The position numbers and the translations under genes were made by a program. This document shows, piece after piece, positions 1 through 64,000 of a stretch of 64,000 bases of DNA (its first letter is position 1; each line of letters opens with the position of its first letter). Under the pieces are notes generated by a model. That model was not told where the DNA came from. It did not search any database and saw only the letters and a program-made list of their open reading frames with translations. The stretch comes from Sorghum bicolor (taxonomy: Eukaryota > Streptophyta > Magnoliopsida > Poales > Poaceae), in assembly GCF_000003195.3 (NCBI RefSeq), contig NC_012878.2:8801945-8865944 (forward strand), written 5' to 3'.

Positions 1-230
1 ATACTCCCCTTTGGGTGATTACCACGATATGCATATATCCCATTAAAACCTCTATCCGAAAATCCAATGGGAAAAATGGTTCTTAGAGAAAAGAGTACAT
101 CACATTCGTTAATTGCATTGCACATATTTTCTCATTAAAAACCTTGTATGAGAAACCTTAAAGTAAAAACTCATAATGAAAAAAGAGTACACCATATAAC
201 CTTCTTGGCCATATATTTTTTAGGACATTC
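1..230 (-). mobile_element. Edge of an LTR retroelement (3' non-coding region before the LTR)
   Basis: Read on the minus strand, this stretch has the repeated phrases around ACAAGGTTTTTAATGAG and CCCATTGG and ends in a purine-rich AAAGGGGAGT at the window edge. That layout resembles the stretch between pol and the 3' LTR in many plant Ty1/copia elements, where the purine run is the polypurine tract. No pol coding sequence could be recognised to its right, and the LTR itself would lie outside the window. The family assignment rests on recalled similarity only. Confidence 0.4.
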
Positions 231-2100
231 TATTCTTTATGAATAGGTATTTCTCTTCATGATAAATGCATAAACTTCAACGTTTTTAGCAAATATGATC
301 TACTTGATCTTTGTAATTCTAGTGGTTTTAATTACCTTAAAGGTACATTCAATCAAATTCCCCCCTCTCATAAAGCCATTCTTTGAATATTATTGTTCAA
401 ATCACACTTTGCATAAATGTGTTCTTAATAATGGTATGCAGTACCATAATACTATATCATTCAAAAATGTTGGCTCATAATTATTTTATGAATTATAATA
501 TAAGCAAATAAGACCAATATGCTTCATACATAAATGACCACTTATTAATTGTGCAAAATAAATAAAATTTATCCTTTAGATAATAAATCCTTTCAAAGGA
601 TTATAGAGGTAAATACTTTACCATATTCAATATCCTCTAGATATTGTATCAAACTTAGTTCTCTAAATCTTCCTTGGTAGATTTCTAAATTATATTTTTT
701 TCTATAAATCTCTAGGATTTTGATTGTATCATTAAACAATAAATCTAGTTCTATATTTAGCATTTAGGGGATAATTTAATTACGAAAATCACCATTATTC
801 TTATATCTTCTATGGTATTTAGAGGATATCAAAACTTTATTGCTAGCTTTACAATATGCACTTTCTAAGTGTTTCTATGATACCTTCATGGTATTCAGAA
901 TTTCTCATTTTATGTTTTCTTGGGTCTACATTCACTTCAGGAATTAATGGTGTTTTTCAAGAATCGACTGGTAAATCCTTCATGGATTAAATCCTTTAAG
1001 GATGTTCTCATTTTATTGAGTAATATTTCTCTTCTAGAGAAATACTCTCTACTACATGAGATTTTATTATGCGATATACACAATGAGATAGTGTTATTCA
1101 CTACAAAGTCATTCAATGACTTTTCCTTCTAGGACATGCTCTTCTTAAGACTTCAATATTTATTCAGGAATATCCTATTCTACCTTAGACTTATCACCTT
1201 TGAGGCTCATATTTATTTTTCCTAGCATAATGGATTTTTGAGATGAATGAATGGTTGTTATTAATTCTAAAAATTTGCATATACCATAATCCTAAAAAAT
1301 GCGAGGATGTTCCTAAGAGTATTTTGTATAATCATCCGCTATTTTTTTGCATTTTGGCACTTGTTTACATGTAGTAAACTCATACGCACATGACGACTTC
1401 AATAACAACAATATATGCATACCTTCATGAAGAAGGAATATCCTGGACTGTCCTGAATGACAATATTATATAGCATGGCCATTTATTAAATCCTAGTAGA
1501 ATATTCTACTGCCATTAAAGTGAAGTGGATCTTAAGCATAACTCCTAATTTTACTCTCAAATAACGAGTACACAACCAAGCTAAATCCCAAAGGTTTTAT
1601 GGGACTCATTGAATGAGAAATTCTAGAAGATATCCTACATATAATTGCATAATAACATAAATAATGAAACTCAATTTTCAAGCTATATGACCATATGGGA
1701 TATAATGTTGCTCTATAAACAAATATAATGAGCTTGGGGCTTTGTGATTAAAAGTCATAGAAGACGAGATGATAAATAAGACTTTTTCTTATTTCAGAAG
1801 AAATATTTCTTGAAATAGAAAGATTGAGAGCATTGAAGTACTAGAAGTATTCAAATTTATCATCCATAATTACTTGATATAAGAGATTCAATGTCTAGAG
1901 AAATTAAACACTCACTAATCACAACATACTAGACTAATGCCTATAGCAATTACACGACATAAGAGGCAACACAAGAACAATGGACTCATCTTCCTCATGT
2001 GTTTTAGCGGTTAGTCCATGGCATGCATTACCATGAAGCCAGAACCAATGGATCCAATGAAAACACGACACAAGAAAAGAAGAGGAGGCACCATAGAAAC
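231..2100. other. AT-rich intergenic DNA, no gene seen
   Basis: About 1.9 kb of AT-rich sequence with stops in all frames and only short chance ORFs of 60-70 codons without recognisable motifs. It may be the decayed body of the retroelement whose edge is at position 1, but I found no gag or pol signature in it. Confidence 0.5.
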
Positions 2101-2111
2101 ACGACAAAAAA

Positions 2112-3290
2112 ATAAGCTTGCAATTGGCTATTCCACTATCCTCAAGTCATCATCATCAGTTTCAGCATTTTGTAAAGAAGAGTCAAAAGGGAAATTTTCA
2201 TATTCTTTGCCCATATAATGTTGTGTGACAGCAGCTTGAGAAGGCATTGTGAGAGCGGCCTGAGAAGGTTGTGTGAGAGCAGTTTGAGGAGGTTGTGTGA
2301 GCAGCTTGAGAAGGCTGTGGGAGAGTAGCTTGAGAAGGTTGTGGGACATAAACTTGATAAGGTAAAATGGAGGTGGAGTTCATGGTCCCCTCAGCAGTAT
2401 GTCCTACACCAGAAAGTGAAGTCAACAACTAATGTTTAGGCGAACTGAACACAACTTGCTTGGTTGGTAGGAAAATAAAGATTCGGCAATGGTAACAGAC
2501 CATCATATAGCCTTCCTATAGCCTCAAACAACGTGAAAGAATTATTCCAAAATTTCTTGGTCTTACAATGAGACTATTCAATGAATACAAGAATGAAAAG
2601 TAATTAGCAAATGCGACTAAAGCAAGCACTATGTTTAAGATTTTTTTTTGCGAACACACTATATTTAAGTATTTAACAAGAATTAACATCAGCAAGAGAC
2701 AAGAAATCTCACAGTAATGATGTTCTTCCAAACAACTTCATCTCCTTCAATCCTACACAGCTTATGATCCGATGATGCACTCCTTTCTTTCTACTTTTAG
2801 AATTCTATATTCCCTCATCAGCTCTTTCTCTTTGTCTTGAATTTGAACTTCTGTAAACTTGACATGGGGGGTTCTTCTCATGGGGTGATTTGATGATTCG
2901 GTTCCATTCGTGTATGGACTAACTGTTCTGACTCCTATAACAATTGCTGTTGTGATCATGTAGTAGGTCAACCAAAGCCTTTGCAGATCCTGTGTTCCAA
3001 CTGGCTATTGAACGATCAATTATAGCTGGAACAGAGAAGCACACATAATAAGCTACAGATAATTACATGTGTTTAGTCTACCAACCTACTGATCTTGAGA
3101 AGCCATATGTGCATTTAACGGGACAAGAAAAGGTGAAAACATGACATACCTTTTGGCGATGCCTTTTTCTTTTGATCTCTTGAAATCTTTGGAGATGGCT
3201 TTCGTTGGACAGCTGCAGCTTGGATAAAATTCAACCTCAGAGACCCTCTTCCAAACATTGTTGCTGCAAATACAAATTAAAAATCTGTAT
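2112..3290 (-). pseudogene. PIF/Harbinger ORF1-like (Myb/SANT-like) remnant
   Basis: Two coding-like pieces lie on the minus strand. One (about 2760-2900) ends in a charged helix-like stretch, VKFTEVQIQDKEKELMREYR, as seen near the end of the Myb/SANT-like ORF1 proteins that accompany PIF/Harbinger transposases. The other (about 2128-2430) contains QPSQAA repeats followed by acidic sequence. The frames are broken and no intact reading frame exists. A recognisable Harbinger transposase remnant follows in the same orientation at 3440-4060, which supports one decayed two-gene element. The ORF1 call is inferred from context and weak similarity; it could instead be an unrelated low-complexity host fragment. 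Confidence 0.4.
2221..2355 (-). repeat. 24-bp minisatellite encoding QPSQAALT-type repeats
   Basis: Five to six diverged copies of a 24-bp unit (plus-strand core GTGTGAGAGCAGCTTGAGAAGG). On the minus strand each unit encodes an eight-residue repeat resembling QPSQAALT, with one unit shortened so the frame shifts. Unit length in multiples of three suggests expansion while it was still coding. Confidence 0.75.
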
Positions 3291-3439
3291 CAAATTTTAA
3301 ACATGCAAAAATATCATGATGCAAATAGAAGAATCTGACAGAGCTTAAAAGATAGAAAATATAGAAGCAAAAAAAATCATGAGATACCAGTTAATACTCA
3401 CATTTATTAGGACAAGTTGTGACTATAGTCATTCCACAT

Positions 3440-4060
3440 ACTTAGCGCTATCATATCTCTAACTATGTTTCCATCATCTACTTGACTGCTAAGGGACATC
3501 ACATCATTACTGTAGTAGTTGTCACCTTCAGGGAGATGAACAAAATGTTCTGGATATATGTTGCTTCTTTGGTGATTCAACCAACCCTAATCCCCATTAA
3601 GCATCCGTATAACATTGTGGAAGACCACTATTGCCGTTGGTATCTTCACTTGGTTTTCAATAGGGTGATGCGTTCCAACTTCTAATTAAGATAGGGAAGC
3701 ATTTCTTAAGAACACCAATTGCTCTCTCTATGTGATTCCTCAATATGGCATGCCTATGATTGAACAACTCCTTATAATTTCTTGGTTGTCGCTGTCCATG
3801 CCTAAATTCCTAAGAACCCTAGCATCCGTTGCAAATCCCTCCCCACTAGATGATATAAAAGAAAAATACATATGAAAATCACACACCAACATCTTTCCTA
3901 TTGAAGGAGATGCCTTGCTTGGTCCCCAAAGTACTTAGTTGGGGTGACCAGTTTCACATGACCTTCACATACACACCACATATGCTCTCCTTTACGGTCG
4001 GGGTCCAGATGTGAGCTAGTTAGGAAAATGATAAAATTTGTTGTTGGACATGCCATGTGA
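3440..4060 (-). pseudogene. PIF/Harbinger transposase pseudogene (DDE, C-terminal part)
   Basis: Read on the minus strand across several frames, the sequence gives the hallmarks of the Harbinger DDE transposase C-terminus. These are a degenerate GEGFATDARVLR block (the family's GxExSxxDxxVL region), then NHRHAILRNHIERAIGVLKK with the conserved R-N-x-I-E-R-x-x-G-x-x-K pattern, then KTQVKIPxA-like and HNxIR-like pieces, and finally a PEGDNYY tail. Multiple frameshifts and stops make it non-functional. Only the second half of the protein is visible. It lies just upstream, in the same orientation, of an ORF1-like remnant, the usual PIF pair. Confidence 0.7.
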
Positions 4061-4856
4061 TGGCTCTTTGCTAACGGACACCTATTTTCGAGCGATTTCT
4101 AAAAGACACCCTAGTTCTTGACAAATTGATTGGTGGACACCGTGCTTAACAATATAAGATCATATAAGTGCCCTAAAATTATAAATTCTTCTAGACTCTA
4201 TATGACGAGAACCACATAGTAAAAATATTATTTTGCACTAAAAATGATTATTTTGTCTCTCTTCATAAATAAACAAAGTTAACCATGGTTAATTCTTTCA
4301 TCTATCTGTAGGACACTAAAAATCTTGAAAAAATCATAGAATACGTACATCACCAAATCATAACTATTCTAAAAATATTATCTCAAAATAATAAAGTTTA
4401 TAATGATATATTTAGCATAACTGAATTATAGATTTATCTCCTGTGAAACTTAAATGATATATAAAACTTTATTATTTTGAGCTGATAGTTTTAGCATAGT
4501 CATGATTTGGTGATCTACGCAATTTATGATTTTTTCAAGATTTTTAGTGTCCTATAAATACATGAACAAATTAATCATGGCTAACTTTGTTTATTTATGA
4601 AGAAAGGCAAAATAGTCATTTTTAGTGTAAAATAATATTTTACTACGTGGTTCTGATCATGTAGAGTCTAGAAAATTTTATGGTATAATTTTGGAGCATT
4701 TATATGATTTTATCTATTTTATAAAAGTATTTTATTAGACATGGTGTCCACCAACCAATTTGTCAACAACTATAGTGTCTTTTAGAAATCGTTTGAAAAT
4801 AGGTGTCCACCAGCAAAAAGCTATCACTTGGCATGTCCAACAACAAATTTTATCAT
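4028..4856. mobile_element. 829-bp fold-back element (near-perfect inverted repeat)
   Basis: The left end ATGATAAAATTTGTTGTTGG is matched in inverse orientation at the right end, and the match continues through most of the element with a small loop near 4425-4465. Shared inner landmarks include the AATAATAAAGTTT core near the loop and the AACTTTGTTTATTTATGAAG block. There is no coding sequence. This is a MITE-like or fold-back DNA element whose transcript would fold into a hairpin of about 400 bp. A clear target duplication was not found at its ends, so its superfamily is open. Confidence 0.8.
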
Positions 4857-4913
4857 AAAATATACAACATCTGCATAGGACGAAGGAGGCAGTGTATACA
4901 GAGGTAGAGGTAA

Positions 4914-5137
4914 GGGAGTGTTTGGTTGGGGTGTTAAAGTTTAACAGGTACTGTAGTATTTTCGTCTTATTTGATAATTAGTGTCCAATCATAGAATAAT
5001 TAGGCTTAAAAGATTACAAATTACTCTCTAGCTGTGTTTTTAGTTTCATAAATACTCTATATTTAGTACTCCATACATGTGTCCAAACATTCGATGTGAC
5101 GGAAGTTAAACTTTATCAACGCCAACCAAACAGGGCC
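4914..5137. mobile_element. Tourist-like MITE, TSD TAA
   Basis: Imperfect terminal inverted repeats (GGGAGTGTTTGGTTGG at the left, CCAACCAAACAGGGCC at the right) enclose 224 bp of AT-rich non-coding DNA. The element is flanked on both sides by TAA (4911-4913 and 5138-5140), the usual 3-bp target of PIF/Harbinger-type MITEs. Confidence 0.85.
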
Positions 5138-5610
5138 TAAGACTCTAGCACTTCCAAGAATTGCAATGCTTCCTTGTAGCCGAAGACTAAGTTTATCCCT
5201 AAAAGCTTCAATTTCTAGAGCTGTCCTGAGTCAAACTTTTAAAACTTTCACTGAATTTCTAGAAAAAAACTCTAAGATTTATAATACCAAATTAATATTA
5301 TTAGATTTATCATAGAATATATTTTCTTAAAATACTCATTTTATGTCATAGATAAGATGTTCTTTCTATAAAGTTGGTTAAACTTAAAAAAATTTAACTG
5401 ATATAAATTCTAGAAGTTGAAGCTTTTAGAGACTGAGGAAGTACATCCTCAACATGTAGGTGGTACTCTGGGTTGATTCAGAGCTGAGGGTAGGGCGGTA
5501 TTGTATCACCTAGCCAGCTATCCAATGTCAGCCTAGGTGAGGTACTCCGCTAGTGATAGCAATCTTGTGGGCACAGATCTACACAATATACATAGTTTAG
5601 ATCTATACAC

Positions 5611-5852
5611 GGCCTTGTTTAGATGTCAATAGTTTTTGAAGTTTGACACTGTAACATTTTCGTTTGTATTTGATAATTATTGTCCAACTATAAACTAACT
5701 AGACTCAAAAGATTCATCTCGTAAATTACAGTCAAACTGTGTTATTAGTTATTTTCTTATCTATACTTAATGCTTCATGTATATGTCTAAAGATTCGATG
5801 TGATGGAGAATTTTATAAACTTTTGGAATTTTAGATACATCTAAATAAGGCC
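5611..5852. mobile_element. GGCCTTGTTTAG-type MITE
   Basis: Starts GGCCTTGTTTAGATG and ends CATCTAAATAAGGCC with the same internal phrases as the other copies in this window (attcgatgtgatgg, gtccaactata). No target duplication is obvious. Confidence 0.8.
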
Positions 5853-7210
5853 ATAGTCGTGCTCCAATTATGGACAATCTTGTGTTTCTGCTTCACTTCG
5901 ACTAGTGAGAGTCGTGTGGTTTTGGCCCTCGGGTTAGATAGAGTAGAGATTTGTGCCTAGCTATGAGGCCATGACCTCATTGAGGATATTATTTATATTT
6001 TATTTTGGCTCGCTTGCTCCCACTAAGGTTGCAAACTACATCTAAATATTCTAGGATCACCAGATCCTTTCTCTTATTTATATTGTATGATGTTGACCAT
6101 GGCCTGCACATTCTAGTAGTGTGAAGGTAAGCCTGACTATGATCCTATCAAGGACTCGTATGTTAGACAGGACTATGTTTACACTCAAGGATGTCAGTGG
6201 ATGGGATCTTCACCAAATTTTACTGCAACGTCTAGTTGACATCTTTTGTTTGATTTAGTCTCGGTGGACTTGTACTTGTACCCATAGGCAGCTTGTATTA
6301 GGGTCGATGGAATGTAATTTCGATTTTATGTAAACACTTTGTATGCATCTAAAATGGTCTGAACGTGAGGTTGCACAAACCAAATGTGAAATCCACTAAC
6401 CAGTCCTAATTCTTTCTTTTTCATATTCTACATCTGCTTTACAGACTATATATTATACAATGCTTCTATCCTAATCCTCTCTCCTTGATGCTTGCTTTTC
6501 GTACGCATCCTCATGATGTCGCCATTGTTTAGTGTCAAACCTGCTTTATTAGGTCTGGGGCCTGATCATGGTCAGGGCAAATGAGGAGGAATATGTCCCC
6601 TCAACTTACATCGCATCAATCAAGCCAAGGATGAAAATGTTTCCTTGCTTCATTACGCAAGTAATCCGCTGCTGCCACATGTTAATTCATACTTGAAGTG
6701 GAACTTTCAGATGTTTCACCCAAATCTCATCCTATCTCGCTGAAAACGACAGGCCTGATGATTCATCAAACAACACCACTGTTACATCTCCTGACCTCTG
6801 CAGCCCGGTAGGTCCGTAGGTGTACCATGTGTATATGCTAGTGATCAGTCTTTGTCAGGGAGAGATGACAAACCAAGGAGAACAATGATTGATAGATCTT
6901 TATATGTCAGTACAGAACTGGTAACAGTCACAAGAACATGTAGAACTAATTTTGATAGCTCGCAAATTGGGTTCATGCATGCATTCAGGGAAGCTAAGGT
7001 ATTCTACAAGAAGGGTGACATGATCATGTTTGTGTGCAGTGGAGGTCATTCTGCCTGTCCTTGTCAGTGATCACTGCAAGTGCAAACTGAATATTGTAGG
7101 CTCATCTTTCACCTTTTCCACGCTCTGAAATATGACGGGAAACTACTTTGCCATCCCTTTGTGTCAACATAAAGCTAAGATGATAAGAGAAATATGATAA
7201 CAAGATACAT
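5853..7210. other. Intergenic, no gene supported
   Basis: About 1.4 kb between the MITE and the MYB gene's 3' region. A 72-codon plus-strand ORF at 6852-7070 has no recognisable domain or codon bias and is treated as chance. Confidence 0.5.
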
Positions 7211-7217
7211 AATTTAT
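7211..7217 (-). terminator. Candidate polyadenylation signal of the MYB gene
   Basis: The minus strand reads AATAAATT about 160 bp beyond the MYB stop codon, a canonical near-upstream poly(A) element at a plausible distance. It is not proven by transcript data. Confidence 0.35.
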
Positions 7218-7374
7218 TGCTTCTCTTTGCTTTGTTCTTTTTTTTTCAGCCGGCGTGATTGATCATGCTAGGAAATTACAGTATAGCTTCCTGCTGCTTC
7301 TGTTTCCTTATCTCCTAGACGCCAGTTTCCGATTCCCATCCTTCTTTTTGATGAGAACCGAGGATAGAAGAAGA

Positions 7375-8752
7375 TCAGGTAACTCTGATAGTTCCAAAAA
7401 GAGGCGTTCCCCGGGAGGCACCACCAGGCTGTTCAGATAACCGGGATGTCGACATCTTCAGCTCCAGATCAGGCATCTGGAGTTGTGCCTGATGCGGCTT
7501 TGCCATCAGGTAGAGGGAAGATGGGTTCTGTGTCTGTGATGCATCACTACTACCACTACCACTACCAGCACACTGTGATGCGCTGCTCATCATCAGGTTC
7601 AGGCATGGTGGCAGCGGCACAGCTCCCTTCGTCGTCCTTGCGTCGACGGCCACCGGCGACAGGCTGGGGAATTGCAGCTCGGATACTGATGCTGTCCTGC
7701 GGAGTGCTGCCTTGTTGGCACCTTCATCCTGCAGAGTGTGTTGATAACAGGTAAAGACACGGCCGTGGAACAAAAGGTGAACTGATCGTAGAATTCGTCA
7801 GATCAGTTACCGCATCAAAGAGGCTGGACCTCCTCTTCTTTTGAGTGAGGCTGTTCTGCCTCAGGAAGTACTTCTGAGCATGGCTGGCCACCTGCGTCGG
7901 TGTCCGTGTCGTGACAAAGTGTCGGGAAATGCCTCGCCAATCGCCCCTCCCAAGCTTGTCTAGGCCGGCAAGGAACATCCGGTGCTCTTCCTCGGTCCAT
8001 GGAACTCCTGAGACACTTGTTTCGATTATTCAGAAGTTACAAAAGAATACAAGGACGTCCTGAAATGTGAAACAGCTCTGAGGCATGCTGATCATTCAGG
8101 ACATAACTATTCGTTAGTTGCTACAAACTGGCTGCGAAAATATTTCGTCGTTAATCACTTGACAATTTCTCAATTCGACCAAGAGTTTATCGTTCTGCAG
8201 AAAACGTACAGTCCAAACATGCATAAATTGTGGTATTCAGAAACTATGACAAGTAACTGAAATTCACAGCTTCGGAACAACATTCAGGGTCAAACTAAAT
8301 TCAATCGAACTGTGGAGATAAAGAAACTCTGAAACAGAGCTACAAAATAACAAAATTAACTGAAGTAAGCACATTAGTTTGTTCACAACCTCACCTTTCT
8401 TCCTGTCCTGAACCCTGACCACGAGGCCATCCGACACGTACCCTCCGGTGATCCTCTGGGAGCTCTCCTCTATCGAGGCAAGCGAAGACGAAGACGATGA
8501 CACAGAAGGCGACAAGCTTGACGAAGCAGCAGCAGCTCCATAGCAGGCAATAGGTGACAGGCACTCCATGCTGAGGCACTTCTTGAGAGGAGAGGAGCCT
8601 ACCTGCAGCTGCACCCCAAACAGCCTCAAGCTACCACAGCTAGTAGTAGTACTAGTGCTGTTGATGCTAATGCTGGTCACTTGGCATCTGTGACCACTGC
8701 AAGTTCTGGAGTTGTGGCCATTGTTTCCACAACTTGAGCACTTCCTAGCCAT
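7375..8752 (-). CDS. MYB-related transcription factor, SHAQKYF class (R/KLFGV-type repressor)
   Basis: Three exons: 8752-8395, 8007-7811 and 7728-7375. All introns are GT-AG, the phases match, and the total is 909 nt (302 residues). The start is taken at [12 protein letters not shown] because this is the family's conserved N-terminus; an in-frame upstream ATG at 8785 exists. Domains in order: an N-terminal zinc-knuckle-like CX2CX4HX4C (residues about 4-18), an RLFGVQL motif (about 38-44) matching the R/KLFGV repression motif, a Ser-rich stretch, then a single MYB repeat opening [16 protein letters not shown] and closing with SHAQKYF. This is the KUA1/MYBH/MYBS3-like subgroup: nuclear proteins that bind TATCCA/I-box-like promoter sites, usually as repressors in growth, senescence or sugar responses. 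The C-terminal exon is low-complexity. It appears intact and is the only convincing host gene in the window. The exact orthologue cannot be named from sequence alone. Confidence 0.93.
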
Positions 8753-8874
8753 GCTCAATTGTGATGGCTGGAACAAGGGGCACAAGAAGTTGCGGTGTAG
8801 TAGTTGGAGTCAGCCAAGAAAGAGAGAACTTCTGTCCAACTAGACAAGATGGAGTAAGATGGTGTAGCTAGAGG

Positions 8875-8882
8875 TTTAATAG
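8875..8882 (-). promoter_or_regulatory. Possible TATA box of the MYB gene
   Basis: The minus strand reads CTATTAAA about 125 bp upstream of the MARK start codon, which would place transcription start some 90 nt before the ATG. It is weak evidence taken alone. Confidence 0.35.
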
Positions 8883-9045
8883 AGGGTGCAGAATGTATTG
8901 GGAAATTACTAAACAGTCCTGTATCATAGAAGGGGACAAGTATGACAATCCTGTTTTTTATGGTTGTGGTATTCAGAATCCGCAGGTATCTGTCGAGTCT
9001 CTGCCACTACTATACTTGCCGTCACTTTCAGTACACAGCTTATAA

Positions 9046-9266
9046 GTTCGCAAAATTTTTCAAGATTCCCCGTCACATCGAATCTTGCGGCACATGCATG
9101 GAGCATTAAATATACATGAAAACAAAAACTATTTGCACAGTTTATCTGTAAACCGCGAGATGAATCTTTTGAGCCTATTTACTCTATAATTGGACAATGT
9201 TTGTCAAATAAAAACGAAAGTGCTACAGTGCCCTTTTTCGCAAGTTTTTGCGAACTGAACAAGGCC
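9046..9266. mobile_element. GGCCTTGTTTAG-type MITE, left end truncated
   Basis: The interior and the right end (GAACTGAACAAGGCC) match the family. The left end lacks the first dozen bases and starts at GTTCGCAAAA. TAA is present on both sides (9043-9045 and 9267-9269), suggesting loss of only the left terminal bases. Confidence 0.75.
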
Positions 9267-9700
9267 TAAATCTACTCTACCGCATAGTGTTTGGTTAGTA
9301 ACTTATGATTTTTTGAATCCGTATTTCAATCAGAGAATGTCAGATGATTGCAACAGTATAAGTTTCCTAGTCACGTTCATCTTACAGAAATTGACTCAAG
9401 ATTTTATAAAGTACTCTAGTTGATGATGTCTTAATCACGATCGCAGGTCGAATACAGTATACTACTACAAGATAAATAATAGTACTATACGGTGATTGTC
9501 ATATCCACTTTATAGTGTATTATTCTTGAGTTAAAATAGATTAAACTCTACGTCAGAGGATTCATGAGCTCCTTAGCAAACAATTGCCGAATCATGGATT
9601 ATTCAAGTGTCCAAATTGAGCGAGGAGTTTTTTTTTTTTTTGCCTTTTTTGACAGTAGCTTGCAATATTTGGTTGCTAGGAAAAAAAATGAGGATATTTA

Positions 9701-10344
9701 GATCTTGTTTGGTTGAGCTGTGGCTTTTGAAAAAGTTGCTGTGAATTGTGGTCTGTGAAAAAGTTGAAGGCCATTTGGTTGGAGCAACAATAGAACTGTA
9801 GGTAGTGAAAGAAATATCGGTAATACCCCTGAACGCCTAGTGACTGTTTATATGTAAATTGCTCATACAAAATTAATTTATTCACTAATTCACACATAAA
9901 TAACTATTTTGCAAAGGAAAAATAATGCACTTCCACTGCTCATCGCTGTAGGGGGCCGTCGGGGTCGTGCCCACGCCAGAGTCACCGGTGTCGCCGTCCT
10001 GAAGATGTAGGGCAGGGAGAGGGCCGCTGCCAGACTGCTGGAGCCCACCCCTGCCGCCGGCCGTCAGGGTAGCGCCGGGGCATGGCGGCACTTGCGCCCG
10101 TGCTCATAGAAGGAGCACGTGTGGCGCCATCATTTACTTACGACGCGGACGGAAAAAGAAGGAAAAACGTATAAGGGTATATATTTGGACCACAAGCCCC
10201 TGAAAACCCTTCCCTAAAAAAGCCCCTGAAAGTAGGGGAGACCTGCTTTCAGTTTTGTACTAGAGCAAAAGCTGCTTTTGGTAAAACTAGTTGTGGCCCT
10301 TTGGATGGCTTAAAACCGGTTTAAAAGCCCAACCAAACAGGATC
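9701..10344. mobile_element. 644-bp Tourist-like element with GC-rich core, TSD TTA
   Basis: Terminal repeats read GATCTTGTTTGGTTGAGC at the left and, inverted, GATCCTGTTTGGTTGGGC at the right. TTA duplications lie at 9698-9700 and 10345-10347. It is longer than the other MITEs because it carries a GC-rich block at about 9945-10130 with no recognisable protein. That block could be an acquired fragment. Confidence 0.8.
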
Positions 10345-10418
10345 TTAACTAGTTGTATTCGCATACCTTGACAATTAGAGGTGAGAGTCTACCAAATGTA
10401 TGCTCCTGTTTAGGAAAT

Positions 10419-10622
10419 TCAGATACAGATTGATGGTTTTTTTTGTAAAAATGAATTAGGTTGTTGTTTGAATAAGGAGGTGGACCTCGTCGACAACGGC
10501 GACCCTAGGGGTGATGAAGGCCGAGAGTCTAGGCGGAAGAAGATATCCTCGGTGGTATCGACAGAGGACTCTGGCAGAGCGAAGGCCATGATCCCAATGA
10601 CGGTGGCTGCCCTATGAGCCAT
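10419..10622 (-). other. Coding-like GC-rich fragment, not recognised
   Basis: The minus strand has a 67-codon ORF with balanced composition (acidic, then Ser/Pro-rich) in otherwise AT-rich DNA. I do not recognise it. It may be a fragment of an exon carried here by a transposon, or chance. Confidence 0.2.
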
Positions 10623-10662
10623 GGATGCTTTGGAGTTTGGTGAAATAGAAATAGATCATGCC

Positions 10663-10952
10663 AGCTCACGAACGATCAACTAGTTCTGATGGGACAACGA
10701 TGGATGAAGGTAGGCAAACCAGCGATACATGGTGTTCACCTCACTTAAATCAGATGAAGATAGCACCGAGCAAAATCAGAGGGGCCAGCAGAGGTTGCGC
10801 CCCTAACTCACAAACGATCGGCTAGTTCTGATTGGACGACGATAGAAGAAGGCAGGCAAACTGGCGATACATGGTGTTTACCTTACTTGAAGCGGATGAA
10901 GATGACACCGAGGAAAATCAGAGGGGCCAGCAGGGGCTGCCCCCCCCCCCCC
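10663..10952. repeat. 145-bp tandem duplication ending in a poly-C run
   Basis: Two diverged copies of about 145 bp start at 10663 (CTCACGAACGATCAACTAG) and 10808 (CTCACAAACGATCGGCTAG), and each ends in CAGAGGGGCCAGCAG. The second copy runs into about 14 C residues near 10940-10953. No coding function was seen. The next kilobase, to 11968, holds a short TA run at about 11026-11042 and no supported gene. Confidence 0.8.
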
Positions 10953-11968
10953 CAACAGTGAAAGTTTCTTAAATACTCTTAATAAATATTACAGTGTGAA
11001 TATATTAATCTTGTTTTTTTTGTTATATATATATATATATATGCCTAGTCCTTCTTAATGAAAGTTGCTGGTTTTGCCTCCGACACAAGCGAAGGTTCGT
11101 AACGATGGCGCACTATGGGCGGCGGTGACTTGACGACTTTCACTCGCTAAATCTGGCCATTTTAGGAGAGGATGTTAGGAAGTAGGGATGCAACGAGGTT
11201 ACAGTTTTTTTTCCTCTTTTGGTTTTCTATTCTCTTCTTTGTTGAGTTGTGAGTCTAAGTGTTCCTGTATTTTTTTGGCTGTGTATATCCTTCACGACAC
11301 AGAGGCCGGATTAATGAATCCATTATCTAAAAACAAGCTCTCAGAGATACTCTAATAGAAGTAGATGAGAAACAAAAACAAATGCCTCCACTACAATCAG
11401 AGAGTATAAGTGCATATATAGAGTGAGTAAAGACCGGACGTCTTACTAGTACTAATTAATTCGAGCCTCTTTTGAAGCCTCTAATTAATATTTAAGATAA
11501 GTTTTAGAAAAAAATCTTATAAATTCTGATAAAATTTGTGCTATTAATAATAAGAGATATTGTTTGGAGCCTCTACGCATAGTAATTAGGAGCACTAGAA
11601 AAAGATAAATATAAAAAATTCTTTAAAATAGAAACTTTCAACTGTCAATTCACTAGACTCTAATCATGATTCATGATCAATACCTATTTAAATTCTTAAA
11701 CTAACCCAAATTTATGAAAATAGCATAAGGTAACCCTTAAAGGAATGGCTAAAATATCCTCCCTCACCATTACAAAAAATAGCACAAAATAAACACCTAA
11801 ACTTAAATCTGAAGTAATCCTTTAAATCTATGTATAAATTACCCACCCTACTACTATGAAAATAAAATAAATCAACCCCAATGATGATCTAAATTACTGA
11901 CTTATGTCATTATGAAAATAACCTAAAGTAAATTTATATATAATTACATGTCTTCGTGAGTATTAGAA

Positions 11969-12348
11969 CTAGGAGAATGCCCCGCGCGTTACTACGGGAA
12001 TTACCGACAAAATTATACTATCATAATATATGTTAGTGGATGATTTTTAGTATTCTAGCATGGACAACTAAATATATATTAGAACATAATTTGGTTTGCT
12101 AATGCGAATAACATAGATGCAAAATAAATGATATGTGTTAGTTCAATTTATTAGTGGATAATGATGTGAACACTTTGCATGGAGGGGTAATGTATTAGTG
12201 GGATGATTTAGTGGATATTGATGTGGAATTGTGGAGGCTTTGCATGGCAATAGAATTAGTTAGTGGGATGCTCTAGTGGATGATGATGTGGATGTTTTGC
12301 TTGTCAAGTGAATTAGCTAGTGGGGTTTATCTATATAAGAGATATAGA
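11969..12348 (-). mobile_element. Candidate mini-Helitron (about 380 bp)
   Basis: Read on the minus strand the unit starts TCTATATCTC directly after an A and ends CTAG directly before a T, as Helitrons do. A short GC hairpin (CCCG ... CGGG, 11980-11998 on the plus strand) lies about 10 bp before the end. It is non-coding, with internal imperfect repeats of TTAGTGGATGATG. Helitron termini are short, so this is inference from end structure. Confidence 0.5.
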
Positions 12349-12547
12349 TAACATAAATAACCACCAATATTGTAAAGTACCTTTCTAAACTCACATACAA
12401 ATTTCCTATTGGGTCACATGAAGCTTGCAAGGGTCCTTTGGTGGCAAGGATGCTAATATGAAGCCGCAGGGTCCTTTCATTCCAAGGGTACTACAACCTT
12501 ATTATATAAAAAAAAGGTACTACAACCTTTCTGCCGTTCCAAACTTA

Positions 12548-12677
12548 GGCCTTGTTTAGTTTCCTACCAAAAAACTTTTCACATATCATATCAATTATTT
12601 GACACATGCATGGAGTATTAAATATAGAAAAAAATAAAAAATAATTACATAGTTTGTCTATAAATCACGAGATGAAT
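12548..12677. mobile_element. Left half of a MITE split by a solo LTR
   Basis: Begins GGCCTTGTTTAGTTTCC after TTA and follows the family consensus up to GAGATGAAT, where the solo LTR interrupts it. The matching right half resumes at 15275-15370. The 200 bp before it, from 12349, holds no gene. Confidence 0.85.
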
Positions 12678-15274
12678 TGTAACACCCGATTTTAAGGACA
12701 AAATCAGATATGCACCATATGTGAGTTTTAGAAGCCAAATCTCACATATAGCTACAAATAAGGGGTAATATCAAAGGACAACGCATAAATTATATAACGT
12801 ACGTAATAAATCAGAAACAACCTTAGGCAGAAAACCACGGAAGATAACTTCAAACTTCGGGTATTAACTTCACTCTACAGGATCCAACTGACTGGTTGAG
12901 CACAAGCCCAATACTTCTCCTGAGGTGTGGGGGAGATAGCAAGAGTGAGTCCAAGACGAACTCCGCAAGTATAGCAACTAGATAGTATAGATCCCACGGT
13001 CTCATGATCAATGTGACATAAATAATATAGAGTATTAAACAATAAACAATGAGTATCTTAACACAACAAGATTCATCACCCTTAATGTAAGAATCCCCAA
13101 GGCCGCTCGTGACCGTGAGCACGACTAGTATACCAGTTTTTAACACTCTGCAGAGGTTGTACATCTTTACCCATGAGTCATGATTTACCCTTTCGCCCGA
13201 GGTGATCAGCCTCTTAACCCACTACCAAGCAAGGTCGGCAGGGATCACTATGAAGTCTTTCAAAGGTTCGTCCATCAAGTTAGGGCCGCTTGGTTTCTGT
13301 AGTCAGTCCATGTGATTCTACCCCGCATGGAATCCACGGTCTGCTATCCCCCATTTGCGCCACGCAGGTAACCTCTAACCAACTAGAAAAGTTACTCATA
13401 CTTGACTAAAGCCAGAGCCATCATAGCCCTCATGGTTGCACTTTTATCCCGGTTATCACTTACGAATAAATCCTCAAGTTGCTAAAAAGTCATTATTATC
13501 ATTTGTTGCTTTATATTAATCTAGTCGCAAGATCATGGTCATACAATTAAAACCCAAATGCTATACTTGCCTTGATCCAATTGCTCCTGCTGGTCCTACT
13601 GATCTTACTTGCTTCCAAGGCTCTGATCTTGATCACCAAAGTAATGCCTACTGTCTAATCTCGATCATCGATCATCAACACACAAACAATCGGAGACAGA
13701 CATACACGAAGCAAACAAGATTACAATTACAACAATACACCAGCAGTAAATAAATTTAAATAAAAGTTTTCCAAAATCATCTACACGCTGCTATGATCAC
13801 GTCAACGAGAAATTTACGGAAAACGAAGTTACGACCCGAAAGTTACGCTTTTAACGGGATTTCAACATCAGTCTACGGACTTGTAATTAACTAGAAAATC
13901 TAACAGTGGTAAACCTAAACAACAATGGTACCAACGCGAAGCTTATAAAATTATGAAACTAATGCAACTTGAACGGATTGAATCGGAGCTAAAACGGAGA
14001 AGATATGAATTTTCTAAGATTTTCCTATAGAAAAGTAATTAATTAAATAGGGTCACAAAATTAAAATATTTCAAACTGATGAACCAAGATTACTAACATG
14101 TAGATCTCGCGAAAATGAATTTAACGCAATTTGAATGGTTTGAAATCAACAGAGATGGTTTACGTTTTCGAAAACAGGAAACATATTCTATAAACACGCT
14201 TTGGACTGCAGGTTGGAATACGTAGAAAAATAGGGGCTCTTTAGCAAAATATGTTGCGAAGGGGTACGGGCCATTCTCGGTTGTTGGATTTAGAATCAAT
14301 GGTCACGATTTGATCAAGGGAGAAAGAGGAGGTCGGTCGGCCGGAGTTGAGGAAGGGGCCGGCGGTGCTCCATGGCCGGCGGCGTGGAGGTCGCCGGAGT
14401 TAGGCGTTTAGGCGCTACCGTGCACGATTCTCGAAGCCGAGCACACAGGGGGAGAGAGGCAAGCGAGGCGAATCCATCCCGAGGGGTTTTGTGGCCAGAG
14501 GGGGTGGCCAACGCGGCGGTTCGCGGAGGCGCCATGCCGGTGGGCTCGTGGCCAGAGCACCAGGGAGCCTCAAATCGCTTGGGAAACAGACGGGGAGAGA
14601 GCGGAGATGAAGGCGAGCTCACCGCGGTGAAGAACGTGGGCGGAGGCGGCTCGAATCGACGGTGAGGCGCGCGGTGAATCTCGGCGGCTCCGGCGGCGTT
14701 CTCTGCGCGCAGCGAATGAGAGCGGAGGCGAAGAGAGAGCGAAATGAGGGGTGGGGGTTTGCAGCTCGTGTGCGGGCGTTCCTCAAATGAAGCCGGGGCG
14801 CAGGGGAAGAAATCGTGGGGGGAGAAGTGGGAGCGGGGGCACGCGGTTGCCCGAGAAGAGGGAGAGGGGCGGTTGCTGGAGGGAGGTGAGGGATGATAGG
14901 TGGGGGCGGGCTGGCAGCGAGAGAGAAGGGAGAGGAGGGGCTCGCCGGTTGCTGCGCGAGTTGGGCCGCCAAGAGGAAAAGGAGGAAGGCGTGGGCCGAT
15001 AGGTGTTGGGCTAGGCTGGAATGAGAGAGAGGGGGAGGGAATAGATTTTTCTTTTTTTTCAATAAAATTTCAAAGCTCATTTTTGAAATTGAATTTGAAT
15101 AAATTCTCTTTGCATAACTCCACACATCGCAAAAATGAATGTTGCAGCATATATGCATCAACATATTTCTAATCTTACAGTAAATTTTAATTTCCCAAAA
15201 ATTATTATTTTTCCTATATTTTGATGCTCACAAAATTGACTCAATAAATCAAAGGGAATTTTTAGGGTGTTACA
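12678..15274 (-). mobile_element. 2.6-kb solo LTR of a Ty3/gypsy element, TSD TGAAT
   Basis: Exact ends TGTAACACCC and GGGTGTTACA bound 2597 bp flanked by TGAAT on both sides (12673-12677 and 15275-15279). On the minus strand the layout matches the LTR at 49309-52036: a similar start, a GC-rich block (here about 14310-15000), then AT-rich sequence with the shared block near 13080-13250 (CTCTGCAGAG core). There is no gag, pol, PBS or second LTR, so it is a solo LTR left by recombination between two LTRs. The ORFs in the GC-rich block on both strands look like compositional shadows. Confidence 0.85.
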
Positions 15275-15370
15275 TGAATCTTTTAAACCTAATTAGTCTA
15301 TGACTAGACACTAATCGCTGAATAAAACGAAATGCTACAGTAGTCAAATCTAAAAAAATTTCAGAACTAA
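15275..15370. mobile_element. Right half of the split MITE
   Basis: Resumes at TGAATCTTTT with the family phrases (tagtctatgac, gctacagtag) and breaks off at AGAACTAA, where the next MITE starts. Its terminal bases are lost. Confidence 0.75.
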
Positions 15371-15611
15371 AGCCTTGTTTAGATCAAAATATTTTTGGGT
15401 TTCGACACTATAGGACTTTCGTTTTTATTTAACAAACATTGTCCAATCATAGAGTAACTAGGCTTAAAAGATTCATCTCGCGATTTACACGTAAACTATG
15501 CAATTAGTTTTTGTTTTTATCTATATTTAATGCTTCATGCATATGCTGCAGGATTCGATGGGATGGAAAATCTTGAAAAGTTTTTTGTTTTTTTGAGTGA
15601 ACTAAACAAGA
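15371..15611. mobile_element. GGCCTTGTTTAG-type MITE abutting the previous one
   Basis: Starts AGCCTTGTTTAGATC and ends GTGAACTAAACAAG, with the usual interior (cattgtccaatcatag, attcgatggga). Confidence 0.75.
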
Positions 15612-15833
15612 AGGGTGGGGACACGATAAAGGATCCATTGCGGGTGAAGCGTCCGTAATGTTAATTTCCTAGCTAAATGAGGCATGAAAATAATAAAAAA
15701 TAAACACCATAGTGGAGAGTTATATGTGTTGAGAGAGAGGTGTTTCTATGAGATCGTGCTAAACTAGCTATTTAGAAGTTGCTAACTATTTGATCTCTCT
15801 TCTTAATAGTCAATGAAATTCTTCCTATACTAG

Positions 15834-16066
15834 GGCCTTGTTTAGTTGAGGAGGTGAAAAAAAATTTGAGTACTGTAGTATTTTTGTTTTTATTTGACAA
15901 TTATTATCTAACCATAGACTAACTAGGTTTAAAGGATTCGTCTCGCAAATTACAGACAAACTATAATTAGTTATTTTTTATCTATATTTAATATTTCATG
16001 CGCGTGCCGTAAGTTTCGAGAAATATTAAAAAGTTTTTTGGTTTTGGGGTGTAAATAAACAAGGCC
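15834..16066. mobile_element. GGCCTTGTTTAG-type MITE, TSD TAG
   Basis: Ends GGCCTTGTTTAGTTG and AAATAAACAAGGCC, flanked by TAG on both sides (15831-15833 and 16067-16069). Confidence 0.85.
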
Positions 16067-16129
16067 TAGATATGTGGATACCACTGGAAATGTCGTTACA
16101 CGTACAACGGGTAACCCGTAACCCCATCT

Positions 16130-16470
16130 CTTCAACACAATTTTTACTGAAAACACCTCGTAGGAGCTTGGAGACGGAGTCGGCATCGCCTCGCAAGGCG
16201 AAGGGAACGTCCCGAGGCGGAGAAGACAACTCCAGCAGCGATGTACGGCCCATCTCCTTGACTCGTCGCTATGTGGATCCCGTGCGCTCACACGCGCGGG
16301 TTTGGGCGCGGGAAGGAACTATGACGGCCGCCATGGTGACAGAGGCCATGGCCAGGAACACCCTCGCGGAGGCCTTAAGCGCAGTCGTGGGTGGAGTGGA
16401 GCAGCACGTCGATCGATATCCTTCCTCTAGGATCTATTCTACCTTTCTAGATTTATACATGATGGCTTAA
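16130..16470 (+). other. GC-rich, exon-like stretch, unidentified
   Basis: A local rise in GC with a plus-strand frame (ATG at 16321, reading MTAAMVTEAMARNTLAEALS, open to the stop at 16470). It resembles the first exon of a grass gene in composition, but I do not recognise the product and see no continuing exons. It may be a captured or decayed fragment. Confidence 0.2.
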
Positions 16471-17950
16471 GAGAGCATGGAGAGGAATTGAAGTCTGTAT
16501 CTACCATGCTATGATCTACCTTGCTAGATGATTCTGTAGTGTACTATTAAGTTTCTGAGTCCTGAAACTTTTGTTCAGTTAAGTTTATGAAAACTGGATG
16601 GTGGTGATATTTCTGTAGTGTTAAGTTTCAGTTAAAATTTTCAACTATAAATTGGATTGATGGCGGTGATATTTCTTAAGTTTTAGTTTCACTTTGTTTA
16701 ATTAAACCAAATACTTTTCTGAATGATGATGTACTGATTTCACTGCCGTGTGCTGATTTCAGTGCCCATGTTCCTAACATCTTTTCCACTCTTTGTTTCT
16801 CAACTTTTCAGCAAAAAAAAGGCAAGAGGACAATGAGCACAAGGAAACACTCATATGCTGATTTTTTTAGTGAAGAATGCATTAAAATATAGTTTCTTTT
16901 TCCCACCACAGACATGATAAAACCAACCAAACTTATGCTCTGTATGGTCTGTGCAAAATATAGGGTTGACCAAACTTTTTGTTCCAATTCAAGTGTTAGG
17001 TCACTGCAATGTATGATCTGATTGAATTGAACCAAATATGCTCTCAGTGAGCATTTAGCTGTTTGGGGTGCTTAGCTTATCTATCGAGCTTATATTTTTG
17101 GGGCTCTATCTGTTGGCTACCTAGCTTATATTTCTTTGGTCTAACTGTTAGCTACGTACACCTGGTTTTCATTCAGATATTTTTGTTGGCTACCTAGCTT
17201 ATATTTCTTTGGTCTATCTGTTAGTTATCTATCTACCTGATGCTATTTCTGAATTTTCCTGAAGAATGGATCTCACAAAGGCTGCCAATATATTTCTATC
17301 TGTAATGCTATCTTTTCTCATAAAACTAAGATCACCGTCTACAATTTGTGAACTCACTCCCTCTTTGATCATCTTGGGAAAATTTGCTTAGGGACTGATT
17401 GAATATTTTGGTAGAGAATATTTACACCCTCCCAAAACGATGAACTTGAAATTCTGTTATCAGAGCTTAGCCAACACATGAGAAACTCAAGAAGGATCCA
17501 ATCGAGCACATATATCAACGCTCTTATTTATCCTTATATATTTCTATCAAATAGCCACATAATGGTATATAAAAATTTATTTATAGTTGATCCTAACTAC
17601 ACGCAAAGCATTAAATAATTTAGAGACAGAGCCCCATCTACGGGTTGTATGACCTGTCTTTATACATGCTTGTATGACAGATTCGAGGCGTTTAGGGACA
17701 GACCTCTGTCTGTGGATTGTACATGCCAAGGTCAATCTCATAATTACATGATGCCTAAACCTACAACCTAGAATATTTAGAGTTACAATGGGAATTTCAT
17801 AGTCACATGGGCATCATAATGATTCTCTTACTAACTATAGAAACCCTAGAAATCTTGCACTTCACTAGATACACGACCCTAGGAACACGTGCAGGCACGA
17901 GCCAAATAAAGTGGTATTCGGCCGTCTGCCTCCTTTGCACTTCATAGTTA
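16471..17950. other. Non-coding stretch with a small 75-bp duplication
   Basis: AT-rich, no gene seen. Around 17109-17235 the phrase TTGGCTACCTAGCTTATATT recurs at a spacing of about 75 bp. The rest shows nothing I can name. Confidence 0.5.
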
Positions 17951-17985
17951 CTAGTACGTTGCGCGCGCCTTTGCGCGCGTCGCCC
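17951..17985 (-). mobile_element. Candidate Helitron 3' end
   Basis: On the minus strand a strong GC hairpin (CGCGCGCAAAGGCGCGCG) is followed after a few bases by CTAG and then T, the Helitron 3' signature. The 5' end, which would lie to the right, was not located. Confidence 0.4.
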
Positions 17986-18645
17986 TAATTTGGCCTAAAG
18001 ATGCTGGGTGATAATGATAGATAGTATGATACAATTGGTAATACAAATTTGGGATGAAAGAGTGGAATTCGAATTTGATTAGCGACACACACATTTATTA
18101 CAGGATGATAAATTACATTGGTATAATGTTTAACAACTAATTGTGTGGTACCTACTATAGCTAGGCAACTGTACAATGGAGGTTTTACACCATGAAAACC
18201 TTATCTGTGTTAAAAATCTTTTAACATCTGTATAAAAATGTAAAAGTACATAGTCAAACATATGATGCTAGCAGAGCCTTCCTTTTTTGGTGCCTGAGCT
18301 GTAACCTCTAAGTACTTCCATGAGGCTATTGTGGTCAGGAAGTAATACTTATCATAAGGACCCACCTAGGGTAGCATGGAAATGTTTTCAGCACATAGAT
18401 GAACAAAAAAAGAATGCTTGTCAGAACTTGAAAGAAACTGTGGTGATTTGGGAACTGAACTGTAGACAATTAAATGATTTTTCATTCAGTTTACAGATCA
18501 GTTGGAAGCTGTACAGTGAGTTAAGTTGTTTATAGATCAGCGAAAAACATTATAGAAGTTGTCTTCACCAGCTGGCATGGTTTTGAAAAAAAAAATGATT
18601 AACAGACAAAAAGAACAACAGTTAGCTAGAGAACTCATGTTATAA

Positions 18646-18888
18646 GGCCTTGTTTAGTTTCGAAATTTTTTGGGAAATGGACACTGTAGCATTTTCGTTT
18701 GTATTTGACAAATATTGTCCAATTATGGACTAACTAGGCTCAAAAGATTCGTCTCGTCAATTTCGACCAAACTGTGCAATTAGTTTTTATTTTCGTCTAT
18801 ATTTAATACTCCATGTATGCGTCTAAAGATTCGATGTGACGGGGAATGTGAAAAATTTTGTAAAATTTTCTGGGAAGTAAACAAGGCC
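18646..18888. mobile_element. GGCCTTGTTTAG-type MITE, TSD TAA
   Basis: Complete copy with ends GGCCTTGTTTAGTTTC and GAAGTAAACAAGGCC. TAA flanks it at 18643-18645 and 18889-18891. Confidence 0.88.
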
Positions 18889-18891
18889 TAA

Positions 18892-21800
18892 ATATAAGCC
18901 GAGAATTTGACATGCTTGCACCTGTACAATACAATAGGTTGGTCAGGTATGATTCTTGACTAGGAAAAAAAGATATCTTGCATACTGTATTATTTTTAGT
19001 TGATGAACAGAGTTCTCTGTTGCCTGCATGACCATGTGATGTCTACGACTTTTTTTAAAAAAAATCCAGAAAATTTCCTCTCCTGAGCCATAAATAGTTT
19101 CTTTTATTCAGATGGTTGGAGTTGTCATATTCAAATATGGAAACAGTAAGCAGTCAGATATACTATATATTGGGATTTCCTGCTGACTAGCAAAATAGAA
19201 GCACTTTAGCTGATCTGACATCATGGGTCAGGTATTTTGGGATGGAGCTGAACTTGCAATAGCATTAGCAAAATGAAAACCTTAGCATGTTGAATGATAG
19301 CAGATAAGAAACTTGTATTTCTTGCAATTGGCTCTAGATGTTGATAAGAAATGCCCATGTGCAATATCTTGAAAGCTTGGATTTGAATCCAGAAAGCTTA
19401 AGTTGGTCTTATGTTCTTGCCCCTGTTTTTTTCCTAATTAGCATATTTATTACCTTAGTGCCCTAGCCACTGCCAAAAGTTTTTACCTTGATCAACCATG
19501 GGCAGTTACCATTGAAATTTCTAAAACCTATACATATATTTGTTTTTTAAGAAATCTTTTGGTTGGATTGGACTCATGTTTTACTATTTTCATGTGGATA
19601 TAATTTAAGCTTGTGCAAGAGTATATGTTTATGTCAATGAAGTATGAACTATTGCAATAATTATTTCCATATGACAAAGTAAGGCTAAAGATGAAAAGAA
19701 TCAATTACTAGGACAATGGGAAAATGTGAACTCATGCCAGCTTTGCAAAGTAGAAAAGCTCTTTTTGAGCCTCCACCTACTTTGAGCCAACAACAGACAC
19801 TGTGCTATGAAACATATTGGCCTAAATAATCTATAAATCGGAATTTGAACATGGGACCACCGTGGACCTAGGCATACATTCTCTAATTCATAAGTGGTCG
19901 ACTATACAATAGTAGAAAAAATATAAACACATGCCTGTTTAGAGAGGCTGGCATTTTTTCACTCAGTACAGATGGTTACGGTGACTATGCAAAGCACACT
20001 TGGATTGGTGGCAACAAATTAAATTCTCAAAGACAAAAGTAATCGGTGGATTAGATAAGCATTAGTTGACATTTATGTGGTCTTGAGCAGCACTTACATT
20101 TAGTAATTCACAAAATTTGTACTGACCATAGGCTCAAGATATAACCAGAAAGTGCCAACACTAAATCATGTTTTGTTGTTGAGCATAGCCTGCATAGAGT
20201 AAGTACTTGGAATGAAAGGTAGGATGAAGCGAAGTAAGGGAAAAAAGGGCATGCAGAGGATGATAAAACTGACTGAAAGTAAATTCACTTGTGAAGAAGA
20301 GGTTTGCCAATTAACCATGTATCCAAAATTATTCCATTAGGAAATAAATTAGAGGCACAAAGCATGCAGTTCACACCAAGTGTGGAAACATCTTTCACAC
20401 CCTTCACGATGCTCAAGATGACATGTTAATAACTAGAAGCGCCTTAGAGCTTGTATTTAAAAGGAGCTAGGTTTAGTAAATTGCATTAGTCATTAACCCT
20501 TAGAGGTTTAAAATATAACTCTACTTCAAAATAGAGGTCCAAAAAAACAGGGAATTGTAATCCCAAACCTTCTCTATACACCCCTCCATGTAGGCTGACA
20601 TTGTCACAAAACTATTTGTTGTAGCAATTTGCCACGAACAAGATGATGGCCACACCTCTGGTATAAAGCCCTCAAAGTGGTCCTTTCTCGCTCTTTCTAT
20701 TGCACATCTTTAGTACCATAAGGAAATAATAAGGTTTGTACTTCAGCTTCCTAATTTTCACATCAAAGAATTCACAAATAAAATCGTGTATTAAGTAATC
20801 ACTGAGTAAGCACAATGCAACGATGTGACTATAGCTTGAGAGCACAAAGATTGATGCTAGAACTCTAGCTGCTAGTAGTTTGAAGTCATAAGGCTTATAT
20901 AAAATAATAAGTGTGTCACATACAAACAGATGGAAAGCTAGTTTTCAACAGGCAGCAGTAACTATGATGGGTTTTAAAAATAAATGAAGTGAAGAACGTG
21001 AAAACAAATATGGTAAAAAAAAGCCTAAGATGATAGTAAAATCAGTCTCTGGATAGAGAGGCTTTTTTTCATTCACTTTAGATGATTACAATAGGTATGC
21101 AAAACACAGTTCGATTGATACCAAGAAGATTTTAAAGACGCAAACAATCAATGGATTAGACAACTATTAGTTGACATTTAGCTAGTCTTGAGGACCACTT
21201 ACATTCAGTAATTTGCAAAATTTCCAATGCCCATATCCTCAATAGATAGCTAGGAATTGTCAGCACTGAATCATATTTAACTGTTCAGTATAACCTGCAA
21301 CGAGGAAACCACAGGCAATGAAATTAACTGCTTGGCTACAGTGAAGCAAAAATGACTGTAATGAAAGTAAAAGTATGCAGATGATCATGACATTGGCTAA
21401 AAGTAAACTATATAGTACATAAAGTAATGCAAATCAAACAAGGACGTACAGGCGGACTTGTTGGGTCCAAGGCAATAACACAACTACTTGGCAATACATG
21501 GTACCAAAATGAGCTGATGGAACCATTATGTCAGGTAAAAAAGAAACAATATTCATAAAGGAGCAATCAGTTTGAGAATAACAACCATTTGGAGGTTCAC
21601 CTATCCATCCACTGAACTTCCGTGGGCCATCTAATCTCAAACTTGTGAGCCTCCAGGGTTCCGAATATAGCAGGCACACACATGAAAATAGGAAAAAAAT
21701 GTCATCTCTAAGGACAATGAGGTATGGTGAAAACTTTGTAGGAACTTTGTAGGCTACAGCCTCACACAATTGTAGCATCTAGTTAATGGTTTTTCCCATT

Positions 21801-23670
21801 ATAACTATATACATCTATGAATATGAAGAAGCTATTTCTATTCACACGAAAGATCTCTAGGTAGGCACATGCATTCTGCTGATTTCTACACGATCGCTGT
21901 CAAAATCAGGAAGGCCTCACCTTCTTACTAAATGTGAATCAGATGTAAAAAGAAGTAGACCATTGTCTATAGTAGTATCGTGCTGTGGACATGATATTCA
22001 TCCATAAATACACGCTTGAGACTTTTGAGTTCGTAACAGAAAACCTCCAAAGATCGACACATACAGAAATAGCCTTCTCAATTGAATTTGCTTTCATCCT
22101 ATTCTATAGATCTCAGAGGACAACCAACAGAAATAGAATTTTAAATTATTGGTGAACATGTAGATCACAAAATGTGAAGAATAGCAACATCCATAGAACC
22201 AAGCCACTAAACAAAATATTTTCTTAAACCAACCTCTGATTTCTAGAATTTCTGAAAGCGCTATGGTGGCAAATTCGAAGGCATTACCATTTGACGTCCC
22301 CAATTTTTAATAATGCCAATAACTCAATTAAGATATGGGCCGCAAGTATAATAATAAGCTGAGTTAACAGGTACATAAACTTTATAAAGAAAGTAGCTGA
22401 AAGCAACATACCGCATTCACAGTGTTATACTATCATCGAAGGATTATGACCCAACTGTATCAGGAAATATTGTTTTGGGCCTGCCTAGTGAATAAGTGAT
22501 TCTAAAACCTGAAACTAAAGAGATACAACTAAAGAATAATTAAGGATGTTTTTTTTGTAACGAATTCTTCACTAATGACTGATGTACAGATAAAAGGGGT
22601 TAGATTGAGCGATGAGGACAACTTGTTTAAATCTAGCCAATTTTAGTTGACACCATGATCAATAGAAACTAACATGCAAGGTAAATGTTGTTTATTCTCT
22701 ATTGGCAAGGAAACAACCATATATAATACAAGAAATTACTTAGATTTAAGCATTGCTCAGTGGAACCTGTACAAATATCGGTGGACGCATGCATTTGTTA
22801 GATCTGAAAACATCACCGTCTCCTAAGATCAAACCTTATTCTAATATGATGCCAACCAATATTCTTCCTTTTCCTTAGCAAACCTACACAATTCCAGTCC
22901 ACTCTTTATTAGACCAGACTGGAAATAAACTTAAGATCAGATCAACTTCCAAAGCAAAAAAATAATGACCTTTATTATATTTCTTTTTCAGTATTGCATG
23001 TATTTCACTTGAGTTCAAAGATTAGCAGCGCACATAATTGTACTCAAAAGTCAAATAAAAAGGAGAACCCAAAAGTGGTCGCAAACAAGCAAAGCGTTTC
23101 ACAATGTAATCTTTGGGAATAGGACATGCGCTCAGAATCAAGCTGAAATCAAGAAGCATATATCTATCACTTAACAGGCAGTAAACACAGGTTCAGACTG
23201 CACAATTACGTGGTTATTGACATCACAGACGATGATCATAAACAATTATGAGTGGAAAACAAAAGCCAATGATCAAAGCAGAGAATGGACGAAATCATGG
23301 CATGCAACGTTATCAGAAGCTAATATTTCATAATTAAGAGCTAATTCGAAGAGCATAGTCTTTTGACTGAATATCAACAGATAGTACCCCTCATTGGTGC
23401 CTTGAAAGTACACGAAATAGAATAAGTACGAAGAAATGAAGAAAATAGAAATGGCCAAATAATCATTTCCCTTAATTACCATGGAAGAGGTACAAAAAGA
23501 TGGTAAAAATAGAATCAACGTTGTTCATGATCATTGCCTCAGCTATGAACATAGTACAGAGATGTAAAAGGAAGATTCATCATAGCTCGTGAGCACTGCC
23601 TCAGTTATGCTAGAAGGAAGAGACTTAAAGTATGCAAAGATAGGCCATGATCATTGCATCAAACACTAAA

Positions 23671-23674
<4 letters not shown>
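18892..23674. other. Long AT-rich non-coding stretch
   Basis: About 4.8 kb with no ORF showing domain structure. It looks like intron or decayed transposon DNA. Its only internal structure that I could see is a diverged direct duplication, listed separately. Confidence 0.5.
19941..21310. repeat. Diverged direct duplication (about 250 bp, 1.1 kb apart)
   Basis: The segment at about 19941-20200 (AGAGAGGCTGGCATTTTTTC, later GTTGACATTTATGTGG) recurs at about 21053-21310 (AGAGAGGCTTTTTTTCATTC, later GTTGACATTTAGCTAG) in the same orientation with many substitutions. This is an old duplication in non-coding DNA. Confidence 0.65.

Positions 23675-23752
<78 letters not shown>
23675..23752. repeat. 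(AT)n microsatellite
   Basis: About 38 uninterrupted AT dinucleotides. The Ile-Tyr repeat ORFs on both strands here are artefacts of it. Confidence 0.98.
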
Positions 23753-23756
<4 letters not shown>

Positions 23757-24179
23757 TAGTCATCACAACAGCAGCCCATTCCCTCAAATTAAAATGTAAC
23801 AACAAGACAAAAGTGCACACATCATTGCAGGTGACTAAGATCCAAAACAAGACCAGAAATGACAAGGGATGCACCGTAAGAAATCAAGGAAAAAATACCA
23901 TGACATGGTCACATGCTCAGATGTATGGCACAATAATTTCCTGCTCTGAAGATCCAGTAGAACAGAGCAAACCACACCCTACAGAAGGCAAGTAAAATTG
24001 TAGTAGTAACCAAGATTCACCCCCTCCGAATCTCGCATCCTGTGAAAAATCATGCAAGAGCAACTGAGATTGCCAGAGATGTATATGATTCTATCCTCAT
24101 AAACCATGCCGAGAAGATGAGGACAGATAGCTAGGGTTTCATGGACCTTAGGCGAACAATTTATCTGCATATAAATTGC

Positions 24180-24420
24180 CATCCATAGCGAAGGGAAGCG
24201 AGCCTCCGCGAGAGCTGGGGGAGGGAGATCCCGCAGGGAGAGGTAAAAAGGGAGAGAAAGGGGGAGTGACCAAACCGAGGAGAGGACGACGTGAGGAACA
24301 ACAGAGCACCCTGGACCAGGCCATGCGGGAGGGAGCACCCGCGCCAGCGAGCATTGACGACGCCCGCTACGGCCTCGCCGTGGCCGGGGACAGCGACCGC
24401 TAGGGCCGACACAGGACCCA
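24180..24420. other. GC-rich, first-exon-like fragment
   Basis: A block of high GC with open frames on both strands in AT-rich surroundings, resembling a grass 5' exon or UTR. No protein was recognised. It lies downstream (minus orientation) of the RFC1 fragment and may be another captured piece. Confidence 0.25.
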
Positions 24421-24699
24421 CGCGCAACACAAAGCTTGGGAATAAAAAGAATAAATTGGTCAAAATCAAAGGGAGCAAAGGGTCAAAGAAAGATGTTCAA
24501 TCAAAATACCTTGGTATTACAGTGGCACTGTTAGGCAATAAACTGCCTTGCTCGAGTACTGAGTTGTCTCAGATAGCACCAATCATCATGTCTTCGGTAA
24601 TAAGATCGAAGCAACTATGATCATGACCAAATTATGTAATAGGTTATGTTGAGCATGACTCCATGGCAAGCTATCCAAATATCGAATCATCAGAAGAGT

Positions 24700-25010
24700 G
24701 GCAGTGCACATGGTTTTTCCGACTTTAGCTGGAGAGTTATTTGTCTGTGATTGCTGAAGTTTATCAGAATTGTTGTTGCTTTGATATTTGTCTACAGGAG
24801 CCTTTGCAGGTTTTGATTTTGGGATGAAACCAAATAAACCATCTTGAGGTGAGAATGTGACACTGCAAATAAGGGTAAACACGTATAGAAATGACGAAGT
24901 AAAAGAAATACACCACATATTGTTTACATTAAGAATGGTATATGATACCCCAGATCTTTTGCTTTTTCAGATTTGACTCCACTAATGTCTTCCTCGGCCA
25001 ATAAGTAACT
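24700..25010 (-). pseudogene. RFC1: Captured fragment of replication factor C subunit 1 (BRCT region) with intron
   Basis: Two exons on the minus strand. Exon 25010-24949 reads SYLLAEEDISGVKSEKAK. A GT-AG intron follows (24948-24863), then an exon from 24862 reading on in phase through VTFSPQDGLFGFIPKSKPAK and KAPVDK to about 24700. Joined across the splice this matches the end of the BRCT domain of the large clamp-loader subunit RFC1, where the family has a SYLLADED...KAKELG-like stretch followed by EDGLFDMI-like and KSKPAK sequence. RFC1 loads PCNA on DNA. Here only about 70 residues are present, without the AAA+ ATPase core, and the frame then runs into unrelated sequence. Retention of the intron shows DNA-level duplication rather than a retrocopy. 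It is most likely a fragment carried by a Helitron or Pack-MULE. Confidence 0.75.
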
Positions 25011-25356
25011 CTGTGAACACTTTAAAAAAAAACTATTATAAATATATAAAGGGAAACAATAGTTTGACTAAAAAGTGGCCTACTAATATGCATACCGTCT
25101 TTTTAGTAATTTAGCTAGTTGGACGCCCCCCATAACACTTAATTAGATATAAGTTGCTTCCCCACGTTGAAGACTGCACGTATGAACAAACCTAAGATAA
25201 TGTTTAACTCAGTGGCCACTGCATGATCATTAAATACTACGTACTGAATATTGTAAACAACAAGAAAGCCTAATCGATCTCGAGATAAACCTGCACTTCA
25301 GTTATTCTGTCCTCAGATTTTGGCAGCGACATGTGAGGCACACAAATAAATTGCAA

Positions 25357-25790
25357 CTTATCATCATCTTTTTTATTACTCTCACTGTTTCAAACTATAA
25401 GTCGTTTTCATTCTTCTTGATATATGTCACTTTGTTTTAAAACAAATCAACCTCTAGACTTTTCCCAAGTCAAACTACTTAAAGTTAACAAATCAGAATC
25501 AGGTGATTTAAATAAACTAAACAAATACCCCTGCTTACCAAAAGAAGGCTCTCAAGATCCTGAACTTATCATCTTTTTTATTACCCTCACCATTTCAAAT
25601 TATAAGGCATCTTGATTTTTCTTGATAATGTTCACTTTATTCTAGAACTAATCAACCTCTAGACTTTTTCCAAGTCAAACAATTGCAAATTACTAAACCA
25701 GAATCAGGTGATTTACATAAACTAAATAAATACTCCTACTTACCACAAGGGAAGGCTGATTCAAGAAGGCTCTCAGGATCCTGAGAGGAT
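25357..25790. repeat. About 205-bp tandem duplication
   Basis: Two diverged copies. The first starts near 25355 (AACTTATCATC ... TTTCAAACTATAAGTCG) and the second near 25562 (AACTTATCATC ... TTTCAAATTATAAGGC). Each carries CAACCTCTAGACTTTT, then AATCAGGTGATTTA, and ends in AAGGCTCTCA(A/G)GATCC. The TTTCAAA(C/T)TATAAG phrase is common in Stowaway-type MITEs, so the unit may include MITE sequence. Confidence 0.8.
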
Positions 25791-26149
25791 ACACTTTTCT
25801 CAATTATTAAAAGGCAAAGCTCTGGCCATTGCGTTTTTAATAAAAATCCTGAAAAAGCAATAATAAGAGCACTTAAATACATTCCCTGTTATAATTTACA
25901 GACAGGAGTAGCAGATCGATTTTTCCAACACAGAGTTCAAGCAATCAATAGATTTCTTTGCCAACACGTGCTCTTGGCTGATGAAATGGGATATTTTTGT
26001 ATAGTAGGGTCGATCGATTCACCACGAAGAAACTCATGTGCATGCCTTGAGCCCATGAGGCCATCACATTGCATAAGCATAAACTGACGATTGACCTCGG
26101 CGCTGGTTAGCGAAGGAGAGGAGCAAGGGAGAGAGGACGCCTTCACCTC

Positions 26150-26470
26150 GGGCTAGTCGCGCCGGAGTCCTCGCTGGTCGGTCGTGCGTGAGCCACCACG
26201 ACTGGACCGGCCTGCGCCGGCATCCTCCATGCCGGGCGACGGGGGCACGCTCGCCGGCCGGCGCCGTGCCGGGGGCATGGTCCGCGCGCAGTCGCAGGGG
26301 CCTGCCCTAGCCGATACGGCGTCGTGGGCACCCTCGCCCTGCGGCCGTCGGGAGAGACAGCGAGAGAGAGCGTCGGGATGGAGAGAGGAAGGAGAGAGTA
26401 GAAGAAGAGGAAGTGGAGGCGCGAGCGGCGGCGGCATCACGGTGACCTCGGGGAGGAACACGGGGAAGAG
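26150..26470. other. GC-rich, 5'-exon-like fragment
   Basis: High-GC block with open frames on both strands, Pro/Arg/Ala-rich, flanked by poly-T and AT-rich DNA. It looks like a grass promoter-proximal exon, possibly on the minus strand. The product is not recognised and no splice chain is convincing. Confidence 0.25.
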
Positions 26471-26759
26471 ATAAGATGGAGGCGTTTTTTTACCGGTTTT
26501 TTTTTTTATTGAAAGGATCTCGAAGGAGAACTGGAACTGGAAGTCGTTGTATAGACCGCTGTTTTTTTTTCTGCCTTCGTCGGTCTCAAAGCCGTACAAG
26601 ACACGTGGACAGCGCCGTTCTACTGCCGATGTTAGCTGTCTTAATAAGAGTAAAATAAAAATGATGGAAGCTTGATGCATCTCCCCACATTGATTCAAAG
26701 TACCTTTCTGACCTACATATGGGCTTGGCATTATTCAAGCATTCTCATCATTCGGTCCC

Positions 26760-27012
26760 ACATCTCTTCCTCTTTAGCAATCTACTCTAAGACCACTCTT
26801 GAAGCCCTTCTTGGGCTAACGAGGCCCTGAATTAGGTTACAAAAACGAACCGTTAACAAAAAGGGATTTTGTAATATTGTTTGTTTCTGTGGTTTGGGCT
26901 TTGCAAGCCTTGTAATTTGTATAATCCTTCTTTATACCTTTGCACATATTTACATAGAAGAATGAAAAAAAATGGTAGGAGGCTTTCCTGTCGTTTCCTC
27001 AAAAAAAAAATT
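26760..27012 (+). mobile_element. Possible LINE 3' end with A-tail
   Basis: The phrase GCAAGCCTTGTAATTTG, an AATGAAAAAAAATGG motif and a closing TTTCCTC followed by ten A residues resemble 3' ends of plant L1-type elements. No coding domain is present and no target duplication was identified. Confidence 0.35.
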
Positions 27013-27801
27013 GTCTATGGGCTAATAACCCCCAATAGTAGCATTTGGGGGTTGGGGTCAACTTTGATGAGACAACTAAAATATAGTGGGTTTGCCGAGC
27101 AAGAACACCATCTCCTTAGACCACTAGAGTTAGATTTGAAAACTATATTGTCAATTTACTTATTTGAGGATGGGGTAGGACGATGGTGGAGCGGGGCCTA
27201 ACTGTCGGTGCCAGTGACTACTTGCAGGGGCACACGACAAAAGTTCGGTGGACAAAAGTGGTTCATTCTTTTTAGGTGCAGAGATATTGTTGAGGCTTCA
27301 AGAGCTTGTGGTCAACAGGAGATGCATTGTGGTCTGTTGTGACTTCGATGATCTTGTGGCTGTTGTCGATTTTGGTGGATCTATAAATAACATTCTGTAG
27401 CATTATGAATCTGTCAATTATTTGGATAAGCAGCTAAATATTTTTTAACTTTCTATATTTGTCTTGCTTGGGCTAACGTTCCTTTTAGGAAATGGACTTG
27501 GCCCATAGATAGGCCAGAAATACTATCATTGTAAAATAGTCCACATGAAAGCACATGGCCACAAATTATTTTCGGCCCGCTAAGCTGGGCTTCGAAATTA
27601 GTTTGGTCTGCACTAATCTGGGCCTCCAAATGGGTGCGTGCAGCCTAACGTCAAGTGGGAACCTTGGCTCAGAAATAAGCCTACAAGTGCGAGCTACATG
27701 TGCCAACCATAAGTGAGATAAAAATAAAATTCGTCACAACTCTTGCCACCTCAGATTTTATGATGAGATGTTTGCCATATCATATCCACATCACTAGTCT
27801 T
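27013..27801. other. Intergenic, no gene supported
   Basis: About 0.8 kb with only a chance ORF. No repeats beyond short motifs were seen. Confidence 0.5.
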
Positions 27802-28044
27802 AGGGCTTTTTTGTTAAGTGCAGTAAAATTTACCGTCCATCATATCAAATATTTAGACACATGCATGAAGTTCTAAATATAGACTATTGATGAAACAAAA
27901 AACATAACTAAAAACACAACTAGAGAATAATTTGCAAGACGAATTTGTTGAGCCTATTTAATCCATGATTGGACTCTAATTACCAAATAAAATAAAAATG
28001 CTAAAGTATTTGTTAAACTTTAACAACTCCAACCAAACACCTCC
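27802..28044. mobile_element. Diverged Tourist-like MITE
   Basis: Starts GGGCTTTTTTGTTAAGTG and ends AACTCCAACCAAACACC. The interior keeps the family phrases (acacatgcatgaag, ttgagcctatttaatcc, gattggactctaatt). Confidence 0.65.
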
Positions 28045-28270
28045 TTGACTACTTGGTAGAATCTAAGATGAATCTATTCTTTAGCACTGTTTCATCCGTA
28101 CTTTTTATCGAACGAACAATGTTTTTCTCTCATAACAAATCAGCATAAACCAAATGTCAACAAAATTTAACAACTGAATGGAGCAATCATGGAATAAAGC
28201 TTATTATTGCACCTTATGTTTTTAATTGTCTAAAGAGTTCATTAGTTATTTGCATGCAGTTTTACTATAA

Positions 28271-28310
28271 CTAGCCGGTGACCCCGTGCAGTTGCGCTGG
28301 TTAGGCAGAC
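28271..28310 (-). mobile_element. Candidate Helitron 3' end
   Basis: On the minus strand GC-rich sequence (GCGCAACTGCACGGGG) leads to CTAG then T. This is similar to Helitron termini in grasses, but the hairpin is imperfect. The GC-rich block to the right (about 28405-28800, with AAACCCTAGCCG) could be cargo from a gene's 5' region. I recognise no product there. Confidence 0.3.
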
Positions 28311-28911
28311 CCAGTTGGCATTATTGGTTTTGTTCCATGTACAACATAAATTTGTGCCTCGTACATGGGAGGAAAAGATGAATTCTTTAAGATATGAATA
28401 CAGGTTGACGGCGGCGGCGAAACCCTAGCCGTCTGAGGCCTTCGGCAAAGGGCTACGTCCTCCCTGGCGTGAGTGCAACTTGGCGTCTCGCGATATCAGA
28501 GGTGGAGCGAGCTGTGCCGGCAGGCATGGAGCTACGGTGCAAGACGTGCGTTAGGCAGCAGCGGTGGGCGCCCTTGGCCGTGGCTTTTTTCCCCTCGGTG
28601 GCATAGGGCTGACACATTGAATTAGGGTGAGGACGTGATGAAAGATTGGAGGTGTCATAATGGAGAGATTAGACTTGCGCGCAACATCGGATTAGAGGAA
28701 GGCCCGATGATGAGGAGGGGCGATGTTGTGGAGGGTGGAGAGCCAGCGCTGATGTTAGGGTGCGTGAGGTGTTGAGGACACCGTAGCGAAGGTATCGACG
28801 TTAGGAGAGGCGGAGGAAGACTCGAAGATGAAGCGAGGTCAGAGCTATGAAAAAAAGCTTCATTTTTCTTTTTTTCCCAACCTGTTGACCCCATGCGTTG
28901 CTTTGTGGTTA

Positions 28912-29256
28912 GAGCATCTCCAAGGGTTTTGCATTTGAGGTTTGCATTTGAGTAATTTGCCAAAAAGCTCCAAAAGAGGTATCCAACGGTTTTGCATTTG
29001 GAGTTTGCAATTTGGCAAATGAGGGAGCAAACTTGGCAAAAATGCCAAGTTGTGGATGGCTTTGCAAACCCAATCGCGCGAGCAAAGTCACGCGCGAGGA
29101 AAGCGCGCGCGCCTGGAGACCTTCTATTTTTATCATTTGCCAAGTCCAAATGCCAATTCCTTTGGAGATGACCTATTTTTATCCTTTGCATTTTGTTATG
29201 GGAGTTTGCAAATAACAACAAATGCCAAGTCAATTTGCCAAAGCATTTGGAGATGC
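28912..29256. mobile_element. GAGCATCTCC-type MITE, TSD TTA
   Basis: Inverted ends GAGCATCTCCAAGGG and TTTGGAGATGC, with TTA on both sides (28909-28911 and 29257-29259). The interior has repeated TTTGCATTTG/CAAATGCAAA words that fold back. Confidence 0.75.
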
Positions 29257-29365
29257 TTACGTGGGAGGAGGCCTATGGGCAATGCGTCGTAGATGTGTAA
29301 TCCAATGGATACCAATTGGTGATGATGTGGCCGCAGGAGGAAGCAGTAAATAGTGTTGAAGAATA

Positions 29366-29606
29366 GGCCTTGTTTATTTCCGAAAATTTTTGGGAAATCG
29401 ACGCTGTAGCATTTTCGTTTGTATTTGACAAATATTGTCCAATCATAGACTAACTAGGCTCAAAAGATTCGTCTCATCAATTCCGACAAAACTGTGCAAT
29501 TATTTTTTATTTTCGTCTATATTTAATACTCCATGCATACGTCTAAAGATTCGATATGACGGGAAATCTGAAAAAATTTGCAAAATTTTTTAGAACTAAA
29601 CAAGGG
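29366..29606. mobile_element. GGCCTTGTTTAT-type MITE
   Basis: Same family as 18646-18888, with which it is nearly identical through the interior (atttttgggaaat, gcattttcgtttgtatttgac). It ends AACTAAACAAGG. Confidence 0.82.
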
Positions 29607-29716
29607 TAAGAGTAGATGTCGTGATCTCCGAAATATCTTTAAAAAACAGTTGTGAATAAGATTTTGTAGCAGGAATTCCAGACTAGTCGAACAGAGGATC
29701 CGCGTCCGAGCGAATT

Positions 29717-29941
29717 TTGTTTAGTTTTAATTTTTTTTTTAAGATTTCGTGTCACATCAAAACTTTCAACACATATATAAAACATTAAATATAGATAAAA
29801 ATATAAATAATTGCACAATTTATCTGTAATTTGCGAGACAAATATTGAGTCTAGTTAGTCCATAGTTGGATAATAGATAAAAAAACAAACGAAAGTGTTA
29901 CAGTAGTCAAACTCAAATTTTTTCACCAACTAAACAAGGCC
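29717..29941. mobile_element. MITE, reverse orientation copy
   Basis: Family interior in inverse orientation (taaatatagataaaaa, ttgcgagacaaat, gaaagtgttacagtag), ending CCAACTAAACAAGGCC. The left end is degraded. Confidence 0.75.
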
Positions 29942-30176
29942 TTAGATCCGAAATTTTTTTTGAATTTTGACACCGTAGCACTTTTGTTTGTATTTGGTAA
30001 TTATTGTTCAATTATAGACTAAGTAGCCTCAAAAGATTCAGCTCGTAAATTACAGATAAATTGTGCAATTAATTATTTTTTATCTATATTTAATGCTTTA
30101 TGCATGTGCTGTAAAATTTGATATTTACGAGAAATCTTAAAAGGTTTTTAGATTTTTAGGTGAACTAAATAAAGCC
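29942..30176. mobile_element. MITE abutting the previous copy
   Basis: Begins at the shared GGCCTTAGATCCG boundary, carries ttttgacaccgtagcac, and ends GTGAACTAAATAAAGCC. It appears inserted next to, or into, the end of its neighbour. Confidence 0.7.
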
Positions 30177-30281
30177 TTACTAGTCTGGACATATATGTAC
30201 TTAAAAAACAGCATTAATTTCAAACAATTCCTAAAATGTGCCAAAACGGCAAAACCAATTATGAGGACATGAACACATATA

Positions 30282-30508
30282 GGCCTTGTTTAGTTCACCC
30301 TAAAACCAAAAAGTTTTCAAGATTCCCCGTCACATTGAATCTTGCGGTATATGCATAAAATATTAAATATAGACAAAAATAAAAATTAATTACACAGTTT
30401 GCCTGTAAATCGCGAGACGAATTTTTTGATCCTAATTAATCTATGATTGGACAATATTTATCATAAACAAACGAAAACGCTACAGTAGCGAAAACCAAAA
30501 GATTTTCG
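30282..30508. mobile_element. MITE, right end eroded
   Basis: Starts GGCCTTGTTTAGTTCACC with the full interior, then stops at AAACCAAAAGATTTTCGC without the terminal repeat. Confidence 0.75.
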
Positions 30509-30609
30509 CATCACAAGTCCATACTCTAAAATTCATGCAACGTCATTTTTTGTGTGTATGTGTGTGTCATCTCATCTGAAGTCCACCAAACACGGACGCC
30601 AGCCGCTCA

Positions 30610-30954
30610 GGGCCTGTTTAGTTCTCCACCCAAAAATTTTTCATCCATCCCATCGAATCTTTGAATATATGCATAGAACATTAAATGTACATAAAAAAAT
30701 AAACTAATTACACAGTTTGGTTGAAAATCACGAGACGAATCTTTTAAGCCTAGTTACCTCATGATTAGCCTTAAGTGCTACAGTAACCCACATGTGCTAA
30801 TGATAGATTAATTATACTTAATAGATTTGTCTTGCAGTTTCCTGACGAGCTATGTAATTTGTTTTTTATTAATTTCTAAAACCCTCTCCCGACATCCTTC
30901 CGACACATCCGATGTGACATCTAAAAAATTCTCATTTCCAATCTAAACAGGCCC
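30610..30954. mobile_element. 345-bp GGGCCTGTTTAG MITE, TSD TCA
   Basis: Ends GGGCCTGTTTAG and CTAAACAGGCCC are perfect inverted repeats, with TCA flanks at 30607-30609 and 30955-30957. This longer subfamily shares its left half with the short family and has a different right half. Confidence 0.88.
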
Positions 30955-31228
30955 TCAGTGCTGCCTATGACGTACAGGCCCCGCCAGGTTGGTGGACGGC
31001 TGCCCGGGCTCTGCCAGTGGTTTGAATGCAGGAGTTCGGTGGAAATATAAAGGCCAGTGTCGGTAGAGCGTTGAGCGAACGGGCTCTACGTGTCGTCTCG
31101 AGACTGCCGCGTAGAATGAAATAAGGTTCGGCTAGCTTTGAGTTTTTTTTCCAAAGAGTAATTTTTTTTTTAAATTGGGGACCGGGAACTAAACGGAGCT
31201 AAAAAAAAATTTTGAGATAAAAATTTTA

Positions 31229-31550
31229 GGCCCTGTTTAGTTTCCCACCTAAAAATTTTTCATCCATCTCATCGAATCTTTAGACACATGCATGGAACAT
31301 TAAATTTAGATAAAAAATAAACTAATTACACAGTTTAGTTGAGAATCGCGAGACGAATCTTTTAAGCCTAGTTACTCCATGATTAGCCTTAAGTGCTACA
31401 GTAACCTAAATATGCTAATGGCAGATTAATTATGCTTAATAAATTTGTCTTGCAGTTTCTTGACGAACTACGTAATTTGTTTTTTTATTAGTTTCTGAAA
31501 AACCCCTCCCGACATCCTTCCGACATATCCGATGTGACATCCAACCGGCC
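31229..31550. mobile_element. GGCCCTGTTTAG MITE, same long subfamily, TSD TTA
   Basis: Closely similar to 30610-30954 through both halves. The right end (CCAACCGGCC) is altered. TTA flanks it at 31226-31228 and 31551-31553. Confidence 0.83.
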
Positions 31551-31658
31551 TTAGGCTACACAGCTTGCTACTATGCACGTACTTCCATAGAAGCCCACCA
31601 ATGACAACTGCAACTGTATGCAGCCCAAGTTGTATCAGAAAAAAATTTACCAAACTAA

Positions 31659-31890
31659 GGCCTTGTTTAGTTCCCAAAATTTTTCAAGATTCCCCTTCAC
31701 ATCAAATCTTGCAGCACATGCATGAAGCATTAAATATAGACAAAAACAAAAACTAATTCCGCAGTTTACCTGTAAATCGCGAGACGAATCTTTTGATCCT
31801 AGTTAGTCTATGATTGGATAATATTTGCCACAAACAAATGAAAGTGCTACAGTAGCGAAATCCAAAATTTTTCTCAAACTAAACAAGGTC
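31659..31890. mobile_element. GGCCTTGTTTAG MITE, TSD TAA
   Basis: Complete copy: GGCCTTGTTTAGTTCCC to CAAACTAAACAAGGTC. TAA flanks it at 31656-31658 and 31891-31893. Confidence 0.88.
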
Positions 31891-32212
31891 TAAACACCTA
31901 AAATTTTTCGCGTGCGTCCGCTAAGCTAAAGTTCTGACCACAAAAAATTTTACCATTTTAACCAAAAAAATTCAAATCTAAACAGAGTCTAAATTTTTAA
32001 ACACATTAACTAAAAAGAGGTAAAAAAATTTAATTGCACTAATCATCTAAAAACAGCTAAAATTAAGCTAAAATTTAGCGTAAGAACCAAACATGCCATT
32101 AGCGTGAAATTATGAACTCCTCCGTGTGACCGTGTTCATGTACGACTGAATGCTACTATATTCAGTAGTACAGGTCATGCATGTCAAAACAGTGGTAGTA
32201 TAGACCATGTTA

Positions 32213-32415
32213 AGCCTTGTTTAGTTCATCCAAAATCTTTTTTTAATTTCTCGTTATATCGAATCTTGAAACATTAAATATAAATAAAAATTAACTAATT
32301 ATACAGTTTGTTTATAATTTATAAGACGAATTTTTTAAAAATAATTAATTTATGATTGATAATAATTACTAAATATAAACAAAAATGCTACGTTGTTAAA
32401 ATCTAAAAACTTTCA
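32213..32415. mobile_element. AT-degraded MITE copy
   Basis: Starts AGCCTTGTTTAGTTCATCC. The interior is recognisable but heavily shifted to A/T, and the right terminal repeat is missing. Confidence 0.65.
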
Positions 32416-32588
32416 CATCAGTATACCTACCCGATAGGGAGGAGCAGGTAGCACGTAGCAGGTCAATGCAATCATAATTACGATGAGACTGGGAGATAGC
32501 ACGGTTATTATACTCAACGTGCATCTTATATGAGAAGTTAAAAATTTCTAAATTTAGAGACACCAGAAAAATAAGCTAATGGACATAT

Positions 32589-33319
32589 TGTCACACCCAT
32601 ATTTTAAGAACAAAATAGGATGCATAAAAAACTCATATGTGTCCCAGGAATAGTCGCACATATAAGTAGACAAATCTCAAATGTACTATCGCAGTGTTTA
32701 TTACATAGCGGAACATAATAAATCACATAGTCTTACACAAAAATGATAATAATATTAAACAACGCTCTCGACGGAAGCTCCACACAGGGACACTGTTGAC
32801 TGGTTGACTTCAAACCTAGTACTCATAACGGTAGTCCTCATTCCAATCATCATCATTAGCGTAACCTGAGGTGTTGGGAAATTGCAAGAGTGAGCACATG
32901 TCGTACTCAACAAGTATAACCAGGGGTTCATGAGGCTCAAATAGCTGACACTGGTTTGACTGCATTTAACTTTTAATAGTTGATAGCATGTTTAATCATT
33001 GGATAGCAAATGTCAAGGTAGCATAAATAATCCATTAATCACATGATCCAGTGTAAGCATAATTAATTCATAGCATAAACGATAATCAAATGAACATAAC
33101 AACTTAACAAGCTCATCGTCGTCGCAGCAAGAACCCCCAAGGCTGCTCATAACCGTGAGCACGGCTAGTATACCAGTTTTACACTCTGCAGAGGTTGTAC
33201 ATCTTTACCCACGAGTCATGATTTACCCTTTCGCCCGAGGTAGCTAATCTCTTAACCCCCTTCCTAGGGAGGTCGGCAGGGATCACTATGAAGCCTTTCA
33301 AAAGTTTTGTCTAACATGT
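32589..33319 (-). repeat. Left inverted LTR arm, outer part
   Basis: Inverse copy of 51306-52036 at roughly 97-98 percent identity (about 18 differences counted by eye). It is interrupted after CATGT by the Tat element. Two short chance ORFs here mirror ORFs in the right arm. Confidence 0.9.
33315..33319. repeat. Target duplication CATGT (left) of the Tat element
   Basis: CATGT precedes the left LTR and is repeated at 45714-45718 after the right LTR, proving the insertion point within the outer element's left arm. Confidence 0.95.
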
Positions 33320-34031
33320 TGTTGATGCAAAACTGATCTGCAAACACAAAGGGCTAATACCCGATTCAAACGTTAAGGCGTGCCAGCCGATTTGACCTTA
33401 CAATCGACAAAGGTGGTAACTCGACCACTTTGGTCCCGACAACAGCGATACGCCCGGATATCACGGCCAAGAGGTGATCACGCGGAACTTGAGAACACGC
33501 CAAGCTTAGGTCGACGAATTGCTAAGAACTCGTAATAAAAAGAAAATATGACGAAGTCGTCGAAAAAGTAGATACTGGAATATGAGTAAAAACTTGTGTT
33601 TGATTGATTGATCGATTGTTTCATTACATTGCCCTAGGGTCTATTTTTATACCCTGTCTGAAGAGCTACAACCAGACACGACTAGGACTCGAATTCCAAA
33701 CTAAACGGAACCCGTACACAAAACGAATTCTAACAAGTAAGGAAAACATAAAACTACCCCCTTGTAACCGAGTGGGGCACCGCCACATATCAATCGACAA
33801 TCTCCACGCTTTCCTTCAGAGTCATCGGCAGGTCTCCTGTTGTGGCCATCGGCAAACACTAATACTAATCATCGGCACGAATACGTCACCACCTCTGGAC
33901 TTAGTCTCATTCATCTGCTTCCTCATCGGCAACCTCCCTGTAGACTAGTTACCGTTGCTTCATCTGCGGATCTATTCTTTATTAACTCCAGGTACGTATC
34001 AAAAGATACGTGTCCAAAAACGGTGTCAACA
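33320..34031 (-). repeat. 3' LTR of the Tat element
   Basis: 712 bp, TGTTGATGCA to GTGTCAACA on the plus strand. It is aligned to the right copy except for one 16-bp unit and one base, and carries a TATA-like box (33641-33651, minus) and five ATCGGC/GCCGAT words. Confidence 0.95.
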
Positions 34032-34043
34032 CATGCCCCCCAA
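34032..34043 (-). other. Polypurine tract of the Tat element
   Basis: The minus strand reads TTGGGGGGCATG directly before the 3' LTR, in the position of the plus-strand primer. Confidence 0.75.
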
Positions 34044-34431
34044 TTTCGGAGTATAAAACCATTAATGCTTCGAAATTCTCTGCAGTAATGATGCCTTTCC
34101 GCAATTAATTCTCCCAATTTGGTAATCGGCCGTTAAATCCGAACAACCTTGGCCTGATTTTTTTGCACATTCCTCGAATTCCTTAACCTCCCGAACCGAA
34201 TCTCTCCACTTTATACGCCCATCGGCAATATTACCGTTAGAGAGAACTGCCGATGGACCGACCAGGAGATCTTGTACAGTGAAATATCTCCAAAATCATG
34301 ACCGCTTGCTGTCAAATCACCTGCGCAATCCCTTGATTATCGTACAAACAGTTACCATATCCACCTAAATACCCTCAGATTTCACGGATGCGGCAAAGAG
34401 ATAAGTCAGATTTGCCCCTGTACATTTTGTC

Positions 34432-34440
34432 CTATAAATA
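34432..34440 (+). promoter_or_regulatory. TATA box of the antisense PMD gene
   Basis: CTATAAATA lies 151 bp upstream of the plus-strand ATG at 34591, outside the LTR. This gives the opposite-strand gene a promoter of its own. Three ATCGGC/GCCGAT words lie within 310 bp upstream (34124-34255). Confidence 0.65.
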
Positions 34441-34590
34441 CTTCCTTCTCTGGTACTCCTTCTCCATCTTGTCATTCTACAGCCCAAAATCCACTTTCAC
34501 GGCGGAGGCACCACCCGAGGATTCCAAGAACTTCCACGAAGGCCTTCTTCACCAATCCCCCAAGTCTTCGATCCTCTTCCTTGCGAGAAA

Positions 34591-37500
34591 ATGGCCATCA
34601 ACTTCATCGTGCCTGAGGTCAGTTCACTACCCTTTCTCCTGCACTTTTTACTGTACTCCTGTTCATCCGCAATTCGTCTTACTGAATACTCCTTTTTCTT
34701 TTTGTTCTTCTTTTTATCCTAAAAAACTTCTAGGATTTGGCCGATAAGATCGTTATTCCTATCGATCAACCTCACCTCCAGTGTCTTGGCCCGCTAGGAA
34801 ACCCAGATCGCACCGATCTGATAAACGCAGAGACAAACAGAGTTCCCTTTAGAGCCGAAAACTTCTCCCTAGATCTGTGGAAAGATGCCTTCCGTTCCTG
34901 GCCCAGTCCTACCAAGGGATGGAAGGATTGGTTCTTGAGAGTCAGCCACTCAAATGAGGTTCAATGGGGCGAGCGAAAATTAGACCAGTGCAATAGGTTG
35001 TCCCTTGCCGATATGGAGAGGAATGAGTCACTGCTAATTGCTGCCTCGTACTTTTGGTCAGACACGCTCAACGCTTTTGTGTTTGGCCATGGCCCTGCTT
35101 CTCCCACACTTACCGATGTACTCATGCTCACCGGCTTAGATATATCCACTGCCGATAATAGTCATCTATTTGACACCAAACCTAGTGCTAAGGTGGAAAC
35201 TCGCGCTATCGGTGGTTGGTCTGGGTACATTCAGAAGTACCGAAGAACAGGACCCGTTAATGCAAAGGAACAGACCACTTTCCTGAATATGTGGCTGGAT
35301 AAGTTTGTATTCTGTGGCCGATCGGCAGTACCAACTTCTGTTTACTTATCGGCAGTAGAAAGATTAGCCGATGGCGGCCGATTTCCTCTTGGCCGATACC
35401 TGCTCGGCTCTGTTTATCACCTCCTCCACCAAGTAGCCAGGAAACTTCTGCTCGGCCAACCCGTCGGCAACTTAGGGGGTCCTTGGTGGTTTATCAACAT
35501 GTGGGTTAATCTCCACATGCACAAGCGCCTTGAATTCAACCTCTTTGCACAGCGCTTCCCCAGGGACATAGCCGAGGATTATGAATTGGATGAAGAAGAA
35601 TCGGCAACTCGTTCTCCCTTGAACTTTGGCGAAGCTGCCATAGTCTTACCTGGCACTGGTGGTAATGAAGACCAGGTAAGCTGATTCTTTCAGACTCTGT
35701 ATGAAGGTCTGACCAGAGAACAGCGGGCGTGGATGCCTTATGAAGATCCAGATACCAAATTTCCCCTGACTTTCCACCCCTTCAATGATGCTCTCAACAA
35801 CGATCGTGACGTGATGATGGCAATTATCACCCCAAGGGCCATCCCAGTGAACTTCTTTGGTAGTGGGAAAGCTTCCAATCTGACCTATGAGTTTTATAAC
35901 CCATCGGCACTAGCTCGTCAACTAGCTTTCGGCCAACTGCCGATTGCACTTTGCTACGCCGATGTGATAAAGCCGAGGGAGATTATCACCAGCAATCTTG
36001 AATGGATCAGGATAGCTCAACTTCCGCCAAACGCCGATACAGATGTCGATCTATCAGCTTGGATCCCAGCTCTTTTCATTACTTAGGCATACAAACAGTG
36101 GTGGGAAGAGTGGAAAGAGCACCTGTTCTGTAGATCGGCACTCACATATCGTGGCATGATTGATCCCAAATACAAGGTCCCCGATAATACTGTAAGTATT
36201 TTAACCGATGTTTCAATCCCTTCATTCCCATTTTCTATCGGTAACTCACTTTCTTTGTTTTATTCAGGTCGATGATACGCCACCATCAGTCAGCAGAAGT
36301 GGCAAGCCGATCGAACTCCTTCCATCGGGCCCGATCTCTTTGATCGGCAACAACGCTCCAACCTTGGCCACTTTAATGCACCGGGGTGTGCGTCTTAAGA
36401 AAATCACCACCAAGAGGACGAAAACATCCCCGTCGGTAGCTGCCACTGCTTTGGCACAAGCCTTCAAGGTAAATTCTCGAATTCTTCAACTTATACCGAT
36501 TCTATTCTTATACTTACACAATTTTTCAGGACACATCGGCTAGCATGGGAACTTCATCTGTAACTTTATTATTTTAATTAGAACTTCATCAATACCCTGT
36601 TACACTTGTACTCACAAAACTTTCATTGTTGTATCAGCACACTGGCAAATCGGCAAAGACCAGAAGTACGACTGCTGATGCCCCCCAGTCCAGCCAACCA
36701 AAGAGAAAAGGTTCCAAGAGTACCAGATCACAAGCGAAACGGCAGAGAACAGCAACGCCTCCTCCTCCTCCAAGGTCACCGATTCTGGTGGAATCATCTC
36801 CCTCTTCTCCAGAAGCTCAGACACAACAAGTACCGTCTCCTCCTCAGCCGCAAGAAGAACCCCAAACAGAAGAACTCCAGCCAGAAGAAACTCAGCCAGA
36901 AGAAATATCGGCTGATGTACACGGGCAGACCGCCGATCCAGCAAGTTTGATCATAGCATCGGTAGTCTCCTCAATTCAGACAAGTACTGCACCCCCTCAA
37001 GGTAACATACTCTCTACTTATTGTTGATGAACCTACTTTTCTACTTTATAATTACCTCTGTTAATTTTCAGCTGACATTGTCCCATCGGCAACTCCAGCC
37101 GATCAACCCATAGTACCATCAGCCTCAACTAGCCAGAGGCGAGAAATTGCTCTAAAGCAAGTAAGTCATTTGATTATCATTCTGTATTTTACTAATATTT
37201 TGTCATCAAATAACCCATCTCCTGTCCTCTTTCAGGAACAAGATTCTCCTGATAGTTTGTTCTCCTTCGCTATTGAAATTTCTGATGACGAAGGTGAAGA
37301 AGCAAGTTCTTCCCAAGCGATTGGGATTTCATCGGCAGAGATCAGAGCAAAGCTGGAGGATCTGTCAGCTCTGCTTCATCAAGATACAGCGCAATTGGTC
37401 GACGACTCTGATCCAGCCAAGGCTCTGTTTAAGGCTCTCAGAGGTCAAATCTCTGCTGATGCCGAGGAGATTCTTTTCTAGGCTGCACACTTAGAGAGTC

Positions 37501-37931
37501 GTCAGCTGCAGTACCAAAAGGCCGCTCAACGCCTTGCCGATAGAGCCACTTATGCCCAACTCTCAGAGGAGGTGATGAAAGTGAAACATCTTGCCGATGA
37601 AAAGTATAAGAGCATCGGCATTCTAAAATCCTCCGGAGACATGCTGAAACAGAAGATCTCTAACTTATCGGCAAAGAGGGAAGCTCTGCTAGCGGAACTC
37701 AAGCAAGTAGAAGAAGCTCTGTCCCAAGCTCAACAAGAAGAAAGCCAGCTGCCTGAAGCAATCAAGACTCTCGAACAGGAGCGAAACATCCAAGCCCGCA
37801 AGGCATTGCAAATGAAGAAGAAGCTGAGGCCAGTGGAGGGCTCTGCCGATGAAGATATGAAGGAAATAGAAGAAGCTGATCAGATCTGTCTACGCGCCAT
37901 ATCGGCAATCCAGGCTCTACTAAGCATGTGA
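34591..37931 (+). pseudogene. Antisense gene of the Tat element: plant mobile domain protein with coiled-coil tail
   Basis: Eight exons join in phase: 34591-34617, 34734-35675, 35694-36191, 36268-36468, 36530-36559, 36638-37001, 37072-37160 and 37236-37931 (2847 nt, 948 codons). Exons 2-3 encode a plant mobile domain (PMD): landmarks include a tryptophan-rich start (FSLDLWKDAFRSWP), LTDVLMLTGLDI and GGPWWFINMWVNLHM. Exons 4-7 are basic, then Pro/Glu-rich. Exon 8 is acidic, then a long coiled coil (about 37490-37925). PMD genes occur as passengers in gypsy and Mutator-like elements; the host paralogues MAIN/MAIL1 act in the nucleus on gene expression and transposon silencing. Two in-frame TAG codons (36084-36086 and 37479-37481) and an 18-nt GT...AG remnant at 35676-35693 break this copy. 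The start is chosen because MAINFIVPE splices in phase. DNA binding is not shown by the sequence. Confidence 0.8.
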
Positions 37932-37990
37932 ACTCTTCATCGGTAGCATGTCTTGTTCTTTTCTTTTAAACTCCTGATTATTTTGGTCTA

Positions 37991-38077
37991 GCCGATAGGA
38001 CTGTTATCGACATCCTTTTAAAACATTGAGTCCAGCCCCAGATACACTTTAATCCAGCCGATAGGAATGTTATCGGC
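37991..38077. other. Two GCCGATA-(7 nt)-TATCGGC hairpins between convergent genes
   Basis: At 38057-38077 a perfect 7-bp inverted repeat (GCCGATA / TATCGGC) has a 7-nt loop. A near copy lies at 37991-38011 (TATCGAC in the right arm). They sit between the 3' end of the antisense gene (37931) and the stop of integrase on the other strand (38089), where two transcripts converge. They may be termination or processing elements, or paired protein sites. This is inferred. Confidence 0.6.
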
Positions 38078-38088
38078 ACTTAAACTTC

Positions 38089-39966
38089 TCATGCATCAAT
38101 CCACATGCTAGGATAATATTTCTTTAAGTATTTGCCATTCAACGCCCTGGGAAATTCAACTCCTTCGAGAGTTTCTAAAATATAGGCATTACCAGGAGCA
38201 GATCGATTTATCCGATAGGGACCCTCCCAATTGGGAGACCACTTCCCAAATTTTGAACTTTTAGTCCCGATCAGTAAGATTAATTTCCATACTAAGTCTC
38301 CGTTGGCAAATTCCTTAGTTTTTACCTTTTTATCGTACCATCTGGCAACTCTCTTTTTATTTTCTTCTATATTCATCAAAACCCTCAACCGATGCCCTGC
38401 TAAATCATCCAACTCGTCTTTCATCAAGGTAACATAGTCATCGGCAGTCAGCTGATCTTGAAAAGATAGTCGCCTTGATCCGGTTTTAATCTCCCATGGC
38501 AACACAGCATCGTGTCCATACACCAACTGATAAGGTGAAACTTTGATCGACCCATGACAAGCCATCTGATATGACCATAAAGCTTCATTTAACAACGTAT
38601 GCCACTTCTTAGGATTTTCTTCAATCTTCCGCTTGATAAGCTTAATAATTCCTTTGTTAGATGCTTCAGCCTGCCCATTGGCTTGAGCATAATAAGGAGA
38701 AGAATTCAACACTTTAATTCCCATACCGATTGCAAATTCATCAAACTCTCCCGATGTGAACATGGTACCCTGATCGGTAGTAATCGTTTGAGGAATACCA
38801 AATCGGTAAATAATATGCTCTTTCATGAAATCAATCATATTGGCCGATGTGACTTTCTTCAGAGGAATAGCTTCAACCCACTTGGTGAAATAATCGGTGG
38901 CAACCAAGATAAACTTATGCCCTTTGCTCGATGGCGGGTAAATCTAGCCGATTAGATCAATAGCCCATCCCCGGAACGGCCAAGGTTTAATAATGGGATT
39001 CATGGCCGATGCGGGTGCTCTTTGAACATTACCAAATTTCTGACATCCTTGACATCCCTTGAAATATTTAAAACAATCTTCAAGTATGGTTGGCCAATAA
39101 TACCCGTTCCTTCTAATCATCCACTTCATCTTAAAGGCCGACTGATGCGCTCCACACACCCCTTCAGGGATTTCTCCCATCAAACTTTTAGCTTCATCAC
39201 CACTCGAGCACTTGAGAAGAACTCCATCGATTGTTCGGTAATATAATTCATCTTCGAGGAGCACATACTTGGTAGCTTGAAACCGAACACGTCTCTCAAC
39301 CCTCTTAGATGGATCCTTTAAATAATCAATGATTTCTTTTCTCCAATCATCGGCACCAATTGTCGATATTATATTTAATATGGGCTGATATCCCGAGGCA
39401 TGCTGAGCCAACCGATTAGCCTCCTCATTATGCAATCGAGGAACATGCTCTAATCGGAAATCTTTGAATTCTCTTAACAGTTGCATACTCTTTTCGTAAT
39501 AAGTTATTAAAACTTCACTTCGGCATTCATAACTTCCACCTAATTGATTTATAACCAGCATAGAATCCTCGAAGATTTCAACAGCATCAGCATGAAGTTC
39601 TTTTAACAACTCCAACCCCTTGATTAAAGCTTGATACTCAGCTTGATTATTTGTTGATGTGGCAACAATCGGCAAAGAGAACTCATACTTCCTTCCCTGA
39701 GGGGAAATTAACACTATGCCGATTCCTGCACCCCGGTCACACGTGGATCCATCAAAGAAAAGCGACCAAGGCACAATTTCCAAAGTTTCCACTGCACTGC
39801 GATGTTGAGTCACAAAATCGGCCATAATCTGTCCTTTAACTGCTTTAACCGATTCGTACCGCAGATCGAATTCCGACAGTGCCAAAATCCACTTACCGAT
39901 CTGCCACTCATAATCGGCGTAGATAGCATATATCGGACCACATCGCCCTTGCATATAACAGTGCAT
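38089..39966 (-). pseudogene. Tat pol, second part: archaeal-type RNase H and integrase
   Basis: A single minus-strand frame interrupted by TAG at 38944-38946. Order: a second RNase H (SLFFDGSTCDRGAG start, NNQAEYQALIKGL core with the catalytic D and E), a linker, a zinc-binding segment (CGAHQSAFKMKW then GCQGCQKFG; the second histidine of the family's HHCC is replaced by F), then the integrase core with its DDE residues in AIDLIG, TTDQGT and ANGQAEASNK, and a C-terminal GPYRI-type module. Integrase joins cDNA ends to chromosomal DNA; the extra RNase H is the Tat clade marker. The stop lies just after the first catalytic D where the family has glutamine. Confidence 0.88.
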
Positions 39967-41310
39967 TCGGCCGATAACAAATAGTGCCTCAACTTAATGC
40001 ATGAGAAATACAGGCATAAACATAATTTTTCAATAGCCGAATATCTGGTCTCAGCATCAATCAATCTTCTGCTTAAATAGTAAATCACACGCTCCTTCCC
40101 TTCAAATTCTTGAATTAAAGCCGAACCGATGACCATCCCATCGGTAGACAAATATAATCTGAAAGGCTTTCCTTGCTGAGGTGGAATTAAAACTAGAGGA
40201 TTTGTTAGATAATTCTTCATCTCATCCAGAGCCAACTGTTGCTCTTTTCCCCATATAAACTCTTGATCGGCCTTTAATTTAAGTAAAGGACTAAAAGCAC
40301 AAATTTTACCAGACAAATTAGAAATAAACCGCCTGATAAAATTTATTTTGCCGATCCGAGATTGGAGCTCAGTTTTGTTGGTAGGAGCAACTATCTTGTT
40401 AATAGCATCGATGGATCTTCGGCTAATTTCAATTCCCCTTTGATGCACCATGAAACCAAGAAATTGCCCTGCCGATACGCCGAATGCACACTTGTTAGAG
40501 TTCATCTTTAAACCATGTTTTCTTGTACATTCCAATACTTTTCGCAGATCGGCAAGATGCTTTGTGAAATCTCCGGACTTAACCACCACATCATCAATAT
40601 AAATCTCCACCAGCTTGCCAATGAACTCATGAAAGATAAAATTCATATCCCTCTGATAGGTAGCACCAGCATTTTTCAAGCCAAGGGTCATGACTATCCA
40701 TTCAAACAACCCAACATGACCAGGACATCTAAATGCAGTCTTTGGAATATCTTCCTCAGCCATGAATATTTGATTATATCCTGGATTGCCATCCATGAAG
40801 CTAATAATCTGATGCCCAGCCGCAGCATCAACTAGTAAATCGGCAACCGGCAACGGGTAACCATCCATCGGCGTAGCTTTGTTAAGATTCCTGAAATCAA
40901 TGCAAACTCGAAGCTTCCCATTTTTCTTGTAAACTGGAACAACATTGGAAATCCACTCAGCATACCGACACTGCCGAATAAACTTAGCTTCAATAAGTTT
41001 AGTTATTTCGGCCTTAATATCAGGAAGAATATTAGGATTACATCGACGAGCTGGCTGTTGATGTGGCCGAAATCCAGACTTGATGGGCAACCAATGTTCA
41101 ACAATAGATCGGTCTAAACCAGGCATCTCGGTATAATCCCAAGCAAAGCAATCTTTATATTCCTTTAATAAATCAGTTAACTGCTGTTTACACTCAGAAT
41201 TCAACTTAGCACTAATAAAAGTAGGTCTAGGCTTATCACCATTATCTATATCTACCTCTACTAAATCATCAGCCGATGTAAACCCCCGGCCTAATTTCCA
41301 TCATCGGCGA
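39810..41310 (-). pseudogene. Tat pol, first part: reverse transcriptase and RNase H
   Basis: Reverse transcriptase motifs in order: KNGKLRVCIDFRNLNKATP, a degenerate SFMDGNPGYNQI (family D-A-x-x-G-Y-x-Q), FRCPGHVGLFEW, GLKNAGATYQR and the YIDDVVVKS catalytic block. A standard RNase H follows (LYLSTDG, YYLSRRL, ETRYSAIEK). The frame is offset by one from gag-protease (shift near 41285-41320). Near 39900 a one-base deletion inside an ATCGGT word shifts it out of frame with the second RNase H. The D in SFMDGNPGY keeps the first catalytic aspartate. Function: copies element RNA into cDNA in cytoplasmic particles. Confidence 0.9.
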
Positions 41311-41319
41311 ACCTATCCA

Positions 41320-44300
41320 TTAAAACTCCTCATCAGAACCGACTGCTTGGATCGATGGAATTTCATAATCGGCAACTTTGAGGAAATCCTTCTCCCAAGT
41401 TTCTCCCGAGATACACCTAGTCCTTTCATAGGTATCGGCTTCTGCCGATGCGATGACATAAGAAGAATCTCCTGGGACAATTTCAATCTTATCGCCTACC
41501 CACTGGACTAAGCATTGGTGCATTGTCGATGGGATACAACAATTGGCATGGATCCAATCTCTCCCTAGCAGCAAATTATAAGCACCTTTCCCACTGATCA
41601 CGAAGAAAGTTGTCGGCAAGGTTTTGCTGCCGATGGTCAACTCGACGCATATTGCTCCCTTAACTGGAGACACATTTCCTTCAAAGTCTTTCAGCATCAT
41701 ATCGGTCTTGGTTAAATCTTGATCTCCTTTCCCAAGCTTCTGATAAACTGCATATGGCATAATATTGATAGCAGCCCCACCATCAATAAGTATCTTGGTC
41801 ATCGGCTGCCCATCAACCCTTCCTTTGATGAATAGAGCCTTAAGATGCTGCCTTTCAGTGTCGGCAGGCTTTTCGAAGATGGCCGTCATCGGATCCAGAG
41901 CCAACTGAGCTATCTGGTCGGAAAAATCTAGCTCCTCATCATCACTGGATGGCGCAAGGAACTCCATCGGCAACATAAATACCATGTTAACATCTGTCGA
42001 TGGCCCTTTTCCCTTATGATCCAGTTGCTGCCGTTCTCCAGACTGGCCAGAATTTCTGCCTTTGTTTAGCTCTTCTCGTCTTTCGCGCTGCAGCCGCCTT
42101 TTCTATGTCCTAGTCAACCCCTCTGGACACCATGGAGGAAGCTGTGGCTGCCTTGCCAATGGGCGACGACTTTCCCTTGGCTCCATCCGACAAGTATTAG
42201 CGTCCCTACAAAATATGAACTCATCGGGAACTCGTGCATTGGCCATCTCTTCAAGCTCTTCCTGGTTTCTGGGAAAATATTCAACATGATCACCAAGCCT
42301 ATCGTGTACACTGAGTCTGCCCCCAAGGCGATCATGAACTGAGGTTCTTCCCCTAATCGGCCCATTAAAACGTCGATCATCATCTTGGTACTGCCGATTA
42401 GGTCTATCATACCGATCATAACCATTGCATTCAGGGCAATCTCTAACAGTAGGCAATTTAATGTTCTGCTCCCAACAATGGATAAAGAACGGGCAGTTCC
42501 AATGATCCTGGTGCCAATTCCACTCCTGTCGGCGTCTTTCTTCTTCCCGGCGATAGTCCTCCTGCTGGCGCCGATACCGATCTTCACGCTGCTGCCAAGT
42601 CTCCCGATGCCTTCTATGAGTTATCACAATACCAGATCGAAGAGGCCTTCCTGAGCTGTTTCCTTCCTGGATCAAACCCTTTCCTTTAGCATCGGCAGCA
42701 GTAATCTGATGCTGAGGATCCACCAATGCACTTCTCTCAGCTGCTTCTGACGTCAAAACCTTGGTCTTTCCCTTAGCATCCAACATATTTGTTGGGAAAG
42801 GATGTTGATCGATCTTCATCGGTTTCTGAGCTTTGGAATTATCAAACTTGATTCTCCCAGATTCTATAGCCGATTGCAGCTGTTGCCTAAAAACCTTGCA
42901 CTCATTGGTGCTGTGAGATGTTGCATTGTGCCACTTGCAGTATTTCATCTTCTTTAATTCTTCAGCCGATGGAATCACGTGATTAGGTGACAATTTGATT
43001 TGCCCTTCCTGAATTAGAAAATCGAATATCCTATCGGCCTTGGTTATGTCAAATGCAAACTTTTTTGGCTCTTTATGCCCAAAAGGGCAAGACATCGGCT
43101 TTTTGTTCTTCACCCATTCTGCTAAGCCGATGACTGGCTCCTCATCAGAATCTGAGCTTGCTGCTTCATCCACAAATGATACCTTTTTGTTCCATGCTCT
43201 CTTGGGTTCAAAAGGCTTAATATCTTGGTCAGAAATCCTTTGCATCAAGTGACTCAGACTTTCGAACTCTTGAGAAGCGTACTTGTCTCTGATATGTGGC
43301 AACAGCCCCTGAATAGCCAAATCGGCAAGCTGCCGATCATCTAGAACTAGGCTATAACATTTATTCTTGACTTCCCGCAACCTCTGCACAAAGCTTTCGA
43401 CCGATTCATCATTGCGCTGCTTCAATCTGACTAAATCGGTAATTTTCTTCTCATGAACTCCAGAGAAGAAGTACTTGTGGAACTGCTTTTCTAGATCGGC
43501 CCAAGTGATCACTGAGTTGGGAGGTAACGAAATAAACCAGGTAAAAGCCGATCCAGACAAAGATGATGAAAACAGACGAACCCTCAATTCATCTCTGTTA
43601 GCAGCTTCCCCACATTGGATGATGAACCTGTTGACATTTTCCATAGTCGATGTATCATCCTGTCCAGAAAACTCAGTGAAATCTGGTACCTTGTACCGAT
43701 TTGGAAGTGGAATTAAATCGTATGCAGGAGGATACGACGTCCGATAAGAGTAAGTGTTGACTTTGGGTTTTATCCCAAATTGGTCTCTCATTACTTCAGC
43801 TATCTTATCGGCCCAATAAGCATCGACATCCTGTCGATGAGGCGGTTGTGGATCTGGCGCCTGCTGATATGTTTCCACGTGTCGTTGAGGTGCACGATCT
43901 GCATGGAACATTGGGTTAACCATCTGACCACCAATCTGTTGACCTAAATTCATCGGCTGGTTGGCCAACCCTTGATTCTGAAACCCGGGTTGAATTTGGC
44001 CTTGTTGAAACCCTGGATCCTGATGATTCTGCTGAGGCATCTGTGGAAAGACTAACTGCCCTGTCCATCCACTGTTAGCATTCATCGGCACAAACCCTGC
44101 CGATGGCTGGAAATTAGGCATCATCATCGAATTGACATACCCTGGTTGTGTCATAAACCTCTGCTGCGTCGGCATTGAGTCTGCCGATGCGAAAGGCATC
44201 TGGAACGTTGGAGCTTGAGAATTCCCAGTGTAAGGTCTTGCAGTAGTAGTTGTAGTATACTGGGGACTCTGATTCATCGGCGGATTTGGAGGTGCCGATA

Positions 44301-44940
44301 CCATAGGAGCCTTGCCTGTCAAATCAGCCACTTGAGATGTTCCAGGAATCTTCAACATCATCTCAGGGGGCATACCGTAGCCCCACCAATTAGGAGGAAC
44401 AGATCCCGACATTGCCGATGCCAATAGATCTGAGGCAAGCTTGATTTGCTCATCTGATGTTGATGGATTGGTCGTCATCGGCATAGATTGCACATTAGTG
44501 AGTCCTAATATGCTTGGAGGAACAGTAGTTTCTGTACCCGCAGCAGTCGTAGTAGCCGATGGAGCTGTGACCACTCGTGATCCTGGCTGATGATAGGCAG
44601 GGCCCACATAATTTGGTGGCAATTGTCCTTTCTTGAAAGTTCTAGCCACAACATTGAAAACCATGTTAGACAGCACACCGGCTTGATTAATCAAGGCACG
44701 GTTGATAGCATTGTCAACCATGTCTTGAAGTTTACTAGGATTGGCTTCAAAAGTAATCTACCGAGGTGCCGACAATGCTTCCTTCTGGATCACCTCACCG
44801 CTCCTGTTGATGCTGAAGGATTTCAAACATTGTTGCTTGTAATCCTCCATAGCTTTTGCAATAGCTTGCTTCTGCTCATCTCTGAGATTGGCTTCCGTCA
44901 CGGGGATGACGTTTTCCAAGTCGAACTCGGTATTCACCAT
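41320..44940 (-). pseudogene. Tat gag and aspartic protease
   Basis: One frame from ATG at 44940 (MVNTEFDLENVIPVTEAN) to 41320, interrupted by TAG at 44758-44760 and 42103-42105; TAA at 41320-41322 may be a third lesion. Gag has a long Gln/Pro/Met-rich N-terminal half and a retrotransposon-gag capsid segment (about 43800-43250, with FTWFISLPPNSVITWADLEK). A basic region rich in Arg/Gln follows, containing a short Cys-rich patch (VRDCPECNG) instead of a classical CCHC knuckle. The protease follows in the same frame (41985-41400) with active-site ILIDGGAAINIMP and LLLGRDWI. TAG stands where relatives read glutamine, so these are decay, though readthrough at 42103 cannot be excluded. Confidence 0.85.
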
Positions 44941-44961
44941 GATGATCTTGATCTTGAATCT

Positions 44962-44979
44962 GTCCCACCGGGCGTGCCA
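44962..44979 (-). other. Primer binding site of the Tat element
   Basis: The minus strand reads TGGCACGCCCGGTGGGAC seven bases inside the 5' LTR. It starts with the TGG that pairs with a tRNA CCA end. The tRNA species was not assigned. Confidence 0.6.
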
Positions 44980-44986
44980 AAAGATG

Positions 44987-45713
44987 TGTTGATGCAAAAC
45001 TGATCAGCAAACACAAAGGGCTAATACCCGATTCAAATGTTAAGGCGTGCCAGCCGATTTGACCTTACAATCGACAAAGGTGGTAACTCGACCACTTTGG
45101 TCCCGGCAACAGCGATACGCCCGGATGTCACGGCCAAGAGGTGATCACGCGGAACTTGAGAACACGCCGAGCTTAAGTCGATGAATTCCTAAGAACTCGT
45201 AATAAAAAGAAAATATGATGAAATCGTCAAAAAAGTAGATACTAGAATATGAGTAAAATCTTGTGTTTGATTGATTGATCGATTGTTTCATTACATTGCC
45301 CTAGGGTCTATTTTTATACCCTGTCTGAAGAGCTACAACCAGACACGACTAGGACTCGAATTCCAAACTAAACGGAACCCGTACACAAACGAATTCTAAC
45401 AAGTAAGGAAAACATAAAACTACCCCCTTGTAACCGACCGGGGCACCACCACATATCAATCGGCAATCTCCACGCTTTCCTTCAGAGTCATCGGCAGGTC
45501 TCCTGTTGTGGCCATCGACAAACACTAATACTGATCATCGGCACGAACACGTCACCACCTCTGGACTTAGTCTCATTCATCTGCTTCCTCATCGGCAACC
45601 ACCTTTATCGGCAACCTCCCTGTAGACTAGTTACCGTTGCTTCATCTGCCGATCTATTCTTTATTAACTCCAGGTACGTATCAAAAGATACGTGTCCAAA
45701 AATGGTGTCAACA
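44987..45713 (-). repeat. 5' LTR of the Tat element
   Basis: 727 bp, same ends as the left copy, with one extra 16-bp ATCGGCAACCACCTTT-like unit. Seven ATCGGC/GCCGAT words. Confidence 0.95.
45308..45318 (-). promoter_or_regulatory. TATA box of the Tat 5' LTR
   Basis: The minus strand reads TATAAAAATAG in the middle of the LTR. This is the likely promoter of the genomic transcript, conserved in both LTR copies. Confidence 0.7.
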
Positions 45714-46674
45714 CATGTTAGGGCCGCAAGGTTTCCTTTGCACGCAGATATAGATACCCCCCTTTCAAATGGCACAATGACGCGCAGCCTATACACATAA
45801 GGACAAGGGCTCGCACTATACCCAAAACGGTTCAGCCCCTCTAGCACCCTTTCGGGTAACCGCTAACAAGCTAGAAAAGGTCTTCATACTGAGCTAAAGC
45901 CAGAGCCATTATAGCCCTCATGGTTGCACTGTTGTTCCGGTGATCACTTACAAACAAGATCTCATATAGTTATTTGTCATCATTTAACGTTCATTGCTCA
46001 GCTATTAATCATCTTACAAGATCATGGATTATATCAAGCACTAGCACATCTACACCAAATGCATATCAAGTAGGTAACAAAGAAACCAGGTACAATCATC
46101 TATGATTTTGCTAAGGTCGACAAGGTGATAGCATGCATATGATATATATGTGTAGTTATAAGTGAATAGGTAACAAGAATGATCCCAAGTTATACTTGCC
46201 TTGATCAAAGCTCTCCTGAGCCTGCTGGTCTTCAAAAGCTTGGTCTTGATCACCAACGTACGGCTCACCGTCTATTCCCAAACATCAATCAACAACACGC
46301 AATCCAATGGAGACAATCATACACAAAGCAAATGAGATATAATTAGAACATTACACCAAACAGTGGTAAAATAAAGATAAAAGTTTATCAAAATATTCTA
46401 CGCAGCGCTACGATCACACAAACGTAAAGTTCACGAGAATCGGAATTAAAACAGAGAAGTTATGCATTTTCCAAGATTTCCTATAGAGAAATAATTAATT
46501 AAAAGCTAATGCAGAATTAAAAAGTTTCAAAACAGGGAATAAATACTTCTAACATGTAGAGCTCATAAATACGATTCCAACGAAATTTGAATGGACAAAA
46601 ACGGAGTAAAAATGAATATTTTATGAGCAAAGCAAAATCAATGGCATTTCTGTAAATAGTGAAAGCGTAAATTG
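45714..46674 (-). repeat. Left inverted LTR arm, inner part, with CATGT duplication
   Basis: Starts with the duplicated CATGT and continues the inverse copy of the right LTR (51305 down to 50351). It stops exactly at the primer binding site: the shared sequence ends GCGTAAATTG and diverges at 46675. Excluding the insert and duplication, the left arm is 1687 bp against 1686 bp on the right. Confidence 0.92.
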
Positions 46675-46684
46675 GTATCAAAGC
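46673..46684 (+). other. Primer binding site of the outer element (initiator tRNA-Met type)
   Basis: TGGTATCAAAGC matches 11 of 12 bases of the usual plant initiator-methionine primer site TGGTATCAGAGC. It should follow the end of a 5' LTR; here it follows an inverted LTR arm directly. The leader 46685-47603 is non-coding and AT-rich. Confidence 0.8.
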
Positions 46685-47603
46685 TTTGTTGACTGTAGGA
46701 CGCAAGCCTAGTTAGAAATTGGCTGTCTTAAGGTTTTAAAATTGCTATAAAATCCTTGTTCTATGAACCTTGATATTTTCTCCTATACTATATCCTTTCC
46801 ATTGCTATTCATCTTCACCTTGTTGCTTATTTTAAAAATCTGTTCTCATACTCACTCCTTGTTTGATATGCTATTAGAACTTTTTCTCATCACCTTCTAG
46901 CGTCTTTGAAATAGGAGTTATAGGACATTTACCCTCAGTAGGAAGAGAACGATAGTACCGCAAATTGAGTCAATGCTTGGAGTGTGAAACTTTGATGCTT
47001 GGTTTGGCTTGTTATTATGCTTATGCTTGATTTGGATCTTTGTAATGCGTGTAATGATCTTGTGGATTTCCTCTACAATTTCATTTAGTGATAGGCTTAA
47101 GGCATAAGGATTAATGAACTAAATAGTTGGGTTTGTTTAAAATTCTGTTTTTGTCTCTTGCTGATCTCTGGAGCAGTCTGCGATGATTCTGGTATAAATC
47201 AAATTCTGTTCGTGCAATGTTCATCAAATTTTTCTGGGAACAAGTAGACTTTCATATCTTTCCAATGCCGCAAGAATGACCATATTATCTATTATGAGCT
47301 GTGAGTTATGACTGTTTAAAGTTGAGGTTTCTGCGCAGTCTGGAATTCTGGAACAGTTTCGGTTGTACCCAGTTTTTGATTAACCTAACGTTGGAATCTG
47401 GTAATATGATATAAATGAAAGTTGTAGACGATTTCTTTATCTTTCCAACGGTGTACCTCATGTATCCTTTTGAATTCTGGAACTCGAGATATGACTGATT
47501 TTCTGATCTGCTGATGTTGGATGTTCCCCAGAAAATTTCAGATTCCGTTAACTCTTGTAATTGTCACGTTGGACATTACTAAGATGTGTTTATATACCTT
47601 GGA

Positions 47604-49157
47604 ATGGTGATGGCAGCAAGGGGAAGAGGCAAAGGCAGAGGCTGTGGCATGGGTGCCAATGATCCAATTATTGTGGAAGAGCTCATGCAAACCTAGAATG
47701 AGATGATGCATGTCTTCATGCAGCACCTACAACATCAACCTCCTCCACCACCACCACCACCTGTTCATGTGAGAGATAAGCGTGGCGAGTTCATGAAGGG
47801 AAGACCTCCGGTGTTTACACACTCAGCCGATCCTATGGAGGCGGATGATTGGCTACGTGTTGTGGAGAGGCAACTGAACATAGCACAATGCAATGATATG
47901 GAGAAGGTGTTGTATGCATCTGGACAGCTTCAGGGTGCAGCTCAGACATGGTGGGAGTCGTATCAAGCTGCTCATCCCAACAATGCTCCTCCTATCACTT
48001 GGTTGGAATTATGCAGAGACTTTAGAGCACGACATATCAATGAAGGAATGATGGAGCTCAAGCAAGAAGAATTCAGATCTCTCACGATGGGTTCTATGAC
48101 TGTGGCGGAGTATCTTGACATGTTTGAGCAATTGGCTCGCTATGCCCCAAATGAAGTTAGAGAAGATGCTGACAAATAACCTCTCTTCATGAAAGGTCTT
48201 TACTATGAACTTAGGTTGCAGTTGGCTGGAAATACCTACCCTACTTTCCAAGCTCTGGTAAACCGTGCTATTGTGTTGGATAACATGCGTAAAGGTCAAG
48301 ATAAGAAGAGGAGGATGCTAGCACAAGGTTTTGGAGGCAACAACCGCCAACGTTTCAATTCTCAGCAGGGAGATCAACAGAGGTACCAGGGACCGGTTGG
48401 TCAATGGGATCGCAACCAACAACCTCAGCGTAATCCTAATCAACAGCAGAGTGGTCAGCAGATTCCCCGCTCAGGAAATTCAAATGCCACCTCTATGAAG
48501 AGAAGTGCTCCCAATACCCCTACTAGGTGTTTTCGCTGTGGGAAAGAAGGTCATATGTCATATGATTGCCCGGAGAGGTTCAACCAGTAGAACAACAATC
48601 AAAAGTCAAATTCTCATGGAGCAAAGGTGAACCACCTGGCTGCGGAGACAGTTCAGGTGGGACCGGAGATTATGATGGGTACGTTCAGTATCAACTCTAT
48701 ACCTGCTATAGTTTTATTTGATTCTGGAGCTTCGCATACATTCATATCACAAGCATTTGTTAGAGTTCATAGCTTTCCACTAGTTGCCATGAAAACCCAT
48801 ATGCTAGTAAACTCACCGGAAGGGACTATACCAGTTTCATATTGTTGCCTCTCAGCAAGTCTTTCTTTAAGGGGGGTAGATTTCCCGGTTAGTCCCATGG
48901 TTATGAGAACCTCAGGCATAGATGTGATATTGGGTTTGGATTGGATGAAGAAATATGCTACGGAAATTAAGTGCAAAGAGAAAGTAGTAGTTGTGACAAC
49001 ACCAAAGGGAGAGAGAATAAGTGTTGACGTAGCAGTACAGGCTCCATCCACAGCTACAGTGAACCAGCTGGATGATGATATTGATTTTCCGGATCGTGCA
49101 TTGAATAAATTTCTAGGTGATTTCTCAGAAAAGCTACCAGGTATGCTACTTGATTAG
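47604..49157 (+). pseudogene. gag-protease of the outer Ty3/gypsy element
   Basis: One frame of 518 codons with internal stops TAG 47694-47696, TAA 48177-48179 and TAG 48588-48590, each where glutamine is expected. Order: Arg/Gly-rich start, His/Pro run, capsid domain (DPMEADDWLRVVERQLNIAQ, AAQTWWESY, FRSLTMGSMTVAEYLDMFE), Gln-rich linker, CCHC zinc knuckle (CFRCGKEGHMSYDC), and aspartic protease (VLFDSGASHTFIS; VILGLDWM). The sequence type matches Tekay/Retand-like grass gypsy gags. The frame ends soon after the protease at GMLLD, with no RT behind it. Gag forms the particle; protease matures it. The missing pol appears to be an internal deletion shared by a non-autonomous family, which is inference. 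Confidence 0.88.
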
Positions 49158-49290
49158 AGACATTGAATTTGCTAGTGCAGTGGAATTGGTTTTCAGAGGC
49201 AGAAGCAACTTGAAAAAGAGAGGATGTTTGGAGAGGGTCATATCCACAGTGGTTTGTTTATGCACTACTCAATCTCGAGGACGAGATTCT

Positions 49291-49308
49291 TTTAAGAGGG
49301 GTAGAATT
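49291..49308 (+). other. Polypurine tract of the outer element
   Basis: TTAAGAGGGGTAGAATT directly precedes the TG of the 3' LTR and follows a CGAGGACGAGATTCTTTT phrase typical of this gypsy group. Confidence 0.75.
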
Positions 49309-52036
49309 TGTAACACCCAAAATTTGATTTTTATTTAATAGGAATTAATTTGATTTAATTGAGTATTTTTGAGAGCATTTAAATTTAGCACTTAAGTAAT
49401 TTTTGGTGGAAAATAAAATTTATTATAAGTTTTAGAAACATGTCTTGCATTCATGCTGGAACACATTTTATTCTATGCTTGTTTTTGGTGAGAATTTGTT
49501 TTTGCATTTAAAATTCTCTTTGGAAAAAGGCTCTGGAAAAATAAAATGGAAAAGAAAACAGAAAAAAGGGAAGCCAGCGCTGCCGCAGCAGGCGGCCCAG
49601 CCAGCCCCCCCTCGGCCTGTTTCCTTTCCCCCCCCGCCTCGGCCCAGGAGTCGGCCCAACCGCGCTGACCCCCCTCCTCCCTTTTCCTCTCGCTGGCCGA
49701 CAGCCGGGCCCCACCCCTCTCTCTCTGACGCTGGGGCCCCACACGTCAGCGGGCGCCTTCTCTTCCTCCTTGCGCCGTGATCGAGCAGAACACGTTTCCA
49801 CCCGAATCAATCTTGGGATTCACGATTTCCTTGCCATTTTCGTGCAAACTGACCCCTATAAATACCCTAGGTCAACCCCGCGGCCTCTTCTTTGCTGTTA
49901 GGTCGCCAACACCGAGTCCCAGTGCCTTGCTTCACGCGTTTTGGATCTCGCCGCGAACCAAGCAAGTCCCGCACGTCACGAGCCCTCCCCGCTAGCTCTC
50001 GGACAGAGAAAAGTCGCTAGGTGAGATCGCGGTGCTCCTCTCTTTCTTCCCATGCCCTTGGCTCGGTTTTTGGCGCACGGATTTGCGAGTTGGCATAACA
50101 CCGGCGAGGTACACGGCGACGCCCATGGCGGCCACCGCCGGAGAGGAAGAAGCCGACCGGCCCGCCGCCTGCGCCCCCTGCGCGATCTCAACCGTTCGAT
50201 CGAGATCCGATGCACCAGATCAGAGGATACCCCTTCAGGGGTTATTTTGCTAAAGAGACCCCCAGGATCTGAGGAATCAACCCGCCGTCCTTTGCGCCTT
50301 CTCTGGTTTACGTTTTCATTTTCTAAAAACGTATTTTCGTCGGTTTGAATCAATTTACGCTTTCACTATTTATAGAAATGCCATTGATTTTGTTTTGCTC
50401 ATAAAATATTTATTTTAACTCCATTTTTGTCCATTCAAATTTCGTTGGAATCATATTTACGAGCTCTACATGTTAGAAGTATTTATTCCCTGTTTTGAAA
50501 CTTTTTAATTCTGCAGTAGCTTTTAATTATTTATTTCTCTATAGGAAATCTTGAAAAATGCATAACTTCTCCGTTTTAATTCCGATTCTCGTGAACTTTA
50601 CGTTTGTGTGATCGTAGCGCTGCGTAGAATATTTTGATAAACTTTTATCTTTATTTTACCACTGTTTGGTGTAATGTTCTAATTATATCTCGTTTGCTTT
50701 GTGTATGATTGTCTCCATTGGATTGCGTGTTGTTGATTGATGTTTGGGCATAGACGGTGAGCCGTACGTTGGTGATCAAGACCAAGCTTTTGAAGACCAG
50801 CAGGCTCAGGAGAGCTTTGATCAAGGCAAGTATAACTTGGGATCATCCTTGTTACCTATTCACTTATAACTACACATATATATCATATGCATGCTATCAC
50901 CTTGTCGACCTTAGCAAAATCATAGATGATTGTACCTGGATTCCTTGTTATCTACTTGATATGCATTTGGTGTAGATGTGCTAGTGCTTGATATAATCCA
51001 TGATCTTGTAAGATGATTAATAGCTGAGCAATGAACGTTAAATGATGACAAATAACTATATGAGATCTTGTCTGTAAGTGATCACCGGGACAACAGTGCA
51101 ACCATGAGGGCTATAATGGCTCTGGCTTTAGCTCAGTATGAAGACCTTTTCTAGCTTGTTAGCGGTTACCCGAAAGGGCGCTAGAGGGGCTAAACCGTTT
51201 TGCGTATAGTGCGAGCCCCTGTCCTTATGTGTATAAGCTGCGCGTCATTGTGCCATTTGGAAGGGGGGTATCTATATCTGCGCGCAAAGGAAACCTTACG
51301 GCCCTAACATGTTAGACGAACTTTTGAAAGGCTTCATAGTGATCTCTGCCGACCTCCCTAGGAAGGGGGTTAAGAGATTAGCTATCTCAGGCAAAAGGGT
51401 AAATCATGACTCGTGGGTAAAGATGTACAACCTCTGCAGAGTGTAAAACTGGTATACTAGCCGTGCTCACGGTTATGAGCGGCCTTGGGGGTTCTTGCTG
51501 CGACGACGATGAGCTTGTTAAGTTGTTATGTTCATTTGATTATCGTTTATGCTATGAATTAATTATGCTTACACTGGATCATGTGATTAATGGATTATTT
51601 ATGCTACCTTGACATTTGTTATCCAATGATTAAACATGCTATCAACTATTAAAAGCTAAATGCAGTCAAACCAGTGTCAGCTATTTGAGCCTCATGAACC
51701 CCTGGTTATACTTGTTGAGTACGACATGTGCTCACTCTTGCAATTTCCCAACACCTCAGGTTACGCTAATGATGATGATTGGAATGAGGACTACCGTTAT
51801 GAGTACTAGGTTTGGAGTCAACCAGTCAACAGTGTCCTTATGTGGAGCTTCCGTCGAGAGCGTTGTTTAATATTATTATCATTTTTGTGTAAGACTATGT
51901 GATTTATTATCTTCCGCTATGTAATAAACACTGCGATGGTACATTTGAGATTTGTCTACTTATGTGTGTGACTATTTCTGGGGTACATATGAGTTTTTTA
52001 TGCATCCTATTTTATTCTTAAAATATGGGTGTGACA
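49309..52036 (+). repeat. 3' LTR of the outer element (2728 bp)
   Basis: TGTAACACCC to GGGTGTGACA. The U3 is AT-rich, then a GC-rich block follows (about 49560-50260), then an AT-rich R-U5. From 50351 on it is matched by the inverted left arm. The ORFs in the GC-rich block on both strands have proline/arginine-rich shadow composition and no domains. Confidence 0.9.
49856..49864 (+). promoter_or_regulatory. TATA box of the 3' LTR
   Basis: CTATAAATA in GC-rich U3 sequence. Transcription would start near 49890, making the R-U5 part about 2.1 kb. Confidence 0.65.
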
Positions 52037-52041
52037 CATAT

Positions 52042-52661
52042 CCTATTTTGGTATAAAACATAATTAGTGCTTGTCTTGTGATTTTTCTATCTCTATTAAT
52101 CTCTAATGGCATCTATATGTTTTAAGATAACCTTTCTTTATGCTCTCCCTCTCTTTTATTCATGTATTACAGTGATTTTTTTGCTTATAAATGAGACTAG
52201 TCGAGTGGAGGTTAGAAACTTGGGGCTAATTAATTTGTGTCTCCCTTTCTATATAATTATCAGTATCATTTTAGACACTTTCTTTTATGTCACAAAATAA
52301 ATATTCATTTGGTTATTATCTATACTCTTGACAACTTAGTATACATATATGTGCATGCATGTGCATATTTCAACATGTGTGGTTATTGTTGATCTTGCCA
52401 AAACGGCACCCCACTATGGTCAATTCTTGGCTCCGCCCCTAAGGGCAGCAGCGGCACCTCCACCTCCACGAGCAGGAGTAGGAAGGGATGCTAGAGAAGC
52501 TGAGGGTGATGGCATAGCCTTGGCTCTGATGGTGGCAATGGCATGGCGGCATTAGTGGTGTTGTGGAAGTGCATAGGGAGATAGGTGGGGGAGGAGAGGA
52601 GGGACGCTGGATGGGTCATGGAGTTCCTATGGCACAGTGGCGGTGCAAGGCCGAAGGAATG
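52042..52661. other. Short host segment between two elements
   Basis: No gene. A GC-rich patch at about 52430-52660 has a small frame without recognisable domain. Confidence 0.45.
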
Positions 52662-52681
52662 CACTGCTGTATGATCGGGCA

Positions 52682-52830
52682 TTAGCACCGGTCGGGAAGG
52701 GCCTGTTGCCCCGGTTCCCGAGCCGGTGCTGCCCTTTCGGGACTAAAGGTCCACCCAGGGAACCGGGGCTAAAGCCCCCCCCCTTTAACACCGGTTGGTA
52801 ATACCAACCGGTGTTAAAATGTCCTGCCAG
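52682..52830. repeat. CACTA subterminal hairpin repeats (3' side)
   Basis: Inverted pairs such as TTTAACACCGGTTGGTAATA with its complement form short stem-loops next to the putative terminus. The same words recur at 58635-58890. In known CACTA elements such subterminal repeats bind the TnpA-type protein. Confidence 0.7.
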
Positions 52831-53124
52831 GGCTGCCACGTTTTTTTTTTCACTTCCTCGGTTCTGTTTATTGTTTTTATATAATAATAATAGGTTTTTA
52901 AATACATGTTTTTGCTGATACAATAATATATTTATATTACACACATATTAAGTAGATATAAATGAAAATTATAGGCTTAGCTTAATAATTAAGCTTTGCC
53001 TATAATAAAATGAATAGGCCACATCAAAAATTAAATAGATATGTAAAAAGCTTTATATATATATATAGTTTTATATGTACAAAATTCGTAACACATATAT
53101 ACATAGAGTTTTTTCTCCCAATGT

Positions 53125-56100
53125 CTACAAACGATACAAATGATCATCATTGTTTAGAATAAGAGTTTCATTGCCGTTGAAGTGAAACTCGCCGTTTGGA
53201 TTGATCACTTGCTCGTGGAGAAATCCTGCTATCGTCTCTTAGATAGCTTTGATTCGGTCTTTTTGTATGACCTTTTCTCTCAACCATTCCGTCTTTAATT
53301 TGAAATAAATAAAAAAGGTATTAGTTATCTAAGTTATTCAATATAATTCAGGAGATAATGAAAAGAGACATGTAACGTACTCTGAGCGTCTCTGTGGGTG
53401 TTTGATTGACTTGTGCCATCATGAATTTGCACACGTAATATGCACATAGATTGTTACCCTCTTCTTGTCTTAAACACCACTGTACGATATATATATAAAA
53501 ATATTCACGATCACAACAATAAGAAGGCTAAAAGTTAGCGAAAGTTTGCTAGCTAGTAGAACTTACTTGTGGATGTATTATGTTAAGCGGCGCTTTACAT
53601 CTACTGAGATGTTCACGGTCAATGAATCTTTCCCAAACCCTACACACAGCCATTGTGGATCGTGAACTAATAATTACAGAGTCATATTATGATATTCTTC
53701 TAGCTGAGATCGACATTACGTACCTTTGAATAATGTTTACCATTTGTTGATAATTTTCTTGTGGTTTTCTCATTGAGTCAAAGATTATCAACCGGTTCTT
53801 GGGAATTTCAATGACCATGAGTATCCAGTGAAAGCTGTTAACACATATATATAGTCAGACCTATATATAACTATATAAAACTTGTCTCGAGTAATAATTA
53901 TTAAAATAAAATATGCATGCACTTAATAACTATATAACTCACTCGAAGTTGAAGGGGAAGAGTATTTTTTGTTTTTCTTTTTGGTTCACAAAGAACCTCA
54001 TAAGATTGGTGCATACTTCTGTCTCATGAGCTGCTGTCCACACTGCCTGCGGAGCTTTGAAAACAATATAAGGGTCAACGAACCCAATATTATTGTCATT
54101 TCTGATTCGGAGCTCTCTCATTTAGTGCCTGCATATATACATACAAATCCTAAGTGTGTAAAGATTATATACATGTAATTAAAGAAGTTAGAAGTATAAT
54201 AAAATTAAAAAAATACTTACAGACAAAAGTAGCTGACAAGAGATTTGTCGAGAGCGTCGAGGTGACATAATTGGTGCAATTCTTCGAACTGCACGTATAT
54301 GAGGTCATCTCTACGGAAGTAGTGATGTTGTCTAATACGAACAGAAATCCAATTCTCTCCCCTTTTAGATGCCTCAATGCACCATTTGTTTATTGCAAAC
54401 ATTTGTGTGTCGAGCTCGTGTAAACGCTGAGGGTCGAATAGACTCCTGCCCAGTTCATATCTTACCATCCATTGATCAACTACCTCGGCTTTTTCAAATG
54501 TTTGGCATCCAAGAATGGCGGCAATTTCTTCCATATTTAAACCGCTCTGTCCAAAGTAACGCTCAAACGAGTCTAGCTCAGGCAACGCTAAGGATTTCTT
54601 TGGCATCAAGTCTTCATTTGAGCCGTATTGATTTGGCACAATCAAAGGCGGCACCGGTTTTGATACTTCTCCGAGCTGTGGGACCCCCTTTCCTACTCTC
54701 TTCTTAGGCTGTGAAGACTTGACCAGAGACCGCTCATAGTCCGAAAGTGCTGGCTTTTTCTAAGCTTCGCGTTGCTTCTTTTGCTGGTCCGCCACCTTCT
54801 GCCTCAGTTCTGATGGCTTTACATAAAAGTACGGATTTTCTGGGTTAAGCCGTTTTTTTCTATCCTCCTTTAATTTATCAAAAAATTGTTTCACCTCAGC
54901 TTTGGATGCAGCAATTACCTCCTCTTCACTCTTTTCGTAAGGTAATTTTTCTGGTGTCTTAGCTCTCTTTGCTGAGGCAGCCTTCTTTGTAGGTGGGACC
55001 GATGACTTCGGTCGTTCTTGGGCGGACCGCTTCTGACTACCTCGCTTTGGAGGCGAGGGGACCAACCGTGCACTCTTTGGAGAGGGCGGTGTAGGCAGTG
55101 GAGGTGGTGCGGCCGATCTTTTCGGTGTTGGAGAACGCGGTGGAGGAGTCGGAGACCTCGGTGGAGGAGGTGGAGACCGTGGTGGAGGCGGTGTTGGGGT
55201 CGGTGTGGCCGCCGCAGGTGTTGGAGGAGATCCAGCATTGTCACCGCCCACAGCACTATGATGCGCTGGGGAGAGAACTGGACTTAGGTTGGAGGAGTCC
55301 CTGCAAAGAAAACAATTACAAGTTTTGTGAGCAAACTTTTTTTTAATTTCAATACATAATAAATAATATAAGAAGTAAAATCACACACAAACCTATGTTG
55401 AGGAATAATTATGAAGTGCTTGCACCAACAAATAAATGTCTTCTCAGCTTCACCTAGTGTCTTCTCTCCGTCTCCCCCTTCTATGTCTAGAGGCACATTG
55501 CCACAACCTTTCTCAACCCTATCAACCGAGACGCTAGCATATCCACCAGGTACTGGTCGATTATGGATTCTTGGAGTTCTCATTCGGTCGATAGGGTTGA
55601 CAACAGCGATAGCCACCTTTTTTGTTGCATTCCCATCTGGTACATGCAGCTCACAGGTAGTAAAAGCCTCTGTGACATCATCCACGGGGAAGTGTAGCTT
55701 CGTGTCATCCTGAATGGTTGGTACTTCCGTGGATGCGCAGCTGCTTTTCAACTGGCCTGGGGGGCTAACGTTGACCTCAGGCTGTGATGTACCTTGCCCT
55801 TTCGTCATTTGACTAAGTGCTGCTTGCACTTGCCTTTGAATCTCCGCCTGCATCCATTCTTCATGAGCTTTCTCGCGCTCTTCTGACTGCAGAACAAAAG
55901 CTTCCAGGCAGCGGATCCGCTCTGCCTCCTCATCCTTCTTTCTCTGGCGGCTTCTGTAGGTATCTTGATCGGCTTGGAATGATTGCAGCCACGGAACTGC
56001 CCCATAGCCTCTCGTACGTCCACCGTGCTTAGGATTTTCAAGCGCATAGGTGAGTTCATCCTTCTCCCTGTTAGGCCTGAACTCACCAGACTGAACCGCC

Positions 56101-57155
56101 TCTCGTGCACGGACTAGTCTCTCTGCTGCTCTAGATATTTCTTGGCCCCAAACTAGCGCCTCGGTGTCTGGGTCCACGCTTCCCCCATGACCGTAGAACC
56201 AATGCTTGGAGCGCTCGCTCCAATTCTTTGCTACTGTCTCGGGTGTGACCCCCCTAGCAAGCATCTCCTATTCCATTCGGTCCCACTTGGGAACAACACT
56301 CTTATAACCACCTGATCCCATATGATGGTGGTATGTCTTTTTACTTGCATTCTCTTTGTTTCTAATGGCTCGTTCCTTGCCCTCTTCTGATGTTTTGTAC
56401 TGCACAAAGTCATCCCAGAAGGCCCTCAGCATTACATATTGCTTGAGGTTGAAATTTGGAGTCTCGTTTTTCTTGACATATTTATTGTACAAAGTTTTCC
56501 AATTCTGGAAAAGTACTGCCATCTTCTTCATAGTCCAGTCATAAATTCGCACCTTCAACTCTTCATCGTTGGTGTCGAAGGTGAAAACGTCTGTGACGGC
56601 TTTCCAAACTAACTCCTTGTCACAATCAGAGACAACTGATCTCAGGAGCACCTCGCTTCTCTCTCCATTCACGAGCACTGATCGGTATTTGATCTCTCAC
56701 AAGATATCCACAGTGACTAACATATTTATTTGCATGTTCACCAAGTGGTCTGCCTGTAGCTATCTCAAACTCAGAGATTACATAGCGGCCCTCCAACGGC
56801 TTCTTTGGCCCTCGTGGAGGTACGCTTCTCTCCGTAGAGGTCGATCCAGAAGGCTACACGTAGATATAGAAACAAAAATACTAAATTAATAACCAAGTAA
56901 GTCTAAAACCTAATGTAAGAGATGAATTAATTATATATGTTTACATTTACATACCTCGCCAGTATTTTCTTCTTGTTGCACGACAAGTTGTTGCTCAGGC
57001 GCATTGCCCTCTTGTTGCTCAGTCGGATTGCCTTGCATGATCTCGTGGTAATCAATAAAGTACTGACTACCGTCGTTGATCATATTTTGAATGGCATCTT
57101 CCATATAATCAGGATCATCATGAGCACGGTCAGCTATTTCTATGTCTGCAACCAT
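53125..57155 (-). pseudogene. CACTA tnpA-type gene fused to a Ulp1-like cysteine protease
   Basis: Eight exons with GT-AG introns: 57155-56955, 56853-55393, 55300-54221, 54128-53943, 53834-53724, 53639-53567, 53479-53381 and 53292-53125 (3379 nt; 3381 if a 2-nt loss near 56645 is allowed for). The N-terminal half is the plant transposase domain of En/Spm elements (KPLEGRYVISEFEIATGRP, NKYVKKNETPNFN, SERSKHWFYGHGG). A Pro/Ser-rich linker follows, then a C48 protease: His in FHWILMVIE, Asp in LIIFDSM, Gln in CLRQEEG, Cys in NNLCAYYV, all present. Ulp1-type proteases cleave SUMO from proteins. In-frame stops at 56268-56270, 54760-54762, 54122-54124 and 53239-53241 are all TAG or TAA where glutamine is plausible. 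A non-coding GC-rich first exon may lie at 58390-58620. The start at 57155 is uncertain. Confidence 0.82.
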
Positions 57156-57329
57156 ACATATATATATTCTATATAAGATAAGAAATACACTAGAATAATA
57201 TACTAAAAAAATAATACTAACAATAACACTAGAATTCATAATATACTAAAACACTAGAATTCATAATATACTAGAATAATATACTAAACAAATAATATTA
57301 GAATAATAGTACAAACAATAACATATACA

Positions 57330-57870
57330 AAACACTACTAGAATATATATTAGAGACTTATATACTACTACTAGTACTACTACAAATGAAAGTGTTGGAG
57401 TGCTCTAAAAATAATACTAGACACTTTTAAGCCAAGTAATACATTAGAATAAAAAACAATACTAGAATAATATAGTACAAACAATAATATATACAAAACC
57501 CTACTAGAATAAATTTGGTGGCTAAACACTACTAGAATATATATTAGAGACTTATATACTACTACTAGTACTACTACAAATGAAAGTGTTGGAGTGCTCT
57601 AAAAATAATATTAGACACTTTTAAGCCAAGTAACACATTAGAATAAAAAACAATACTAGAATAATATAGTACAAACAATAATATATACAAAACCTACTAG
57701 AATAAATTTGGTGGCTAAACACTACTAGAATATATATTAGAGACTTATATACTACTAGTACTACTACAAATAAAAGTGTTGGAGTGCTCTAAAAATAATA
57801 CTAGAATCTTTTAAGCCAAGTAATACATTAGAATAATATACTAAAAAACAATACTAGAATAATAGTACAA
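57330..57870. repeat. 193-bp tandem repeat, three copies
   Basis: The phrase TAGAGACTTATATACTACT recurs at 57351, 57545 and 57738 (periods 194 and 193). It lies in the AT-rich putative first intron of the tnpA gene and is highly similar between copies. Confidence 0.9.
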
Positions 57871-58136
57871 ACAATAATATATACAAAACACTAGAAAATA
57901 AAATATGATACAAGAATAATATACAACAAATATATACTAAAAAATACTACTACAAATAATATATTAAAAAAAATAATACTACAAAATAATACAAGAATAA
58001 AATTAATATATTACAAATATATATTAGCATAGTATAATTTATAACAGGTCAACACTAATACATACATAAAAAAAACTATAATTCATAATATACTAGAATA
58101 ATATATTAAAAAAATAATACTACAAATCAAAACACC

Positions 58137-58270
58137 ATATATATATATATGTATACATATATATACAATATATACATACATATATATATATATATAATAT
58201 ACATATATATATATATATAATATACATATATATGTTATATATATATATGTATATATGTATATATATATTT
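58137..58270. repeat. Complex TA/TATG microsatellite
   Basis: Interrupted TA and TATACA/TATATG runs of about 130 bp; the Ile-Tyr ORF here is an artefact. Confidence 0.9.
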
Positions 58271-58385
58271 CTGGTCTAATGTTTATAAATCTAATAACAT
58301 TCATTTATTTTTTAGAATACTTAATTAATCAATGGAGAGATGCATGGCGTTCTCGATCTATACATAGCACACAGCCGGGAGAAGA

Positions 58386-58625
58386 TCGATGACGACGGTT
58401 GGCCGGCGCTGGTGGTGTTCCCTCCGGCGGCGGCGCTGGTGGAGGGCCGTGGCGGAGCTGGTGGAGGGCCGCGGCGACGCTGGTGGAGGCCGCGGCGGCG
58501 CTAGAAGAAGGACGCGGCGGCGCTGGGAGTTGAAACGGCGCGACGGCGGTGAAGACGACGAACGTCGCAGCGCTGGAGACGAAGACGAAGGTAACTGCTC
58601 AGATCCAGGGCGCCCGCGGCTTATA
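58386..58625 (-). other. GC-rich presumed first exon or promoter of the tnpA gene
   Basis: 240 bp of CGGCGGCGCTGGTGG-type repeats, open in several frames, just inside the hairpin cluster. Its position upstream of the tnpA exons suggests an untranslated first exon. It is not a recognisable protein. Confidence 0.4.
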
Positions 58626-58634
58626 TAGGGGCGG

Positions 58635-58890
58635 ACCTTTTAGCACTGGTCCGTGGCCGGAACCGGTGCTAACGGGTCTTTAACACCGGCTGGTAACACG
58701 AGCCGGTATTAAAGGGTGACCCTTTAGCACCGGCTCGTGTTACCAGCCGGTGCTAAAGGGACCCTTTAGCATCGGTGCGAGCCACGAACCGATGCTAAAG
58801 GGTCCTGAGCGCGCTAGGACGGGTTCCTAACTAAAATTTTCAGGACCCTTTAGCACCGGTTCCCACTATGGGCCGGTGCTAAAGGCCCTG
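58635..58890. repeat. Array of five ACCGGTGCTAAAGG hairpins
   Basis: Five consecutive stem-loops at about 58637-58675, 58678-58716, 58718-58761, 58758-58805 and 58843-58886. Each pairs TTTAGCACCGG with CCGGTGCTAAAG or a variant. Arm sequences vary in concert (for example ATCGGT with ACCGAT), so pairing is maintained. Confidence 0.85.
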
Positions 58891-59282
58891 TTTTTTAGTT
58901 TAGGGTTTTTCAATTGTTTATATATACAGTTTATATTATAAATTGTATAGTAAATTAAATATTTTATATAATATTTTTTAAACAGTGAATATATTCTATT
59001 TTTTTTAATGTACAAATGAAAATTTTTAACTTTAAATATCTTACTGTATTTTTATAATTTGCAATGATTTTGTAAGAAATGTTTAGTATTTTGTTAATGC
59101 AAAAATATATTATTCCAATAAATTTACAAAAACTATATGCAATCAACTGGAAATCTATTTTCACATCATATTGACATTAAACTTTTTATTTTTGTTATTT
59201 ATTACTCGGAATGCTAGTAGGGTATTGTTTTCATCAAATAAAAAAATCTATTTATCATATAAAAATATATATCTTGATGAAC

Positions 59283-60820
59283 ACACCCTTTGACCGAACC
59301 CTAGATTGTCCCAAATGGAAAAGTCATGAATACAAAGTTTGTTACACTCATCAAGTTCTACATTTTGTCTAATGGTCAACTTTTCATTTGGAAAAGTTTG
59401 AACCATTGAATTTTGAAATTTCAGAGAATTCATAGCCACGCAGCGGTTTCGGAACCCTAGATGGTCTCGAATGGAAAAGTCATGAATACCAATATTGTTC
59501 CACTCATCAAAATCTACATTTCATATATAGACCATTTTTGCATTTGACAAAGTTTTGGGAAGGTGTAGTTGAAAATCCACAATTAACACATATAGTTTCA
59601 TATAGTTTGTGTGAGATTCAAGAATTGGTGGGTATTGTTAACTTAAACTTTCTCAAATGGAAAAGTTGTGTATATAAAAAGTTTAGATCTTGATGATATC
59701 TAACAACTTGGTGTTCAAAATTTTTTCATTTTAAGTAATTTAGTTTGTCATTTGACCAAGTTTGACCAAAACCCGTCTTGGATTTTATAGAAATGTGAAT
59801 AGGATTGGCTCAAAATTATCCAAATGTAAAAATGGACAATATATAAAATGGAGATCTTGATGATCTCTAACAACTTTGTATTCAAATTTTTTTCATTTAA
59901 AGTCATCAAATGGGCCATTTGATCAAGTTTGACCAAAGTCAAAGCATTGGTTTTTGCAAAAACACCCTTTGACCGAACTCTAGATTGTCCCAAATGGAAA
60001 ATTCATGAATACAAAGTTTGTTACACTCATCAAGTTCTACATTTTGTCTAATGGTCAACTTTTCATTTGGAAAAGTTTGAACCACTGAATTTTAAATTTT
60101 CAGAGAATTCATAGCCACACAGTGGTTTCGGAACCCTAGATGGTCTCGAATGGAAAAGTCATGAATACCAATATTGTTCCAGTCATCAAAATCTACATTT
60201 CATATACAGACCATTTTTGCATTTGACAAAGTTTTGGGAAGGTGTAGTTGAAAATCCACAATTAACACATATAGTTTCATATAGTTTGTGTGAGATTCAA
60301 GAATTGGTGGGTATTGTTAACTTAAACTTTCTCAAATGAAAAAGTTGTGTATATAAAAAGTTTAGATCTTGATGATATCTAACAACTTGGTGTTCAAAAT
60401 TTTTTCATTTTAAGTAATTTAGTTTGTCATTTGACCAAGTTTGACCAAAACCCGTCTTGGATTTTATAGAAATGTGATTAGGATTGGCTCAAAATTATCC
60501 AAATGTAAAAAATGGACAATATATAAAATGTAGATCTTGATGATCTCTAACAACTTTGTATTCAAATTTTTCTCATTTGAAGTCATCAAATGGGCTATTT
60601 GATCAAGTTTGACCAAAGTCAAAGCATTGGTTTTTACAAAAACACCCTTTGACCGAACTCTAGATTGTCTCAAATGGAAAAGTCATGAAAACAAAGTTTG
60701 TTACACTCATCAAGTTCTACATTTTGTCTAATGGTCAACTTTTCATTTGGAAAAGTTTGAACCATTCAATTTTGAAATTTCAGAGATTTCATAGCCACGC
60801 AGCGGTTTCGGAACCCTTTC
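59283..60820. repeat. 680-bp higher-order tandem repeat (2.3 copies)
   Basis: Units start at 59283, 59962 and 60642 with ACACCCTTTGACCGAA. The first two are nearly identical and the third is cut at about 60820 where tnp2 begins. Each unit is built of four diverged monomers of about 156-186 bp marked by AAATGGAAAAG or a variant (59313, 59469, 59655, 59822). Phrases like TTTGACCAAGTTTGACC recur. ORFs here are chance. Confidence 0.9.
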
Positions 60821-62259
60821 GACATTTCGACATTTTTTCAAAAATACACAGTCAAGGTCTTCATAACAATGTGTGCATGCATTATATCCCTTGTTTGACT
60901 GGCCTAAAAGATTACTCAGAGCTGGCCAATCATTGATTGTTACAAACAGCAATGCTCGCAGGTCAAAGTGCTCTTGTTTGTACTCATCCCACACGTGAAC
61001 TCCTGGTTTGCTCCATAAAAGTTGAAGTTCCTCAACTAATGGCCTTAGGTAGACATCTATGTCATTGCCAGGTTGCTTCGGTCCTTGGATAAGCACCGAC
61101 ATCATAATAAACCTCTGCTTCATGCATAGCCATGGAGGAAGGTTGTAGATACATAGAGTAACTGGCCAAGTGCTGTGACTACTGCTCTGCTCACCGAAAG
61201 GATTCATATCATCTGTACTTAAGGCGAACCGCAAGTTTCTAGCATCATCTGCAAAATCTGGAAATTCTCTGTCTATCGCTCTCCACTGGGATCCATCGGC
61301 AGGGTGTCTCAGCATATTGTCTATCTTACGGTCTTCTTTATGCCACTGCAACAACTTTGCATTGTCCTTATTTCTGAACAGACGTTTTAATCGTGGTATT
61401 ATAGGAGCATACCACATAACCTTGGCAGGAATTTTCTTCCTATGACGTTCTTCACCCTCAACATCGCCAGGATCATCTCGCCTAATCTTATACCGTGATG
61501 CCTGACATACTGGACATGCATCCAAATTCTCGTATTCCTCCCCACGGTAGAGGATGCAGTCATTAGAACATGCGTGTATCTTCTGGATTTCTAATCCCAA
61601 ACGGCAGACAACCTGTTTTGCTTCATACGTAGTGGTGGGCAATTCGTTGCCTTTCGGAAGCATCTTTTTTATGATCTTCAATAACTGCCCAAATGCCTTG
61701 TTAGATGTACCATTCTTTGCCTTCCATTGCAGCAATTCCAGTGTGGTACCCAGCTTTTTTGCCCCTCTTCAGCGATGGGATATAGCGATTTCATGTGGTC
61801 CTCTAGCATGCGCTCGAACTTGGCTTTCTCTTTATCACTTTCACATTCTCTTTGTGCATCACGGATGGCATCACCAAAAGCATCATCGCCCCGATCATCT
61901 TCTGCTGCTACCTCTTCTTCATTATCTCCCCCCATTGCAACATCATTGAAGCCACCGTACTGAGCAATAATATTGGCATGGTCCAATTCTTCTTCTTCTT
62001 CTTCACCTTCATCCATTATAATCTCGATTTCTCCATGTTTGGTCCAACAAATATAGTTTGGTACGAAACCAGACTTTAATAAGTGTGAATGAAGAGTTCT
62101 TGAGTTAGAATATTCCGTCAAATTCTTGCACACGGCACATGGACAGCACATGAAACCGTCCCTCTTATTTGTCTCGGCCACACTTAAGAAATAGTGCACG
62201 CCATTAATGAACTCTTCGGAGCGCCGATCGACATTATACATCCAATTACGTGTTACCAT
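60820..62259 (-). pseudogene. CACTA tnp2 (TnpD-type) transposase, truncated
   Basis: Starts at ATG 62259 directly after an acceptor-like TTTAATGCAG. The N-terminal transposase-associated domain (WMYNVDRRSEEFINGV, CPCAVCKN, HLLKSGF) is followed by an acidic linker and the Tnp2 domain (NELPTTTYEAKQVVC, YENLDACPVCQASRYK, HSTWPVTLCIYNLPPWLCMK, GPKQPGNDIDVYLRPL). A one-base slip in an A-run near 61757-61762 puts the two parts out of frame. After KKCRNVE the sequence passes into the 680-bp repeats, so the C-terminal part, including part of the catalytic region, is missing. Tnp2 is the CACTA transposase proper, cutting at the element ends. Confidence 0.88.
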
Positions 62260-63367
62260 CTGCATTAAATATAACATATATATTATGAAAACCATGCACA
62301 TATATAGTTTCTCATCTTATTGCACAACATGCCTAAGATACATAGTTGATTAATTCAGGAAAGCTTGGCTACAACAAATACAATCACAACTAGCACTAAA
62401 AAAACCAAAACTAAAATGCACTTAAGCAACATAATTAGTTCGCGTTCGATCCCAACTATAATAGATAGATCATTCGCTTGATCAACATCATTGAACTCCT
62501 TTCGTCGGCTCACTGCCTCACCACCTTCAGCCTGAAAGGTCCTTGTTTGGTTTTGGTAATTGAATGACAACTTAGGTGGACTAATAGTGTTTATGTGAGA
62601 TACACAGGAGATTAGTCCACAGGTGATGATGTGATGATGGAGGAGCTCATTGCATATGAGACATGACATGGAGTCATGTGACCAAGGTGGAGAAGATCAA
62701 GATGAGGCTTGGCTTGATGGACCGGTTGCAAGAGAGAAGGGCAAGTCGGAGGCTTTGCAGCGAGGGACCGCGTGTGACGGTGAAGCTTGAGCAAGACTTG
62801 GCGCCGATGGACTGAGGCAACGGTGAAGAGCAAGTGAGGTCAAGATCGATGAACCAATACGGTCACATGATGATATGAAGTGGATCATATCATTTGGTGA
62901 TTGGTTGGTGCATGTGTTGCATCAACACTAGAGGAGATGGAATGGAAAGCGCAAGGCAAAGGTATAACCTAGGGCATTTCCATTTCACCAGTCATAGGTG
63001 TGTAGAGAAGTTTATGACCGGATTTAGGATAGATGGCCGTACTATCAAGAGGGGCAAACTTGTTTGCATATCGGTCATCTAGTGCCACTTGAGTGATCTA
63101 ACTTTGCATACGTGTTAGGATCGAGTGGCATGGCAAGTTGAGAGGCTAACTCCTTTGGGAAAATGTTTGTGAAAATGCTAACACACATGCACATGGTGGT
63201 GTACACTTGTTGGTGTTGGCACACTTTACAAAGGAGGTGGTGTTCCTAGGGTTGAGAGAGGTGTGGTCGGGATTCGGCGCTTTTGAGAAAATGAAGTGCA
63301 TATTTTCTATTGCGCCGGTGGGAAGTTTGGAGAAGTCACGGGAGTGTTTCTCGCTAAGAAACACTCA

Positions 63368-63770
63368 CCGGACGCTGGTGCTGGCAGCACCGGACGCTGG
63401 TCCAGAGCGTCCGGTGTGGTGTCTGTGGCGCAGGTGTGCACCGGACGCACCGGAGTGAGTCCGGTGCTCAGCGTCCGGTGTGAAGGCGTTTTGCAACCCT
63501 CTCTGCGCACGAGTCCGCTGAGCACCGGACCGTCCGGTGCCCAGCGTCCGGTGAGGTTGCGAGTTTGACACCCTCTCTGCGCACGAGTCCGGTGAGCACC
63601 GGACCGTCCGGTGTGGACTTGCAGAGCGTCCGGTGGTGCTGTGCAGGCGCGCGTGCGCAGTAGCCGTTGGCGGCAACGGTCGAGTTCAAACGGCTAGTGA
63701 CACGTGGCGGTCAGCTGAGCACCGGACGCTAGGTGTGGAGCGTCCGGTGGCTCCCTGTGAGCGTCCGGTG
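63368..63770. repeat. Cluster of CACCGGACG/CGTCCGGTG words with an internal duplication
   Basis: Well over a dozen copies of CACCGGAC or GTCCGGTG in both orientations within 400 bp. They include a diverged tandem duplication of about 75 bp that repeats CCCTCTCTGCGCACGAGTCC (near 63497 and 63570). It lies upstream of the TATA box, in the U3. Confidence 0.88.
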
Positions 63771-63820
63771 CCCACGTGTTTTGCCCAGTGAAGGGGCAAC
63801 GGCTAGTTTAGCCCTTGGGG

Positions 63821-63830
63821 CTATAAATAG
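63821..63830 (+). promoter_or_regulatory. TATA box of the copia LTR
   Basis: CTATAAATAG follows the motif cluster; the transcript would start near 63855. Confidence 0.7.
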
Positions 63831-64000
63831 AAGTGGTGGCCGGCCTTGGCCGGTGCTGAGCACCCTTGGGACTTAGTGTCCATGCATGGGGAGTGCTAGT
63901 AAAGCCTCTAACTCACATATGCTTGATAGTGATCATCCAATTGTGTGAGTGAGCGATTCTAGTGCGTTGCATTGAGAGATTGCATCGAGTGGCACTAGGT

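Follow-up and report, generated by a model that had tools for sequence, protein, structure and literature searches.

A hexamer sprinkled along a Tat-type retrotransposon of Sorghum bicolor, probably read as a name tag

One short word, GCCGAT (or its complement ATCGGC), is written 95 times in the full-length Tat-type LTR retrotransposon that occupies positions 33320-45713 of the 64,000-nucleotide stretch of Sorghum bicolor DNA analysed here, hereafter the window. That selection for this word acts at the DNA level is well supported, since a codon-preserving expectation of 13 coding copies compares with 67 found and since the word is kept in relatives of the element. Something, moreover, probably reads the word as a name tag.

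The ends of the element are exact: both LTRs start TGTTGA and end TCAACA, and CATGT lies on each side. On the minus strand the Pfam domain order is PF00078, PF17919/PF17917, PF13456, PF17921 and PF00665, with gag and protease ahead, and an antisense gene lies between pol and the 3' LTR on the strand opposite to gag-pol. The features are as follows.

33315..33319, no strand: left target-site repeat, CATGT
33320..45713, minus strand (sense strand): Tat-type Ty3/gypsy LTR retrotransposon, full-length, 95 GCCGAT/ATCGGC copies
33320..34031, minus strand: 3' LTR (sense orientation), 5 words, four within 33824-33930
34032..34590, plus strand: stretch preceding the antisense gene, 3 words; by eye, a polypurine tract forms its left edge
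34591..37931, plus strand: antisense multi-exon gene, exon limits by eye, 30 words in 34734-37931
36193..36268, plus strand: intron (by eye), two ACCGAT/ATCGGT variants and no exact word
37932..38088, no strand: gap from the antisense gene to the end of pol; its 157 bp hold 3 words, a higher density than in any other region
38089..38943, minus strand: integrase core PF00665, 2 words, the lowest density among coding pieces
38944..39993, minus strand: RNase H-like PF13456, which we take to be the additional RNase H (aRH) of Tat, and integrase zinc domain PF17921 (Pfam)
39810..41300, minus strand: reverse transcriptase (RT)/RNase H (Pfam)
41320..42102, minus strand: aspartic protease, 6 words
42103..44757, minus strand: gag (PF03732), with 23 words, of which the fast-evolving linker (aa 56-320) has 10
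44758..44986, minus strand: leader from LTR to gag frame, no words
44987..45713, minus strand: 5' LTR, 7 words, six within 45459-45653
45714..45718, no strand: right target-site repeat, CATGT

Pfam places a PMD domain (PF10536, E 1.8e-15) in the antisense gene, within 34734-35684; by eye, the product continues with a basic, NLS-like segment and a coiled-coil-like C-terminal end. This gene is broken by in-frame stops in the window copy, and the pol frame is interrupted too. Assigned from its domain order, the layout fits the Tat lineage as given in PMC6317226, where the position of the aRH matches the order found here. Extra ORFs bearing a PMD are already known from the Ogre subclade, for which RT placement is a further criterion; the same source reports PMD in 57% of Ogre elements. 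A scan of four pieces of the antisense gene, with 36205-37027 outside it, gave no match to TRP28 (PF04195), the Retand marker, at E ≤ 0.01. The element may belong to the sorghum family Retrosor6, for which about 180 Mb has been estimated (PMC7718754).

The abundance of the word was assessed against 200 dinucleotide shuffles of the element, which yielded a mean of 4.97 copies (sd 2.3) and a maximum of 12. No hexamer in the element ranks above GCCGAT (z 41), which occurs about once per 130 bp; the next-ranked ones overlap it. The original prediction, made from the letters alone, had given about 95 copies in 12.4 kb with about 6 expected and had suggested such a shuffled hexamer count; for the window copy the observation is confirmed, with exactly 95 copies and 5.0 expected. 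Its figure of only about eight copies in the other 51 kb was a little low: the remaining 51.6 kb of the window contain 10, which, with 11.7 expected, is chance level. When the window was taken in 6-kb steps, words with fewer than three letters being excluded, z was 15-29 over the element and 10.1 for the best word elsewhere. Simple AT repeats elsewhere in the window, if retained, reach values of up to z 32.

ACCGAT is enriched in the element too (27 copies against 3.6 expected), and RCCGAT is found there 122 times. T precedes the word in 53 of 95 cases, and in 13 of 18 non-coding copies, while G follows it in 41 of 95; more than about two bases from the word the flanks look random. Throughout the genome TGCCGATG is found 129,594 times (64,990 forward and 64,604 reverse), as against 8,734 (4,400 + 4,334) for the control in which it is reversed but not complemented. 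Pairs of words in the same orientation and at most 5 bases apart number 1,666 genome-wide, compared with 239 for the control.

Words are spread along nearly all parts of the element: 5 and 7 in the LTRs, 3 in 34032-34590, 30 in the antisense gene (34734-37931), 3 in 37932-38088, 18 in pol (38089-41319) and 29 in gag-pro. Density falls from 19 words per kb in the gap after the antisense gene, through 13.4 in the antisense C-terminal piece, 10.0-10.5 in the PMD pieces and 8.7 in gag, to 5.4 in RT, 2.3 in integrase and zero in the 229-bp leader. Non-coding DNA holds 18 copies in 2,779 bp, and the remaining 77 lie outside the listed non-coding stretches. Both orientations are used about equally (44 GCCGAT and 51 ATCGGC on the plus strand, p 0.54). 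The prediction that LTRs, antisense promoter, UTRs and genes on both strands would all carry the word stands for the LTRs, for the sequence ahead of the antisense gene and for the genes, and fails for the leader (44758-44986), from which the exact word is absent. Likewise, several introns had been said to carry ACCGAT/ATCGGT; the five introns (395 bp, boundaries by eye) lack the exact word and contain three such variants, confined to two of the five.

Spacing between words is as random (CV 0.93, compared with 0.98), so the body of the element was not filled by tandem duplication. Small clusters are seen in the LTRs only, where words gather within some 110-195 bp; a tandem-array origin of the whole element is ruled out by the random spacing. 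A 16-bp word-bearing unit occurs twice in the 5' LTR (44987-45713) and once in the other, and four differences between the two LTRs make or abolish a word.

The first explanation to be weighed is that codon usage or dipeptide content accounts for the count, and some words do indeed lie on conserved Ala-Asp or Ser-Ala pairs. Every codon pair and triplet in nine stop-free coding pieces was therefore checked for synonymous spelling of the word, the expectation being based on the element's own codon usage. At 67 of the 123 sites where the word is synonymously possible it is actually written, compared with 13.1 expected, and GCCGAT tops the 2,026 word classes in this comparison, the runners-up overlapping it. 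Codon choice is visibly bent towards the word: Ala-Asp is spelled GCC GAT in 23 of 32 cases, Ser is TCG in 24 of 35 cases before Ala but in 20 of 157 when another residue follows, and Pro is CCG in 13 of 20 cases before Ile or Met but in 12 of 153 otherwise. Gag contains 23 words against a maximum of 9 in 1,000 synonymous shuffles, and the protease, RT and both PMD pieces also have counts above every shuffle. As predicted, words occupy more than one codon frame (several were found) and codon use alone does not suffice; similar counts under a codon-preserving control, named beforehand as the outcome that would speak against the idea, did not appear (13 against 67). With 18 further copies in 2.8 kb of non-coding DNA, codon use and dipeptide content are refuted as an explanation and retain next to no probability.

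The excess is nevertheless uneven. The shuffle maximum is equalled in RH-INT and in the antisense C-terminal piece 37482-37928, and integrase (2 words) and 37065-37478 (3 words) fall below it, so that four of nine coding pieces are not beyond shuffles. These four pieces, and the leader and introns without the exact word, count against a recognition-word explanation.

Conservation of the word was examined among copies in the same genome (709 Mb, 846 contigs). Of 20,713 first-look candidates in a search with the RT protein, 97 gave scored matches, and a second query gave 72, partly the same copies. The best 30 of each ranked list make up the 60 loci compared here, which include the window copy and are not a random sample; two of them overlap (L033/L052), and RT stretches are identical in L030/L031, in L047/L049/L050 and in L055/L056. 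All 60 pol-region loci contain the word, with 23-39 copies in 4.3-4.8 kb (5.0-8.1 per kb), the DNA identity of the other loci to the window copy being 0.80-0.885. The mean fraction of other copies in which a site is intact is 0.76 for words (27 sites) as against 0.37 for other CpG hexamers (391 sites), with a p-value (2e-7) that is optimistic, as are those for third bases and private differences below, because the copies share history. For comparison, hexamers without CpG give 0.40 (3,855 sites) and other NCCGAN 0.50 (30 sites). Using three other copies as reference, the values are 0.71-0.82 for words against 0.38-0.44.

The variants behave differently from one another. ACCGAT is intact in a fraction of 0.78 (13 sites) and GTCGAT in 0.01 (6 sites); the former therefore looks to be part of the conserved signal and the latter mere decay. 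At several sites one group of copies has the word and another has GCCGGT, GCCGAC or GCCAAT, which indicates that sites come and go. For the analyses of variability and decay, a word site was defined as one with the word in at least 15 loci. Fourfold-degenerate third bases vary less within words than elsewhere (0.05 at 14 sites against 0.18 at 130 sites, p 0.003); when only CpG sites are taken, this contrast loses significance (p 0.12). Words are more numerous in copies with fewer private differences (rho -0.53), but products of C-to-T decay show no increase in copies with more of them (rho -0.22, p 0.10); this and the CpG-only result count against the recognition-word explanation. That some mutational or repair bias makes GCCGAT with no reader involved is difficult to reconcile with the data: words are conserved between copies and GTCGAT is not, words are fewer in copies with more private differences, the flanks look random beyond about two bases, and elsewhere in the window the word is no commoner than chance. 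As a full explanation it is rejected on the conservation and private-difference results, and we consider it very improbable.

Farther relatives extend the pattern. Eight loci (L001-L008) were chosen by the double word, and hence are biased towards the word; of these, four matched the element and the rest failed to. In a copy at 73% DNA identity, words are kept at 11 of 22 sites compared with 52 of 307 for other CpG hexamers, and in a copy at 81% identity at 12 of 19 compared with 69 of 242; ACCGAT is kept at 2 of 7 and 1 of 3 sites, respectively. The LTR of L001 (77% identity) shows no significant difference (words 4/7, against 60/149). A further case is an old, diverged Tat copy, L069, reached via another Tat protein, whose RT is 48% identical to that of the window element. 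The 2,079 bases analysed from it have GCCGAT six times against 0.4 expected, again as top hexamer, and ACCGAT four times. Four of its exact words can be mapped on RT: two are at family word sites and two are new, with no word within 12 bp in any of the 60 loci. One shared site is GTCGAT in the window copy and the word in 53 of the 60 loci. Old shared sites accompanied by new ones are the outcome expected of long-standing selection for the word, as seen in this one copy. Relatives without the word, which had been named as evidence against the idea, were not encountered: all 60 loci, the 73% and 81% copies and L069 have it. Viral, prokaryote and plasmid collections yielded no DNA relatives of use, and a PDB sequence search with P0130 found no relative at E ≤ 1.

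At the protein level the picture is mixed. Within the gag linker, a metagenome protein at 68% identity (P0243) keeps 18 of 20 word-coded residues as against 30 of 86 like residues (p 7e-6); masking the word residues ahead of alignment changes this to 13 of 20 and 31 of 85 (p 0.019, or 0.085 against all outside residues). No difference is seen in other relatives, at 90% identity (18/20 and 75/87) or in P0245 at 46% (8/18 and 25/80), and word-coded residues of the RT and PMD domains have no extra conservation. Dipeptides compatible with the word were gained in close relatives 29 times in RT (20.4 expected), 19 in PMD (17.1) and 6 in gag (4.7), the corresponding values for reversed pairs being 11 (16.8), 12 (17.8) and 10 (5.3); the distant gag result, 135 against 80.9, is confounded by repeats such as PIQQ. 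Where TCG codes for Ser in words, the column changes in close relatives to Leu in 12 cases, to Ala in 6, to Pro in 3 and to Trp in 2 but not once to Phe, as expected of TCG. An excess of Asp-to-Asn changes at words comes mostly from one PMD column.

That the word is conserved as DNA, in both orientations, by means of synonymous codons and in non-coding stretches as well, points to a protein bound along the element in its double-stranded DNA form. We tentatively favour reading T(G/A)CCGATG, with core RCCGAT, as a putative double-stranded DNA recognition word selected in the replicating element, the antisense PMD protein being its most likely reader, a proposal drawn from sequence. A sequence-specific protein would bind the element as double-stranded DNA via RCCGAT; lineages richer in sites would replicate better, and the word would be gained wherever protein or RNA function permits. 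Since inserted copies decay, selection would have to act between replicating lineages. The candidate reader, with its PMD, basic segment and coiled coil, might coat integrated copies and, by analogy with VANC, might oppose silencing and activate the LTR promoter, at which words are clustered. A VANC-like antisense PMD reader of this kind is a plausible candidate. The fuller proposition is more doubtful, namely that the whole Tat genome, coding parts included, is sprinkled with an RCCGAT tag kept over deep divergence via synonymous codons, the antisense PMD protein reading it to mark self and block silencing. The predicted structure model of the PMD is of low confidence (mean pLDDT 34). As to related proteins, GENE23 of Grande is described as nuclear (PMC7264820) and the antisense TRP28 as predicted to bind DNA (PMC11963269). 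A 'DOWN' promoter motif is reported as common to genes needing the Arabidopsis PMD proteins MAIN/MAIL1 (PMC7156037), although PMC9899485 leaves open whether PMD proteins bind DNA directly.

The chief rival to the antisense PMD reader, though a rather unlikely one in our estimation, is a conserved host DNA-binding protein, either a chromatin factor or an activator of the DRE/CRT-class AP2/ERF type, with whose RCCGAT sites Tat elements would be loaded. A word common to diverged Tat copies suits such a conserved reader about as well as it does the PMD protein, and RCCGAT resembles the DRE/CRT core RCCGAC; PMC8199153 prints GCCGAT, paired with GTCGGC, as a CRT element to which AP2 proteins of wheat bind. 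However, a promoter activator needs no sites all through coding DNA, and the window outside the element is at chance (10 words, 11.7 expected). Canonical DRE sites are rejected, RCCGAC being found only 12 times in the element and 20 times outside it, against 122 RCCGAT in the element. A further alternative, which we regard as improbable, would have a particle protein such as Gag or integrase recognise the word on cDNA, whether in packaging, in nuclear import or in telling self from host before integration. Equal strand use and marking over nearly the whole length would suit double-stranded cDNA, but the RNA form of this idea is unlikely, one RNA strand having about half of the sites in a given orientation. 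An RNA-level signal is accordingly disfavoured by the strand symmetry (44:51).

Among known systems, the DNA uptake sequences of Neisseria and Haemophilus are likewise short words dispersed genome-wide on both strands, accommodated in coding DNA via codon choice and serving as a self tag; they differ in belonging to a bacterial genome, in being read on DNA uptake and in having a lower density than the Tat word. Closest in logic is the VANDAL/VANC system of Arabidopsis, also a plant mobile element in which a short motif has accumulated and an accessory gene is present. VANC motifs are described as non-coding tandem repeats that differ between related families (PMC5735166, PMC10398659). The Tat word, in contrast, is dispersed and mostly coding (77 of 95 outside the listed non-coding stretches), belongs to an LTR retrotransposon with only a candidate reader, and is not family-specific, being the top hexamer of L069 as well (one copy, 2,079 bases). 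The likeness to VANDAL elements drawn in the original prediction consequently holds for the strong enrichment of a motif in the element and breaks down over the dispersed, largely coding character of the word and its sharing by diverged Tat copies. The presence of the word in Tat copies with 48% RT identity is evidence against a rapid co-evolution, in the manner of VANC, with the protein of a single family.

Sireviruses (Ty1/copia) resemble the present element as plant LTR retrotransposons with many copies of a short motif in LTRs and elsewhere. Their motifs, of up to 32 units, are described as clustered in the LTRs and linker, a few also lying where the ENV gene begins (PMC2829016), and, unlike the Tat word, do not fill gag-pol. 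The extra or antisense genes of other Tat elements (Grande, RIRE2, Retand) share the location between pol and the 3' LTR, and a nuclear or DNA-binding role has been proposed for them (PMC7264820, PMC11963269); the term PMD is absent from the main text of these two reviews, and a dispersed word does not figure in the accessible text of the descriptions of these genes. No prior description of a word dispersed over both coding and non-coding DNA of an LTR retrotransposon was found in the open-access literature.

Codon choice throughout a mobile element can be set by a signal at the level of DNA, a point that bears on work on dN/dS and codon bias in transposons. If a protein does read the word, then an abundant family of grass retrotransposons would have its own address label, one that can be counted and placed in each copy. 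The role of the Tat antisense genes would then become testable, and so would the manner in which LTR retrotransposons escape silencing in large grass genomes.

Within the Tat element, neighbouring copies of the word GCCGAT/ATCGGC in places lie close together, in inverted or direct orientation, at the following window positions:

35317-35326, close word pair
35367-35397, close word pair
41434-41449, close word pair
43321-43337, close word pair

Among the 25 neighbouring pairs separated by no more than 40 bp, 11 have the order ATCGGC...GCCGAT (p 0.04, uncorrected). Words are densely clustered at 1380-1620 of the genomic locus L001, in the LTR of a relative with 77% identity, where the spacings are 7, 16 and 6 bp, and a genome-wide search with the word pattern yielded, among the first matches listed, runs spaced by 24-25 bp. 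From the L001 cluster and these runs, word clusters in LTRs seem to expand fast.

The antisense PMD gene (34591-37931, plus strand) is broken by in-frame stops in the window copy. Open versions are present among its relatives, and P0122, P0123 and P0131, for example, read through at the corresponding positions.

The Tat element itself splits a repeat of approximately 1.7 kb, a second, inverted copy of which lies close by and is 97% complementary to the first:

32589-33306 plus 45713-46674, repeat hosting the Tat element
50351-52036, second copy, inverted

Between the two copies lies an ORF which, judged by eye, resembles a retroviral-type protease.

The genomic loci L007 and L008 (approximately 3 kb each, 95% identical) represent a Ty3-like element other than the Tat element, the reverse transcriptase-like match in L007 being 33-41% identical to Tat RTs. 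Here a different hexamer, TGGTCG/CGACCA, is enriched and carried on both strands, with 15 copies in L007 and 11 in L008 against an expected 2.1. This may be a second element having its own word.
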